Source: Lacrimispora xylanisolvens
GTDB lineage: Bacteria; Bacillota; Clostridia; Lachnospirales; Lachnospiraceae
Assembly: GCA_017084465.1 (NCBI GenBank)
Contig: CP070896.1
Coordinates: 2,035,001 to 2,099,000 of the forward strand
Direction of reading: 5' to 3'
Length of the DNA: 64,000 bases
Both the position numbers and the translations under genes were made by a program. Shown in pieces: positions 1-64,000 of the stretch (its first letter is position 1; each line of letters begins with the position of its first letter). The notes beneath the pieces were generated by a model. It had not been told where the DNA came from. It saw only the letters and a list, made by a program, of their open reading frames with translations, and did no database searches.

Positions 1-354
1 GGACTCCACTAATGGCTTGTTTGCTGCATAAGCCATTGCCTTTGCTTCCGCCACTCCCACTAAAAGTGCTCCCACAAGTCCGGGGCCGTAGGTAACCCCG
101 ATGGCATCCATATTCTCAAGTGTAAGCCCAGACTCCAAAAGTGCGGACTCTATGACCTGATTGATCTTTTCTATATGCTTTCTGGAAGCAATTTCGGGAA
201 CGACTCCGCCATATAAGGTATGAAGATCGATCTGGGAGGAAATGACATTGGACAATATCTCCCTTCCGTTCTTCACTACCGCTGCTGCCGTCTCGTCACA
301 GGAACTTTCAATTGCTAGTATATAGACATCTTCTTCTGTATGATTTTTCTTCAT
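1..354 (-). CDS. tsaD: TsaD, tRNA t6A37 threonylcarbamoyltransferase (N-terminal part, cut by window edge)
   Basis: The first ~118 residues of TsaD are present; the rest lies beyond base 1. TsaD transfers the threonylcarbamoyl group to A37 of ANN-decoding tRNAs with TsaB and TsaE. The N-terminus reads [15 protein letters not shown], the family nucleotide-binding signature. [19 protein letters not shown], with the metal-region H, and the glycine-rich [12 protein letters not shown] follow. The ATG at 354 is preferred over the one at 360 because GAGGG then sits at normal spacing. It is last in the minus-strand run tex, ycxB-like, tsaE, tsaB, rimI, zinc ribbon, rnz, tsaD, so all three universal t6A partners are together. 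Confidence 0.95.
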
Positions 355-364
355 CGCCATTCCC

Positions 365-1276
365 TCATTCCTCATCAAATTCCAGTTCCAGCGTCCAGGC
401 ATCTCTTGCTGCTTTTGCCCTGGGGAAAATCTCACGGACCTTGTCCATAAAATCCTCCGGTCTGGTTAAAGAGGGACTGTAATGGGTCAGCCACATCTGT
501 CTTGGCTGAGCTTCTTTTGCAAGTCTGGCAGCTTCATAAAATGTCATGTGGCGGTATTCCCTTGCCTTTGCCTCTTTTCCATCTTCGCCATACATACCCT
601 CGCATATGAAAAGATCAGCATCCTTTGCATACTCGGCAATTACCGGTACGGGTCTGGTATCTGTACAGTAAGTCACCTTTAGGCCACGCCTGTCCGGCCC
701 TAAAACAAGATCAGGTGTCAGTATTCTACCATCATAATCGATGGTTTCTCCCTTTTGAAGACGACTCCAGAATTTTTGAGGAATCTCTGCCGCTTTGGCC
801 CGGTCCACATCAAATCTTCCGGTTCTTGGAATAGAAATGGAATAACCATAGCAGACAACGTTATGATTGACGCGATATGCATCAATTACGTAAGGCGCCA
901 TGGTTATCTGCTCTCTGTTTTCGGAGAGTTCAATGAATTTAAGTTCAAAAGGAAGCTCCGGCGCAATGGTACGAAGTGCTCCCACCACCCGCTCAAGCCC
1001 TTTTGGACCAATCAGAGTTAAGGGTTCTGTCCGCTCTGCATTTCCCATTGTCAAAAGAAGTCCGGGCAGACCGCTGATGTGGTCCGCATGATAATGGGTA
1101 AAGCAGATAATATCAATGGGTTTTGGGCTCCAGCCCTTTTCTTTTAATGCAATCTGAGTTCCTTCCCCGCAGTCAATCAAAAGATTGCTGCCATCACACC
1201 GTGCCATCATGGCTGTCAGCCAGCGGTATGGCAGAGGCATCATGCCCCCGGTTCCCAGCAAACATATATCCAACAT
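365..1276 (-). CDS. rnz: Ribonuclease Z (tRNA 3' processing endonuclease)
   Basis: A metallo-beta-lactamase-fold endonuclease of about 303 residues that removes 3' trailers from tRNA precursors. It begins [16 protein letters not shown], and [14 protein letters not shown] is the HxHxDH zinc motif. Later ligands are visible in YCTDTRP and in the C-terminal WLTHYSPSL. Length matches the usual ~305 residues. The internal ATG at 1276 is chosen because GCGAGGAA lies just upstream; an in-frame ATG eight codons earlier has no good ribosome site. It sits 10 bases upstream of tsaD and is probably cotranscribed. Confidence 0.93.
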
Positions 1277-1362
1277 AGAATTTCCTCGCTTTTGTCTCAT
1301 TCAGTGGGCAGTACAAAAAACTGCCACATAAAATCATAACACAAAGCAGAGGGAATTAGCAA

Positions 1363-1605
1363 CTATAAATATTCCAGCTGTTCCTCTACCTCCACCGGTA
1401 TCTTAAACTCAGATATCAGTGCATCGTAACAGGTTTCACATAAATCAAAATGATGGATCTCCCCATCTTTCTCTGAAAAGAAGTCCCATGCGTGATTGAT
1501 GCTGATGACCCCTTCCCTGGCAATCCCTTCTGACACAATAATTTTTTTGCCGCAGCAGTTGCAAACAACTGTTTCTAGCTGACCGCCGTTTTTGTACTTT
1601 CTCAT
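1363..1605 (-). CDS. Small protein with two CxxC pairs (zinc-ribbon-like), unknown function
   Basis: An 80-residue protein I do not recognise as a named family. CNCCGKK near residue 15 and CETC near residue 60 are two CxxC pairs that could bind one zinc. The spacing resembles a small zinc ribbon. The ATG at 1605 is preferred over one 39 codons upstream because AAAGGTGAGAG precedes it and the upstream extension is basic and low in complexity. It lies between rimI and rnz in the t6A/tRNA-maturation run, separated from rimI by about 200 bp. A role in RNA metabolism would be a guess from position only. Confidence 0.7.
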   Translation of the reverse strand: MRKYKNGGQLETVVCNCCGKKIIVSEGIAREGVISINHAWDFFSEKDGEIHHFDLCETCYDALISEFKIPVEVEEQLEYL

Positions 1606-1804
1606 CTTACTCTCACCTTTCCTTTTACCGCCCATGCTTTTCTTTCCGGGCACAATGGTATGCCTGCAAGGCGTTCCTTTTTCACATTTTCCAGTATAAT
1701 CCCTTTTTCCACCCTCCTGCACACCAGGATAGAAAAAAGGGCATCCTTACTGGATACCCCTACATTATAAACGGTGTTATGCCCTATTTTTAGTGGTAAA
1801 TGTT

Positions 1805-2239
1805 TCAAATATGGTAACTGACCATAAGGACCGCATTTTCACTGGGATTTGAGTAGTAATGTTTTCTGATCCCCACCTCCACAAATCCATAGGATTTATA
1901 AAGGTTTCTTGCCCTGTCATTACTTTCTCGTACCTCTAAAAATATGGATTTTACTTCTTTTTGTCTGGAATAAAAAACCATCTGGTCCATAAGTTTCTTG
2001 GAAAGGCCCCTCCCCCTGAGTTGAGGAAGGACTGCGATCCGAAGCAGCTCGCATTCATCTGCTATTGTCCGGAAAACACAGTATCCCGCTGCTGTTCCTT
2101 CTTCCCAAAGCACCAGCCAGGTATCAAGACTGCTTTCTAATCCCTTTTTAATCATCTCATAAGACCACGGATCGGAAAAGCACTGCATTTCTATTTCCAG
2201 TACACTTAAAACATCCTCCGGAGTCATCTCACGAATCAT
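1805..2239 (-). CDS. rimI: RimI-type GNAT N-acetyltransferase
   Basis: A 144-residue GNAT acetyltransferase. The acetyl-CoA loop is IAVLPQLRGRGLSKKLMDQM (the R/Q-x-x-G-x-G/A pattern), and the C-terminal part LEVRESNDRARNLYKSYGF is typical of RimI, which acetylates the N-terminus of ribosomal protein S18 in E. coli. The location directly after tsaB is the classic tsaE-tsaB-rimI-tsaD arrangement in Firmicutes. Two bases separate it from tsaB, so translation is probably coupled. Confidence 0.9.
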   Translation of the reverse strand: MIREMTPEDVLSVLEIEMQCFSDPWSYEMIKKGLESSLDTWLVLWEEGTAAGYCVFRTIADECELLRIAVLPQLRGRGLSKKLMDQMVFYSRQKEVKSIFLEVRESNDRARNLYKSYGFVEVGIRKHYYSNPSENAVLMVSYHI

Positions 2240-2240
2240 C

Positions 2241-2944
2241 TTACTCTCCTTTTAATGCCTCTTCTCTTTCACGCTCTGCCTGGGGCTTTCGCAGATAATC
2301 GGGAGCATGCTCCGCTGCTGTTACCGTTTTCCCCTCAAGGAACAGACGGGCTCCATAAGCTGCTACTGCACCTGCCCGCTGTCTGCTTAAATGCGCGGGT
2401 GCAAATTCAAATGGAACCTTCATGAATTCTTCTATACTTTCTTATATGCCGGTATACCGTCTCCTGAGAAAATTACACGCTCTCCCATGGAATTAAGCTC
2501 TTCAATTAAATCTCTGATATCCATGGCGCAGGATTCCTTCACGATGGAGAATCCCATGCGGTTATCATAAATACCGGTATAGACCTGGTTTCTTCTGGCA
2601 TCCATAATCGGGCATATAATAGAAGCGCAGCCGTAGAACTCATAGGCCATTGCGTCGATGGTAGGAACAGAAATAAGCGGTTTTTTCAGCGCAAGTCCCA
2701 GACCCTTTCCTGTGGCAGAACCGATCCGAAGTCCGGTAAAGGAGCCTGGTCCTGCAGAAACTGCGATGGCATCAACGTTTTCTAAGCTGACCCCTGTCAT
2801 GGTTACAATCTCGTCAAGCATGGGGAGCAGTGTCTGGGAATGGGTCTTTTTAAAATTGACCGTGTATTCTGCAGTCAGTATGTCATCCGAAAGAAGGGCC
2901 ACCGATGCAACAAGAGACGAACTTTCAATTCCTAATATGTTCAT
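2241..2944 (-). CDS. tsaB: TsaB, t6A synthesis partner protein (frame broken near 2427)
   Basis: TsaB is a TsaD paralogue that scaffolds the t6A complex. The first 170 residues begin MNILGIESSSLVASVAL and contain SAGPGSFTGLRIG, both TsaB signatures. The last ~58 residues, ending HAPDYLRKPQAERE (the usual TsaB C-terminus), are in another frame. The join lies at about 2424-2435, after GDGIPAYKKV. Total length fits the family (~235 residues). I read this as a one-base sequence error, not a pseudogene. It starts next to the tsaE stop codon. Confidence 0.9.
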
Positions 2945-3373
2945 TTACATTCCCTCCACGGTGATTTTTCTGTAGTCAAATCCTTTTTCCAAATCTTTTT
3001 CAATGGTTACTGTAATAACCTGTTTGGGAAGAATCTCTTTAATCAGTCCGGACCATTCAATTAATGTGACACCTTCCCCGTAAAAGCAGTCTTCATAGCC
3101 GATCTCGTCCATTTCACTGACGTCACCAATCCGGTAAACGTCAAAATGGTAAAACGGAAGGCGTCCGTCGTCATATTGCTTTACTATGGTAAAGGTTGGA
3201 CTGTCTACCGGTTCTGTAATGCCGAGCCCGGCGGCAAACCCCTGGGTGAATACGGTTTTCCCCACCCCCAGATCTCCATTTAAGCAAAATATGGTGGAAG
3301 GAGCCGCTTCCTCTCCCAGTTTTCTTCCAAGTTCAAAGGTATCTTCTGGTTTCCAGCTTTCTATTACCATCAT
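2945..3373 (-). CDS. tsaE: TsaE, t6A complex ATPase
   Basis: A 142-residue P-loop ATPase that drives turnover of the TsaB-TsaD complex. The Walker A motif is GDLGVGKTVFTQG at about residues 33-45. DSPTFTIVKQY and FYHFDVYRIG follow, then LIEWSG near residue 107, all family hallmarks. The start overlaps the upstream YcxB-like gene by four bases, and the stop abuts tsaB. Confidence 0.95.
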   Translation of the reverse strand: MMVIESWKPEDTFELGRKLGEEAAPSTIFCLNGDLGVGKTVFTQGFAAGLGITEPVDSPTFTIVKQYDDGRLPFYHFDVYRIGDVSEMDEIGYEDCFYGEGVTLIEWSGLIKEILPKQVITVTIEKDLEKGFDYRKITVEGM

Positions 3374-3882
3374 TTATATCCTCTTTCGCCTCTCCGCGGA
3401 GGCAGATTTTCTTTCATTAATGCCGTTATTTCCGGCGCTTTCTCTCCTGCAACAGAATCCGGAAGCAGATAGGCATGAATACGGTCCATATAAATAATCA
3501 GCAGTTTGCCGATTCGTTTTACCACCATCACATCTTCCCATAATAATTCCAGCTTCTCCTGCCCCTGAGTTACCACAATTCCTTCTGCTGAAAACGAAAG
3601 TGTCATACCATCACGAATGGCAGATTTTTTTGCCTGTCTTACTGCCTTCGTATAGAGGACGAAAGGCTGCCAGACCGTAAACATCAGCGCACAGACAAGA
3701 ATCAGAATCCGGTAAGGGCGGGATGATGTCGTCCAGGTTGCAATGAGCACATAAAGAGCAGCAGCACTGAAAAGAAAACTGAAAACCCCCTGGAATCCCC
3801 GGTATGAATGGTACAGGGAAAATTTCCAGAGATCTTTTGCAGTCAGTTTCACATCTAATATAAGCGGATTTTTCTGTTCCAC
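3370..3882 (-). CDS. YcxB-like membrane protein
   Basis: A 170-residue protein resembling the YcxB-like family (PF14317). The N-terminal block KLTAKDLWKFSLYHSYRG is followed by two hydrophobic segments at about residues 34-50 and 58-74. A soluble C-terminal PH-like domain has LSFSAEGIVVTQGQEKLELLWEDV and KLLIIYMDRIHAYLLP. Function is unknown for the family. It lies between tex and tsaE with an ATGA-type overlap to tsaE. Confidence 0.8.
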   Translation of the reverse strand: MEQKNPLILDVKLTAKDLWKFSLYHSYRGFQGVFSFLFSAAALYVLIATWTTSSRPYRILILVCALMFTVWQPFVLYTKAVRQAKKSAIRDGMTLSFSAEGIVVTQGQEKLELLWEDVMVVKRIGKLLIIYMDRIHAYLLPDSVAGEKAPEITALMKENLPPRRGERGYK

Positions 3883-3919
3883 ATTTTCCTCCTTTTATAC
3901 AGCATTTCACTGTATCTGC

Positions 3920-6060
3920 TTAGAATTTCATGGTAAGAGCGATTCTCTTTTGGGAACATCTACGCTTATTACCTTTACCTCAACGATGTCTCCTACGCTG
4001 ACAGCTTCTAAGGGGTGTTTGATAAATTTGTCTGATATCTGGGAAATGTGAACCAGACCATCCTGGTGAACTCCTATATCCACAAACGCACCGAAGTCAA
4101 TTACATTTCGAACCGTTCCCTTTAAGACCATTCCAGGCTGTAAATCCTTCATCTCCATAACATCCGTGCGTAATATGGGTTTTGGCATCTCGTCACGGGG
4201 ATCTCTTGCCGGCTTTTCCAGTTCCTTTACAATATCCCGGAGGGTGATTTCACCAATCTCTAATTCTTCAGCCAGCTCTTTATAGTTATGAATCTTTTTA
4301 CTGATTCCGTTTAATCCCCCGTTCATCAGCTCTTTTGCCTCATATCCCAGTTTTTTCAGCAGCTTTTTAGCCGCATCATAGGACTCCGGATGAACACTGG
4401 TTAAATCAAGTGGGTTCTTTCCTCCCTGGATTCTCATGAAGCCGGCACATTGTTCGAATGCTTTTGGTCCAAGCTTTGCAACCTTTAACAGCTGGCTCCT
4501 GCTTTCAAACGCACCGTTCTCCTCCCGGTAAACCACAATATTCTTTGCTATGGGCTTTGAAATACCGGATATATATTCCAGAAGAGAAGCAGAGGCCGTA
4601 TTTAAATCAACACCTACTTTATTTACGCTGTCTTCCACAACTCCCTGTAACGCTTCACTTAAATGCTTCTGGTTCATATCATGCTGGTACTGACCCACAC
4701 CAATGGACTTGGGATCAATCTTTACCAGCTCTGCAAGAGGATCCTGCAGTCTTCTGGCAATGGAGGCTGCACTTCTCTGGCCTACATCAAAATTGGGGAA
4801 TTCCTCAGTTGCCAGCTTGCTGGCAGAATAAACAGAAGCACCTGCTTCATTCACAATAATATACTGAACCGGCTCCGGGATTTCTTTTAATAATTCTACA
4901 ATAATGGCCTCCGATTCTCTTGAGGCAGTTCCATTTCCCACAGAAATCAGGGAAATTCCATATTTCTTAATCAGCTTCTTTAAAACAGTCTTGGCTTCTT
5001 CCACTTTATTTTGAGGTGCAGTGGGATAGATTACAACGGTATCCAGCACTTTTCCTGTTTCATCCACTACTGCCAGCTTGCAGCCGGTACGAAAAGCCGG
5101 ATCCCATCCAAGAACCACTCTTCCTACAATGGGAGGCTGCATAAGAAGCTGCTCTAAATTTTTGCCGAATACACGGATTGCTCCATTCTCCGCTGTTTCC
5201 GTTAAATCACTGCGGATTTCCCGCTCAATTGCCGGTGCGATGAGACGGTCGTAACTGTCTTTTACAACTTCCTTCAATATGGGAGAAGTAACAGGATTGT
5301 CCCGAATGATTACCTGCTTTTCCAGAAAACGGAGAATCACTTCTTCCGGTGCCGCCACCTTCACGGTAAGAACCTTTTCCTTTTCGCCTCTGTTAATGGC
5401 AAGAATCCGGTGCCCTGCTGCCTTCTTTAAAGGTTCTTCATAATTATAATACATTTCATATACAGACTCTGCTTCCTCATCCTTTGCAGCAGATAAAAGG
5501 CTTCCCTGATTCATGGTTGCGTTCCGGATATAAGTGCGGTACTCCGCCTGATCGGAAATTCGCTCTGCCAGAATATCCTTTGCCCCGTCTATTGCTTCCT
5601 GTGCAGTGGCCACTCCTTTTTCTTCCGAAATATAGTCCGCTGCCGCTTCCAGAAGTGGGGTCTTCATCATCTGAAGGATGATAAGATCTGCCAATGGTTC
5701 TAATCCTTTTTCCTTGGCGATGGTGGCCCTTGTCCGCCTTTTCTGCTTATAAGGGCGATATAAATCTTCCACTGCAACCAGCGTCTGGGCTTCTAAAATC
5801 TTCTTTTCCAGTTCCGGAGTCAGCTTCTCCTGTTCTCTGATGGATGAGAGTACCTGTTCTTTCCGCTCCTCTAAATTCCTTAAATAACGAAGCCTTTCAT
5901 CTAAATTACGCAGAACTTCATCATTTAAAGAACCGGTTACCTCTTTTCGGTATCTGGCTATAAAAGGAATGGTATTCCCCTCATCAATAAGTCTGATTGT
6001 CTCTTCCACCTGATTTCTGGAAATGGAAAGTTCTTCCTGTAAAATCTTTATTATATCCAT
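3920..6060 (-). CDS. tex: Tex, S1-domain RNA-binding transcription accessory protein (frame broken in the last residues)
   Basis: About 713 residues. The N-terminal helical region has IPFIARYRKEVTGSLNDE. A YqgF/RNase H-like domain follows (GRVVLGWDPAFRTGCKLAVVD), then a helix-hairpin-helix region (DLNTASASLLEYISGI). The C-terminal S1 domain reads GTVRNVIDFGAFVDIGV and DGLVHISQIS. After VDVPK the frame shifts in an A run at about 3945-3950; restoring one A gives KRIALTMKF and a stop at 3920, the expected Tex ending. The ATG at 6060 follows AAGAGGTACAGC. Tex acts in RNA metabolism and transcription. It heads the run towards the tsa genes and has its own promoter. Confidence 0.93.
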
Positions 6061-6080
6061 GCTGTACCTCTTATTTTTCA

Positions 6081-6128
6081 TAGTTGGTTCAATTCAACTA
6101 TTATAATTCATCATTCCCCGTTATGCAA
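6081..6128 (-). promoter_or_regulatory. Sigma-A promoter of tex with an adjacent inverted repeat
   Basis: On the minus strand TTGCAT (6123-6128) is 17 bases from TATAAT (6100-6105). Directly downstream, TAGTTG and CAACTA (6081-6100) form an inverted repeat with an 8-base centre at the expected transcript start. It could be an operator or a 5' hairpin. Confidence 0.75.
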
Positions 6129-6236
6129 TACCCGTCTGGACACAGCGGTCTTTTCGTGCTACAATCATAAAATACAGATTCAGTTCAGGAAAATCCTGGA
6201 TGACTTCCGTACTATACACATACGAGGTAAACACCA

Positions 6237-6631
6237 ATGGGAGAAAATTATAACAGCAATAAAGGAATGCTTCCGCAAACTCCGAATACAGGTTCGTTCC
6301 TGGCATTCTGGTCTGTCCTTTTAGGCGGCCTGGGACTGCTGACAGACTGCCTTCCCTTATTCAGTATCTGGAATTTGCCGGCAGGTCTGATTTTCGGTCT
6401 CACAGGCATTGCTCTTGCTATATTATCAAAAAAGGAAAGCCCTTCAGCCACCAGGCACAGCTTGGACTGATCCTTTCCATTATATCTGCTGTCTGTGGCC
6501 TGTTACTGGCATTGTTCATTATATTTGTCTATGATGTCATGGATACCAACACCCCTTTGGGGCTGTATTTCAGACAGGTATTTGAAGCCACCACCCAGGC
6601 ACTGATGCCCACGGGCGGTGTAGGCAGATAA
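6237..6631 (+). CDS. Small multi-pass membrane protein, DUF4190-like (frame broken near 6430)
   Basis: The start at 6237 follows CGAGGT. The first part has two hydrophobic segments (FLAFWSVLLGGLGLLTDC; GLIFGLTGIALAIL). After LSKK the frame moves in an A run; the continuation gives GKPFSHQAQLGLILSIIS, a third membrane segment and a stop at 6631. The pattern of N-terminal segments, a glycine-rich loop and a final segment resembles DUF4190-type proteins. Function is unknown. It is convergent with the DUF2752 gene and their 3' ends overlap. Confidence 0.65.
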
Positions 6632-6998
6632 ATTATTATAATGGGGGGTAAAAGATCTATCCCTTTCACCACCAGCATATAGTTCTTGAAGATCCAGTTT
6701 ATCACTACAATTGCAGCTCCAATAAGAATAAGTATCCGTTCCTCTTTTTTTATGGTCCAACGGGTGCTTTCTTTTTTTTTTGATAAAACCGGATGATAAC
6801 CTCAGCCAAAACAGCGATAACAGTATAAAGGACCAGCGGATGATACTGAACGCTCATCCGCAGGTCCCCCTGTAACAAAGTCCGCACTGCTCTCGTTCCC
6901 CCGCAGCCGGGACAGTAGAGCCCGGTGAGGGAATGAAAGATACAGACGGATCCTATTTTCCAAATTTTTCTTAACCAGATCATTCGTTCCACCTTCAT
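6530..6998 (-). CDS. DUF2752 family membrane protein (frame broken near 6770)
   Basis: The N-terminal half contains HSLTGLYCPGCGGTRAVRTLLQGDLRMS, the DUF2752 signature with its CPGCG motif, then a membrane segment (HPLVLYTVIAVLAEVIIRFY). In a ten-base A run the frame shifts. The other frame continues as TIKKEERILILIGAAIVVIN (a second membrane helix) and stays open to about 6530, so the exact end is uncertain. The family is of unknown function. It starts one base after the lysC stop and may ride on that transcript. Confidence 0.7.
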
Positions 6999-8208
6999 TT
7001 AATCTGCAAGATCAAAGGCATCGTGAACCGTTCTCATGGCGCGGTTTACATCCTCTTCATGAATGAGAACCGTAATCCTTATTTCAGATGTTGCAATCAT
7101 CTTGATGTTAATATTGGCATTATAAAGGGCTTCAAACATCTTTGCGGCAACTCCTGGATTACTGGTCATCCCTGCGCCGATGATAGAAAGCTTTGCCACA
7201 TCCTCTTCACTGGTCACATTCTGAGCTGTAATTCCATCCTTATGTTCGTTTAAAAGATCCATAGTTTCTTTTAAATCCTGCTTCGCCACCGTAAAGGAGA
7301 TGTCTTTTCTTTCTTCTCTGCCAATGGACTGGATAATGATATCAACGTTAATGTTGTGTTTTGCCAGAAGATTAAATATTTTAAATGCCACTCCAGGCTC
7401 ATTCTTAACCCCGATTACGGAAATACGGGCTACATTTTTATCTGCGGCAACTCCGCTCACCAGCATTCTTTCCAATTTCGTTTCCTCCTTGACGATGGTA
7501 CCTTCTTCTCTGTTTAAACTTGATCGTACAACCAGCTGTACTCCATAGCGTTTCGCCATCTCTACCGAACGGTTGTGAAGCACTTTGGCTCCCAGAGAAG
7601 CAAACTCAAGCATCTCATCGTAGGAAACCTCCAATAGCTTTCTGGCATCGGGAACAATTCGTGGATCTGCTGTGTAAACTCCGTCCACATCTGTATAGAT
7701 CTCACATGCATCGGCGTGGAGTGCGGCAGCCAGAGCCACAGCCGTGGTATCTGATCCCCCCTCTTCCAAGAGTTGTCAGATCCTCATATTTATTAATACC
7801 CTGAAAACCTGTGATAATAACGATTTTCTTCGCTTCCAGTTCATGCTGGATCCGTTCCGTATCAATTTTCTTTAATTTAGCCATTCCATAAGCGGAAGAG
7901 GTATGCATAGCTACCTGGGACGCGTTTAATGATACAGACGGTACGCCGAGAGCATTCATTGCCATGGACATCAGTGCCACGCTCACCTGCTCTCCAGTTG
8001 CCAGAAGCATATCCAGCTCTCTCTTTGGAGGATTGGGGTTTATCTCATGAGCTTTGGCGATCAGACCGTCTGTCGTCTTTCCCATAGCGGATAAAACCAC
8101 AACTACCTGATTGCCTTTTTCATAATCCTCAATGCAGCGTTTTGCTACATTGAATATTCTTTCTTTGTCTGCGACGGAGCTACCGCCAAATTTTTTAACA
8201 ACTAACAT
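6999..8208 (-). CDS. lysC: Aspartate kinase (frame broken near 7760)
   Basis: Phosphorylates aspartate, the first step to lysine, threonine and methionine. The N-terminus has the kinase motif VKKFGGSSVAD, and TTLGRGGSDTTA is the substrate loop. The frame breaks inside that loop: six Gs occur where five restore RGGSDTTAVALAAAL. Two C-terminal ACT domains begin at RISVIGVKNEPGVAFKIF and KLSIIGAGMTSNPGVAAKMF, the sites of feedback inhibition. Total about 402 residues, normal length. Directly follows hom, suggesting a threonine-branch operon. Confidence 0.94.
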
Positions 8209-8227
8209 TGATGCCTCCTGGCGAAAA

Positions 8228-9444
8228 TTAAATTTCTGCGCGGATGCGCTGTCTGATTCCTGACAGCTTTTTCGCTCTTAAACGGTACTCCTCCTCAGTC
8301 ATAACCTCTGTCATAACTGCGAATTCATCCATGTGGTCCAGTTCTGTTACTTCTACCTTTCCAAAAGCAGCCTCTGCTTCAGCAAGCCGCTTTGCAGCAA
8401 TTCCCTTGATTCTTACAAAATACCGGAAGGAAACGCTGTCCATGGCAGAGATGTTAAGGCGATTTCCATCCCAGCCCATCTTCACATGGTGACCTGGGTT
8501 TTTAAGGGCTTCAATAATATCTGCTACAACAGCACTGGCCGTCGGAAGTTTTCCGGCTCCGCTTCCATAAAACATGGAAGTACCCAGCATATTTCCCTTT
8601 ACCAGAATGCCGTTGTATACGTCGTTTACAGAATACAGCGGATGATCCTTTCCTATCATAACCGGAGCTACAAACGCATGAACTCCCCTGATCACTGATT
8701 CTGCTTGATCCAAATAATTTTACAGAAGTTCCAAGAGCGTCGGCATAACGGAAATCCACATCCGTTATATTAGTAATCCCTTCTGTATAAATATGCTCGT
8801 AATTCACTTCGTGTCCCGAAGCCAGAGCAGTTAATATGGCAATTTTCCTGCAGGTATCATGTCCTTCCACATCTGCCTCCCGGATTGCGCTCCGCATATC
8901 CCAGCTCCTGGGCTTTGCTCAGTGCCTCTTCAAAAGTCTCTCCGGCTTTGTCCATTTTAGTCAGTATGTAGTTGGTGGTACCATTTAATATGCCAGTTAT
9001 TTCTTCAATCTGCTCACCGGCCAGTGAAGTATACAAAGGACGGATTATGGGAATACCGCCTCCTACACTTGCCTCAAAGAGAAAGTTAACCTGATTCTCT
9101 TCAGCTATTTTTAAAAGTTCCGTTCCATATGCTGCTACCAGCGCCTTGTTGGAGGTGGCCACATGCTTGCCTGCCTGAAGGCTTGCTTTCACAAAAGGAT
9201 ACGCCGGATTTAAACCTCCCATGGTTTCAATTACCATGGATACCTCCGGGTCCTTTTCAATGACGGAAAAATCATGAACAATCTTTTTTTCAATCGGTGT
9301 ACCGGGGAATTCTCTTAAATCGAGAATATATTTCACATTCACCGTGTCACCGGTCTGTCTGGCAATTATATCTTTGTTCTGTTCCAGAATTTCAACAACT
9401 CCTGATCCGATGGTACCATAGCCCATAACTGCAACATTCATCAT
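8228..9444 (-). CDS. hom: Homoserine dehydrogenase (two frame breaks)
   Basis: Reduces aspartate semialdehyde to homoserine. The NAD(P)-binding motif is GYGTIGSGVVEILEQN. VIETMGGLNPAYPFVKASL and ASVGGGIPIIRPL are family blocks. The frame breaks near 8880-8900 (continuing EADVEGHDTCRKIAILTALA) and again near 8712, where one T fewer gives VKLLDQAESVIRGVHAFVAP. A C-terminal ACT-like part is present, with YFVRIKG. Full length about 405 residues. It lies between the ACT-domain gene and lysC. Confidence 0.93.
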
Positions 9445-9448
9445 ATTC

Positions 9449-9892
9449 TCACTCCCTGGCTAAAATTTTTACGTAGTGAACTCCATCCTTTTCTTCCATA
9501 TCCTCAACCATCTTTGAAACATTGCCTGTTGTCTCAAGAACCTCCACGCTAAGTGTGAGGGTGGCAACGCCATTGACCGGAATACTCTGATGAATGGTTA
9601 ATATATTCGCGCGGTACACAGCTACCACATGAAGCAAATCCGAAAGAAGACCAGGTTCGTCATCCATCTGCATAACCAGTGTGATGGTCTTTCCCTTGGC
9701 ATTGTCATAAAACGGAAAGATATCATCTTTGTATTTGTAAAACGAACTGCGGCTGATTCCAACCCGGTCAGTTGCCTCCTGTACGGTGATAACCCGTTCC
9801 GACTCTAATAATTTTTTTGCCTCAACAACTTTCAGCAATACTTCAGGTACAGCTTTCTGCTTTACCACAAAATATTTACTTTTATCTTCCAT
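9449..9892 (-). CDS. UPF0735/PheB-like ACT-domain protein
   Basis: 147 residues. An N-terminal winged-helix-like segment (ERVITVQEATDRVGISRSSFYKYKDDIF) is followed by an ACT domain (ITLVMQMDDEPGLLSDLLHVV). This is the UPF0735 pattern seen next to hom in Firmicutes. Amino-acid-responsive control of the threonine branch is plausible but inferred. The ATG at 9892 is preferred to one 29 codons upstream because AAGGGAAG precedes it and the length matches the family. First gene of ACT-hom-lysC. Confidence 0.88.
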   Translation of the reverse strand: MEDKSKYFVVKQKAVPEVLLKVVEAKKLLESERVITVQEATDRVGISRSSFYKYKDDIFPFYDNAKGKTITLVMQMDDEPGLLSDLLHVVAVYRANILTIHQSIPVNGVATLTLSVEVLETTGNVSKMVEDMEEKDGVHYVKILARE

Positions 9893-9950
9893 AAAAAAAT
9901 ATCTTCCCTTCTGTGTCCGCATCGGAAATACATCTGTGCTCATAGGGAAG

Positions 9951-9979
9951 ATATTATCATATTTGTGCATGGTATGCAA
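9951..9979 (-). promoter_or_regulatory. Promoter of the ACT-hom-lysC operon
   Basis: TTGCAT (9974-9979) and TAATAT (9951-9956) with 17 bases between, about 60 bases before the ACT gene. No lysine or threonine riboswitch is recognisable in the leader. Confidence 0.65.
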
Positions 9980-10028
9980 CTATTTTTGAGTTTATTTTAT
10001 TCGGTATTTAAAAAAATGCATGAAAAAA

Positions 10029-11167
10029 CTAGATTTCTGCAGAATCCTCACCAGCTTTTGCTCCGGTACTTAGCCATCGCAGATATGCATACATAAACTG
10101 GTCTAACGCTCCGTCAAGGACACTGTTTACATTACCTGTCTCGGAATTGGTCCTGTGGTCTTTCACCATGGTGTAGGGCTGCAGTACATAGGAACGAATC
10201 TGGTTTCCCCAGCCGATCTCCGTTACATCTCCACGGATACCGGAAAGTTTTTCCGCATTCTCCTGCTGTTTTAACATATAAAGCTTTGCTTTTAACATCT
10301 GCATCGCCTTATCCTTGTTCTGGAACTGAGACCGTTCATTCTGGCACTGCACCACAATTCCCGTAGGAAGGTGAGTGATTCGAATGGCAGATGAGGTTTT
10401 ATTGATATGCTGTCCGCCTGCTCCACTGGAGCGGTAAGTATCAATTCTTAAATCCTCATCGTTAATATCCACATCAAGGTCCTCTTCAATATCCGGCATG
10501 ACATCGCAGGATACAAAGGAAGTCTGACGCTTTCCAGCCGCATTAAACGGAGAAATACGTACCAGACGGTGAACCCCTTTTCTGACTTTAAATAACCAAA
10601 AGCATTGACACCATTAATCTGTATGGTTACGGATTTAATTCCGGCTTCATCACCGTCAAGATAATCAAGCACTTCCGTCTGAAAGCCCTTTTTCTCCGCC
10701 CAACGGCAGAACATACGGTAAAGCATACTGCACCAGTCGCAGGATTCGGTTCCGCCAGCACCGGCATTCAGTTTTAATATGGCGTTGTGGCTGTCATATT
10801 CACCGGAAAGCAGCGTATTAATACGCATCTCTTCCAGATTTTCTTTTAATTCAGCAAGCATCTGGGCTATTTCCGGAATGAGGGAGGCATCGTTTTCTTC
10901 GTTGCCCATCTGGATCATGACCCCGATGTCTTCATACTGCTGTTCTAATTCTTTGTAGCCTTGTACGGTATCTTTTAAATTCTTTGCAAGCTGGACGATC
11001 TTACCTGACTTTTCCCCGGATCTTCCCAGAAGCCTGGCTCTTCCATAGACTTGTCTAACTCATCAATTCGCTTTAACTTGTTATCCAAGTCAAAGTGAAT
11101 CCCTCACTTCCACTAATGGTTTTTCATACGATGATAATTCGTATTTGTACTGATCTAACTCTACCAC
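10029..11167 (-). CDS. prfB: Peptide chain release factor 2, with programmed +1 frameshift and two further breaks
   Basis: RF2 releases peptides at UGA and UAA. A GTG start gives [18 protein letters not shown]. After EVRDS the codons CTT TGA C occur, the classical RF2 autoregulatory slip, with AGGG upstream; reading continues [13 protein letters not shown] in the +1 frame. [13 protein letters not shown] carries the catalytic GGQ. Two other breaks (about 11020 and 10570) lie in G runs where one extra G restores [15 protein letters not shown] and [12 protein letters not shown]. These two look like errors; the first is biological. It follows secA, separated by a hairpin. Confidence 0.95.
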
Positions 11168-11206
11168 TGTGTCACCCACTTTCGTTTTTTAATTTATAAA
11201 TACAAA

Positions 11207-11244
11207 ATTGGGGTCCAATCCCGTAAAAGGGAGCGGACTCCAAT
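11207..11244 (-). terminator. Hairpin between secA and prfB, probable terminator or attenuator
   Basis: ATTGGGGTCC and GGACTCCAAT pair with one mismatch, and an inner TCCC/GGGA extends the stem. On the minus strand it is followed by TTTTGTATTT. It lies 13 bases past the secA stop and 40 bases before the prfB start, so it could lower prfB readthrough. Confidence 0.7.
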
Positions 11245-11256
11245 CTCATAAAAATA

Positions 11257-13828
11257 CTATACTAGTTTGCGTCCGCAGCACTGCTTATACTTTTTGCCGG
11301 AACCGCATGGACATGGATCATTGGGATAGACCTTATTATCAGCCTTTTTCACCGGTGCTTTCACTGAGCTGTCATCCTTGTTGGTTCCTGTCACTTTGGC
11401 AGCTGGTTCACGTTCTACCTTCTGCTCAACTCTGATGTGGAAGAGGATACGTACGGTATCTTCCCGGATCGCTGCTGTCATCTCATCAAACATCTGATAC
11501 CCGCTCATCTTATACTCTACAAGAGGATCTCTCTGGCCATAAGCCTGAAGACCGATTCCCTGGCGCAGCTGGTCCATATCGTCAATATGGGACATCCATT
11601 TATTATCAATAACCTTTAAGAGAATCACCCGCTCGATTTCACGGATCTGCTCTCCCTCAGGGAACTCTGCCTCTTTTGTTTCATAAAGCTTAATGGCTTC
11701 TTCTTTCAGCATATGCTTCAGCTCATTCTTTCTCACTTTTCCATCTTCCGGAATAGTGATTGGCTGAAGAGGAATCACTGGCAGAAGCAGGGTATTTAAT
11801 TCATTTAAATCCCATTCTTCCGGAGTCTGTTCGTCACTGATGGACAGATCCACAGCATTCTCCACAATATCAGTAACCATCTTTAAGACAACGTCACGCA
11901 TGTTGTCTCCGTCAAGAACTTTTCTTCTTTCTGCGTAAATAACTTCACGCTGCTCGTTCATGACTTCATCGTATTTTAAAAGATTTTCACGGATACCATA
12001 GTTGTTGGTCTCAATCTTCATCTGAGCTTTTTCGATAGCATTAGAAAGCATCTTATGCTCAATCTGCTCGCCTTCTGGTACACCAAGTGCATTAAACATG
12101 CCTACAAGACGTTCGGAACCAAACAGACGCATTAAATCATCTTCCAGAGAGATATAGAATCTGGATTCACCCGGATCTCCCTGACGGCCGGAACGTCCAC
12201 GCAGCTGGTTATCAATACGGCGTGACTCATGGCGCTCTGTACCGATAATCTTAAGGCCACCGGCAGCTTTGGATTCATCATCAAGCTTAATATCCGTACC
12301 ACGGCCTGCCATGTTGGTGGCAATGGTAACTGCTTTATGCACACCTGCGTCAGCAACGATCTCAGCCTCAAGCTCATGATACTTTGCATTTAAGACTTTA
12401 TGAGGAATGCCTCTGCGTTTTAACATACCGCTTAACATCTCAGATGTATCAATGGTTATGGTGCCAACCAGTACTGGCTGGCCCTTTTCATAAGCAGCTG
12501 CCACTTCATCGCATACTGCTTCAAATTTTTCCTTCTTCGTCTTATAAACCGCATCTTCCTGATCAATACGGGCAATGGGACGGTTTGTTGGAATTGAAAT
12601 GGCATCCATTCCATAGGTATTTCTGAATTCCTTCTCCTCTGTAAGAGCAGTACCCGTCATACCTGCTTTTTTGTTGTATTTATTAAAGAAGTTCTGGAAT
12701 GTGATGGTCGCAAGAGTTTTGCTCTCTCTGCGGACATTCACATGCTCTTTTGCTTCAATCGCCTGGTGAAGACCATCAGAATACCGTCTTCCTGGCATAA
12801 TACGTCCTGTAAACTCATCTACAATGAGAACCTCATCGTCTTTTACCACATAGTCCTTATCCCGAAACATCAGATAATTGGCACGGAGAGCCAGAATGAT
12901 GTTATGCTGGATCTCTAAGTTCTGTGGGTCTGACAGGTTCTCGATGTGGAAGAACTGCTCAACTTTTTCCACACCCTGCTCTGTTAAGTTGACAACCTTG
13001 TCCTTCTCATCCACAATAAAATCACCGCTCTCAGTGATTTCTTCTCCCATAATGGCACCCATCTTGGAAAACTCGCCGGAAGCTTCGCCCTTTTCTAACT
13101 GGCGTGCAAGAATATCGCAGACTTCATAGAGCTTTGTGGATTTACCGCTCTGTCCGGAAATGATAAGAGGTGTTCTGGCCTCATCAATTAAAACAGAGTC
13201 AACCTCATCAATGATACAGAAATCTAAATTTCTTAAAACCATCTGTTCTTTATAGATGGCCATGTTATCTCTTAAATAATCAAATCCAAGCTCATTGTTG
13301 GTTACATAGGTAATATCGCAGTTATAAGCATCACGTCTCTCATCTGAGCTCATGTCGTTTAATACAACGCCTACTGTCATCCCAAGGAACTCATGGATTC
13401 TTCCCATCCACTCCGCATCACGCTTTGCCAGATAGTCGTTAACAGTTACAATCTGTACACCGTTGCCTGCCAGAGCATTCAAATAAGCCGGACATGTGGA
13501 TACAAGAGTTTTACCTTCACCAGTTCTCATCTCCGCGATACGACCCTGGTGTAATACTACACCACCGATTAACTGCACACGGAAATGTTCCATATTAAGA
13601 ACTCGCCTTCCGGCTTCTCTTACAGTTGCGAACGCTTCAGGCAAGATATCATCAAGAGTTTCTCCTGCTGCCAGTCTTTCCTTAAAAAAGCTTCGTGTTG
13701 TTTTTTAATTCCTCATCCGTAAGTGCAACCATGGTCGGGCGCAGAGATTCTATTTTATCCACAATGGGATTAATGATTTTCAATTCTCTTTCACTATGAG
13801 TTCCAAATATTTTTTGAACCAAGTTCAT
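11257..13828 (-). CDS. secA: SecA preprotein translocase ATPase (frame broken near 13685)
   Basis: About 857 residues. SecA drives export through SecYEG. The N-terminus begins [17 protein letters not shown]. The frame breaks after NNTKLF in a run of six Ts; one fewer restores [19 protein letters not shown]. Walker A is MRTGEGKTL, the DEAD-like box [20 protein letters not shown], and the helicase part [11 protein letters not shown] and [10 protein letters not shown]. The C-terminus [16 protein letters not shown] is the SecB/ribosome-binding zinc motif. The start at 13828 follows GGAGAATAAATC. Confidence 0.96.
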
Positions 13829-13877
13829 GATTTATTCTCCTACTCTATCTTTCAATATACACCGTACAATCCTGTAT

Positions 13878-13906
13878 ATTGTAGCACTAACCTGCCTTTA
13901 ATTCAA
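13878..13906 (-). promoter_or_regulatory. secA promoter
   Basis: TTGAAT (13901-13906), 17-base spacer, TACAAT (13878-13883) on the minus strand, about 50 bases before the secA start. Confidence 0.65.
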
Positions 13907-14382
13907 CGAATTCATAAAAAATTAACATTCTGGTAATAATCTGACCTTATATTGCCAGGTACTGCCATTTTCTTCGGCAACCTCCAGCAAATTCAAGTTA
14001 AAATTATGGTTAACCTGACATATTGCACAAAAAATTTGTTCGATTCCCGACTTTTCCACATTATCCACATTGGATTGTGTATTTTTCCCCCCATTTTTAT
14101 CCCCACCTCTAACCCTCGAATTTGCGAAAAAAATCAGTTATACACCGAGTTATCCACATTATCCACATTTATTCTCCACATAATACCAGCATTCCCATTA
14201 CAATGACAAATACGTTAATTTTTGTATACTTGTCATAAAATTTTCTTTTTCGACGAAAAAATCCATTTTTCCCTTGACTTTTTTTTAACCTTATCTATAG
14301 TTTTTCAATAAATTGATAAAATATAAGAAGAGTCTTTTTTACAAAATCTTTTCTTAAATTATCTTAATACTTTACATCATTA

Positions 14383-14411
14383 TTGAATTATTCTAATAAA
14401 TGTGCTATACT
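14383..14411 (+). promoter_or_regulatory. hpf promoter
   Basis: TTGAAT (14383-14388), 17-base spacer, TATACT (14406-14411), about 33 bases before the hpf start, which has AAAAAGGAG upstream. Confidence 0.7.
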
Positions 14412-14444
14412 ATACCTATCTCAAGAAAAAGGAGCTGATGACTT

Positions 14445-14975
14445 ATGCGTTTTACAATTACAGGAAGAAATATTGAGGTGACAGCAGGGTTACGGGAGGC
14501 AGTTGAGGACAAGCTTGGAAAACTGGACCGTTTTTTCGCACCTGCTACAGAGGCAACAGTAAGACTCAGCGTGCAGAAAGATATTCAGAAAATTGAAGTT
14601 ACTATTCCAGTGAAAGGACATATAATTCGAGCTGAAGAATCAAGTAATGATATGTACGTTTCCATCGATCTGGTAGAAGAGATCCTGGAACGCCAGTTGA
14701 AAAAATATAAAAACAAGTTAATCGACAAAAAATTAAACGCTCCCTCCTTTTCAACAGCATTTTTGGAATATGAAAGTGCAGTCGATGACGATGTGGAAAT
14801 TGTCAAAACAAAGAAGTTTGCTGTAAAACCTATGGATCCGGAAGAAGCCTGTGTACAGATGGAACTTCTTGGACACAGCTTCTATGTATTCCTCAATGGA
14901 GATACCGATGAAGTAAATGTGGTGTATAAAAGAAAAGGCGGCACATACGGATTGATTGAGCCGGAATTACTATAG
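14445..14975 (+). CDS. hpf: Long-form ribosome hibernation promoting factor
   Basis: 176 residues. The N-terminal RaiA/HPF domain (MRFTITGRNIEVTAGLREAV) binds the 30S decoding region. A linker leads to the C-terminal dimerisation domain (KPMDPEEACVQMELLGHSF; GDTDEVNVVYKRKGGTYGLI) that pairs ribosomes into 100S dimers. Length and domain order match long HPF of Firmicutes. Monocistronic, with a clear promoter and terminator, convergent with the xylanase gene. Confidence 0.96.
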   Translation: MRFTITGRNIEVTAGLREAVEDKLGKLDRFFAPATEATVRLSVQKDIQKIEVTIPVKGHIIRAEESSNDMYVSIDLVEEILERQLKKYKNKLIDKKLNAPSFSTAFLEYESAVDDDVEIVKTKKFAVKPMDPEEACVQMELLGHSFYVFLNGDTDEVNVVYKRKGGTYGLIEPELL

Positions 14976-14996
14976 AAAACTATTTATATATAAAAA

Positions 14997-15032
14997 ATGT
15001 CCCAGGCCTGTAAAGCCTGGGGCATTTTTTAT
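14997..15032. terminator. Bidirectional terminator between hpf and the xylanase gene
   Basis: GTCCCAGGC and GCCTGGGGC pair around CTGTAAA, flanked by A-rich sequence on the left and TTTTTT on the right, so it can serve both convergent genes. Confidence 0.9.
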
Positions 15033-15043
15033 ATCATGTATTA

Positions 15044-16735
15044 CTATTTTAAGAGAAGATTTCCCCACCGGGCGGTTGATTGCCAGGAATTATCAGAATC
15101 ATCATTAAATTTTGCTACGCTGATTCTCTCCCCCCGCTCATTACTGTCATTAATCTGAACATCAAATCCCATCACTTTCCCTTTTTCAGCTGTGGTGGTC
15201 AAAGGAATCCTTGCTTCTACCAGATATCCCTCTTCCGTCACTTTTACTGATGACTGGAACCCTTCTCTTTTACCATTGCTTCCAAACGTCACCATGTTTT
15301 TACAGGATACACGAAACTGTCCGTCATCTTCCTGATAATAGTAGGATTTGTCATTGTTTTCATCTAAGAACAGCTCCACCGAATCCTGCTCATAAGCATT
15401 TTTATTATCAGTATTTAATGTTTTATCTTTTACACGGACAAGAACATAAATATTTTTCTCATCCCAAAGTGTTTTAACGGTACCAGTTGCGCCCTGCCAT
15501 GCCATTGTCATAACGCGGACTGGTTCTTCCTTTGCCTGATTCCAAATTTCATCCACTGTTCCATCAATTACTGGTGTACCTTTTACTGCGTTTAAGGTGT
15601 TTGGTTCTGGAATCTCTTTAAGAGGATGCTTTTTTAAATATCCATCAGGATCTGCAACAGCATAATACGCTTCTTTGGCTTTGTAATTTCCGTCGAATAA
15701 GCAGGGGAAATTGGAGCTTCTCCAACTCCGCGTATCCGCATAACCCCAAAATGTCACTCGTTCAATAACATCCGAGTATTGATTATAAAGTTTGAAAAGC
15801 TGGGCATACGTCTGCCCCTGAGCAATCTCCTCTTCCTTTGTAAGCCCGGATGCCTGTGCCTGACTGACTCCTACATCAAGTTCTGTAATTGAAATTTCTG
15901 CCCCGGTCTTCTTAAACAGTTCCAGGGAATGCTCTACAGTGGCCACAGGCAGTGTGGTACTGTAGTGCCCCTGCATACCAATTCCATCAATGGGTACGCC
16001 TTTTTTCTTTAAATCGGTAAACATGGCTGCTGCTATTTCGGCCTTGTTGTTATCATTTAAATTATAATCGTTATAATACAGTTTTGCATTGGGATCTGCC
16101 TCATGTGCAAACTGAAATGCCAGTTCTATATAATCGTTTCCAATATTTCTTAGCCATGGAGTATCCCGTAAGCAGGATTTCCAGTTTCCGTCTGCTGGAA
16201 GTCTGGCTCCATCCTGAATGGCTTCGTTTACCACATCCCAGGATAATAGTTTTCCACTGTAATGTCCTGCAACATTTGAAATGTGATCTCTCAGTCTGCC
16301 AATTGCTTCTTCCCGTCCGCACGCGGCATTCATCCAGTCAGGAGTCTGACCATGCCATGCCAGTGTATGCCCCACTGTCTTTAAACCGTTCTCCTGACAG
16401 AATCCGGTCATGGCATCTGCCGACTCGAAAGTAAATACGCCTTTTTGCTTCTGCATGGCATCTGGTTTCATCATATTTTCCGGTGTAACCACATTGAAAT
16501 GATGAAGTACCATATCTCTGTCCGCTCCTGTAAGGTTAAAGCTGTTATAAATGTTTCCAATCAGGAATTTCCCCTTATAAATATCCTTTAAGGGAGTGAG
16601 GTTTTCTATGTGGACTTCTTTCTTCTCCTGGTCTTTCGTAGCCTGTTCGTCTGCCAGAGACATTCCCATTGTCATATTAAGACAGACCAGAATACTTATG
16701 CAGATCGCCCCGGTTTTCCCCAGTAATCTTTTCAT
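15044..16735 (-). CDS. Secreted GH10 endo-1,4-beta-xylanase with CBM9-like domain
   Basis: 563 residues. A signal peptide covers about residues 1-28 (KTGAICISILVCLNMTMGMSLA). The GH10 catalytic domain (about 45-370) has the acid/base Glu in WDVVNEAIQ and the nucleophile Glu in ITELDVGV. HTLAWHGQTPDW is a substrate-binding block. The C-terminal ~185 residues (GTPVIDGTVDEIWNQA, LWDEKNIYVLVRVKD, EQDSVELFLDENND) resemble CBM9, which binds xylan or chain ends. It stands alone with no xylan-use neighbours, so it probably serves degradation outside the cell. Confidence 0.93.
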   Translation of the reverse strand: MKRLLGKTGAICISILVCLNMTMGMSLADEQATKDQEKKEVHIENLTPLKDIYKGKFLIGNIYNSFNLTGADRDMVLHHFNVVTPENMMKPDAMQKQKGVFTFESADAMTGFCQENGLKTVGHTLAWHGQTPDWMNAACGREEAIGRLRDHISNVAGHYSGKLLSWDVVNEAIQDGARLPADGNWKSCLRDTPWLRNIGNDYIELAFQFAHEADPNAKLYYNDYNLNDNNKAEIAAAMFTDLKKKGVPIDGIGMQGHYSTTLPVATVEHSLELFKKTGAEISITELDVGVSQAQASGLTKEEEIAQGQTYAQLFKLYNQYSDVIERVTFWGYADTRSWRSSNFPCLFDGNYKAKEAYYAVADPDGYLKKHPLKEIPEPNTLNAVKGTPVIDGTVDEIWNQAKEEPVRVMTMAWQGATGTVKTLWDEKNIYVLVRVKDKTLNTDNKNAYEQDSVELFLDENNDKSYYYQEDDGQFRVSCKNMVTFGSNGKREGFQSSVKVTEEGYLVEARIPLTTTAEKGKVMGFDVQINDSNERGERISVAKFNDDSDNSWQSTARWGNLLLK

Positions 16736-16782
16736 CTCTTATTTTCTCCTAATAATTGTTACAACAGTTGCGTGTTACTACA

Positions 16783-16810
16783 ATTCTATCAATTAAAGTG
16801 CATTTCACAA
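16783..16810 (-). promoter_or_regulatory. Likely promoter of the xylanase gene
   Basis: TTGTGA (16805-16810), 16-base spacer, TAGAAT (16783-16788). The start codon follows AGGAG. No catabolite-response element could be identified with confidence. Confidence 0.4.
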
Positions 16811-16851
16811 CCGGATAAATCATATAAAAAAACATGGTTAATTATAATAAA

Positions 16852-16886
16852 AAAACTACTAACTTAACGCTTAAGCTAGTAGTTTT
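16852..16886 (-). terminator. Terminator of trxB
   Basis: AAAACTACTA-(A)CTTAA pairs with TTAAG-(C)TAGTAGTTTT around a CGC loop; on the minus strand it ends in a T run. It lies about 45 bases beyond the trxB stop. Confidence 0.85.
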
Positions 16887-16929
16887 GATTATTTATTAAA
16901 TTTAGAAGCCCAACACGCCTGACTGTACT

Positions 16930-17855
16930 TTATTTTCCATATCTAGTCAAATAACGCTCTACACTTGTAATTGCATTGGCTCCGTCTGAAACAGCCGTTG
17001 ATACCTGTCTTAACTGCTTGGTCCGAACATCACCTGCAGCAAAAATACCGGGAATATTGGTCTCACAGTCCTCACCTGCCTTGATGTAACCATGATCCAT
17101 TTCCACAAGGTTATCAAAGGCTTCGCTCTGTGGATTAATTCCCACTGCAATAAATACACCGTCAACGGAAAGTTTATTTGTTTCTTCCGTTTTGGAATTC
17201 TTAATGGTAAGAGACTCAACCTGGTCTCCGCCTTCTATTTCTTCGACTACTGTATCCCAGATGATTTCAACATTCTCCTGATTAAATAACTGTGTCTGCA
17301 GTGTCTTTGCTCCGCGCAGTTCATCTCTTCTGTGAATTAAGTACACCTTTTTTTGCACATTCTGGAAAGGAATATGGCGTCTTCGATTGCCACATCGCCT
17401 CCGCCTACAACGGCGGCTACCTTGTTTCGGAAAAATGCTCCGTCACAAGTTGCACAATAGGAAACACCCATTCCGGTCAGTTCTTTCTCTCCAACGACGC
17501 TGAGTTTTCTATACAGAGCTCCTGTTGCGATAATGACTGATTTTGTCACATAGGACTTTTCCTGACCTACAACGGTAAATTCTCCGTCTGCTGCCTCAAT
17601 ACGAAGCACTTCGTCTGTAACAAAATCTGCTCCCAGTTTTTCTGCATGATCCCGAAATTTCATACCCAGGTCAAATCCGTTAATTCCGGGAAGCCCCGGA
17701 TAATTATCGACTTCGTAGGTATTGAGAATCTGGCCGCCACTGGCGACTTCTTTTTCAATCACTACCATCTTTAGTTCAGCTCTTTTTCCATATACTGCAG
17801 CAGTAAGACCTGCCGGACCTGACCCTATAATCACAACGTCATAAATCTCATTCAT
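16930..17855 (-). CDS. trxB: Thioredoxin-disulfide reductase (frame broken near 17345)
   Basis: About 308 residues. The FAD-binding motif VVIIGSGPAGLTAAVYGKRA starts at about residue 7. SYCATCDGAFF is the CxxC redox site. GGGDVAIEDAIFLSR is the NADPH motif, and GIFAAGDVRT closes the FAD site. The frame breaks after SRMCKK in a run of seven As; restoring it gives KKVYLIHRRDELRGAKTLQ. Reduces thioredoxin with NADPH. Transcribed divergently from the SDR gene. Confidence 0.94.
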
Positions 17856-17903
17856 TTTATCTACCTGCTTTCTTTATTTTGTATTACAGATTCTTTTGTA
17901 ATC

Positions 17904-17933
17904 ATTATATCTCACCCATCTTTTTGTATGCAA
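17904..17933 (-). promoter_or_regulatory. trxB promoter
   Basis: TTGCAT (17928-17933) and TATAAT (17904-17909) with an 18-base spacer. Confidence 0.65.
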
Positions 17934-17941
17934 TGCCCTCG

Positions 17942-17970
17942 TTGCATTTTAAAGCAGAATTTGTTAAAAT
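17942..17970 (+). promoter_or_regulatory. Promoter of the SDR gene
   Basis: TTGCAT (17942-17947), 17-base spacer, TAAAAT (17965-17970), back to back with the trxB promoter. Confidence 0.6.
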
Positions 17971-18004
17971 AATAGCATCACATAACGACAGAAAGGGTGG
18001 TTTT

Positions 18005-18736
18005 ATGTCTAGAAAAACAGTACTTGTTACCGGCGCTTCCCGGGGAATCGGAAAGGCCATTGCTGTCAAATTTGCAAAAAAAGGATACAATGTGGTCATT
18101 AACTGTCTTCATAATGAAGACCGCCTTTTGCAGACCAGGAAGGAACTGGAGTCCTATCAGATCTCCTGTCTTTCCTATATGGGTGATATGGGAGATATGA
18201 ATCAGTGCCAGGAACTCTTCCAGATGATAAAGAAACAGTTTGGGTCTCTGGATGTACTGGTTAATAATGCAGGGATCTCCTACATCGGACTCCTTCAGGA
18301 TATGACGACAGAAGCCTGGGACCGAATTATACGGACCAATTTAACCTCTGCCTTTCATTGTTCCAAGCTGGCAATTCCGGGAATGCTGGAACGCAAGCAG
18401 GGCAAAATCATAAACATCTCCTCTATCTGGGGTGTCTCGGGTGCATCCTGTGAAGTAGCCTATTCCGCCACCAAGGGTGGGATTAATGCATTCACCAAAG
18501 CTCTTGCCAAAGAGCTGGCCCCAAGTAATATCCAGGTCAATGCAGTGGCATGCGGAGCCATCGATACGGAGATGAATCAGTTTCTAAGCGAAGATGAATT
18601 AATCGCTCTCATCGATGAGATTCCAGCCGGAAGACTGGGGAAAGCGGAAGAGGTGGCAGATCTTGTCTATCACCTGGGTTATAAAAACTCCTATCTAACG
18701 GGACAGATCATCGGTCTTGACGGAGGGTTTATTTAA
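18005..18736 (+). CDS. Short-chain dehydrogenase/reductase (FabG-like)
   Basis: 243 residues. The NAD(P) motif VTGASRGIGKAIA is at residues 8-20, NNAG follows, and the catalytic triad is Ser in ISSIWG, Tyr and Lys in YSATKGG. The ending TGQIIGLDGGFI is typical of 3-oxoacyl-ACP reductases, but fab genes are absent nearby, so the substrate is open. The ATG at 18005 follows GAAAGGGTGG. Its last 42 bases overlap the convergent MarR gene. Confidence 0.88.
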   Translation: MSRKTVLVTGASRGIGKAIAVKFAKKGYNVVINCLHNEDRLLQTRKELESYQISCLSYMGDMGDMNQCQELFQMIKKQFGSLDVLVNNAGISYIGLLQDMTTEAWDRIIRTNLTSAFHCSKLAIPGMLERKQGKIINISSIWGVSGASCEVAYSATKGGINAFTKALAKELAPSNIQVNAVACGAIDTEMNQFLSEDELIALIDEIPAGRLGKAEEVADLVYHLGYKNSYLTGQIIGLDGGFI

Positions 18737-19201
18737 AAAGCTCTCCACATTCTGATTCATGATTGACGCGGTGCGGTGAAGAATTTTAAGATCTTCTTCG
18801 GGGATCTCCCTGTGAAGTTCTTCCACAAATTCCTTCCTGCACCGCCTGATCCGTTCCACAACTTCCTCGCTTTTCTCCGTAAGCTGGAGGCGAACCAGCC
18901 TTCTGTCATTTTTATCTCTGTCTGCTGTCAGATAACCTTTCTCACTGAGAGAATCTACAGATCTTGCGATCAGGCCCTTGGATATATTTCTATACTGGGC
19001 AATCTCCGAAGCACTTTTCAGTCCCTCACTATTTGCCAGAAACATCATAACTACTATCTCATTAGGAGTGAAACCATATTCCGATACAGACTGGCTGCAC
19101 AGCTTCTGGTATACCTTATCGATTTTTACAAAACATGCCAGACAGCACTCTTCTTCCTGTCTCATTTTTTCTCCTGGCATACTGGTTACAGACTCATTCA
19201 T
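18695..19201 (-). CDS. MarR-family transcriptional regulator
   Basis: 168 residues. The winged helix contains SASEIAQYRNISKGLIARSVDSL (recognition helix) and the wing LTADRDKNDRRLVRLQLTEK, the MarR DxRxxR pattern. The N-terminal CCLACFVKIDKVY has clustered cysteines that might sense redox state (inference). Its promoter carries a palindrome at the start site, suggesting autoregulation. Convergent with the SDR gene. Confidence 0.9.
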   Translation of the reverse strand: MNESVTSMPGEKMRQEEECCLACFVKIDKVYQKLCSQSVSEYGFTPNEIVVMMFLANSEGLKSASEIAQYRNISKGLIARSVDSLSEKGYLTADRDKNDRRLVRLQLTEKSEEVVERIRRCRKEFVEELHREIPEEDLKILHRTASIMNQNVESFLNKPSVKTDDLSR

Positions 19202-19276
19202 AACAACACCCTTACTAAATCATATGAGAAAATTTCCGCACTGTATACTATGGCAGCTATTACAACGCTTCCAATA

Positions 19277-19290
19277 GTTCATTATTGAAC
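19277..19290 (-). promoter_or_regulatory. Palindrome, candidate MarR operator
   Basis: GTTCA-ATAA-TGAAC lies about 13 bases downstream of the -10 box of the marR promoter, where a repressor would block initiation or clearance. Confidence 0.55.
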
Positions 19291-19303
19291 CGTTTACTTT
19301 TGA

Positions 19304-19332
19304 AGTATATCTCATAGAAAAGCACCTGTCAA
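19304..19332 (-). promoter_or_regulatory. Promoter of the MarR gene
   Basis: A near-consensus sigma-A site: TTGACA (19327-19332), 17-base spacer, TATACT (19304-19309). Confidence 0.8.
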
Positions 19333-19341
19333 CCCCGTATA

Positions 19342-19375
19342 GAAAAAACCCGGAAAAAGAAATCCTTTTCCGGGT
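19342..19375 (-). terminator. Terminator after yajC
   Basis: ACCCGGAAAA pairs with TTTTCCGGGT; on the minus strand a run of Ts follows. It ends the scfA-scfB-secDF-tgt-yajC block. Confidence 0.88.
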
Positions 19376-19384
19376 AATTATTTT

Positions 19385-19682
19385 TTATGCTTCTGGCTTT
19401 TCAACCTGTGCAATTTGTGACTTCTGCATAGGAATTCTGCAGTTTTTTGTTGTTGCCGAATTCAACGATAACGGTATCATCAGTCATATCGATAATAACT
19501 CCATAAAATCCGCTGCTGGTTAATATACTGTCACCGACTGCAATACTGGCGAACATCTCCTGCTGTCTTTTTTTCTCTTTCTTCTGTGGTCTGATCGCAA
19601 TAAAATACATGAAGCCAAAGATTACTGCAATATAAAGTCCCCATCCTACCATGCTCATCGTACCGCCTGTTGCTAATAACAT
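19385..19682 (-). CDS. yajC: YajC, Sec translocase accessory subunit (frame broken near 19445)
   Basis: A small single-span protein of the SecDF-YajC complex. The membrane helix is VGWGLYIAVIFGFMYFIAI followed by RPQKKEKKRQQEM, the family signature. The KOW-like part is VGDSILTSSGFYGVIIDMTD. After EFGNNK the frame shifts in a run of six As; with five the ending reads NCRIPMQKSQIAQVEKPEA and stops at 19385. Follows tgt as in most Firmicutes. Confidence 0.92.
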
Positions 19683-19736
19683 AACCGTTTCCTCCTTAAA
19701 TATCGATCTGCCGTCTGCCTGTCCTAAAAGGGGGCC

Positions 19737-20879
19737 TTATGCCTGGGAATCACCGGCCATCATGCCGGCCAGTTTCCTCTCCTTATACTCTCCATAACGG
19801 TGATTCTCGATTGCTTCGCGAATCTCTTCCATCATTGTATTATAAAAATACAGATTATGCAAGACACATAATCTCATGCCCAGCATTTCTTTTGCTTTTA
19901 ATAAATGCCTGATGTAAGCTCTGCTGTAGGAACGGCAGGTGGGGCACTGGCACCCTTCTTCAATCGGCTTATGATCCAGTTCAAATTTGGAATTAAATAA
20001 ATTTAATTTTCCATGGTTTGTATATACGTGACCGTGACGGCCGTTTCTTGACGGATAAACACAGTCAAAGAAATCCACGCCCCGATCAACAGCCTCCAGG
20101 ATATTGGCCGGAGTTCCGACTCCCATGAGGTAAGTGGGCTTATTCTCAGGCAGATAAGGCACCGTCTCATCAAGAATCCGGTACATCTCCGAGTGGCTCT
20201 CTCCTACTGCAAGACCGCCCAGAGCATATCCATCAAGATCCATGGCAGATATGGTTTTGGCATGGGCAATTCTGATATCTTCAAATGTTCCGCCCTGATT
20301 AATACCAAAGAGCAGCTGATCTTTATTAATGGTATCAGGCAGCTCATTTAACCTTGCCATCTCTTTCCTGCACCTCTCCAGCCATCTGGTGGTACGGTCC
20401 ACACTGTTTTGCATATATTCCCTGGTAGCCGGATGAGGAGGACATTCATCAAATGCCATAGCAATGGTAGATGCCAGATTGGACTGGATCTGCATGCTCT
20501 CTTCCGGACCCATAAAGATCTTGTGTCCGTCAATATGGGACTGGAAGTACACACCCTCTTCCTTAATCTTTCTAAGACCAGTCAGAGAAAACACCTGGAA
20601 GCCGCCAGAGTCTGTAAGAATGGGGCGGTCCCAGTTCATAAACTGGTGAAGACCGCCAAACTCCTTAATTAACCGGTCGCCTGTACGTACATGAAGATGA
20701 TAGGTATTGGAAAGTTCCACCTGGGTTTTAATTTCCCTGAGATCATCGGTGGACACAGCGCCTTTAATGGCTGCTACCGTTCCCACATTCATAAACACCG
20801 GTGTCTGGATTGTTCCATGCACCGTAGTCACTTCCGCCCGTTTTGCACGTCCGTCTTTTGCAATGATTTTATAGTTCAT
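19737..20879 (-). CDS. tgt: tRNA-guanine transglycosylase
   Basis: 380 residues. Exchanges guanine 34 for the queuine precursor preQ1. Catalytic and binding blocks: LTDSGGFQVFSL, FDECPPHP, GINQGGTFEDIR, LGGLAVGE and the nucleophile region GVDFFDCVYPSRNGRHG. The zinc site is CQCPTCRSYSRAYIRHL with a later His in CVLHNLYF. Full length. It lies 16 bases after secDF and 54 bases before yajC. Confidence 0.97.
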   Translation of the reverse strand: MNYKIIAKDGRAKRAEVTTVHGTIQTPVFMNVGTVAAIKGAVSTDDLREIKTQVELSNTYHLHVRTGDRLIKEFGGLHQFMNWDRPILTDSGGFQVFSLTGLRKIKEEGVYFQSHIDGHKIFMGPEESMQIQSNLASTIAMAFDECPPHPATREYMQNSVDRTTRWLERCRKEMARLNELPDTINKDQLLFGINQGGTFEDIRIAHAKTISAMDLDGYALGGLAVGESHSEMYRILDETVPYLPENKPTYLMGVGTPANILEAVDRGVDFFDCVYPSRNGRHGHVYTNHGKLNLFNSKFELDHKPIEEGCQCPTCRSYSRAYIRHLLKAKEMLGMRLCVLHNLYFYNTMMEEIREAIENHRYGEYKERKLAGMMAGDSQA

Positions 20880-20895
20880 TTACAATTCCTTACTT

Positions 20896-23047
20896 TTATA
20901 TTTTGCTTTTCGCAGTTGCTTTCACACCAGAATTCTTCTTACCCTTATTCACAGTCATAATATACCACAGGGATCCTGTGATGCATACGGAAGAATAGGT
21001 ACCGCATACAATACCCACCATAAGCGGAAGGGCAAACTCCCGAATGGATGAAACTCCCATAATAAACAGAACAAATACCATGATAAATGTTGTAAGAGAG
21101 GTATTAATACTTCTGGTAAATGTCTGAGTGATACTTAAGTTAACGATCTCAGCAAGCTCCATCTTACTCTGAGTCTTTAAGTTTTCACGGATACGGTCAA
21201 AAATAACAATGGTAGCGTTGATGGAATAACCTACAATCGTAAGCATGCAGGCAATAAATGTAGAGCCTACAGACCATTTTAAGATTGCATAAAAAAGCGA
21301 GTACAACAAGCACATCATGAACCAGTGCCAGTACCGCACTGCTTGCAAACCGGATATCCTTAAACCGGAACCAGATATACAGAAGCATACAGATGGTAGC
21401 TATAATAACAGCCACAATTGCATCACGCTTCATTTCCTGGCTGATTGCTCCCGGAAATGCTCTCTGCAGTGATCTTTTCTGATTCTACTCCAAAATGTTC
21501 TACCATGGATTTATTCAGTGCTTCTCTCTCATCCACAGTTAAGGTTCTTGTCTTAATAATAACTTCATTGGTACCTGCTACCTTCTGAGTCTGTACATCG
21601 GCATCTTTGGTAATCTGCTCAACCACCGGAACTACATCGGAAGAGATTTTTTCCAGAGTCATGTCTTCATTAAATGTAACATTTGTGGAAGTACCGCCTT
21701 TAAACTCCATGCTGTAATTTAAAATACTTCCAGTCTGGGACCGATTCACTCCAAGCCATGCAAGACCAATAACAATAACAATGAGGGAGGCAGAAAACCA
21801 GATCATACGCTTTGAAACAAAATCGATGGGCTTTCTGTCCTTTTTGATACCATACATTTTTTCATTTTCAAATCCCAGTTTAAACAGACTGTTTAATACG
21901 AACTTTGTCACAAACAGCGCAGTTATCATGGAAAGTACGATACCGATTGCAAGTGTGGAAGCAAAGCCTTTTACTGTACCAGATCCTCTCCAGAACAGCA
22001 CAGCTGCTGCAATTAATGTTGTAACATTTCCATCGATGATCGCAGACAGCGCTTTATGAAAGCCAGCCTCGATGGCACTTTTTACATTTTTTCCATATCC
22101 AATCTCTTCTTTGATACGGGTAAAGATAATTACGTTTGCATCCACCGCCATACCAATGGACAGAATAATACCTGCAATACCAGGAAGAGTAAGAGTCACC
22201 TCAAACGCCTCTAACAAAATTAAGATCACGCCTACATAAATAGACAGTGCGATAACAGAAGCAACTCCGGGAAGTAAATAGACAAGAATCATAAATACAG
22301 CCACAATGGCAAATCCGATTACACCTGCTTTTAAGCTGGTATTGATGGCTTCCTGTCCCAGTTTTGCACCTACTACATTGGAACGTAATTCTTCCAGTTC
22401 GAGAGAAAGAGATCCAATACGAATGGTAGAAGCCAGTGTTTCCGCTTCTTCATAAGAGCTCATTCCGCTGATCTGGCACTGACCCTGGGTAATTGGTTCC
22501 TGAACAACGGGGTTTGAGTACATCTTTCCGTCATAGATAATCGCAATTCGTTTCCCAACGTTGGCAGTGGTTACATCACCAAATACCTTTTTCCGTCATC
22601 AGTAAACGTTAAATCTACCATATATTGCTTGATGCCGTTATTTTCAGTAATAACAGGTTTTGCAGTAGACACCTGGTTACCATTTAAAATAACTTTTCCA
22701 GCTTCATCTGTAAATGTTAAGGAACCAGGTTTTCCAAGTTCTTCAAGAATTGCATTGGCATCTGAAACGCCTGGGATATCAACGTTAATACGGTTGTCAC
22801 CCTCCTGATATACCTCTGCCTCAGTGCTGTAGTTTTGAACTCTCTGCTGCAGCTTGTAGATGGTATCCTTCATGTCCTCTTCACTTGGTTTTTCTTCTTT
22901 TGCCTGATAGGTAATGCTGACGCCCCCCGCCAGATCAAGTCCAAGCTTAATGTCACCCATGGTAGTATATCCAAAATAACCGAATAAACCAACCATCACC
23001 AGTGCAATAATCAGCCCTAACAGGCCCTTGCCTTTGTTACTTTTCAT
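20896..23047 (-). CDS. secDF: SecDF fused protein-export membrane protein (three frame breaks)
   Basis: SecD and SecF use the proton motive force to help export. The SecD part begins near MKSNKGKGLLGLIIALVMVG and contains DIKLGLDLAGGVSITYQ. The same reading frame runs from the SecD C-terminus (GIAGIILSIGMAVDANVIIFTRIKEEI) into SecF (YSMEFKGGTSTNVTFNE) without a stop, so it is a natural fusion as in Bacillus. Breaks occur near 22585 (one A missing restores DGKKVFGDVTTANVGKR), 21450 (G run) and 21297 (T run). The SecF end has MLTIVGYSINATIVIFDRIREN. Confidence 0.92.
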
Positions 23048-23109
23048 GACTTTTCTCCTTCACTTTTGGATTAAAACAAGTTTAAGTCTGAAAGCTGAAA
23101 CTTTCAGTC

Positions 23110-24504
23110 TTATTCTCCAGCCAATGCTGCCTTAATCATGATCGCACATTCAATCCGTTTCTTCTGCATCTCGCAGCCGGTATCATACGCATCCGTAATG
23201 CTTCCATGAAAATTATAGGAGTTAGCTGCACAGCCCCCGCTGCAATAAAACCTTGCGAAGCAATCCCGGCATTTGTCTTTTGCATAAACGTTGCAAAGTT
23301 TAAATTCATCGCGGATCTGTGTGTTTGTCACACCTGTATCTACATTGCCCAGAAGAAATTCTTCTTCTCCGACAAATTGGTGGCATGGATAGAAATCACC
23401 CCATGGCGTAACCGCCAGATATTCGGTCCCTGAACCGCAGCCAGACAATCTCTTGGCCACACAGGGTCCCTGAGTCAGATCAATATTAAAGTGGAAGAAA
23501 TTAAATCCTTTTCCTTCCTTCTGTCTCTTAATATACTCAACAGCCAGCTTATCATACTCCTCTAAAATAGCCGGAATATCTTCCTGTCTGATAGAATAAT
23601 CCTCTTCATCCTGAGCCACAACCGGTTCAATGGACATGCTCTCAAACCCAAGATCTGCAAACTCCAGCACATCTTTTGAGAAATCCATATTATTCCGTGT
23701 AAACGTACCCCGGATATAATAATCCTTTTCCCCTCTCAGTTTTGCGAACTTCTGAAATTTAGGAACAATCAGCTCATAGCTTCCCTTCCCGTTCCGGAAT
23801 GGCCGCATCTGATCATTGACTTCCTTGCGTCCATCAAGACTCAGCACCACATTGCTCATTTCCCGATTACAGTATTCCATAATCTCATCATTTAAAAGCA
23901 CGCCGTTGGTAGTCATGGTAAAACGAAAGTTCTTATTATATTCTTTCTCTTTTGAGCGCCCGTATTCAACAAGTTGTTTTACAACTTCCCAGTTCATCAA
24001 CGGTTCGCCGCCAAAAAAGTCCACTTCCAGATTCTTACGGTTGCCGGAATTGGCAATCAGAAAATCCAGAGCCTTCTTACCAACCTCAAATGACATCAGT
24101 GCACGGCGTCCATGATACTCCCCTTCTTCCGCAAAGCAGTACTTGCATGCAAGGTTGCAGTCATGAGCAATATGTAAGCAAAGAGCCTTCACAACGGTCT
24201 TTCTCTTTTTAAAATCAACCACATAATCATGGTAAATATCCTTGGTAAACAGTTCCCCTTCATCGATCAGAAACTGAATTTCTTCCAGAGCCTCTCTCAC
24301 CTCAGCCTCATCATAGGTACTTAAAAGCTCCAAAAGCACTTTCTCTTTTGCTTCCTTTGGAAGCGCTGCGGCCTTTTCCATATCCGGCACCAACGGTGCT
24401 GCAATCTTTACAGCATCATACATAACCGGATCAACCGAATGAACAGACCCGCTGTTGACATCCATAATAATATGGAAGCCATTATTAATATATTGATGGA
24501 TCAC
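23110..24504 (-). CDS. scfB: SCIFF maturase, radical SAM/SPASM thioether-forming enzyme
   Basis: 464 residues. The N-terminal ~100 residues form a peptide-recognition region. The radical SAM cluster is in CLHIAHDCNLACKYCFAEEG (CxxxCxxC embedded), followed by FFGGEPLMNW. The SPASM region has CVAKRLSGCGSG, CHQF and CRDCFARFYCSGGC for two auxiliary clusters. The family (ScfB/CteB) installs Cys-to-alpha-carbon thioethers in the SCIFF peptide. Directly follows scfA, separated by a hairpin. Confidence 0.96.
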   Translation of the reverse strand: MIHQYINNGFHIIMDVNSGSVHSVDPVMYDAVKIAAPLVPDMEKAAALPKEAKEKVLLELLSTYDEAEVREALEEIQFLIDEGELFTKDIYHDYVVDFKKRKTVVKALCLHIAHDCNLACKYCFAEEGEYHGRRALMSFEVGKKALDFLIANSGNRKNLEVDFFGGEPLMNWEVVKQLVEYGRSKEKEYNKNFRFTMTTNGVLLNDEIMEYCNREMSNVVLSLDGRKEVNDQMRPFRNGKGSYELIVPKFQKFAKLRGEKDYYIRGTFTRNNMDFSKDVLEFADLGFESMSIEPVVAQDEEDYSIRQEDIPAILEEYDKLAVEYIKRQKEGKGFNFFHFNIDLTQGPCVAKRLSGCGSGTEYLAVTPWGDFYPCHQFVGEEEFLLGNVDTGVTNTQIRDEFKLCNVYAKDKCRDCFARFYCSGGCAANSYNFHGSITDAYDTGCEMQKKRIECAIMIKAALAGE

Positions 24505-24563
24505 TTGTATTCTCCTTAATTAAGATTTAAACCCGTAATCATATTTAGCAGACAAGCGAAGCA

Positions 24564-24590
24564 ACCCCTACCGTCTAACGACCGTAGGGG
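24564..24590 (-). terminator. Stable hairpin between scfA and scfB
   Basis: CCCCTACCGTC pairs with GACCGTAGGGG around TAAC with one mismatch. No T run follows on the minus strand, so it may be an RNA-stability or attenuation element that keeps scfA message above scfB. A wider GCAGA/TCTGC pair flanks it. Confidence 0.6.
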
Positions 24591-24632
24591 CATCTGCTTA
24601 TCTGCCTTATGGCTGTACTATACAGTTTTATA

Positions 24633-24779
24633 CTAGCGATTGCTGTTCTCGCAGCTCTGGTTACCTACTGTACAGGATGTTTTGCAAGCTGACTGACAGG
24701 AAGTCTGGCACTCACCGCAGCCGCCTTTTTTCATAGATTCTTTTAATGTACTGGAACTTAATGTTTTTACGTGTTTCAT
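24633..24779 (-). CDS. scfA: SCIFF ranthipeptide precursor (six cysteines in ~45 residues)
   Basis: 48 residues beginning MKHVKTLSSSTLKESMKKGG, the highly conserved SCIFF leader. The core has exactly six cysteines: GGCGEC, TSC, SAC, TSC and QSC. The maturase ScfB lies downstream. The ATG at 24779 follows AGGAGGTG. The peptide is near universal in Clostridia. Its role is unsettled, with regulation of motility or quorum-type behaviour proposed for relatives. Confidence 0.97.
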   Translation of the reverse strand: MKHVKTLSSSTLKESMKKGGCGECQTSCQSACKTSCTVGNQSCENSNR

Positions 24780-24815
24780 AAACTTACACCTCCTGTATTT
24801 GCCTAATTCTTTGAG

Positions 24816-24844
24816 ATTATACCACATGTTTTTAACCAGTGCAA
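24816..24844 (-). promoter_or_regulatory. scfA promoter
   Basis: TTGCAC (24839-24844), 17-base spacer, TATAAT (24816-24821), with a strong AGGAGGTG ribosome site downstream. Confidence 0.78.
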
Positions 24845-24962
24845 GATGAATTGCCCCCTTAAGAAGGCGCCGAAACATTTTTTTCAACCGCCAATATATT
24901 CGAATATCCTCCCTGATGGACGAATATACTGAACCAGAAGACAAGACATAAGGAGAAAAAAC

Positions 24963-25322
24963 ATGGAAAAATCAAAGCTTCAGGTCACACTTAGAAATCT
25001 GCTTGTCACCTACATATTGACCGGAGTCCTGCTGGTGATCCTGGCCTTAGCGCTTTATAGATTCCGGCTGAAGGAAGGTCAGATCCGGCTGGGTGTCAAC
25101 GCAGTATACGTTATCACCTGTCTCTTTGGAGGGATTCTCATGGGGAAGAGCATAAAGCAGAGGAGATTCTTCTGGGGCCTGTTACTGGGTCTTTTGTATT
25201 TCCTTGTGCTGCTGGCAGTTTCCTTTATGCTGAACAGAGGGATTAACGGGTCGATGAATCAGATACTGACTACTATGGCGATCTGCGCGGCTAGTGGGAC
25301 TGCGGGGGGGATGCTTAGTTAG
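24963..25322 (+). CDS. TIGR04086 family membrane protein
   Basis: 119 residues with four hydrophobic segments: VTYILTGVLLVILALALYRF, NAVYVITCLFGGILMG, FWGLLLGLLYFLVLLAVSF and TTMAICAASGTAGGMLS. Spacing and the glycine-rich ends match the TIGR04086 family, often found near the scfAB-yajC locus in Clostridia. Function unknown. Divergent from scfA. Confidence 0.82.
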   Translation: MEKSKLQVTLRNLLVTYILTGVLLVILALALYRFRLKEGQIRLGVNAVYVITCLFGGILMGKSIKQRRFFWGLLLGLLYFLVLLAVSFMLNRGINGSMNQILTTMAICAASGTAGGMLS

Positions 25323-25366
25323 TGGGGTAGACGAGATTAGAGATGGAGGGGAATGGGGGGCTGGCG

Positions 25367-25614
25367 GAAAATGAGGAGTCCGGTCCCCGGATACGCTCAT
25401 GGTTTCGGACGGGATAGGTGTAAGGGCGAGAAAGCACAAAAATAAGGACACCGGCACCATTCGTCAGGTTTTCTTGATGAAAACCCGACTCAGGGCGCCT
25501 AAAAAACGGACTTTGTGAGTCCGTTTTTTGTCCTCATTTTTGCACTTCCTCTCCCTAACACCTATCGACGCCCTACACAAATCGCCGTATCCGGGGACCG
25601 GTCTCCTCATTTTC
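25367..25614. repeat. Fold-back element 1: large imperfect inverted repeat with internal hairpins
   Basis: The outermost 29 bases (25367-25395) pair with 25586-25614 with one mismatch. The arms stay alignable inwards over about 85 bases; GATAGGTGT and an (A)GCACAAAAAT/GTGCAAAAAT block recur in the right places. Inside are two hairpins: GGTTTTC/GAAAACC (25468-25486) and a terminator-like one around CGGACT/AGTCCG flanked by A6 and T6 (25501-25529). No credible ORF. The element fills the space between convergent genes. Confidence 0.75.
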
Positions 25615-25737
25615 TGTTCAACTTTGATTCTCCATCTGGGAAAAGACGTCGCGGACAAAAGGTGAAATAAGCATATTTACTTCGTTAAAATCGAAGACGT
25701 GGAGTGTTTCATTTCCAGAGGGGCCTGCGGCGTCGAG

Positions 25738-25985
25738 GGAAACAGGACAGACCAAGAGGGGCGGAGACGGTTTGGAGGCGGGGTTAGAAGTTCTTAGGCC
25801 GGAGAGGTGCAAAAAACATGGGCGGAAATTGGCTTCAAAGCCAATTTCCGAGGAAACCCTGAGCGCGAATTTCTTTCAGAAATTCGGGTGAAGTGTTTCC
25901 GATCCCATGTTTTTTGTGCCTGTCCGGTCTTAGAAGTTCTCCCGCCGAAACTCTGTCTCAGTCCCTCTTGGTCTGTCCTGTTTCT
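25738..25985. repeat. Fold-back element 2: second large imperfect inverted repeat of the same layout
   Basis: Bases 25740-25760 pair perfectly with 25963-25983. An inner arm at 25805-25822 (AGGTGCAAAAAACATGGG) pairs with 25904-25921, with two changed positions. Two internal hairpins follow: GGAAATTGGCTT/AAGCCAATTTCC (25823-25849) and GAATTTCT/AGAAATTC (25866-25885). Total length and the offset of the inner arm match element 1 closely. The right arm overlaps the last codons of the CNNM gene. Confidence 0.75.
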
Positions 25986-27244
25986 TCAACCCCCAGATAC
26001 ATTCTCACTTTATCAATTCGGTTTTTATCTAAGGCTTCCACTACCAGCCTGATATCACCGTAAACTACTTCTTCTCCCTGCTCGGGTAGACGGTCTAGGA
26101 GTCCGATGATTAATCCGGCTATGGAATCGTAATCCTCTGATTCCAGTTCCAGGCCAAGCCTGTCGTTTAAATCGTCTAGCTTCATGGAGCCTTCCACAAG
26201 ATATTCGTGGGGGGCTACTTCTACCAGCTCGTTCTCTTCGTCTTCATCGTATTCGTCCCGGATCTCTCCAACAATCTCCTCCAGTAAATCTTCCAGGGTG
26301 ATCATGCCGGCTGTCGCTCCGTATTCGTCCAGGACAATCACTACGTTGTTACAGGTCTGGCGCATCTCTATCATGAGTTCAGCTGTTTTTTGTACTCATA
26401 TGTATAGAGGGGCTCTCTCAGAAAATTACGGATATTGAAATCCGTACTGTTGTCGGTTAAAAGCAGGTCTTTCATGTTGATGATTCCAATTACATTGTCA
26501 TTGGTTTCTTCGAACACAGGTATTCTGGTGTACATCTCTTCACGGAAAATATCGATCAGCTCTTCGTATGTGGCATTTACATCTACTAAGGTCATGTCAA
26601 TACGAGGTATCATGATGTCCCTGGCTACGGAATCGCCGAAATCAAATACATTGTTAATCATCTTTCTTTCTTCTGATTCAATTACGCCTTCTTCATGGCT
26701 TACATCTACGATGGTTCTCAGTTCGTCTTCTGTAATGGAATCCTGCTTTTTGTTGGGGTTCACGTGAATGAAACGCAAAAAGCTGGAGGAAAGAATGTGT
26801 ACTACATAGATGACTGGTGTCATGACTGTCATAAATGCGTAGATGATTTTTGCATATTTTAAAGCAATCGTTTCGGAATATAAGGTTGATATGGTCTTAG
26901 GGGAGATTTCTCCAAAAAACCAATATTACAAGGGTCAGAATGCCGGTTCCAATGCTGATCGCCTTATTTCCCCATATACTCATGACAAGTGTGGTGGACA
27001 AAGAAGAGGCGGTTAAATTTGCCACATTGTTTCCAACGAGAATTGCGCTGAGCATCTTGCCCTGGTTTTCCAGTATCTTTGTAAGCGTAATGGCATTCTT
27101 GTTGCCTGCTTCTGCCAGAGTTCTTACTCTGATCCGGTTCACCGTCGTAAGTGCTGTCTCAGCGGATGAGAAAAATGCTGATAATGAAACTAATAAAATT
27201 AACATAAGCAACTGTATATAGTCACTCGAATCCAAAAAAATCAA
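25958..27244 (-). CDS. CNNM/CorC-type transporter with CBS pair (hemolysin C family; two frame breaks)
   Basis: About 428 residues. The N-terminal CNNM membrane domain has SLSAFFSSAETALTTVNRIRV and ILVGNNVANLTASSLST. A CBS pair follows (RDIMIPRIDMTLVDVNATYEELI; TRIPVFEETNDNVIGIINMKDLL), then a CorC_HlyC domain (DYDSIAGLIIGLLDRLPEQGEEV). Breaks lie near 26920 (one T too many; restored GEISPKTIS) and 26395 (one A missing; restored YKKTAELMIEMRQ). The family is linked to magnesium or cobalt handling. The C-terminus runs into fold-back element 2. Confidence 0.9.
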
Positions 27245-27271
27245 CTCCTGTTTTTTTATATTTTACGAATG

Positions 27272-27300
27272 ATTGTACAATAGAAAAACGGCTGTGTCAA
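27272..27300 (-). promoter_or_regulatory. CNNM promoter overlapping the lspA terminator
   Basis: TTGACA (27295-27300), 17-base spacer, TACAAT (27272-27277). The -35 box lies in the loop and right arm of the upstream terminator hairpin. Confidence 0.75.
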
Positions 27301-27319
27301 GAATACAGCCGTTTTTTTT
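27284..27319 (-). terminator. Terminator after lspA
   Basis: AAAACGGCTGT pairs with ACAGCCGTTTT around GTCAAGAAT; T-rich on both strands. Confidence 0.88.
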
Positions 27320-27322
27320 GAT

Positions 27323-27788
27323 TCAGCGTTCTTTGAAGGCACGTATGGTTTCAATGATTATGATGAGGCCAGCGCCTAAAAAGATGAAGAGATCGCCCAG
27401 GTTAAAGACTACTTTTTTCAGCCTGCCGTACTGAATACTGAAATAGTCTACTACGTAATGACGGACCAGACGGTCGTACAGATTGCTGATTGCGCCTCCG
27501 AGGGCAATGGAAAAGGCCAGCTTTTCTGCTGTCTTTCCTTTGCTTTAAGAGACATGCCAGCATTCCTCCGATGAAGGAGGCAACTGCCAGGGGAATCATG
27601 GAAACAAGTTCCGGACGGTCTTTTAAATAGCCAAAGGAAAAGCCGGGATTGTGATTCTTGTATAGAAGGATCTTACCGCCGCTTTTCTCTAATTCTTTAG
27701 GGAAGTCTGATTCGTTTTGCTGTTCTATGGCCTGCTTGATGAATAAGTCGAGAGCCGCAAGGATACCTATAATACCGATATATAGCAT
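27323..27788 (-). CDS. lspA: Lipoprotein signal peptidase (frame broken near 27545)
   Basis: Cleaves lipoprotein signal peptides after lipidation. The first part has LDLFIKQAIEQQ and a membrane helix (LVSMIPLAVASFIGGMLACLL). In the other frame the catalytic Asp blocks follow: LAFSIALGGAISNLYDRL and HYVVDYFSIQYG, then FNLGDLFIFLGAGLIII. One added A near 27545 joins them. Total about 154 residues, normal. Downstream of clpX. Confidence 0.9.
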
Positions 27789-27806
27789 GTTTCACTCTCC
27801 TTTCTT

Positions 27807-29205
27807 CTATCCTCTCATCTGAATGAGAGGGCCTCCGTTTTTGTCTAAGTAAGCTCTGGTGATGATCACGGAACCGATGTTGGGGTCTTTGGGAATCTCA
27901 TACATGATGTCCAGCATGAAGCTCTCTATGATGGCACGGAGGGCTCTTGCACCGGTCTTCTTTTTCAGTGCCTCCTCGGCAATCCACTCCAGTGCTTCGT
28001 CTTCAAATACCAGTTTTACCTCGTCCAGTTCCAAAAGCTTCTGGTACTGTTTTAATATGGCATTCCTAGGCTCGTTTAATACCCGGACTAATAGTTCTTT
28101 GGTTAATGTTTCCAGGGTGACCGTGATGGGGAGCCGTCCAAGAAACTCGGGTATCATGCCGAATTTTTTTAAATCTTCGTTGGTTACACGGGAGAGTATG
28201 TTGGCATCTTTGTCGTATTTGTCTTTTAATTCGGAGGAAAATCCTATGGAGGTCTTTTCTTTGAGACGCTCTTTGATGATATCTTCCAGATCAGGGAAGG
28301 CACCGCCGCAGATGAACAGGATGTTCTCGGTGCGTACGGTGGTCATGGGGGTCATGGCATTCTTCTGGTTCGCGCCTACAGGGACCTCTACAGTACTTCC
28401 TTCCAGTAGCTTTAATAATTCCTGCTGAACAGACTCGCCGCTTACATCTCTGCTGCTGGTATTCTTCTTTTTTGCAATTTTGTCAATTTCATCAATGAAG
28501 ATGATTCCACGTTCTGCCCGCTCAACATCGTTATCTGCGGCAGATAGAAGTTTTGATACTACACTTTCAATGTCATCACCGATGTATCCGGCCTCTGTTA
28601 AGGAGGTGGCATCTGCGATTGCAAGAGGGACGTCTAAGAGTCTGGCTAGTGTTTTTACCAGATAGGTCTTACCGCTGCCGGTTGGTCCGATCATGAGAAT
28701 GTTGGATTTCTCGATTTGGACGGCATCTTCGTCATTTTACTGTGTCTGCAAGGTATACACGCTTATAGTGATTGTAGACCGCTACGGATATGGCTTTTTT
28801 CGCCTGCTCCTGGCCGATGATGTATTCGTCAAGCTTCTGACGAACGGTATGAGGGGCTGGGATGTCTTTTCGCTCCAACTGCTTTTTGGGCTCTTTGTCG
28901 GATCTCTTTTTGATTTTTTGTTTTTTGGGGATCTCCAGGTCTTTGTTCAGGCTTCCCAGATCGTTGAGGTTTAAGTTCATGTAGGGCATTCCGGGGAGCT
29001 TGCTTAGGTCAAGACCTCCCTGAGTGACGGAATCAAAGGCTTTCTGCATACAGTCATGGCATAAATTCATGCCTCCTGGCATGGATACCATGGAACCTGC
29101 CTTGCTTTCTGGTCTGCGGCATACGTAACATATTTTTTCGTATTCTGATTCGTCTTCATTTTTTTCTTTATCAATATCAGAGTTTTGGATCTTGTTGTCT
29201 TCCAT
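27807..29205 (-). CDS. clpX: ClpX, ATP-dependent unfoldase of ClpXP (frame broken near 28735)
   Basis: Recognises and unfolds substrates for ClpP. The N-terminal zinc domain is CYVCRRPES with CHDC later. The AAA+ domain has [10 protein letters not shown] (Walker A), [10 protein letters not shown] (Walker B), and the sensor/arginine part [33 protein letters not shown] is a family block near the C-terminus. The break is after YLADTVK: four As where five give [20 protein letters not shown]. The ATG at 29205 has GGAGG close by; an upstream TTG (29235) after AAAGGAG is an alternative. clpP is not in the window. Confidence 0.94.
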
Positions 29206-29280
29206 CTTCTCCTCCAGAAAATCTTTATCGTTCAAAGTATAATCTCCTTTTGTCTGTAATTCTATACTGTATATCAGATT

Positions 29281-29309
29281 ATTATAAAGCATTTAAAAGA
29301 GTCGTACAA
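29281..29309 (-). promoter_or_regulatory. clpX promoter
   Basis: TTGTAC (29304-29309), 17-base spacer, TATAAT (29281-29286). No CtsR operator repeat was recognised. Confidence 0.68.
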
Positions 29310-29349
29310 GAGGAGACAGACAGTTTAGAGTTTTTTAATGAAATGAAAA

Positions 29350-29382
29350 AACTCCCGGATTCCTCTGAGGATTCCGGGAGTT
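29350..29382 (-). terminator. Terminator after htrA
   Basis: ACTCCCGGA(A)TCC pairs across a short loop with its reverse arm GGATTCCGGGAGT, with A6 and T-rich flanks. Confidence 0.88.
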
Positions 29383-29396
29383 TAATTTTTTATTTG

Positions 29397-30810
29397 TTAT
29401 TGCTGATAGGTGTCTGCTGGTTTTTTGCCCAGTGTGATGTCAACGTTACGCTCTACATACTGGCCATTTTCAAGAGACTGTACAGTCAGAGATACTTTTG
29501 TTCCTCCTGCATAGTATTTGAGCATGCTTGTTAAGTCATCATAGGTTTTAATTCCCTGTCCGTCGAATTTGGTGATGATGTCTTTTTCACGAAGATCTGA
29601 CTGGGAAGCTGCTCCGCCTTCTACAATTTTGTAGATAAATACACCCTGTGGCATACCAAGCTGCTGGCTGGTGGTGGAGTCAATGTTCTTGCACTGGATT
29701 CCTAAATAACCCTGATCATTGTCTGCAACCTGGGTTCTGGTCTTCTTGGTTATCAGACCGTCTATGATTGTCTGGGCTTTGGAGATGGGAATGGCGTATC
29801 CCATACCTTCTACTTCTGTAGAAGAATATTTAGCTGAGTTGATGCCGATTACTTCTCCCTGCATATTTAAAAGTGCGCCGCCGCTGTTACCTGGGTTAAT
29901 GGCTGCATCGGTCTGAAGCAGATCACGGTTTGTTCCGTCTTCTGTCTGTACAGCACGGTCAAGTGCACTGATATAACCTACGGTTACGGACTGGCCGTAT
30001 CCAAGTGCATTACCGATGGCAATAACGCCCTGACCTACTTTTAATGTTTCGGATTTTCCAAGTGAGGCAATGGCTATTTTGGATAATGTGTCAGAGGAGA
30101 TATTTTTTAATGGAACTGCTATCACTGCCAAGTCACTGTGCGTCGGTTCCTTTAATGGCTGCATCTACGGCTGTCTGGTCGATAAAGGTAACTTTTAACT
30201 CCTTGGCTCCCTGAACTACGTGGTTGTTGGTGACAATTAAAAGCTCATCATCGTTTTTGCCAACAACAATTCCGGAACCGCTTCCTTCTCCCTCCTGCTG
30301 CATGGGGCCAAACCATGTCTGGCTTTCATAGACCACCTTGCTTGTAATGGCAACTACCGATGGCATTGCTTTGTCAACGATAGAAGAAACGTCATTGATT
30401 GTGGAAATACTTGATGTATTGGAAGCGGGAAGTGAGTTGTTTGCTGGTGTTGTGGGGAGGGTTTCCGCACGGCTTATTTCTACTGATTTATTTTGAGCAT
30501 AGGAGCCTGCTGCCCAGTTGATTCCCACAATGGTGCTGCCGGCTACGATTCCAAAGACCAGAGCACTTCCGACAACTGCTGCTGCCTTTTTTCCGAAATT
30601 GCCTTTTTTCCGTTTCTTTCCTTCTTCCTCATAAGGGGTCTGGTCCGGTGTTCTCTGATAACGGTATTCCTGATAATGGGGAATGGTGTTCTGAGACTGT
30701 TCCTTTTCCGGTTCTGGATCTCTCATTATAAAATTGGTTGTTACGGCTTCATCTTTATTGGTTTCCGGGTTTACCCGGCCTGTTTCAATATTGTCATTTT
30801 CGTCATACAT
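29397..30810 (-). CDS. htrA: HtrA/DegP-like membrane-anchored serine protease (frame broken near 30145)
   Basis: About 470 residues. An N-terminal cytoplasmic tail is rich in charged and Gln/Pro residues; one membrane helix follows (AAVVGSALVFGIVAGSTIVG). The trypsin-like domain has His in LIVTNNHVVQGA, Asp in SDLAVIAVPL and Ser in NPGNSGGALLNM. A C-terminal PDZ domain contains GVFIYKIVEGGAASQSDL. The break is just before the catalytic Asp (TDA to SDLAV). Handles misfolded envelope proteins. Confidence 0.94.
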
Positions 30811-30915
30811 AACATCAATCTCCTTTCATGTATGTTTGTTATCTCATCTGATAAACAAAGTCTACCAATGAAATGTGACCATTCTGTGATAAATCTATAT
30901 TGAATATGTGAATTG

Positions 30916-30967
30916 AAAAATCCCTGCAAAAAGAGCTTTTATGTAAAGCGCTGTGTGCAGGGATTTT
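30916..30967 (-). terminator. Terminator after the LCP gene
   Basis: AAAATCCCTGCA pairs with TGCAGGGATTTT across about 25 bases that include an inner GCTTTTA/TAAAGC pair; T-rich on both sides. Confidence 0.8.
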
Positions 30968-30983
30968 GTTTTTTATTTTAAAT

Positions 30984-32869
30984 TTAATTGACAGGAGGTG
31001 CAGGAACTACAACTGTATCTGTATTGCCCCCTGGAGCTGTTGCTGCTGTGGTGGGAGCCGTATCGGTCTGCTGTTTCGTGGGAGTTTCACCAGGACCTGT
31101 CGTCTTTGTTTCCTCCGGGAAAGCTGCCTTGGTTGTCTCGCTGGTTCCAGGTCCAGCCGATGCAGTAGTTGTCTCAGTGGTTCCTGAGGTTGTTGGTTTT
31201 GTTTCTCCCGGTTTTCCAGTGCCTTTGGTGGTTTCAGAAGGCTTGGTTTCTTTTTGTAGGACCTGTGACATTTTCAGAGCTTTCAGTAGTCTTTACAGGG
31301 TTTCCGAATTCGTCAGTGGCATCCACATTTTCCTCTTTGCTGGTCTCTTCTGCCTCTGTACTCTTCGTCTCCTTTACCGCCGGTTTGGTTTTGTCTTCGC
31401 CATCATACCCCTTATCAGTGGGCACATGATCAACGCTTGTTCCCTGCTTATACATGCCGGAATCAGCCGCAATCTTGGCACTGATCTTTTTTACCATATC
31501 GGAGGGTTCATAGCTGTCCTTGTCAAAAAAGGAATTTATGCAGCTGTGCCACGTTTGTTTCCAATGTCTGCGGAATTACACAGTCACCTTTTTTACCTAT
31601 GGTCATATCGCCGCGGGAATATGGGAAGCCGCCTGTTTCACCAATGTGATATTTACCAATATCCAATAACAGTTCAGTAAAATCGCTGAATGTTAAATTA
31701 GAGCCGATCTGGTCAACTTCCATAAGAAGAATTCTGTTAAGCAGACCCAGATCCGCTTTCTTTGCCTTTTCAAAGGATTTCTGAATTACAAGGCGCTGAC
31801 GCTCTGTTCTTGCAAAGTCTGTATCCATCTTTCTGAGTCTGGCGTAGGCCACAGCCTGAACACCATCTAAATGATTGAGACCAGCTGATTTTAAATGAAC
31901 AGAGGGGACTCCGGTTTTCTCAACAGTCTCTGTAATAAAGGAGTTGATATAACGGAATTCCGCCTTGCTGATATCGATATCCACGCCGTCTAACATGTTA
32001 ATTCCATCTGCCACAGACTTCCAGTTGAAGGTCACATACTCTGTGACATCTAAATCCAGGTTTCTGTTAATCGCTGCAAGTGCCTGGGCAGCGCCGCCGT
32101 TTGCATAGGCTGCATTAATTTTATTATAAGTATTTCCTTCATTGATGTTTAAATATGTATCACGGAAAATGGATACAATTTTTATTTCTCCAGTACCTCT
32201 GTTTATATTACAAAGCATAATAACATCGGCATTGGTTCCTTTACTTACATTGCCATCACGGCTGTCAACACCAAATACTGCGATCGTACGATATCCGGTC
32301 ATATGCTTCTTCTGGTCTGCAGTCATCACTTCGTTACGTACCTGATTTGCGTTAAAATTATCGGGTTTCTGAATAGAACCCATGAGTCTCGCCACATATG
32401 CATAGGAGAAAATAAGTGCGAGAGTAAATATTTCTGCAACTGCAAGGATTATGAATTTACGGATCCGTCTCTTCTTTTCTGTATGAGCAGCTAACCGGCT
32501 GGCTGCAGCGGCCTTCTCCTGAGGAGAAATTCTTGGCTGTTGTCTGGAAGCACCGTCTCCGATCACGATCTGATCTCTCGCGGGAGTTCTTCCTTCCTCT
32601 TTCGCGGCCCGGCTTCTGCGGTTTTCCTGTTCCATGGCCGTTCTGGCCCGGTTCTCTTCCGGCTGCCTTGCACCAGTCCTTTGAGGTCTGGCAGCATCTT
32701 CCGGCTGTCTGCGTGTTGTGCCTGCCGATGCCGGCTGTCTGCCTGCTGATGATTGTCCCTTAAACATAGGCTGCCCGCTGCTGCTGGCAGAATCTGGCTT
32801 CGAATCAGAACCGCGTCTTTCTTTTCTTGTGCTTTCACGGTTTAATTCATCATCAAAATCATTTCTCAT
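30984..32869 (-). CDS. LytR-CpsA-Psr (LCP) glycopolymer transferase with long Thr/Pro-rich tail (two frame breaks)
   Basis: LCP enzymes move polyprenyl-linked glycopolymers onto peptidoglycan. A disordered basic N-terminus of ~130 residues precedes one membrane helix (FIILAVAEIFTLALIFSYAYV). The LCP domain has IAVFGVDSRDGNVSKGTNAD, IVSIFRDTYLNI, INAAYANGG and VAYARLRKMDTDFARTERQR, with the catalytic Asp/Arg set. The frame breaks near 31525 (one T too many) and 31255. Restored, a ~190-residue extracellular tail follows, rich in T, P, E and G. It lies next to the polysaccharide cluster, as expected for its function. Confidence 0.9.
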
Positions 32870-32905
32870 TTACTTATCCTCATCCTAATTGTGTCGTATC
32901 CGATA

Positions 32906-34325
32906 TCAGTACGCATTTTTATTAATAAAGCCTTTGAACATAGTTAGGAACAGGATCTTAATATCAAATCCCAGTGTCCAGTTTTCAATATAATAAAGAT
33001 CATGTTCAATCCGTTTTGTAATGGAAGTGTCTCCCCGAAGCCCGTTTACCTGAGCCCAGCCTGTGATTCCGGGGCGTACCTGATGCTTAATCATGTACCT
33101 TGGGATTTCCTCTTTAAATTTTTCTACAAAAAGAGGACGTTCGGGTCTTGGACCCACCAGACTCATATCTCCCCTTAACACATTAAGAAACTGCGGCATC
33201 TCATCGATACTGGTCTTTCTGATAAAACGCCCCACCGGGGTAACTCTGGAATCGTGTTTTGTTGTCCACTTCATCTTTTCTTCTGAAGGAGCCTGTACCA
33301 CCATGGACCGGAATTTGAACATATGAAATGACCGGTTGTGAAGCCCGACTCTCTCCTGCTTATAGATAAGAGGACCGGGAGCAGTAAGCTTGATTAATAT
33401 GGCAGTAAGAAGCATAATCGGCGAAAACACCAAAAGAGCAAAGGCTGCCCCGAATATGTCTACCGCACGCTTTAACATGGCGTTTACCGGGTCAGTCAGC
33501 GGCACACGCCGGATATTGACCACAGGAAGCCCCTGAAGGTCTTCGATGTAAGGCCTTGTGGGAATCATATTATTATAATCAGGTATAAATTTGGTGTGAA
33601 CTCCTGATTTCTCACAGGAAGCCACAATCCGTTCTAAATCCGCATATTCGCTGATGCTTAGGGTGATCGCAATTTCATCAAGGGAATTGAGGGCAAGTAT
33701 CTCATCTAAGTCACTTACCTTTCCTATGACATGGATTCCTTTAAACTCATAACCCCATTCTTTCTTATTGTCAAGAATTCCTTTGATCTGATAGCCCCAT
33801 TCAGGATTCATACGCACCCGTTCAATAAAACCTTCCGCTGCGCGGCTGTACCCAATCAGAAGAATATGCTTCTGATTGTATCCTTTGGTACGCATGGAAT
33901 GAAGGGCCATACGGATTAAATTTCGCTCCGCTGTCTCCAATATGACATTGGCAGCAAAGAAATAGAATACCATTCTGGTAGAAAACTCACTGAAATACGG
34001 GTTTTTTCTTAACCAGGAACAGACTGAGGGTAAAAAGCAGAAGCCCCAGCACGTTGGCTTTTAAGATATTGGTAAACTCGTATCGCCTTTCCTGAACCCG
34101 CTTCGGTGCATACAGCTGGAAAATGCCGTAGAGGAGCAGATAAGTCGGCAAAATCAGGAGAAGCGCCGCAAAATAGTACTGAGGTGGCAGAACCTGCTTA
34201 TAGGGGCTGAATAACCAGTTACCCAGTAAAAGAAGCAGCCAGGCAATCACATAAGACAGAATGATAACCAGTCCATCCAGTACTACATGAAACCCATTAA
34301 ATTTTTTTTGATTATCTTTAATCAT
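32906..34325 (-). CDS. Polyprenyl-phosphate sugar-1-phosphate transferase (WcaJ/WbaP type; frame broken near 33985)
   Basis: Starts lipid-linked glycan synthesis by placing the first sugar phosphate on undecaprenyl phosphate. Four N-terminal membrane helices are followed by a CoA-binding-like domain (HILLIGYSRAAEGFIERV). The catalytic domain has KRAVDIFGAAFALLVFSPIM, YKQERVGLHNRSFHMFKFRS, TSIDEMPQFLNVLRGDMSLVGPRPE (shown in part) and VRPGITGWAQVNGLRG. The frame shifts in an A run after LFLVKK. About 472 residues, normal for the family. Confidence 0.93.
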
Positions 34326-34423
34326 AGCAGCAAAACCTTCCTACTTGCATGACTCCATACTCTTCCATGATAATTTCCCGTTTATTATACATGATATGTC
34401 AATATGATGCCATTAAAATATTC

Positions 34424-35413
34424 TTAAATTGACCTGTCAATTTTTAGTTTCCTTTTCATAAATTCCCAAACATAGAGAAATGTGCCCAAAATCAGCTCTC
34501 CCTCAATTCTTATATAATTACCAAGGCGGGACATTTGAAACCTGACTTTCTTTGTTTTTTTCAAAGTTTTCAGCCCTTCCTTCACTCCTTCCATATAATC
34601 AGAAGCGAAGCCAATCCGACGGAAAAACATATATTTTACTGCCATTCCGGCCAGAATGGGTAGAAAGTTCAGGATTAACTGCAGCAGAGGCATATTTTTA
34701 TAATTCAGATAAAGATTATTTCTTGCAGCCAGCTTTACTTTAAAGGAATTGTATTTGGAACCGCTGGTTCCACTCCCCACATGGTATACCACAGCTTTGG
34801 GACAATACCAGTTCTCGTATCCGCAGATCTTCGCCCGGTATCCCACATCGATATCCTCAAGATATGCGAAATGGTCCTCATCAAAGCCTCCGATCTTATC
34901 AAAAACTTCTCTTCGGTAAATGGCTGCGCCAGCACAGGCAGAAAATACACGGCAGGCTTTATTATACCCGCTGCTTTTCTGACCCACCCCCCGTTGATAG
35001 GCCCAGCCCAATACGCTGTACATATCTCCTGCGTCATCCATCAGATCTTTATGGTAAAGCTGAATCATCTTACTGCTGACGGAGAATATCTTAGGGGAAC
35101 CCTCGACGGCTTTTACCATCTCTTTTACGTAATCCGGCTGAGGCTCTGTATCATTGTTTAGCAGTATGACATAGGGAGTCACGGATTCCCGGATTCCGAT
35201 ATTGACGGCGCCGGAAAATCCCGTGTTCTCTTCTAAAAATATAGAGGGAATCTGATGGTCTTCCAGCCATTTTACACTGCCGTCAGTGGAGCCGTTATCC
35301 ACCACAAGAAGCTCAAAGTTCTGATCACTTTGAGCTCTTAAGGCCTTAAAACAGGGTTCCATAAATTTTAATCCGTTATAATTGGGAATAATGATTGTTA
35401 CTTTCTTTTGCAT
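34424..35413 (-). CDS. Family 2 glycosyltransferase (rhamnosyltransferase-like)
   Basis: 329 residues. The GT-A fold begins VTIIIPNYNGLKFM, with VVDNGSTDGS, the DXD-like LLNNDTEPQPDY and GGFDEDHFAYLEDIDVGYRA, where ED is the catalytic base region. A C-terminal amphipathic/membrane-associated stretch follows. Similar to WsaF/RfbF-type transferases that extend surface glycans. Sugar specificity cannot be read from sequence. Confidence 0.9.
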   Translation of the reverse strand: MQKKVTIIIPNYNGLKFMEPCFKALRAQSDQNFELLVVDNGSTDGSVKWLEDHQIPSIFLEENTGFSGAVNIGIRESVTPYVILLNNDTEPQPDYVKEMVKAVEGSPKIFSVSSKMIQLYHKDLMDDAGDMYSVLGWAYQRGVGQKSSGYNKACRVFSACAGAAIYRREVFDKIGGFDEDHFAYLEDIDVGYRAKICGYENWYCPKAVVYHVGSGTSGSKYNSFKVKLAARNNLYLNYKNMPLLQLILNFLPILAGMAVKYMFFRRIGFASDYMEGVKEGLKTLKKTKKVRFQMSRLGNYIRIEGELILGTFLYVWEFMKRKLKIDRSI

Positions 35414-35414
35414 C

Positions 35415-37608
35415 TTAAACCTCTAACTGATAGGGTTCCCCTATTTTTTCTTTCTTTAAATCCCTCAGTGCAAAATTGGATTTGCGAAGAGTTAAATTGG
35501 GGTTATAGTAGGGATCACCGTCCCGTAAAATATCCGGCCATTTTTCTGAAAATTTCTTAATCTCCCTGTTGAAGCGTTCCACCTTCTCTGGTGTGTCCTC
35601 CAGTCCTCTGGACTTTGACTCATAATGGTAGAACAGGGCATAGGGTGCGTAAACAACCAGTTTATTTAAGGAACGAATCTTCATGCAGTAATCAATGTCA
35701 TTAAATGCAACCGCCAGATCTTCGGAAAATCCTCCTACCTGATCAAACAGGGAACGCTTGCTCATCATACAGGCCGCAGTAACCGCACTGTAATTTCTTG
35801 CGCACATGGCCTGATTGAAATAGCTGCTCTCCGCCTTATGAAGACCAATAAAGGTATGGCCTGCAATTCCGCCGAATCCGACAACGACTCCGGCATGCTG
35901 AATGGTATCATCGGAATACAGAAGCCTCACTCCCGTAATTCCAACATCCTCTCTCTGGCAGTATCCTAACATCTCTTCAATACTCTCAGGATTAATCAGC
36001 TCCGTATCATTATTTAAGAACAAAAGGTACTCTCCCTTTGCAAAGGTAACACCAAAATTATTAATGGCAGAATAATTGAATTCTTTTTCCCAGGTTACTA
36101 CATGAACAAATTCAAATTCTTTCTGAATCTTCTCATAGTAGGCAAATGTTGCCGGATCGGAGCTGTTATTTTCCACTACAATGAATTCCAGATTTTTATA
36201 GGTTGATTTTTCAATCAGGGAACGCATGCATAAATCCAGGTCTGCACTATGGTCCTTGTTTGGAATAATCACAGATACCAGAGGATCTCCCGTGATTTCA
36301 AATGTTGTATGGTAGATGCCGTAATCTATCCCTTTTTCAACAGACTTCACAGGGATTCCCAACCGGTCATAATGGGCTTTCACAGCTCTGGCACCGGCTT
36401 CAAAGGCATAAAGTTTGCTTTCTGGATTACTTGCAGTTGAATCCTGATGGCACCGCCAGTGGTAAAGTGCTTTTGGAATATGACAGATTTTCCTTGCCTT
36501 CTCTGTACACCTTAAAATAAAATCATAATCCTGGGCTCCGTCAAACTCTTCCTTAAATAATCCTACTTCCAGAAGCAGTTCATGGTTTACAACAAACAAA
36601 TGGCAGATATAGTTGACACTGGTTAATAAATCAGGATTGAAGTCAGGTTTGAAATGGGGCTCAAACAATTCCCCTCCGTCGATATCCAGCTTATCTTCAT
36701 CAGTATAAACCACATCAATCTCAGGATCCTGATTAATGGCTTTTACACATTCAAATAATGCATCCGGTGCCAGTGTATCGTCATGATCTGCGAGAACAAT
36801 GAAATCACCGGTAGCCATCTCAATGGCAGCATTGGTATTGCCGGAAATACCCTTGTTTTCTCCCAGTATCACATAGCGGAACCTTTCATCCTTCATGGCA
36901 TAGCGCTTTAATACCCGCTCCACACCTTCTCCCCTTTGGACTTCCGTCAGCCACACAGACCTCCCAGTTTGTATAGGTCTGGGCAAGAAGGGAATCAAGC
37001 ATTGCGGAAAGGAAACGTTCCGGTGTTTTGTAAGCAGGTATGACAATGGAAAGTCTTGGCATATAGTCAAATACACACTCTCTCTGCTGTGCCAGCTCTT
37101 CCTCCGTTGTTTTTGTAAGGGATACCCATTCCGGATAGTCGTAATCGCTGTCAATGCCCTGAAGTTTATGTCTGGATTTAATCACGAAAGCTTTAAGTCC
37201 GTTTTCCATAAGAAAATCCATAGCAGACTGCAGGGTCTGCTTATTCATCATACTCTTTAATTTTGCTGACTTTTTGTGGGAAGAACTGTTCTGCTTTTCA
37301 ATAATATCTGCATTCAGCTTTACCTCCACTGATTTGCTTTCACATTTAATCACCAGAGTCCGGTCTTTTTTGCTGTCCCTGACATAAGGAATCCGGATAT
37401 CAAATCCAAGATCTTTCTCAACCGTCTTCTTAAAATAAATCTGGCTTACATCGTCTCTGCGTACCGGTACGTATTTAAATTCCACAGGGGTATCCTGCTC
37501 GTCAAGCACCTGGAACTGTACCTCTTCTTCCGGAGTTCTTCCGATCACCCAGCCGTTTAGTACGATGGAATTGTCCCGGATCCTCATAACATCTATCTTA
37601 TATTTCAT
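35415..37608 (-). CDS. Large two-domain family 2 glycosyltransferase (frame broken near 36935)
   Basis: About 730 residues. The N-terminal ~90 residues form a beta-rich extra domain (IDVMRIRDNSIVLNGWVIG). A first GT2 domain has LSIVIPAYKTPERFLSAML and VLADHDDTLAPDALF with VVYTDEDKL. A second has VSVIIPNKDHSADLDLCMRS, LFLNNDTELINPESIEEML and GGFSEDLAVAFNDIDYCMKI. The frame breaks at ADGSPKG, continuing EGVERVLKRYAMKDERF. Dual GT2 proteins usually add repeating disaccharides in wall or O-antigen glycans. The start overlaps the upstream gene by four bases. Confidence 0.9.
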
Positions 37609-38612
37609 CTCTGATTCCCATCCTCCATGGAGGCTGCCATAAGAAGCAGATCCTCATCTGTATCTTCCTGTTTATCGCAGGTAAAATTAATCCGCTCTTC
37701 TTCAATCACAAGAGGACGTTTCATAATACGGGCATTGATGGAAAGAATGTACTCTCCTACAAGACCGATAAAGAATATCTGAACGGATCCTAAAAAGCAC
37801 ATGCCAATGAGGAGAGGTGCCATTCCAGCAGGGAAACGATCCCAGTAAATCAGCTTTAAAATCAGATAAATCAGGGCAACCATCATGCTGGCGAAGGAGC
37901 AGATGCTTCCGAAAATCGTTGCCACACGAAGTCCGACCTTGGTGTAGGAAGTAATGCTTAACATGGCTGCATCATAGAGCTTAAAAAAGTTATTGCTGGT
38001 TTTTCCCGCCCGCCGTTTGGGCTGCTCATAAGGAATTTCTTTTCTTCTGAATCCAAGTTCTGCCACAATTCCCCGAAGAAACGGAGTGGGATCATCAAGC
38101 TGTCTTAAAACACTAATAAATGTCTTATCATAAAGTCCAAATCCGGTAAAATGTTCGATCTGCTCCACATCGGACAGTTTTTTAATCATCTTATAGTAAC
38201 AGCTTCTCAGCCAGTACATGATCTTACTTTCTTTGCTGGACTTTTTAATTCCGATTACGATTTTATAGCCGTCTTCCCATTCCTTTACGTATCTGGGGAT
38301 CATCTCCACCGGATCCTGAAAATCTGCCGCCATCAAAATCGTACAGTCGCCCTCCGACTGAAGCATGGCATAGTATGGGGAGTTGAACTGTCCAAAATTT
38401 TTCGCATTAAAGATTCCCTTTACCCCCTGGTCCTTTGAGCATAAATTACGAATAATCTCCCTGGTCCTGTCCGCGGAATCATTATCAATAAAAATCAGTT
38501 CATAACGGTATTTGTTTAATTCCCTTTTAAAAACGTCTGATATTGCCTGATACATGGCTTCTACGTTTTCTTCCTCATTATAACAGGGAACTACAATGCT
38601 TATTGTTTTCAT
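37605..38612 (-). CDS. GtrB/DPM1-like polyprenyl-phosphate glycosyltransferase
   Basis: About 335 residues. The N-terminal GT2 domain reads ISIVVPCYNEEENVEAMY, IFIDNDSADRTREII and MAADFQDPVEMIPRYV. Two C-terminal membrane helices (TIFGSICSFASMMVALIYLIL; GMCFLGSVQIFFIGLVGEYIL) are typical of enzymes making undecaprenyl-phosphate-hexose donors. The ATG at 38612 follows GGGAAGTGAACAG. It overlaps ADH upstream and the dual GT downstream. Confidence 0.9.
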   Translation of the reverse strand: MKTISIVVPCYNEEENVEAMYQAISDVFKRELNKYRYELIFIDNDSADRTREIIRNLCSKDQGVKGIFNAKNFGQFNSPYYAMLQSEGDCTILMAADFQDPVEMIPRYVKEWEDGYKIVIGIKKSSKESKIMYWLRSCYYKMIKKLSDVEQIEHFTGFGLYDKTFISVLRQLDDPTPFLRGIVAELGFRRKEIPYEQPKRRAGKTSNNFFKLYDAAMLSITSYTKVGLRVATIFGSICSFASMMVALIYLILKLIYWDRFPAGMAPLLIGMCFLGSVQIFFIGLVGEYILSINARIMKRPLVIEEERINFTCDKQEDTDEDLLLMAASMEDGNQR

Positions 38613-38616
38613 CTGT

Positions 38617-39684
38617 TCACTTCCCATCTGTCTTAACCATCACTTTTATTAAATCTGCAGGTTTTTCTCTCATCATCTGGAGCGCAGTCTCCACTTCATC
38701 CAGTCCATGCAGGTGATGGGTCACCAGCTTCTGGGGATTAATTCTGCCATACTGTATCATCTTTAAAAGTCGTTCAATCCGGATTCTTCCGCCTTTTGCC
38801 AGTTCTGTATGAATGGTTTTTCCAGCCATACCCCTGCCCCCGGAAAACTTAGGGAAAGCAAGACTTCCCGTACCGCCGAAATAATTTACATTGGAAATGG
38901 TTCCAATTCCGTATCTGGCCATGTCAACAGCCTGGGTAAATACCTCATCACCGCCTCCGCAGATGATAACGCCATCAGCGCCCAGACCGCCGGTCCGTTC
39001 CATCACCTGATCAACGATATTGCCGTTTTTATAGCTTAAGACCTCAGTCGCCCCATATTCCAGGGCAAGACTGGCACAGACAGGTCTGGTTCCCACTGCA
39101 ATGATCCGGGCTGCCCCCAAATGTCTGGCGCCCTCAACGGCCATCAGACCGATGGGACCAATTCCCATAACCACTACCGTATCGCCAAACTGAATATCTG
39201 CGTATTCCGCTCCGGTAAAACCAGTGGTCACAACGTCCACGCACATCAGAGCCTGTTCCAGAGTAACTCCCTCAGGAATCTTTGCCAGTGTGGTATCCGC
39301 ATCTGGAATGAGAAAACGTTCCGCAAATACGCCGGGTATGGATCTTCCCAGCTGATGACCGGAAAAAGGAGCAGATGCATGCTTATAATTCCCTTCCTGA
39401 ATGCCCATGGCTCTCCAGTCAGGTGTAATGGCAGGAACTGCAACAATTTCTCCAGGCTTAAAATCTTTTACCAGATCTCCCGTTTCTAAAATCTCCGCCA
39501 CACATTCATGGCCTAAAATAAGATTGGGAGCTTTTCTTGAACCTCCGCCGTAAACGGTATGAACGTCTGAGGAGCAGGGTGCCACAGCAACAGGTCTAAG
39601 AATCGCCCCATAAGGCGTAAGCTCCGGCTCTGGCGCATCATGCCAGCCCACTACTCCCGGTTCAACTAAAACAAATGCTTTCAT
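38617..39684 (-). CDS. Zinc-dependent secondary-alcohol-type dehydrogenase
   Basis: 355 residues of the medium-chain superfamily, strikingly like the NADP-dependent isopropanol dehydrogenase of clostridia. Examples are PCSSDVHTVYGG and ILGHECVAEI for Cys and His-Glu at the zinc site, and CVDVVTTGFTGAEYADIQFG for the Asp ligand. The cofactor site is VVVMGIGPIGLMAVEGA. In this cluster it more likely reduces or oxidises a sugar intermediate than a solvent; that is inference from context. Confidence 0.85.
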   Translation of the reverse strand: MKAFVLVEPGVVGWHDAPEPELTPYGAILRPVAVAPCSSDVHTVYGGGSRKAPNLILGHECVAEILETGDLVKDFKPGEIVAVPAITPDWRAMGIQEGNYKHASAPFSGHQLGRSIPGVFAERFLIPDADTTLAKIPEGVTLEQALMCVDVVTTGFTGAEYADIQFGDTVVVMGIGPIGLMAVEGARHLGAARIIAVGTRPVCASLALEYGATEVLSYKNGNIVDQVMERTGGLGADGVIICGGGDEVFTQAVDMARYGIGTISNVNYFGGTGSLAFPKFSGGRGMAGKTIHTELAKGGRIRIERLLKMIQYGRINPQKLVTHHLHGLDEVETALQMMREKPADLIKVMVKTDGK

Positions 39685-39693
39685 ACTTTTTTC

Positions 39694-40885
39694 TTATATC
39701 CTTTCCAAATGATTGGATTTCAACGCTAAAATCTCCACATTCCGTCCAAATTTTTCCACAATGGATTTAGCGATCTCTTCTGTATAGCCTGGCGCCACGA
39801 TTAAAATGGCATCTACCGGCTCCGTAAGGAAATGATCCGGTGCGACGATAGGCAAATGGGAAGCAGGTGCAAACCGTCCCTGCTTAAAGGGTGCTGAGTC
39901 AATGATATATCTGGCAAAATTCCCGATTACCGTTGTGGAGGCCAGAGTAAATCCCTGATGGCTGGCCCCCCAGATCCCAAGATTCTTTCCTTCTGATTCT
40001 AACTCATCAACCAGACGTTTCAGTTCCTCATCGATGATCACCCGGCTTTTAAGCAGACCGGATACATCCAGTCTGTCGGGATTTTTCCTTCCCGTGTTCT
40101 CTTTTGCAGTCTTTTTCTTTCTGACAATGACGGACAGAGTATCCCGGTTTACCATCTCCTCTTCAAGCACTTCGAAACCAGCCTGGTCTGCTGCAAAACG
40201 AAGCGTGTCAAAGGTATAGTAAGCGATATGATCCCGGATCAGTTCGTAGTAGCCATCGTATTCCAGAATATATTCAAGGCTGGGCACGGTAATCAGTCCC
40301 ACGCCATCATCTGTTAAATTATCTGCGATGCAGCGAAGCATACCCACCGGATCCGGCTGATGTTCCAGATAGTTAAAGGACAAAAATCCATCATAAGGGC
40401 CACTGGTGCTTCCATCGGGAGACGTAAGAATCTCTCCAACCCCTGCAAACTGTTTCCAGACGTTCAGTCCTTTTTCTTTTCCCAAGTAAAACCAGGCTCT
40501 CCCTGTGCTCAATCCCGCATGCAGTAACGGGAAACCGGGAAAGGACAGAAAGAAATTCTCCCTGACCGCAGCCGGCCTCAATTAACTTCTTTCCTTCCAG
40601 GTGGCAGAAATCAATAAAATGCCGGTACTGGCGTTTTCTCAGCTCCACCATAGTGGTGCTGAATCCGCCTGACCGGATAACGTCCTTATAATATGGCACA
40701 GGCTCACAATCAAACTGAACCAGACCGCAGCAGCTGCACTGATGCAGATTTAAACTGATTCCTCTGTCTTCTGCCAGATCTTCCATACCCGGGATATCCT
40801 GGGCAGATGCCGGCATGTGATCCAGTGTCATCAAAGGCTGCCCGTCAAGCTCCTGTCCGCATACAATACAAATCCTATCTCTCAT
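39694..40885 (-). CDS. Sugar C-methyltransferase (Methyltransf_13/11/14; frame broken near 40570)
   Basis: About 397 residues in three parts. The zinc-binding N-terminus reads CIVCGQELDG and CSCCGLVQFD. The SAM domain has IEAGCGQGEFLSVL and LSFNYLEHQPDPVGMLRCIA. The C-terminal part reads IWGASHQGFTLASTTVIG, as in TylCIII/NovU-type C-methyltransferases that branch nucleotide-keto-sugars. The break is inside the SAM domain, after GKRKR or GKEKG. The ATG at 40885 follows GGAGGAGAT. It suggests a C-methyl branched sugar. Confidence 0.85.
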
Positions 40886-40916
40886 ACCACAAAATCTCCT
40901 CCATGTCAATCCCTTT

Positions 40917-41849
40917 TTAATAGCCGCAGGTCTTCTTTACTCCCTCAGAAAAGCTTACACGAGGAGAAAATCCTGTATTTTCCTCCAGCTTACTAATGTC
41001 CGGAATCAGATTTGCAAGCCCCTCTGCATTGGGACGTCTTCTTCCATAGCTGTAGCTGCCATGAAATCCCATGGTTTCATACATCTGCCGTATGTATTCC
41101 CGCAAGGGCTTTGTTTCCCGTTCCGGCGCTGCTACATTATAAATTCCGGAAACCGATTCTTTTTCCTGTTCCATTAAAAGTATCAGCGCCCGGACACAAT
41201 CCTCCAGATATAAAAAATTCCACATTTGGGTGCATTCCCCGAGGGAAATGTATTCTCCTCTTGTAAATGCCCTTAAACAGCTTTCCACCAGAGACCAGGG
41301 ATGATCTCCCGGTCCGTACACGCTGAAAATCCGGGCATGGATATACTCCATGGAAGATATCCCTTCCTGCTGCCACTGGTTCGTCTTTTCTGTTGCCTGT
41401 TTTAAAAAGTCCAGCTTTGCTTTACCGTATTCAGAAACCGGGCTGCAGTCACTTTCCTCAGAAAGGGGGCCTTTGTGAATTCCGTATTCCGCCTGAGAAC
41501 CGCTAAAGAGAAAACGGCTGCAGCCTAAACGTCTGGCTCCCTCTAATGCCTTTAAAGCGTCCACCACATTCTTCTGCTGGACTTCCCGTTTCATCCGGTT
41601 TTCACTTCCGGATCCATCCCAGCCAAAATGGTAAAAAGCCTGACAAGGCTCATCAATTATCTGATCCAGTGTATCAAGCTCACCAAGTTCCCGTTCTATT
41701 ATTAACAGACCTTCCTGATTAGACGGAAGATATCTTAAATTCTCCGAACCGGGGCGAACCACCGCATATACCCTGCTGCCCTGCTTTAAAAGGCGGTTCG
41801 CCACAGCTCTTCCCAGGAAGCTGGTCGCTCCTGTTACAACAACGTTCAC
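40917..41849 (-). CDS. NAD-dependent sugar epimerase/dehydratase
   Basis: 310 residues of the extended SDR type. The cofactor motif is VVTGATSFLGRAVANRLL; the Ser region is FLFSGSQAEYG, and the Tyr-Lys pair is in YGKAKLDFL. HARIFSVYGPGDHPWSLV is a typical substrate-side block. Likely acts on a nucleotide sugar: epimerisation, reduction or dehydration cannot be separated by eye. Confidence 0.88.
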   Translation of the reverse strand: MNVVVTGATSFLGRAVANRLLKQGSRVYAVVRPGSENLRYLPSNQEGLLIIERELGELDTLDQIIDEPCQAFYHFGWDGSGSENRMKREVQQKNVVDALKALEGARRLGCSRFLFSGSQAEYGIHKGPLSEESDCSPVSEYGKAKLDFLKQATEKTNQWQQEGISSMEYIHARIFSVYGPGDHPWSLVESCLRAFTRGEYISLGECTQMWNFLYLEDCVRALILLMEQEKESVSGIYNVAAPERETKPLREYIRQMYETMGFHGSYSYGRRRPNAEGLANLIPDISKLEENTGFSPRVSFSEGVKKTCGY

Positions 41850-41873
41850 CTTATTTCCTCCCTGTATAAAAAT

Positions 41874-43807
41874 CTAGTCCCTGATCCGGGGAATAATCAT
41901 ATTCCGGTCCATCTCTTCCTCGGAAAGGAACGGAGACAAATCCTCTAAGGGAGGAGAAACCATGGTTCCATCGGGAAGCCGCTTTGCCGCCGATTTGGGT
42001 TCAAAATTCTGATCTCTGCTGACAAATACTTCACAAATCACCGGTCCGTTTAAAGACATGGTACGAAGGAGTGCCTGGTCAATCTCACCGTTGTGGTGAG
42101 CACTGACATAGGGATAACCGTATGCAGCAGAAAGTTTCTCCATATCAGGGAAGCTTAAATCTCTGCTGTCATCTCCGATTCCCACAAGCGGTTCTCCAAA
42201 ATAATTCTTCTGGGTCTGGCGAATGGAATGATACCCCCCGTTATTGATTACAAATATCTTAATGGGAAGGCGATGATGTATAATTGTCTGCAGTTCCTGC
42301 AGATTCATCTGGATACTTCCGTCTCCTGTTACCAGAATAATGTCTTCTCCCGGATCGGCCTTGGAAATACCAATGGCTGCAGGAAGATCATATCCCATGG
42401 AGGCCACAGCAGAATTGGAAATAAAGCGCTGGCCCGGTTTTATTACATAAGCATGACCGCCTACCACACAGGCTGATCCATTGCCAACCACAGTAATCCT
42501 GTCCTCAGGAAGGCGGGAGCTCAGTTCCTTTATAAATGCATAAATGTTTACTTCCTTGTGTTCATCCTGGCTGTAGTGCCTTGGAAGAACCACCGGATAG
42601 GTCTCTTTCCACATGCGGCATGTCTCATTCCAGGTAAGGGAATCAATCCCTGTTCCGCCTTGAAAGAGAGGATCTTCCCTGGTTGCCATAAATTCGTGAT
42701 CTAAAAGATCTTCCATCACTGCCAGCAGATCTTTCACATCTGCATGAATCCGCATATCGGAATGTACCGATGGTTTCTTTAACTCCTCGGGATCAATATC
42801 ATTTACAATCACATAAGCCTCTCTGGCCCAGGTCGCAAAATTATATCCAACCTGACGGATGCTTAAACGGCTGGCCAGGGAAAGCACCAGATCACTGTTT
42901 TGAATGGCAAAATTACCGGGACGGTCTCCCATTCCACCACCTCTTCCGGTATAAAGAGGGTGGGCATCATAGATGCAGTCCAGACTGTTCCAGCCGGTTA
43001 CAACAGGAACTCCCAGCTTTTCCGCAACACGCATAAATGCATCATGGGCCTGTCCGATGCGAATACCATTCCCTGCATTAATCACGGGGCGGGAGGCTGC
43101 TTTTATCTTTAAAAGGATCTCACGTACTGCATTCTTATCCGGCTCAGGGGGGAGTATCTGACGTTTCTCCAAGACCGCTTTCGTCTTCAGTTATTTTGGC
43201 ATCACTGGCAGAAACCCAGCCGTCTCCACCATTTTCATAGTTTTCCGGGTCAAAGCCAACGAGATCGTCGGTTTCTACGTAAGCGCCCTGCACATTCAGG
43301 GGGGATGTCTAACCAGGCAGGTCCCGGACGGCCGGAATACGCAAGATAAACTGCCTTTTCCAGACAGTAGCGGATTCGCATGGGATCAATCACCATCTCG
43401 CTGTATTTGGTCATGCAGTCAACTGCCTTTGTAATGTCAAATTCCTGATCTCCCATGGCACGGATTCCTACGCCGGACCATCTGGCTGTGGTATCGTAGC
43501 GAACCTGTCCTGACAGAATCAGCATGGGAATGGAATCCAGCCAGCCGCCTAAAACTCCGGTTATGGCATTGGTACCCCCAGGGCCTGTGGTAACACAGAC
43601 AGCGGCTATCTGGCCCTTGATTCTGGCGTAGGATTCGGCAGCAATGGCGCATGCCTGCTCATGATGGTTATAGAGACAGGTAAGCCCTTCCTGATGTCCC
43701 AATGCATCGTTTAAATGCATGGCACCTCCTCCTGTTACCGTAAACACCTGGGAGATCCCAAGCTCCACCAGCCTCTGGGCTATATAATTGGATATTTTCA
43801 TTCTCAT
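41874..43807 (-). CDS. ThDP-dependent enzyme, acetolactate-synthase-like, in a sugar cluster (two frame breaks)
   Basis: About 640 residues. The N-terminal PYR domain has GISQVFTVTGGGAMHLNDAL and the catalytic Glu in NHHEQACAIAAESYARI, with TTGPGGTNAITGV. The central domain includes RPVINAGNGIRIGQA. The C-terminal PP domain has ASMGYDLPAAIGISKA and GDGSIQMNLQELQTIIHHRLP for ThDP/Mg binding. Breaks near 43318 (six Cs for five) and 43165. Relatives in polysaccharide clusters (YerE type) attach a two-carbon branch to a keto sugar; here that is inference. First gene of the operon. Confidence 0.87.
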
Positions 43808-44205
43808 GTTATTTTCTCCTTTATTAAGGAATGGTAATTATCTGTCTGTGATTATACCACACCGTACTTTATTTTCCTATTAAAGTTTTCTTACTTTCTA
43901 AAAGCTTCCATTTTTCCCAAAAAACATGCTTTCTTTGGCAACTTTACCAGTTATGTAACCTTTGTTTCCCCGCTCAGCCTTATTTTACTGGCAACTGTCG
44001 GTACTCTCAGCGTTACAGCGTTTTGGCGCATTCCGGGTAACCCCTGCCTGTCAACAACTTTTCTCCTGTTCTGTTAGCTCCTTCCATATCTGCCATCAAA
44101 CCACACTTTCTTTGTTCCTTTCATTTACGTTATAATCGCAGAGTAATGCAACTATGGATTTTCGGCCACGATAAAACTTACTGCAAAAAAGGAGAGAACA
44201 TATTT
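43808..44205. promoter_or_regulatory. Divergent intergenic region between the glycan operon and the wall-binding protein
   Basis: About 400 bases without a gene. An extended -10 (TG-G-TATAAT, at 43851-43856 on the minus strand) lies 44 bases before the ThDP start, which has AAAGGAG. On the plus strand TATAAT (44131-44136) with a weak -35 precedes the wall-binding gene. Nothing recognisable in 43870-44100. Confidence 0.6.
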
Positions 44206-45553
44206 ATGAAAAAGCAAATTAAATTGATGGCTGTATTATCCGCTGCCGGTATTTTAACTGCAGCTGCCCCACAGATGGGCATCTTAAACACAGCCTCTAC
44301 TGTCTATGCCAAGGCAACTGGCTGGGTAGAAGAAAACGGTACATGGAAATTCTATGAGGAGGGTGATTACTACGCCACTGATTCCTGGAAGAAGTACGGA
44401 GAAGACTGGTATTACTTAAATGAGGATGGCGAAATCGCTGTTGGTCAGAAAGTTGATGAGTACTATGTAGACGAGAGCGGAAAGAGAGTATCCAATTACT
44501 GGGTATCTGTTACCAATGACAGCTACTGGGACTCCCCCTGATTCACCGGAAAATTACTGGCATTATTATGGAAAAGACGGAAAAGAAGTCGTTTCCAAAT
44601 GGCAGAAGATCAACGACAACTGGTATTATTTTGACGAACAGGGTCAGATGCTTACCGGCAAAGTAGAAATCGCAGGTTCTACTTATTACCTGGGTAATGA
44701 AAACGACGGCGCACAGAAAACAGGCTGGTTTGAGCTTGAAAGTGCGAAAGAAGATTCCGACCATACAAATGCATGGTACTATTTTGACAAAGACGGCGTT
44801 ATGGTTAAAGATCAGGTAGATAAAAAAATTAACGGTTCCTACTTCACCTTTGTAAATGGCGAAATGCAGACCGGCTGGTACAAACTTCCTGTAACAGCAA
44901 CTCCTTCAGAAGCGGCCGAAAATACTGACAACAAGACTTCCGCAGCAGGCTATCAGTACTATGATGAGAGCGGTGCAAGAGTCGATGGCTGGAGAGAAAT
45001 CGAAGGCATCGAGGGCATCAGCGCAGAAGGCGAACAGCACTGGTTCTTCTTTAAAAACGGTGCTCCTTACTTTGCGAAAAAGGGTATTGAATTATTCACT
45101 GTAAACTCCCAGAAATATGGATTTAATACAAAAGGTGAAATGCAGACCGGTCTTAAGGTTGTAAATCTGGAAGACGGAAATACTGCAAACTTCTATTTCG
45201 CAGACAACGGCGTGATCAACACTGGAAAACAGTCCATTACGAATGAAGATTCAGGCGATAACCAGATTTGGTACTTTGTAACTTCCGGAAGCAAGAAAGG
45301 TCAGGGCTTCCACGGTATTCTTGACGATACTCTTTACGAGTATGGTTTAAGAAAACAGGCAGATGCGGATTTAAGAGTTGAGGCATTTACTCTTAACGGT
45401 AAAAACTATCTGGTGAATACCAATGGTGTTCTTCAGAAAGCTTCCTCCACATCTAAGTCCACAGCAAAACCAGAGCTTGGCGCAGGCTTCAGAGATTTCA
45501 AAGACACCAATGAAAAAGTTTATGTTGTTGATGTAAATGGTATTATTCAGTAA
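44206..45553 (+). CDS. Secreted cell-wall-binding repeat protein (frame broken near 44540)
   Basis: About 449 residues. The signal peptide is MKKQIKLMAVLSAAGILTAA, cleaved near VYAKA. The rest is CW_binding/choline-binding-type repeats of ~20 residues, such as GTWKFYEEGDYY, DWYYLNEDGEIAVGQ, NWYYFDEQGQMLTGK, AWYYFDKDGVMV and GYQYYDESGARVDGW. No catalytic domain is visible. Removing one C from the run at 44532-44536 joins the frames (DSPDSPENYW). The start has AAAAAAGGAG upstream. Probably binds wall glycans made by the neighbouring cluster. Confidence 0.88.
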
Positions 45554-45593
45554 ATAGAACACCTTTATAAATGAAACATCCGTTCAATTGCCA

Positions 45594-45625
45594 AAAAGCC
45601 CGCAGTGTAACAGCTGCGGGCTTTT
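45594..45625 (+). terminator. Terminator after the wall-binding protein
   Basis: AAAAGCCCGCAG pairs with CTGCGGGCTTTT around TGTAACAG. Confidence 0.93.
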
Positions 45626-45782
45626 ATTTGTTTTTAACAATTATAAGAGTTGTAACTATACAAAATGCCTAAATAGTAATTTTTTTATCGATATTAAGGT
45701 TTTTGCGTTATATTTTTGTCGATTTAACGTTATATATATAGGAGTAGATTGTTTATCAATCTATAAAAAAAGGAGGAGACCA

Positions 45783-46190
45783 ATGAGAGAACTGTCCGTG
45801 TACTATTGTTCCAAATGCGGGTATTATGGTTATTATCAGCTGGAGAGGAATGCGGTATGCCCAAAGTGCAAGGTGGACATGCTTGCTTTGTCCATCAGCT
45901 ATCAGGCTTTCATGGATTTGTCCTGTGAAGAAAGGGACGAATTGCTTTCCTCTCAAATCATTGCTTCATCGTCTCCCTATGTAAAGCGCATTCTTGTGCC
46001 TCACAAAGTAAATAATAACCGGGAAATCATTGCCCGAATGGGAGACCGCATCACCGAACTGGAGATTGAAAATGAAAAACTGAATAAAACCATTGAATGG
46101 ATGCACCAGACAATTTGGGAAATGGTACGTAAAAACAAAGGATTAAATATAAGTGATCAGGATGAATCCCGTAAGGGGATTGATCCCTGA
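45783..46190 (+). CDS. Zinc-ribbon plus coiled-coil protein, unknown function
   Basis: 135 residues, preceded by AGGAGGAGACC. YYCSKCGYYGYYQ and VCPKCKVDML supply two CxxC pairs near residues 9-32, a zinc ribbon. The C-terminal ~45 residues (ITELEIENEKLNKTIEWMHQTIW) form a predicted coiled coil. The ENEKL segment resembles the small protein encoded opposite at 46388. Upstream is an AT-rich leader with a TTTGTCGAT site (45715-45723) resembling a Spo0A box and a repeated CGTTATAT. Confidence 0.75.
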   Translation: MRELSVYYCSKCGYYGYYQLERNAVCPKCKVDMLALSISYQAFMDLSCEERDELLSSQIIASSSPYVKRILVPHKVNNNREIIARMGDRITELEIENEKLNKTIEWMHQTIWEMVRKNKGLNISDQDESRKGIDP

Positions 46191-46243
46191 CAGGGACATT
46201 CCGGGAGTGCCCCCCTGCACTCCTTATCCATCCCCCTGTCAGG
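46186..46243. terminator. Nested hairpin shared by two convergent genes
   Basis: CCTGACAGGG pairs with CCCTGTCAGG, and inside GGAGTGC pairs with GCACTCC around CCCCCT. Stop codons of both flanking genes lie in the outer stem arms. T-rich sequence follows on the right. Confidence 0.75.
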
Positions 46244-46388
46244 CGATTTTGTCAGTACTTATGTAACGTCCGATCAATCTGTTCAGCGTCTGATTCAACC
46301 TTTCAATCACTTTATGGAGTCTCGAATTTTCTTCCATCAGCTTCTCATTCTCCATCTCTACAATCCGCAGTTTCTCAGCATCTGTCAT
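46239..46388 (-). CDS. Small coiled-coil protein, unknown function
   Basis: 49 residues from the ATG at 46388, which follows AAGGAGGGGGTATCTTT; an in-frame ATG 13 codons upstream is less likely. The sequence EKLRIVEMENEKLMEENSRL and VIERLNQTLNRLIGRYI is nearly all heptad helix. It resembles the C-terminal helix of the convergent 135-residue protein. A TGTCGAAT site (46472-46479) precedes it. Confidence 0.6.
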   Translation of the reverse strand: MTDAEKLRIVEMENEKLMEENSRLHKVIERLNQTLNRLIGRYISTDKIA

Positions 46389-46785
46389 AAAGATACCCCC
46401 TCCTTCTTCTGCTTTTCTTGTAATCAATATAAGTCCTTTCTAAGTGTTTGAAAAGTGAATTTTATCGCATTATTCGACATTTTTCACTTTATTTTAGTCA
46501 ATTTAATCAATTAATCTATGATAATTTCAAGAAGTACTACATATGCCCTGTTGATATCAGTCTGGTACTAGATATGCGATTGCCTTCAATCTTATATTGT
46601 CGACATAATTGATATTAATTATAAAGGTTTTTCCGATAATTTTTTAATTTATCACACGCTCTTTTGATCTCGTCAGATTTTTCACATATATAATGCCATA
46701 TATCTATTTATTGATTACCCAACTTCAATAAGCCGGCACTGAGTCCGGCTGAAAAAAGAGGTTTAATTTTTCTGTAGTATCCTGC
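46389..46785. other. AT-rich intergenic region with Spo0A-box-like sites
   Basis: About 400 bases without a credible gene. TGTCGAAT (46472-46479, minus) and the palindrome TTGTCGACA (46597-46605) resemble the Spo0A box TGTCGAA. A hairpin AGCCGG/CCGGCT (46732-46751) lies just past the HTH gene and may terminate it. Confidence 0.45.
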
Positions 46786-47458
46786 TTACGAGCTTTTAAG
46801 CCTCGTCATGAGAAGAGGGAGTTTAAGCTCGTCTAGCACTTCATTAATATGAAACAGCACTGGAACAGTCCCATCCACCTTTCTGTCACCGGAAAGGAAC
46901 CAGCAGACAACTGCATCATTGGGAAGAGATGCAGACAACGCGTATCCCGCTTTTTTAAGCAGATGCTGTATTTCATCAATTTCTAGACCAAGAGAAATGG
47001 CAATCGCCAGCAATGTCTCCTTTGACGGCTGTCTATAGTTCTTTATGTATTGCAGCATCCGCTCACTGACATTAGCCGCGTCACAGATGGACTTGCACCT
47101 TCCTCTCCTGCCATTTAACAATTTTCTGAAATACCCGCTAAAATCATGATCACTGCTTAGTGAAAGACCTGCCTTATTAGCCAGAAGCTCGGTTTCTTCT
47201 GCTGTTAAATGAAATATCTCTGCACAAGAGGCGATCAGCTGTATCTTGGACTGCCTTGTCTGGGTGCTGCATGGGTGATTCTTCCACCAGGAAACAGCCT
47301 GTTTATTAACCCCCCAGTTTCTGATAGACCTCCTCGAGAAGCCTTAAATCATTTGTTTTCTTATAGTCTTTGGCCAGATTATTTAATGCAGTGTAGAAGC
47401 TTTCTTCCAGTATTACGCCATGATCATCCAGCCATTGTCTGGTTTTTTCATAATTCAT
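46786..47458 (-). CDS. Helix-turn-helix (XRE-like) protein (frame broken near 47310)
   Basis: About 223 residues when joined. The N-terminal part from the ATG at 47458 (after AAGGCGGGGG) reads MNYEKTRQWLDDHGVILEES and continues to VYQKLGG. One extra base then joins VNKQAVSWWKNHPCSTQTRQ, and a DNA-binding-like domain has CDAANVSERMLQYIKNYRQP with LLAIAISLGLEIDEIQHLLK. Such XRE-like proteins with C-terminal extensions are common regulators in Lachnospiraceae. Target unknown. Confidence 0.65.
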
Positions 47459-47515
47459 TTCATTCCCCCGCCTTCCTTAAATGGCTATTTCATGTTGTTT
47501 TTTTGCACAAAAAGA

Positions 47516-47545
47516 AGCCAGCTGATTTATTACTATCAACTGGCT
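47516..47545 (-). terminator. Terminator after the permuted NlpC/P60-like gene
   Basis: AGCCAGCTGAT pairs with ATCAACTGGCT; on the minus strand TTCTTTTT follows. Confidence 0.75.
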
Positions 47546-47659
47546 ACATTATATCTGCAATTTTTTTATAGGTGGGGTGATATCCTTATGATGCAAAAAA
47601 TCGCCGCAACTAGTAAATCAGTGGGGTAAACGGTTTATCACATGTTATCAGAAACTACA

Positions 47660-48607
47660 TTAACCCTGATAACCGTCATAATCAACCGTGCCGATGCAGG
47701 TTAGATTTAAGGTGTTTTTTAACAAATCTCCCGGAGAGATGAAGTATTCATACATATCTTTTAGCTTTTGTAAATAAGGTACTGCATCATTGTTACCACC
47801 GTCTGTTCCACTGGAAAAAGTCTTAACAAATTGAATGCAAAAACGGGTTACTTCTATAATAAGGTCATCCGACAGTTCATATGAAGCAGAACGATCCATT
47901 TCATACTGATTCTTACTGAGTGCTTCATATAACTGGTCGATTGCGTCATCCACATTTTCATCAGATACAAGATTGTTTTCCACACCTGCCTGAAATATAC
48001 GGTTGTTATAGCTGGAAGGATCTTTTTGTATGATTTCAATAATCCGATCAAGCAGAGGAAAGCCTGGAGTTCCCTTTAATTGAATCTCATACTCATCTCC
48101 CGCTTCCTTATAACAATGATAAGCAAACTGGGAGCACATCATCGCTTCTCTGCCCTTGTATATTAAGGCATCTTCCAGTTCCATTAAGATACCCATGGAA
48201 AGCTTCACAATCCTTGTTACAAGGCCTTGAAGCCCTGTGTCACCCAATATGTTGTTAGTGATACAATAAAGACCGATAAAGGGAAGCTGGGCATGTGCAT
48301 AGGGCAGCTTCTCACTGACATAGCGGGCTGCGATATCAATGACTGGCTGGCAATTGTTATTCCCTGGATTTAACCGCATCACATAGGCGGTTCTTGCTGT
48401 TCTGGTGAGGATGGTATCCTCGAGCGCATTGGGGGGCGTTTCCTCGATCACAGTTCCTACAGGCTTGTCCGGCCCGCAGCTTAAGGCGGTATGGCTTACT
48501 TCTGATCTGGTAACCCAGGCAATAATTTTAGATATCTTTTCGTTATTCGGCTCCAGTAAAAGGATATCTCCTGCCTTTAGTTCACTTACTCTGACTTTTT
48601 CACCCAT
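47660..48607 (-). CDS. Permuted NlpC/P60-like (YiiX/DUF830-type) protein
   Basis: 315 residues. The order is circularly permuted papain-like: LKAGDILLLEPNNEKISKII with the His in SEVSHTALSCG comes first, and the Cys in EAMMCSQFAYHCYKEAG comes after ~120 residues. Such proteins are amidases or lipid-acting hydrolases. No signal peptide is visible. The C-terminal ~110 residues are helical and unfamiliar. It lies 17 bases after the LytTR regulator gene, so it is probably in the same operon, and may be its output. Confidence 0.75.
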   Translation of the reverse strand: MGEKVRVSELKAGDILLLEPNNEKISKIIAWVTRSEVSHTALSCGPDKPVGTVIEETPPNALEDTILTRTARTAYVMRLNPGNNNCQPVIDIAARYVSEKLPYAHAQLPFIGLYCITNNILGDTGLQGLVTRIVKLSMGILMELEDALIYKGREAMMCSQFAYHCYKEAGDEYEIQLKGTPGFPLLDRIIEIIQKDPSSYNNRIFQAGVENNLVSDENVDDAIDQLYEALSKNQYEMDRSASYELSDDLIIEVTRFCIQFVKTFSSGTDGGNNDAVPYLQKLKDMYEYFISPGDLLKNTLNLTCIGTVDYDGYQG

Positions 48608-48624
48608 CGTATTTTCCTCCTGAA

Positions 48625-49356
48625 TTAATTAAAATATTGTTTCAGTTCTTTAACCTTATTCCGACTAACCAGTATCACATCGGAAATGTCTTTAAAATAC
48701 ATATCATAGGTATAGTTAATCCGCGGCCGGAACCGATCTGCTCTGGATAAATTAGCCAGATAGCATTTATGAGTGCGGAAAAATGAATTCTTCTTCAGCT
48801 TCTCCTCATAAAAATTCAGAGTTTTATTTCCACGGAATACGCGATCCCTGGTATGTATCATACACCCCCCCTGTAATGCTTCTATATAAAATATATCAGC
48901 CGCCGGTATCAGAACAATGTCTTCCTCGTTAAACCCACAGATCATATCTAAATTATAATCATATTGCCCGCTGATCTCCTGATACACATTTTGTCCGGTG
49001 GTGGTAGTCTCTAATTTATTCAGGCATTTAAAAAGCCTTTCTTTCGTATAGGGTTTTAGCAGATAATCCACTGCATTCAGTTCAAATGCCTTTGCTGCAT
49101 AACCATTGTATGCCGTTACAAAACAGATTTTAGTCTTAGGGTGAAGGCTGCTGATTTGCTCTGCAATGTACATGCCATTAATTCCCGGCATGTCTATATC
49201 CAAAAACAACAGGTCGCAGGGGTTCTTTAATAAATATGCCAGCCCCTCTCTGGAATCAGAAAATGCACCAGCAAGAGTAAATTCCTCTTTTTTCTTCAGT
49301 AACTCCGTAAGATATTCAATTGAATTTTTTTCATCGTCAATCATCACAACCTGCAT
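48625..49356 (-). CDS. LytTR-family response regulator
   Basis: 243 residues. The receiver domain has VVMIDDEKNSIEYL, the phosphoacceptor Asp in LLFLDIDMPGINGM, and later Thr and Lys in VTAYNG and LLKPYT. The C-terminal LytTR DNA-binding domain covers EDIVLIPAADIFYIEALQGG and NSFFRTHKCYLANL. Partner of the kinase just upstream, with which it nearly overlaps. Confidence 0.94.
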   Translation of the reverse strand: MQVVMIDDEKNSIEYLTELLKKKEEFTLAGAFSDSREGLAYLLKNPCDLLFLDIDMPGINGMYIAEQISSLHPKTKICFVTAYNGYAAKAFELNAVDYLLKPYTKERLFKCLNKLETTTTGQNVYQEISGQYDYNLDMICGFNEEDIVLIPAADIFYIEALQGGCMIHTRDRVFRGNKTLNFYEEKLKKNSFFRTHKCYLANLSRADRFRPRINYTYDMYFKDISDVILVSRNKVKELKQYFN

Positions 49357-49365
49357 ACCTGCACA

Positions 49366-51251
49366 TTACCCCCTCTTTGGAATCTGAAAGCTGATTTTCG
49401 TTCCCTTTAAGCCCTTGCTTTCAATGACCAGTCTGCTTTGAAAACATATGTTAAGCCGGTAATTAATATTGCTGATCCCAACACCGCTTTTTGAGGTGCT
49501 GCTTTTTGGAGCGTTGCTTTTTGGAGTGTTACTTTTATCAATGGTCTCAAGTGTTTCCGGGCTGATCCCTCTGCCGTCATCCTCTACACTGATTACCAAC
49601 CTGTTGTCACCGGCCTCCATGACCCGTATCAAAATATTCAGTTCACCAGACTTATATCCATGCTTGATGGAGTTCTCCACCAGCGGTTGAATGGTTAGTG
49701 GAAGAATGTCATTTGAGAGGAGTTCATTCGTTGCATCGATCTCAAGCTTTAAGGCACCATTCATTCTTACATTTTCCAGTTCCACATATGCTTTTACCAG
49801 ATCCAGCTCTTCCTTTAACTGATAAAGAGTATAGGTTCTGTAATCAAATCTGTATTTTACCCTTAGAAAGTCTGACAGGCACATGAGCATGTTTTTTGCC
49901 ATATTCACATTGGTGTCCATAAGGCAGTATATGTTGTGGAGAATATTAAATAGGAAGTGAGGGGAAATCTGCGCCTGCAAAGAAGCAATCTCCATCTCAT
50001 GGGCAAGTTCCGACTGGCGGAAGGTATCTTCCACATTGACTGCCAGAACATATCCCTGGCCAAGGAGGAAAAAAAGCACCCCAAAGTAGTAGAAATTAAA
50101 ATCGCTTAAGAATTTCACATCAATATTATGCTGAATATCCATGATCTGCAGGACACACGATGCAAGAAATACGCAATAGCCCAGAAAACCGGGCCGGCAT
50201 TGGGTTTTTTCAACTGGAACGCCCTGGCAATTTTAAAAAAATAACAAAGCGCATTTATAAATAGAATCGGTATGAATACCATATCGTCATATAAAACCGG
50301 CATAACCGGCAGACAAATAAGAACTGCAGTATAGAAAAAATCAAAAAACTTTAAAAAGCGAAACGGGTGGTTTTTCCCCAGCTCCGGGTACATGCTCCAC
50401 AGATAAAACTGAATGGAGGTGATCTGAACCATGAACGACACATACTCTATCTTTAGGACTGTATCAATGGTGAGAAGTGGAAAAATACTGACCAGACTCT
50501 CGCCGTCTATTATAGAAGCAGCAAACAGCACAGAAATACAAAAAATCCATAGATAAACAGACTGGGCTTTTTTATTCAGGCACCAGTTAAAAACATACAA
50601 ATAGCACGCCATTCCGGCCAGAATGCCTATAAATCCGATATTTTTCATCAGGTTAATAAGGTGAAAGCGAAACAGTGGAACCTGTTTCCCAATATAAACT
50701 GGAAGGACAATTCCCCCATTGTTACAATGAAAATTAGATACCTTAATTTTAATTACGAGGTTGTTTTGATCTGCATTGAAGTAAACAAATCGAGGAGCCC
50801 AGCTGGAAATTTCCGAATCCTTATCAGATCCAATTTTCCCGTTATCAACAATTTTTTTATCATTTATGTAAAGCTCATATGCACTGGAAACATAGTTAAG
50901 CTCCATACAATATTCACCGGGCGAGGGTAATTTTACACGCAGTTCATATACGCCTATGCCATGTTTACCCAGCTTTTTTCCGTTTATTAACTTTCCCCGC
51001 CAGGATCCAGGAACCTCGATGCTGTCTGCTGTCTGGGAACCGGTATCTTCTAATGTACCTTCATAAAATTTCCATACACCATTTAACTGAACAGCCCTCT
51101 TCTCCAAATTCTCTTCTGACAGGTTTAAAAAACCATCCGCTATCGGATAAGAAATATATTGATTCCGGATACTTAACAAACCTGATATGAGGCAGACTGA
51201 TAGAATTAAAAATAACAGGGCTTTTCTGTTCTTCTTGTATTTTTCTTTCAT
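49366..51251 (-). CDS. 7TM-type sensor histidine kinase, LytS/AgrC-like (frame broken near 50150)
   Basis: About 628 residues. After one membrane helix, an extracellular beta-sandwich (ELRVKLPSPGEYCMELNYVS; YELYINDKKIVDNGKIG) resembles the carbohydrate-binding-like 7TMR-DISM sensor. About seven helices follow. The frame breaks before IMDIQHNIDVKFL. The kinase core has the phosphoacceptor His in AQISPHFLFNILHNIY, N box LVENSIKHGYK, and G boxes DDGRGIS and GVGISNINYRL. The ligand may be a wall or glycan fragment (inference). The ATG at 51251 is chosen; GTG at 51290 is possible. Confidence 0.88.
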
Positions 51252-51314
51252 TAATTGTTTAATTCTTCCCCCGGATCTGTTGTCGATCACGCATTAAATT
51301 TATGCATTTTTTTC

Positions 51315-51343
51315 ATTTTACTATTTATGGAAAAATATAGCAA
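51315..51343 (-). promoter_or_regulatory. Likely promoter of the two-component operon
   Basis: TTGCTA (51338-51343), 17-base spacer, TAAAAT (51315-51320). Confidence 0.5.
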
Positions 51344-51361
51344 TAGCCCCCCTAATATCTT

Positions 51362-52654
51362 TTAGATCAGCTTAAACTGTTCCATAATATTTTCCTGATA
51401 CCCGGGGTGTCTGTGTTCTTTTATAAGTGAGCCAAGTGCCACCAGCCTCTTGTCAGTAAGACGGTTAAGCTTCTTAAGCCTTGATTCGCTGACTATTTCA
51501 GCAGAAATGGAACTTTGATATAATTCTGGCTCATAACGCCACAGCTTAAGCTGATCCCCATAGCGGGTAATCAGTTTTTGGGCAATATCAAGCCCTTCCG
51601 GATCAAAATCACCGGAATAATAAATCTCTGCACCACCCTTGACCAGTAAATCAAGGATAACAAGCACGGAAAGGCGAAGCTGACCGCCGGAACAGATGCA
51701 GGAAACAGTTTGATTTTGTTCTGTAAGCATTGAGAAAATTGAAGGATTTTCTACAACATAAACCCTTGGTCCTACTGGCTGTGCAGATCTTAAAAGACTC
51801 AAATTCTGCAGAGTTAATATCTGAGGCTCTCTTCTTTCCACATATGCTTCCATTCCCTTGTGGGATCTTCCACCTAAGATATATCCCTTGATTCCATAAC
51901 AAAGAACCCAGTTATATAAATCATCTTTTATAATACCTGCCCTGTAAAAAAGTTCTGTTCTTTCTTCCAGAGCAGTCTGGAAAAGATTGCATTCACCGCC
52001 TAAAAGAGTACGAATCCCCTGCAAAAGATACGTTAAGCTTCTTTTTCCTTCATCAAAATAATGGGGATTGCCGGTGATAGAAGCAGCAAATACCGGCAGC
52101 CTTAAATAATTATCTGAAAAAACTGGAAGGCTGTTTAAACCATGCGATATGACCGGAAGCTGTTCTTTAAACCAATCGGGACTGGAATTATAATCCCTTA
52201 TCATTAAGGTGTTTAAAGCACTCCCTTTTATCAGACCACTCTCTAACCATATCCCAGCCGGAGTTCCATGAAAGGAACGGACATACTCCATGAAATATTT
52301 TTCACGCGTTTTCTCCTCCATGGCCTTTCTTTCCTTATTGGAAACCAGCGCATCCTCAAGAACCATGGTAACCAATGCCTCTAAGCAGCATCCGGCAAAA
52401 CGAGTCCGTTCTATCGCCTTATTAATCTGTCTGACAGAGACGCAGAGTGTCTGCCCCTGATTTATCTCCACCTGTAAAAAACCCTCCAAAGACTCTGCCT
52501 CTTCCTCTGTCAGTTCAGATATAATAATCTTACCACCCAGCCGGGAGAGGGATTGATATTTTTCCCGAAGCCCTTCTAACAAACGCCGAAACCCCATGCT
52601 GCTAAAATACCGGACCGCTTCCTCCAGAAGCTCATCGCCGCTCCATTTCTCCAT
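51362..52654 (-). CDS. jetD: Wadjet JetD, DUF2399/TOPRIM nuclease subunit
   Basis: About 430 residues (the reading frame is open from 52804; ATGs at 52681 and 52654 are the likely starts, overlapping jetC). The N-terminal DUF2399-type part has RYFSSMGFRRLLEGLREKY and SLSRLGGKIIIS. The C-terminal TOPRIM domain has VYVVENPSIFSML, ICSGGQLRLSVLVIL and the acidic YYSGDFDPEGLDIAQKL. In Wadjet, JetD cuts plasmid DNA bent by the JetABC condensin. Last gene of jetA-jetB-jetC-jetD. Confidence 0.9.
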   Translation of the reverse strand: MEKWSGDELLEEAVRYFSSMGFRRLLEGLREKYQSLSRLGGKIIISELTEEEAESLEGFLQVEINQGQTLCVSVRQINKAIERTRFAGCCLEALVTMVLEDALVSNKERKAMEEKTREKYFMEYVRSFHGTPAGIWLESGLIKGSALNTLMIRDYNSSPDWFKEQLPVISHGLNSLPVFSDNYLRLPVFAASITGNPHYFDEGKRSLTYLLQGIRTLLGGECNLFQTALEERTELFYRAGIIKDDLYNWVLCYGIKGYILGGRSHKGMEAYVERREPQILTLQNLSLLRSAQPVGPRVYVVENPSIFSMLTEQNQTVSCICSGGQLRLSVLVILDLLVKGGAEIYYSGDFDPEGLDIAQKLITRYGDQLKLWRYEPELYQSSISAEIVSESRLKKLNRLTDKRLVALGSLIKEHRHPGYQENIMEQFKLI

Positions 52655-55600
52655 CTTTTGCAGGCCTTCTAACCTTTCCATTCCAGATATAGGGAAGTAC
52701 TGTAACGAATTTTGCATTTTCTTTCCGTAAAAGCTGGTAAATAGCCAGTTCGGGAACGGTTTCGCAGTCTCCCCATAAAATCTGTGAATTAATAATAAAT
52801 TCAAAATCCATATCTACCATAAGCCGGAACATATCGCTGATGTTCTGTTCATCCACGCCGGCAAATGCCTCATCTAAGGACACCAGTCTTGGGGCATCGT
52901 CTCTGGCTCCGTCGTATTTAGCCACTACGGAAGAAAATAGCGGAACGTACATGGACATGGCCTTTTCTCCGCCGCTGAAGGTGAAAAACGCATTATTGGT
53001 CAGTTCTTTTCTATTTTCTCCTGTTTTCTGAAAGAACAGCTGAAACTCAAACCACTTTCTATAATCCAGAACTTCTTTCATGACAGCATGAAAGCTGCGG
53101 ATACTTCCGGTATCTTCCATAATTCTTCTTGCTTCCTGAACTTTTGTCTGAAAATGAAGAGACAGCTGTTCTAATTCCTCTTCGCGCATCAGCCCTGCGT
53201 CCTTTCAACAGTTCTACCAGCTCTCTGGTATCCAGCTGTCCTTCCTCTTCGGCTTTTTTCTTCTTCCAGACCAGACTTAGTTTTAATCCGCTGGAGGTAT
53301 TCATACTGCCCATTAGCCGGTTCATTTTTTCTACCCAGCTCTCACTTTTATAGATTTTATAACGGATTTTCTTGCTCACTGTATTGGCAAGCACGTCTTC
53401 AAATAAGGTTCTGTCGCTTTCTTTTACCAGACTCTTCTGAATCTCCACGTCCCCGGAAAGACCTGAAAGGAGAATGTCATAGGAAACCTCTCTTCCCTTA
53501 TACTTGGCAAGTATGACAAGACGCTTAAACTCAGGCTCTATGGTACCTCTGGGTAGATCCTCGTAGTCTTCTTTCCCAAAAAACCGGCTGAATAGTCAGG
53601 TTGTAGTCCACCAGTTCACTTAAATTCTCGTAAAATCTCTGCTGGAGTAAGCTGCTTAATTCTCCGCTGTTTCTCAGCACCTCAGGCTTCAGCAGGCGGC
53701 AAACGCTGGCAGCTGCTTCGGGAATGATTTCCCACGACAATGTCTCAAGCAGGTTAACAAGGGATAAATTCTTTTCGTCAAAAAGACCTCTTTCCAGAAG
53801 TGCCAGATCCTGGCGCCTTTTTTCTTTCTGCTCCCTGAGTGCCAACAGCCTGTCTTCACCGAATTTATAATCCTTTTCATAACCGCTTTGCTTTAAATAA
53901 CAGTCCTTTAACTCTTCCGGAATAGCAGCGAGGCGTTTTATACAATGCTCCAGCTGCTCTCTCACAGACTCATAATCTTTTGCCTTTAACTGCTCATCAC
54001 AAGCGGATATGGTGCTGTTAAAGCCGGATACTTCCCGATGCTTTTTTCCAATATCGTATCGGATCTCATCAAGAAGGAGCAAAATCTCTTCCATACGATC
54101 CTGCAGAACACGGACATTTTCAAGAGAATGCAGATATGACTGATGCAGCAGCTCCAGTGATCCGATGGAATCGTAATAGGCTGAGGCTTCCTCTTTCGCT
54201 TCTCTGTATATGGATAGTTCACCTTTTAAATAGAGCTTTTTACTGTTTTCAGCCACGGCAAGTCCTGCTTCTGTCAGCTCTTTTTGGAGCAGAGCCACGT
54301 TTATCTCTTTTTCCGCCAGTTCTTCTTCCAGCTTATTTAAACGCTCCAACGTCTCATAAAGGTCCTTTATGGACTCTCTTACATCAAACTCCGATGGATA
54401 TTTGCCATACTCAGTCTCAAGCCTGGCTATCTGGTTTTTATTGTTTAAGAGCTGCTGTTGTGTCTCCTCAAATTTTTCAGCGCACAGAGAAAGTTCTTCT
54501 TCCAGATCCTGTATCTTTGCCAGACGGTACTGCTCTCTGGCTCTGACACCAATAAATTTTGCTTCATAGGAATGGGTGATGGTTCCTTTTAATAAGCCCA
54601 AACCAAATCTGCCCTCCTCATCAATCCAGGTCTGCCCTCCCGGTGCTGTAGCGACTGCTCCTAAAACAGCAGAAAGCTCCTGATAAAACAAAATATTGTC
54701 AACTTCAGAGGATATCTCCAGAAGTCTTGCTATATTTTCCTTTACTTTACTAATATCTCCGAAAATATAGGTATCTCTCATTCCCTCTCTGAAAGCCAGT
54801 ACCTGTTCCTGATAGTTTGCGGGAACCACAACCGCATCCAGCATTCCCATATAGTAAAGCGCCTCCTCCAGACGGTTTCTTTTCTGTCCATCCAGAGCTT
54901 CTGCAAAATCCACCACCTTATAGAAGGGGTAATGTGGAATTTTATGCTGATGCAGCCACAAACGGTTGCAAGTACGGGCTCCTGTTTCTCCGGCTCAGGA
55001 TCCTTCTTATTCTTCCAGTTTTCAAGCTCCTGGCTTACTTTCCTCCAAGCATCTTCCTCCAGTTCTCTTCGATGCTCCAGTTCCACACCAGTCTTTTGAA
55101 GAACAGACAGAATTCTGTCCTTATGCTCCCGAAGCATTTCCCTTGCTTCAAGAGAATCTGTAAGTGCATCGTAGGAGCGGATTCTGCTGGTATAGTAACG
55201 TTCCTCTTCTTCGGAAAGTGTCAATATGGAATTGCTTCTGACCCACTGATAAAACTGCTCCTCCCACTCACTTTTTATTTCTCTGCATTGCTCTTCCTGG
55301 TCTTTTTTAAGAACCAGATAACGCTGCTTTTCCTGCCTGGTCTTCTCCAGTCTGACCAGCTCCTCCTCCTGCTTTTCAGCAATCCGCTGCTTTTTTTCCA
55401 AAAGCCCGATTCCAAGATCAATATCCCGCCGGATCCCCGCCATCTGCTCTCTTAATGTGTGAAATGGATATGGGTTGGAAATATCTTTTTTTAGATCACC
55501 GGCCATAAACATATGTTCATCAAAGTTCAATACATCAAGACCTGCTTCCATCTCATCAAGAGCTTCTTCTATCTCTTTTTCCTGCTGCTCCAGCTTGTCA

Positions 55601-56731
55601 GTCTGTTCTCTTTCAGCATAAGAAAGCTCGGTTTCCTTTCTGGTTCTCTCTTCCAGACTTTTTTCCTTTTCTGCCAGCTCCTTCTCAGCCTGATGAAGCT
55701 TTTGCTCTGCCTCCAGTTTATGCTCCATCAGCTTTGAGAAATCACTGCTGTCCAAACGCTCCTTCTTCTCCTGAAGAGCCGTTTTTTCAATATTCAAGGC
55801 ATCTTCTCTTTGAATCTCCTTCTGACGGTTCTGGCTGCATTCTTCTATTTTTTTTCTGTATCCCTGCATATTCCTTTTCAAATTCCCGATATTCCTGATC
55901 TGCTTTCAGATACCGATCTGCTTTTTCGTACAAAACAGCCCGGTTGTACTGCTGATAGACTTCATTGATTCTGTCTGCTGCCTTCTTTCCAGTTTCCAGT
56001 TCCATCAGCCTTGTCTTTAAATTGTCCATATTCTCAATTGCCTCTGACATGGGGCGAAGATCCTCATCGGAAAGAGGTGACAGTGAGCTGCTTAATATCT
56101 CATTTAATACGGTTGGTTTAAAATCTTTGGAAAGTTTGGGTGTACGAAGCTGTATGAGTAAATCCACCAGTTCTTTGTACTCTTCTACATTTTCATAGCC
56201 AAAAAGAGTTTCATTTACCAGCTTCATATAATCATTTTGGCCATCAATTACCTGACCGCCATCACCCAGGCGGTTGGCAAGCTCTATCCGGCTTAAAGTA
56301 ATCTTATTTTTCAGTTCCTTATACAGAAAGAAATCTCTTCCTATGCGGCGTCCGTCCCGTATTATGAAATGCCAGGAGTCCAGTTTTTTATTCTTCTTTG
56401 CACAAAGACCGATGCCGATGGTGATATAGGAATCACTGTCCTTACGCTTGAATTCCATATATAAATAACCGGTCCGCTCTTCTCTGCCGTCATTCTCCTC
56501 AAGAAGGTAGTTCTCAAGCTTTCTTGCTCTGGTTCCAAAGGGATCCAGACGCTCTGCTGCCTTATTGCCATCTAAAAGAAGGGGGATAAAGCTTTGCATG
56601 GTAACAGATTTTCCTGATCCGTTTGATCCGCGCAGCAACAGCCGGCCATCCCTGAAATGAAATTCTTCCTCATCATAATACCAGAAATCAATCAGTCCAA
56701 TCCGGTTAATTACCCATTTACTGGTTTTCAT
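52632..56731 (-). CDS. jetC: Wadjet JetC, SMC-like ATPase (four frame breaks)
   Basis: About 1366 residues, normal for TIGR02680-type proteins. The N-terminal head has FHFRDGRLLLRGSNGSGKSV (Walker A). Two very long coiled-coil arms follow (Glu/Lys/Gln-rich, about residues 270-620 and 680-1000). The C-terminal head has FFTFSGGEKAMSMYVPLFSS (ABC signature) and RLVSLDEAFAGVD (Walker B with catalytic Glu). Frame breaks near 55850, 54970, 53575 and 53200. It is the motor that extrudes and senses small circular DNA. The start overlaps jetB by 14 bases. Confidence 0.92.
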
Positions 56732-57877
56732 TTAACGTTTCCTCCCCGCTTTTCTGTTCCAGATAACGCTCCGGATATCTTCCTGTCAGTTTTCCTGCTA
56801 CCGGCATAATCTCAGCCTCCTCTGTTACCTGATCAATTCTTAAAAAATCCAGACCTTCCATTTCTTCTACAATTGTCTGGATAAACTCCGGATCAGGCAT
56901 CTCACGGAAAGCCTTTGAAAATCCGCTGCCGTATTTTGTCCTGGTTGTCCGTATAATTTCTTCAAGCTTTATGAGTGGAAGATTGATTCTTTCATTCACT
57001 TCAACTTTTAATCCTCCTGATTCTACACGTTCCCTGATCTCTCCATGAAGGAGTAAAATGGCGTCAGATAAGCTGTTTCTGGCAGGGAATATCTTCCCAA
57101 GATCTCCTGTTTCTCCAAGAATTAAATAAGCACTTGATTTATAAACCTGAAGAGTCGCATCAACTAACTGTTCCAAATCATTTTCTATAACGCTCCGGTA
57201 ATTCTTCACGTAGTTAAAATCCTCATCCTGTCCATTCTCCCGATACAGTCCAAGGGAGAGCAGCAGCTTCCGGTATACCCTCTGCCGCCTGATCACCCCT
57301 CTGTCCTCATTCATGTCAAGCCACTCACTCTGAAATCTGCTACGGACTTATTGGCACTGATATCCCGGGTAAATGTTCTGGCAAAATATCTGGAAAGACC
57401 TGTATTCTCATATAAGGCTTCTGTTTCCAGGTCCGTGACAAACTGGTCCCCATTTCCGTCATCCATAACAAAGAGATCGTTCTTCATACAGAATTTCATT
57501 ACCCGAATCAGTCTCTGACGGTTGGCATACACGGTCCAGGACATCTGTCCTTCCGGATAGTTGCCGGTAATATATTCCGTCAGCTGGGATAGCACAAACT
57601 GCTCCTCTGCATCCTTATCTTCCAAAAACATTAGAATTACACAAAATAAAGCGTAGTCGGATGTGTCTTTGAATTCTCGAATCCCCATCCAGGGAAGGGC
57701 TTCTCCCGGCAGCTTTTCAAGCTTTATCAGACTGCTGTTGCTGATAATCCGGTACCCAAGCTTTTCTACAAGGAAGGGGCGAACCTCACTGATCTCGTCC
57801 TTAATCTGGTAATATTTATCTCTGTCCCTGTATTTTGATATCCACCGCTCATTCATCAGTTCTTCCAGTATATTCAC
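56718..57877 (-). CDS. jetB: Wadjet JetB, DUF2398 (kite-like) subunit (frame broken near 57320)
   Basis: About 386 residues, the usual TIGR02678 length. The first half has KDEISEVRPFLVEKLGYRII, DYALFCVILMFLEDKDAEEQ and RQRLIRVMKFCMKNDLF. After VADFRVS the frame changes; joined, EWLDMNEDRGVIRRQRVYRK is a conserved DUF2398 block. The second half ends PVAGKLTGRYPERYLEQ. An ATGA overlap at the break could suggest two genes, but the conserved block spans it. The GTG at 57877 follows GAGG and overlaps jetA. Confidence 0.85.
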
Positions 57878-59362
57878 AGATTTTTTCCTCCTCAAAGCAA
57901 AGCACAAATGCCGGCATTTCAAAGCTGCCATCCTGGCAATTTACGATACAACGTTCTTTTGTTCCTGGATTTTCCACATAGTAAACCCGTCCGTCTCCAG
58001 TTTTACCCATCCCATCGCCTTCTAACGCTCTGGCAAGCCAGCGAAGCAGAATATTCCGGGCGCTTTTTTCTAGAACAGGAAGCTTATTAAAATGAATCTC
58101 CCCATTTTTTAAGAAGCTGTCCATCATAAGCTGCTCCTTCTCCTGCTTTTCCATCTCCTCTTTTTTTGCCTGTTCTTTCTCTTCGGTATAATCCCTGATA
58201 AAGCTGCGTTCTGCTTTTTCTCTGTATTCCCGTATTCTGGGAGCGAGCTCCAGAGCGCAGGGAGGTTCTTCATAAATTCCGGCATTAATGCTGTCGGTGG
58301 TCTTTTGGAAATCTCCCTTCAAATGCATGGGCTTCTCCACTCCAAATACAACTGCTGATAAGCAGTGCGCTTCCTTCAAATTACTGCAAGACAAAAATGT
58401 CTCACACAGCTTTCTGTATTCTTCCTTACGATTCGCACCACTTGTGAACTGCTCACTGATCTGGGTGGCATATCTTGTAATTCTTCGAATGCTTTCATTT
58501 GTCATGTCAAAAAAGTCTTGATGCCTCACTTTGCACGCCACCAACCTCCATAAACCACTCCTGCATACTGGCAAAGCGACCTCTGGTCCGTTCATACAGT
58601 TCCTCTCTGTCCGGTTCCATATCCAGTCTGGGGATCGATAACTCATATTCTACAGTTTTCTGATATATCTGTTCCAGAGTCGCGGGCATGATGCGCCGCA
58701 TAATCTCTTCAATTACGCCTACATTTAACTGAAGTCCCTTCACAAAGGAACGGAGATATTCTATCAGCTTGTCCTTATACATCAGAAACTGAGCGGTTTT
58801 CATTAATTCTTCCGCTCTTGCACTATTTAGGTCTCTCATGTAATCCTGATAGTTTTGGTTTAAGCGGATAAAATCATTGTTTAGGCTATTCCACCAGCCA
58901 TATACATCTAAGGGGGATTTTTCTGAAATTTCAAAGATTCTTGACAATTCAATTCTTATTTTTTCAAGGAGTGTGGGTTCTAAGGAGGCCCCTTCCACGA
59001 AGAGTTTTTCCAACCGTATGGTCATTCGCTCAATTTCTACGGAATATTCCGCAAGCTGGTAGCGGTACTGCCTGTTTTTAAATGCTTCGATTGAAGTTAC
59101 CCGCTTGGTATCCTGCATGGTCAGAAGATTCCCCCCAGTTAACCAGGGCATCGAGATCCTGACGGCACTGATCAATGGTATAGTCGGAAAATTCCGGGTG
59201 GGAGGAAAGCTCCCGGTGGATTTCTTCCTGCTCCAGCCAGTACTTGATCTTCTCGTATTGCATATAGAAATAGCGAAGAATGACACGATAACGTCTGGCA
59301 TTCTCCGCCGTTAAATAGGCTGTTTCACGGATTGGTTTTAATAGCTTTTCGGTTAATTCCAT
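57849..59362 (-). CDS. jetA: Wadjet JetA, DUF2397 (kleisin-like) subunit (two frame breaks)
   Basis: About 504 residues, matching TIGR02677. The N-terminus MELTEKLLKPIRETAYLTAE and FYMQYEKIKYWLEQEEI is followed by QDLDALVNWGNLLTMQDT (joined over a G run at 59128-59133), the hallmark block of DUF2397. The second break near 58510 (six Ts for five) joins EASRLF to DMTNESIRRI. The C-terminal winged-helix end reads ENPGTKERCIVNCQDGSFEM. It is the first gene of the Wadjet operon, with its own promoter. Confidence 0.88.
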
Positions 59363-59396
59363 GGTTTTGCTCCCTGACTGCGTTATTTATGCTGTT

Positions 59397-59425
59397 ATGA
59401 TAGCAGATGAGGGGTGGATTTTCAA
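59397..59425 (-). promoter_or_regulatory. jetA (Wadjet operon) promoter
   Basis: TTGAAA (59420-59425), 17-base spacer, TATCAT (59397-59402) on the minus strand, 35 bases before the jetA start codon. The palindrome at 59456-59476 lies about 31 bases upstream of the -35 box. Confidence 0.6.
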
Positions 59426-59455
59426 TGGTTTTGTAGAAATAATGCGGTGGAGTTA

Positions 59456-59476
59456 AGGATAATATACTATTATCCT
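59456..59476. promoter_or_regulatory. Left copy of the 21-bp palindrome, candidate operator or module border
   Basis: AGGATAATA-TAC-TATTATCCT: perfect 9-base arms. It lies between jetA (minus) and the glycosyltransferase (plus). Its exact reverse complement recurs at 63856-63876. Confidence 0.7.
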
Positions 59477-59595
59477 GTCATAATGTAGAGTCATTAATCT
59501 AAAAACTACTAAACGAAAATAACTATCGGAAGAGGGAAGTCACATAATGCTTCTAAAAAATAATTAAATCAGTTAGTAAAACTAAGGAGAATGCC

Positions 59596-60663
59596 ATGAA
59601 GAAAGCAAGTATAATTATTTCTATAGACAATACGTTCGCAATTGTTAGTAATTTTTTTGAAATGCTTTTTTTACATATTTCCAAAGATTTATTTGAAATT
59701 ATAGTTATCGATGATTTTTGCTCTGATATTCAAGCCATGGCATACATAAACAAGTTGGCACAAAATGGACTAATTGATATACTGATTCCTTTAAAAAGCA
59801 AAAACGGATTCGGTAAAGCAAATAACATTGGTGCACGAAATAGTACCACAAATTGCTTGACTTTTATGAATTCTGATATAATAATAAACAATGATATTTT
59901 AGATCATTTAGTTGAAATATATTACAAAAAAGAATTTGCAGCTTTTCAGCCACTTTTACTTTATCCACAAACACAGTATATTCAGAGCGCTGGTCACATT
60001 TTTGCAACCTATTTTAATAAACATTCGTTGGAAAATAATACGGTTGATATTTTAACTAAGAAAGAACCAATAACCCGTCAAGCTCTAACACTTGCTTTTT
60101 GTGTAATAGACAAGGAATCCTTTTATGAAGCTGATGGTTTCGACGAATTCTATTATAATGGTTATGAGGGAATTGAACTTATTTTAAAGATCAGCCAAAA
60201 ACATAAATGTGCCATAATTCCATATTTACATGCGTATCATGTCAGAAGCGTAGCAGTCAATAATACAGTATTTGATGAAGAGCAGAAGATTCCATACTTT
60301 TGGTGTAGATGTTCAAATATAATTAAAAATGATTATGTAGAATTTATACAACAATACATACCACAGGATTTATACAATATTTATTATATAGGAATTCAAT
60401 TAACTTCCTTAGACTTGCTCACAGAAGTTAAAAACGCAGGAATTAAAATAACCGAAAGTTTACTCTTTATTAACAAAGGTCAGGTCGAACTTTTTTCGAC
60501 TCTTCCCCATGCTTTTATAAATTCACTCAGTCCATTATTATTTTTATGTGACAATTATACTCAATTAATAAAAAATAAGCTGTGGATACATATGAGAAAC
60601 AATAAAAAAGATTTGGTTATAGATTCCAATGGAAATGTCAAACGCATTATAGATTTAATATAA
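59596..60663 (+). CDS. Family 2 glycosyltransferase-like protein, AT-rich, substituted active-site block
   Basis: 355 residues; start after AAGGAG. The GT-A fold begins ASIIISIDNTFAIVSNFFEM with IIVIDDFCSD, NGFGKANNIGARNS and the DXD-like TFMNSDIIINNDI. The usual catalytic-base block (FxxxYEDxDL) reads FYYNGYEGIELILK, so the Asp is replaced by Gly. The C-terminal ~140 residues are unfamiliar. The codons are clearly AT-rich compared with genes before 59.4 kb, suggesting transfer. It is convergent with the STAND gene and bounded by the shared palindrome. Confidence 0.75.
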   Translation: MKKASIIISIDNTFAIVSNFFEMLFLHISKDLFEIIVIDDFCSDIQAMAYINKLAQNGLIDILIPLKSKNGFGKANNIGARNSTTNCLTFMNSDIIINNDILDHLVEIYYKKEFAAFQPLLLYPQTQYIQSAGHIFATYFNKHSLENNTVDILTKKEPITRQALTLAFCVIDKESFYEADGFDEFYYNGYEGIELILKISQKHKCAIIPYLHAYHVRSVAVNNTVFDEEQKIPYFWCRCSNIIKNDYVEFIQQYIPQDLYNIYYIGIQLTSLDLLTEVKNAGIKITESLLFINKGQVELFSTLPHAFINSLSPLLFLCDNYTQLIKNKLWIHMRNNKKDLVIDSNGNVKRIIDLI

Positions 60664-60670
60664 TAAAACT

Positions 60671-60698
60671 CCAGAATAGCCTAGTGGGGCTATTCTGG
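60671..60698. terminator. Hairpin between the glycosyltransferase and STAND genes
   Basis: CCAGAATAGCC pairs perfectly with GGCTATTCTGG around TAGTGG; it can act on both convergent genes, though T runs are weak. Confidence 0.75.
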
Positions 60699-60703
60699 AA
60701 GCA

Positions 60704-63700
60704 CTACCAAATGCGTGTGTCTAAAATATAGACATTGGACATAGCGTGATCATTAAAAAATGTAATATTATTTTTCAAACCTTTTGTATTATGAGTCCAT
60801 ACGCTTTGATAGTCATTACCCATCTGATTTAATTTCTTCTTTTCTTCGGTCGTTAATTCTTCTATCTGATTTGCTTTATTGGAATATATTAAATAAGCAT
60901 TTTTTATCATTTTATATAGCAATGCCAAACGTCCAGTAAAGGAAAAGCTTAATACATATTTTGATATATAGATATCATGTCTTATTTCTTCCTTAGAATA
61001 TCCCCCTCTAACCATCTTTAAAGCAGCTAACTTTAGTTTTGCTTTAGAATATAGTTCAATAAATTGTGAATGATAGAGTAAGTTTGAAGCTAACTCTAGT
61101 TCTTCTAAATTCTGCGTATGATCTTTGAGACATTTTAAATATGCCAATTCGCAGTTACAATCTAAAAGACGCCTATGCTCTGTACCTAGCGTTTCAAATA
61201 TTTCCTGCGCTTTTTGCATATACTCTAATGCTTTAATTAAATCACAATGATAGAACCCCTTTGAATAATCCATATACAAATGTCCAATATAATCCAGGCG
61301 ACTTAACTGTTCATTTATTAGATAATTATTTTTAAAGGTTTCTTCTGCCAGCTCATAATTTCCTAGAATTAGTTGAAGGACCATTTTTCGATTAATCAAA
61401 TTCAAATAAGCACAAATTAGATCCTCAGGTGAATTATTTGAGATAGTAGGTATCTGAATAATAGTCTCTTCTATAGTGTTCGATAAGCCAATTAAATTTA
61501 ATTCCCAATAATCAATGTTAATTATCTCTGATTGGGCACGGAATATGGTTCCCTGAACAGAACTATCGGCAATCAAAGAGCGACCGAATCTAATAACGTC
61601 ATTATAAAGCTTCTTCACTTTAGAAACTTCCTTAAAATATCCTGAAGAAACAGCTAATATAAACATGTCATATAATTCCTGACGGGATAGCTGTTCATCA
61701 AAGTTTATATATTTTTTAAAAGCTTTTGCTAATATATATGCTTTGTAATAATCTGTTATATTAAAGTAGTAGTATTCCAACTCGTGTGCTTCTGCTTCAA
61801 TCTGACAGTACACATGATATCCGCTTTTAATTAATAGTGAAAGAAATAAATATTTTTGATCATCTGAATCAGATTTACCACACATTTTTTTATGATATTA
61901 ATGGTATTATCCGACAATTTATTATCTTCAAAATATGCCTTTACATAAAAATCATGAAATGGAGCTATCTTCTTACCGACCCGTTTAAATACTTTTCGTT
62001 CAAGTAATAAATCCACTTTTTTATAATTAAAATATTGTGTTAGTTCTTTATAGTCAATGCCAAAGTTTACATAATATACGCACTCAATAATCTCGTAATA
62101 TTCTGTAAATTGTTGTAACTGTTCTTTATAAATAAAACTGTTTACAATTTGGGGCACTTCAAAAGAATGTACTATATTTGTTTCTTTGGTAATAGGGTCT
62201 ATCATATTATTTTCATTCTGATCTAAACTTTTCTTTAAAATATTGCCGAAAACGATTAGATCATCTGTCGCTCTGTTAAAGTCTATATCTCCATCAAAAT
62301 CAAAATAGTAATTTAGTGTGTTTAACTTATCTTCTTTCGTAAGCCCTTCCAGCAAATACGGCTTGATCCATTCTTTTCTGAGATCATCAATATTTACAGA
62401 AAACTCTTTATAGTTTTCTCGGCAAGCAATAATTAAGGCTTGATTGTTGGAAATATTCAAAAACTGAGTAACAAAACTTTTAAATACATTCAATATCACA
62501 TTACTAATCTTATGAATATCATCCAGTATTACTATTTGCCGAATTTGCGTACATACAGGGTAAATTAACGGAAAATTATGTAATTTTATTTTATGCATTA
62601 AATAATTAATGCATATGCCCGGAGAATTAAAATGGCCATTTATTAACTGTGTATAATAAATCCTTTGCTCTTCATTTGAAAGACTATCCAACTGTAGAAG
62701 AAGTGCCTCTTTATCGTATTCAAATATATTTCCAATATTAAGAAATAATAATATTTGTATCAATACCTTTATATCCAAATATTCATTTCCACTAAAAGAA
62801 AACATTAATACGTTATTGTTAATATTTAACTCTGTATATAAATACTGCATTAATCTTGTTTTTCCGGTAGATCCAGCCCCTAGAACAGGGATTAGAAAAT
62901 TATGTTCATTTGATTCAATTACCCATTGTGAAATTTCAGCTAAATATTTTTCTTGTTTCATATATGACAAAGATACATCCTTATTTGATATGATTGTTAA
63001 TCCGGATATTATATATGAAGCTAATACTTCATCATTTTTGACCAGCCAAAATTTTACATCTAATTTTGCTGGTTCTTGAGGAATTATCTCAAATTTATAT
63101 ATATTTTTCCCTCTATTAATAATAAAATCATCTGGATTATCAAATAATTTAGATCGATTTTGGGAAATAAACCCATTGATCTTTAACTGTACGTTTGATA
63201 CATCAATAGCGCTTACTAAAATAATATATAAGTAATAAACACTTTTTTCTACCAGATGGGTTTCTATTTTGTATTGGTTGATATTAAAAATATCCGTAAT
63301 TGTCGCTGCTAAAACTCGACAATCACTTATATCTTCTTGTTTTTCAATAGTCACTGCTTTAATGCCGTATTCATCCAATATTTCCGAATTATTTAGTAAC
63401 CAGCATTCAAATTCTTCTTTTAATATCAATTCAATCCCAATATTGGTTTTAATCTTAAAATCTCTTAAACGGTATTGATAAGTCTCTGTCATATGACTAT
63501 TGCTAATAAAACATATGGAAACATGTTTAGGATATAAAAGCGCAGAGATTAGTGTAGGATCCAGCTGCCCTTTCAGAAGTGTATGGGTATTCATACTCTT
63601 AGTAAATTTAGCTTCTGCCCAGTATTCAAAATCCTGATTTAGAACCTTATACTTACAATAAATATCTTTATTTCCGTCATTTCCAGGCGGAGTGAGTACC

Positions 63701-63786
63701 CATTCATAATCAGGATATTTACTTTTTAAATAACATAGAGCAAGCACTTCAAATGTTCTCGGATCAATTTGTGAATAATCAAACAT
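60704..63786 (-). CDS. PD-(D/E)xK nuclease-STAND ATPase with helical repeats, putative defence protein (frame broken near 61890)
   Basis: About 1027 residues when joined across a 7-A run (restored IIKKMCGKSDSDDQKYLFLS). The N-terminal Mrr-like nuclease fold (residues 1-130) has FEVLALCYLKSKYP and PPGNDGNKDIYCKYKVLNQD, with Glu-Ala-Lys in EYWAEAKF, the D...ExK site. The NTPase has Walker A VLGAGSTGKTRLMQYL and Walker B IVILDDIHKI, then ALIIACREN and LLEGLTKEDKLNTL, as in STAND ATPases. The last ~390 residues are helical, TPR-like repeats (ADSSVQGTIFRAQSE; ALEYMQKAQEIFETLG). This layout resembles Avs-type phage sensors. AT-rich; follows GAGGTG. Confidence 0.8.
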
Positions 63787-63850
63787 TTTTCACCTCTTAA
63801 TTTTATTTTCACCGTAATAACTCTGACTATCCAGTTTAATATTTTGGAGA

Positions 63851-63881
63851 AGTAAAGGATAATAGTATATTATCCTTTACT
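63851..63881. promoter_or_regulatory. Right copy of the palindrome, upstream of the STAND gene
   Basis: Perfect 14-base arms (AGTAAAGGATAATA and TATTATCCTTTACT) around GTA. The central 21 bases (63856-63876) are the exact reverse complement of the left copy at 59456-59476. It lies 65 bases before the STAND start. TATACT inside it could serve as a -10 box. Confidence 0.75.
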
Positions 63882-63936
63882 CATATTTCCATAATAGCAT
63901 GTTTCTCAACAAATTCCAACTATTAACAGCCAAACT

Positions 63937-64000
63937 TTAATCCCCTTCCATTACCTTCATACTATTCCTGGGCAGCTTATTATTTAATATTTCCTTCTGC
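63937..64000 (-). CDS. C-terminal end of an unidentified gene (runs off the window)
   Basis: The minus strand is open from the window edge to a TAA at 63937, reading QKEILNNKLPRNSMKVMEGD. Too short to identify; it could be chance. Confidence 0.3.
   Translation of the reverse strand, partial: QKEILNNKLPRNSMKVMEGD

Follow-up and report, generated by a model that had tools for sequence, protein, structure and literature searches.

Palindromes beside a Wadjet operon are most likely the inverted recombination sites of an invertible two-gene cassette

The palindrome pair and the genes it encloses

Why does the same palindrome stand, in opposite order, at both ends of a gene pair beside a Wadjet operon? 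The window analysed here is a 64,000-nucleotide stretch of the Lacrimispora xylanisolvens genome, in which an earlier note had reported a 21-bp palindrome at 59456-59476 and its exact reverse complement at 63856-63876; both are found there (AGGATAATATACTATTATCCT and AGGATAATAGTATATTATCCT, respectively). The inverted repeat is exact over 22 bp and its copies are 4.4 kb apart. Palindrome 1, the putative distal recombination site (59455..59476), reads AAGGATAAT-ATACT-ATTATCCT; palindrome 2, the putative proximal site (63856..63877), has an identical centre in inverted order and is embedded in a 31-bp palindrome with a centre of 3 bp. The gene order is jetA (- strand), copy 1, glycosyltransferase (+), nuclease/STAND gene (-, in two overlapping frames) and copy 2, which agrees with the note's placing of copy 1 between jetA and the glycosyltransferase and of copy 2 beside the nuclease-STAND gene. 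As the note had also supposed, the window holds no further copy: its matches at up to 3 mismatches are these two alone, against a mean of 0.05 in dinucleotide shuffles, with two matches in none of 100. A search of the 5.63-Mb genome for the 21-mer returned 2 exact copies and two further places at 2 mismatches, not the many unrelated copies of a dispersed repeat.

The enclosed segment is AT-rich (GC approximately 0.26-0.32, against 0.42-0.47 in Wadjet) and contains two convergent arms. The enzyme arm is a family 2 glycosyltransferase of 355 aa (59596..60663, + strand; Pfam Glyco_tranf_2_2, E=5.8e-12, and Glycos_transf_2, E=1.9e-9). The immune-like arm is a nuclease/STAND-like gene on the - strand, whose N-terminal part (651 aa, 61831..63786) and C-terminal part (393 aa, 60704..61885; TPR_12 at E=0.0025, below the cut-off) lie in different, overlapping reading frames separated at a run of seven A/T. 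The first ~115 aa of the N-terminal part resemble the Mrr-type nuclease region of a protein from genome G364 (E=3e-6 in a two-sequence comparison), and this part also has weak P-loop matches (Pfam E=0.0046; NCBIfam Hda, 3.1e-5). The hairpin between the convergent genes (60670..60699; palindrome L005:3670-3699) is possibly a terminator common to both.

A recombinase and its probable sites in related genomes

A gene for a XerC/D-like tyrosine recombinase (309 aa, - strand) terminates 60 bp beyond palindrome 2. Only the final 64 bp of the window belong to it (63937..64000), and it runs on to genome position 2099866. The protein matches Phage_integrase (E=3.7e-44) and scores below the XerC and XerD cut-offs. 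Residues R154, K178, H247, R250, H273 and Y282, which we take to be the catalytic-type residues of a tyrosine recombinase, are invariant across 12 aligned sequences. Of 397 sampled genomes of the family, 51 encode related recombinases, the window's genome among them; in a phylum-wide draw of 398 genomes, the only match at E<=1e-75 is the window's own genome. A scan of genome contigs with the recombinase gave one partial match, of 32 residues.

The two palindromes are most likely inverted recombination sites of this enzyme, which would flip the two-gene cassette between them. Evidence for this comes from related loci. Of 59 recombinase genes, 40 have the motif GATAAT-N5-(A/G)TTATC, allowing one mismatch at most, within 400 bp of their 3' end and 7 have it at their 5' end; among 1683 control windows it occurs in 36. 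At this tolerance it was not found near the 3' end in the remaining 19 of 59 loci. In its strict form the motif appears in 10 other genomes of the family, 7 of which have a recombinase of the same subfamily; genomes G172, G402 and G332 carry the strict motif, yet no recombinase at E<=1e-40. Of 41 loci, 23 have an exact inverted repeat of at least 17 bp whose partner lies 1-8 kb from the site, compared with 17 of 1124 control windows. The 17-bp repeat of one locus (G070) lies off the motif site and was discarded as chance, leaving 22 paired elements, among them G408 C2, whose second repeat is at a contig end. The enclosed genes are convergent in all 22, as in the window, and the repeats reach 126 bp in other elements. 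The 5-base centre of the site varies among elements. Seven pairs were detected with the centre left free, and in each of them it matches in inverted form, as recombination sites would show; a further two pairs, nested in G255 C130, are not part of the seven. The corresponding agreement in 21 of 22 exact-repeat pairs was left uncounted, since exact repeats nearly force it. The order recombinase, site, cassette recurs across many genera and on plasmids, including plasmids of Streptococcus and Aliarcobacter with the same layout.

Phage records contain 25 recombinase matches at E<=1e-30, and three among the ten listed have 51-55% identity; in the two of these three that were examined, no motif site has an inverted partner of 17 bp, L179 being a possible exception. 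Viral contigs scanned with the motif gave 34 stretches, which may be chance.

Inversion in relatives and proposed orientation-dependent expression

At 15 of 59 loci a contig breaks off no more than 210 bp from the 3' end of the recombinase gene, compared with 1 of 59 for the 5' end; 0.35 would be expected. Such breaks bear on inversion indirectly. The ends in genomes G302, G310, G288, G376 and G408 imply that the sequenced cells include both orientations, and a search for partner contigs in 12 genomes recovered a matching second site in five, cleanly in G288, G376 and G408, less so in G367 and G122. Inversion in relatives is well supported by these assemblies; at the window's own locus it is presumed. 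Two further observations were set apart. The two ends of contig C23 of G255 share one outer flank, which may reflect the presence of both orientations or a true repeat of greater length, and this contig was excluded from the inversion evidence. Homologous cassettes in G136 and in G028/G181 are opposite relative to the recombinase, and the promoter side changes as well, so that this comparison is not proof of a flip.

A predicted sigma-70-like promoter (TTGGAA-N17-TATTAT, 63891..63919, - strand) is directed into the cassette and faces the nuclease-STAND gene in the present assembly. It has the best score of its flank, with 0.015 and 0.01 of shuffles scoring as high. An inward promoter is predicted on a single flank in 10 of the 22 paired elements and on both flanks in none, and 12 have a clear promoter on neither flank (44 flanks tested, of which about 2 would pass by chance). 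Of 44 predicted gene starts, 18 are no more than 45 bp from the core site, leaving little room for promoters inside the cassette. In 7 of 22 elements the site overlaps the recombinase stop or lies within 30 bp of it, and the near gene may therefore be transcribed in both orientations; a terminator-like hairpin was found in just 3 of the remaining 15.

It is likely, in our judgement, that the recombinase flips the cassette between its two inverted sites, that a flank promoter drives whichever gene faces it and that cassettes are exchangeable. The tyrosine recombinase would recombine palindromes 1 and 2 and invert the 4.4-kb segment, whose two convergent genes have their starts facing the two sites. 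A promoter outside the cassette, in one flank, would drive the adjacent gene, and each flip would trade nuclease-STAND expression for glycosyltransferase expression, and back. Such dependence of expression on orientation is suggested by the promoter predictions.

Cassette exchange and cargo

Homology among relatives and among plasmids ends at the sites, which upholds, as far as it goes, one of the two options in the earlier note, that the palindromes border an AT-rich cassette inserted beside Wadjet. In two plasmid pairs from other bacterial groups, cassettes have been swapped at the sites. The same-genus genome G312 has jetA and palindrome 1 in common with the window, followed by different cargo, the homology stopping at the last base of the palindrome. 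At the level of sequence comparison, the plasmids show, and G312 suggests, that whole cassettes are replaced at the sites over longer times.

The cargo is diverse. Domains like those of STAND, TIR and nuclease immune proteins and of Thoeris are present in other cassettes (NTPase, TIR or Mrr-type), and 22 PADLOC families are matched among 71 cassette proteins (71 of the 72 listed reading frames in alignment A1; one transposase-like L147 frame was omitted). In contrast, the window's own three cassette proteins have no PADLOC match in a scan at E up to 0.05, nor has the STAND protein on rescanning; phage defence would be a putative role of the window's cassette. The cassette of G149 encodes a ThsA-like SIR2-STALD protein together with a TIR protein. 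Known Thoeris systems require ThsA and the TIR protein together, and such a pair within one cassette speaks against strict alternation. That a widespread, modular two-state system operates in one family and on plasmids elsewhere, each cell expressing either an immune-type NTPase, TIR or nuclease protein or the paired biosynthetic enzyme, with cartridge-like swapping, is possible, if somewhat doubtful. The paired enzymes may make a protective small molecule, in which case the flip would choose between two kinds of immunity.

Alternative explanations

The main role of the sites might be to exchange cassettes between replicons, in the manner of pdif modules, with inversion as a by-product and both genes expressed from both flanks. 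Cassette replacement in plasmids and G312, the Thoeris-like pair and transcription that may run on from the recombinase gene in 7 of 22 elements all fit such a module without regulated flipping. However, inward promoters are predicted on one flank and never on both, gene starts crowd the core site and the contig ends indicate frequent inversion, and we regard this explanation as unlikely, though worth weighing.

The other option of the earlier note, a common operator at which one DNA-binding regulator occupies both palindromes and controls the glycosyltransferase, the STAND gene and perhaps jetA, draws on the palindromic form and on the position upstream of both cassette genes and jetA. It does not account well for a centre that differs between elements and matches, inverted, within pairs, for homology that ends at the site or for a site that accompanies a recombinase gene, and is very improbable. 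An equally poor case can be made for an ordinary transposon or integrative element, with the palindromes as its ends and a recombinase that only integrates, as the AT-rich segment, the inverted ends and the IS66-type genes farther downstream might suggest. Integrative elements carry their integrase between attachment sites that are direct repeats, whereas the sites here are inverted and the recombinase lies outside; the recombinase-site-cassette order is moreover that of many genera and plasmids, and reading frames and a domain search revealed no transposase between the window's two sites. Chance palindromes are hardly conceivable, given the shuffles and the recurrence of the pairing in relatives.

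Relation to known systems and significance

The proposed invertible cassette with external promoter shares features with several known systems. Tyrosine-recombinase inversion switches keep both orientations within a population (as a passage of PMC5903667 describes). Those of C. difficile (RecV), pneumococcus (PsrA/hsdS) and E. coli (FimB/fimS) combine a tyrosine recombinase with short inverted repeats, as here, but their flipped piece usually has a promoter or recombines gene parts, whereas the present cassettes hold two whole unrelated genes, convergent in all 22 pairs, and are exchangeable. In the G segment of phage Mu, inverted by Gin, the alternative genes converge and their promoter lies outside the inverted part, an arrangement also predicted here. 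Gin belongs to the serine recombinases, and the Mu segment offers variant forms of the same tail-fibre genes; in contrast, the recombinase here is of the tyrosine type, not a serine invertase, and the arms are unrelated. Accounts of the pdif/dif modules of Acinetobacter plasmids describe Xer-type sites as bounds, in inversely oriented pairs, and shuffling between replicons, and both the inverse site pair and module exchange recur here. The pdif modules use XerC/XerD and asymmetric dif-like sites, unlike the symmetric 7-5-7 site, the dedicated recombinase alongside and the two-arm cargo of the present elements. Inversion of a prophage segment by PinQ blocks phage T2 (PMC12529663). This recombinase-driven inversion alters phage sensitivity; PinQ is a serine recombinase and yields chimeric tail-fibre genes, while a choice between an enzyme and an immune-type NTPase is proposed here. 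Gene-altering inversions are the subject of Milman et al. 2023, as cited in a passage of PMC11892184. Among the papers that searches of open PubMed Central brought up, titles and abstract beginnings contained no description of such cassettes.

Recombinases near defence genes are often dismissed as prophage marks (as the abstract of PMC12529663 puts it); here a recombinase subfamily, a site and a two-arm cargo layout occur together. Should expression depend on orientation, immune-type NTPases would be both phase-variable and module-exchangeable, which was apparently not described before, judging from those titles and abstract beginnings. Populations would then hold a standing mix of defended and enzyme-expressing cells, plus a means of renewing defence. 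The idea is directly testable, since each element predicts two junctions, countable by PCR or long reads, and the layout can guide searches for new immune-type genes and their partner enzymes. The association with Wadjet itself looks incidental: elsewhere the elements have other neighbours, though the same-genus genome G312 has jetA at this place too.

Palindromes at the Locus

Two 21-bp palindromes, at 59456-59476 (palindrome 1) and 63856-63876 (palindrome 2), are exact reverse complements of each other, as the earlier note had described. No further exact copy exists in the window or elsewhere in the 5.63-Mb genome, and two matches occurred in 0 of 100 shuffles of the window. The palindromes enclose a 4.4-kb cassette consisting of a glycosyltransferase gene (plus strand) and a convergent nuclease/STAND-like gene (minus strand). 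Beyond palindrome 1, the Wadjet genes jetA, jetB and jetC (52632-59362) are each broken into several overlapping frames; in G312, a genome of the same genus, they are intact (492, 387 and 1366 aa). These breaks may reflect sequencing errors or decay in an assembly of one contig and 89.5% completeness. A short single-base run also divides the STAND-like gene into two frames that overlap at 61831-61885; sequencing error, decay or frameshifting may equally account for the split.

The Recombinase and Its Probable Site

Palindrome 2 is followed by the last 124 bp of the window, and the sequence past the window's end shows, on the minus strand, a 309-aa tyrosine recombinase whose stop codon lies 60 bp from the palindrome. 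The protein resembles XerC/D and falls short of the scores required for a true XerC or XerD; its seven other matches within the same genome share 29-37% identity. Among 12 aligned recombinases, Streptococcus and Aliarcobacter plasmid sequences included, the putative catalytic residues are invariant. Among 24 further genomes from the genus, 3 carry the recombinase (55-60% identity), and a search of the family recovers it in 51 of 397 genomes, the window's genome counted. Judged by gene content and family size, the host probably belongs to the Lachnospiraceae. After the recombinase, past the window, AAA_11/AAA_12 helicase-like gene fragments (L005, 8082-11763) match anti-phage helicase proteins weakly.

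A similar palindrome lies just 3' of the recombinase stop codon in all three genus relatives that carry the gene. The strict motif AAGGATAAT-N5-ATTATCC is found in 11 of 397 family genomes, and the recombinase subfamily is present in 7 of the 10 other than the window's own. A relaxed site (GATAAT-N5-(A/G)TTATC, at most one mismatch) was scored at 59 recombinase loci, 56 from the family search and three from the genus. It lies no more than 400 bp from the recombinase 3' end in 40 and is absent there in 19, compared with 7/59 at the 5' end and 36/1683 control windows. At L057 (G241 C122) and L117 (G059 C15), the site is 5' of the recombinase gene, not 3'.

At the 41 loci with enough sequence, exact inverted repeats of at least 17 bp were sought between the recombinase 3' region and a place 1-8 kb off. 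Such pairs occur at 23 loci, vs 17 of 1124 control windows; the G070 pair looks like chance and was set aside, leaving 22 elements (recombinase, site pair and cassette). All 22 carry convergent genes of at least 100 aa starting at both segment ends. The five central bases of the site vary among elements, yet they match, read in inverted order, within each of the seven pairs that were identified with the centre left free (the window's own, G316, G302, G310, G255 C23, G013 and G136). Crossover regions should show this pattern; operators should not. A recombination reading takes the place of the operator that the earlier note offered as one of two alternatives. One cassette (L119, G255 C130, 11591-16020) is bounded by two nested site pairs with different centres, and an SHMT-like gene lies directly outside it.

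Each part belongs to a known kind. Searches of open-access papers turned up no description of them combined: a dedicated recombinase, a symmetric site, a two-arm cassette that often couples an enzyme with an immune-type protein, and inter-replicon exchange.

Probable Inversion in Relatives

At 15/59 loci a contig breaks off no more than 210 bp from the 3' end of the recombinase gene; the 5' end shows this at 1/59, and the expected number is 0.35. These ends could be read in detail in five genomes. In G288, two contigs open with an identical 127 bp (cassette end and site) and then enter different flanks. The recombinase-side contig of G302 shares 119 bp with one cassette end and exactly the 24-bp repeat with the other; the corresponding contig of G310 shares 18 bp with each end. 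Both flank contigs of G376 and G408 terminate at the final base of a common 23 bp. Repeats of such length alone should leave an assembly unbroken, and a mixture of orientations would interrupt it; the breaks suggest such a mixture. A search for partner contigs in 12 genomes recovered another site sharing the centre in five, cleanly in G288, G376 and G408 and less so in G367 and G122; no matching second site was found in the other seven. This is indirect evidence that both orientations coexist in the sequenced cells, and it concerns the relatives rather than the window's genome.

Cassette Exchange

G312 matches the window's sequence at 94.6% identity across jetA and palindrome 1, and the match breaks off at the final base of the palindrome. 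G312 continues from there into an SHMT-like gene and then insertion-sequence genes; no recombinase was found in this genome at E<=1e-40. Two Aliarcobacter plasmids share 97.8% identity across the recombinase and the site next to it; from the far site onward the identity is 90.7%, and the cassettes in between are unrelated. Two Streptococcus salivarius megaplasmids follow the same pattern (91.1% and 97.1%, cassettes unrelated), and the cassette of one is also that of an S. equinus plasmid (99.6%).

Expression

Ten of the 22 elements have, on one flank and never both, a predicted inward-pointing, sigma-70-like promoter that scores in the top 5% of the flank's own shuffles; chance alone would give about 2 among the 44 flanks. 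These promoters lie on the recombinase flank in three, the window's element included, and on the far flank in seven. The window's candidate, TTGGAA-N17-TATTAT, is located between the recombinase and palindrome 2 and faces the STAND gene. Judged from gene order, the promoter-facing gene is of the NTPase/TIR type in four of the ten (the window's, G076, G364 and G281) and an enzyme in six. Of 44 predicted gene starts, 18 are no more than 45 bp from the core site. We infer from these arrangements that cassette orientation would set which gene is expressed. Strict alternation of the two arms is uncertain, because the recombinase gene may read directly into the near gene in 7/22 elements and because one cassette carries a Thoeris-like pair. 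In two Streptococcus plasmids (L176, L183), a 39-bp inverted repeat takes in a stretch resembling a ribosome-binding site as well as each cassette gene's ATG, so the two genes would use one translation start.

Cassette Cargo

Thirty cassettes were compared: those of the 22 paired elements, another three known from separate contigs (G302, G310, G255 C23), and five different ones carried by plasmids. In 28 of them one arm codes for an enzyme, identified from Pfam, from the annotation of the record or from homology (homology only in G136, G076, G273 and G181, and weakly in G028). The types are glycosyltransferase, D-Ala-D-Ala-ligase-like ATP-grasp, SHMT-like, GHMP kinase, carbamoyltransferase, radical SAM, methyltransferase and polyprenyl synthetase. 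P-loop NTPase/STAND, TIR, SIR2 or Mrr-type domains occur in an arm of 16/30 cassettes, in five of them only at Pfam E-values of 0.002-0.005. The window's STAND-like protein, with its weak P-loop signal, is among the five (NCBIfam 3.1e-5). Both kinds of arm occur together in 15/30. PADLOC matched none of the window's cassette genes; across 71 cassette proteins it matched 22 families, the top match being a ThsA-like protein (1.1e-60). Only G149 and G331 lack an enzyme arm, and the G149 cassette (L124) encodes a SIR2-STALD (ThsA-like) protein and a convergent TIR protein, parts of a Thoeris-like system.
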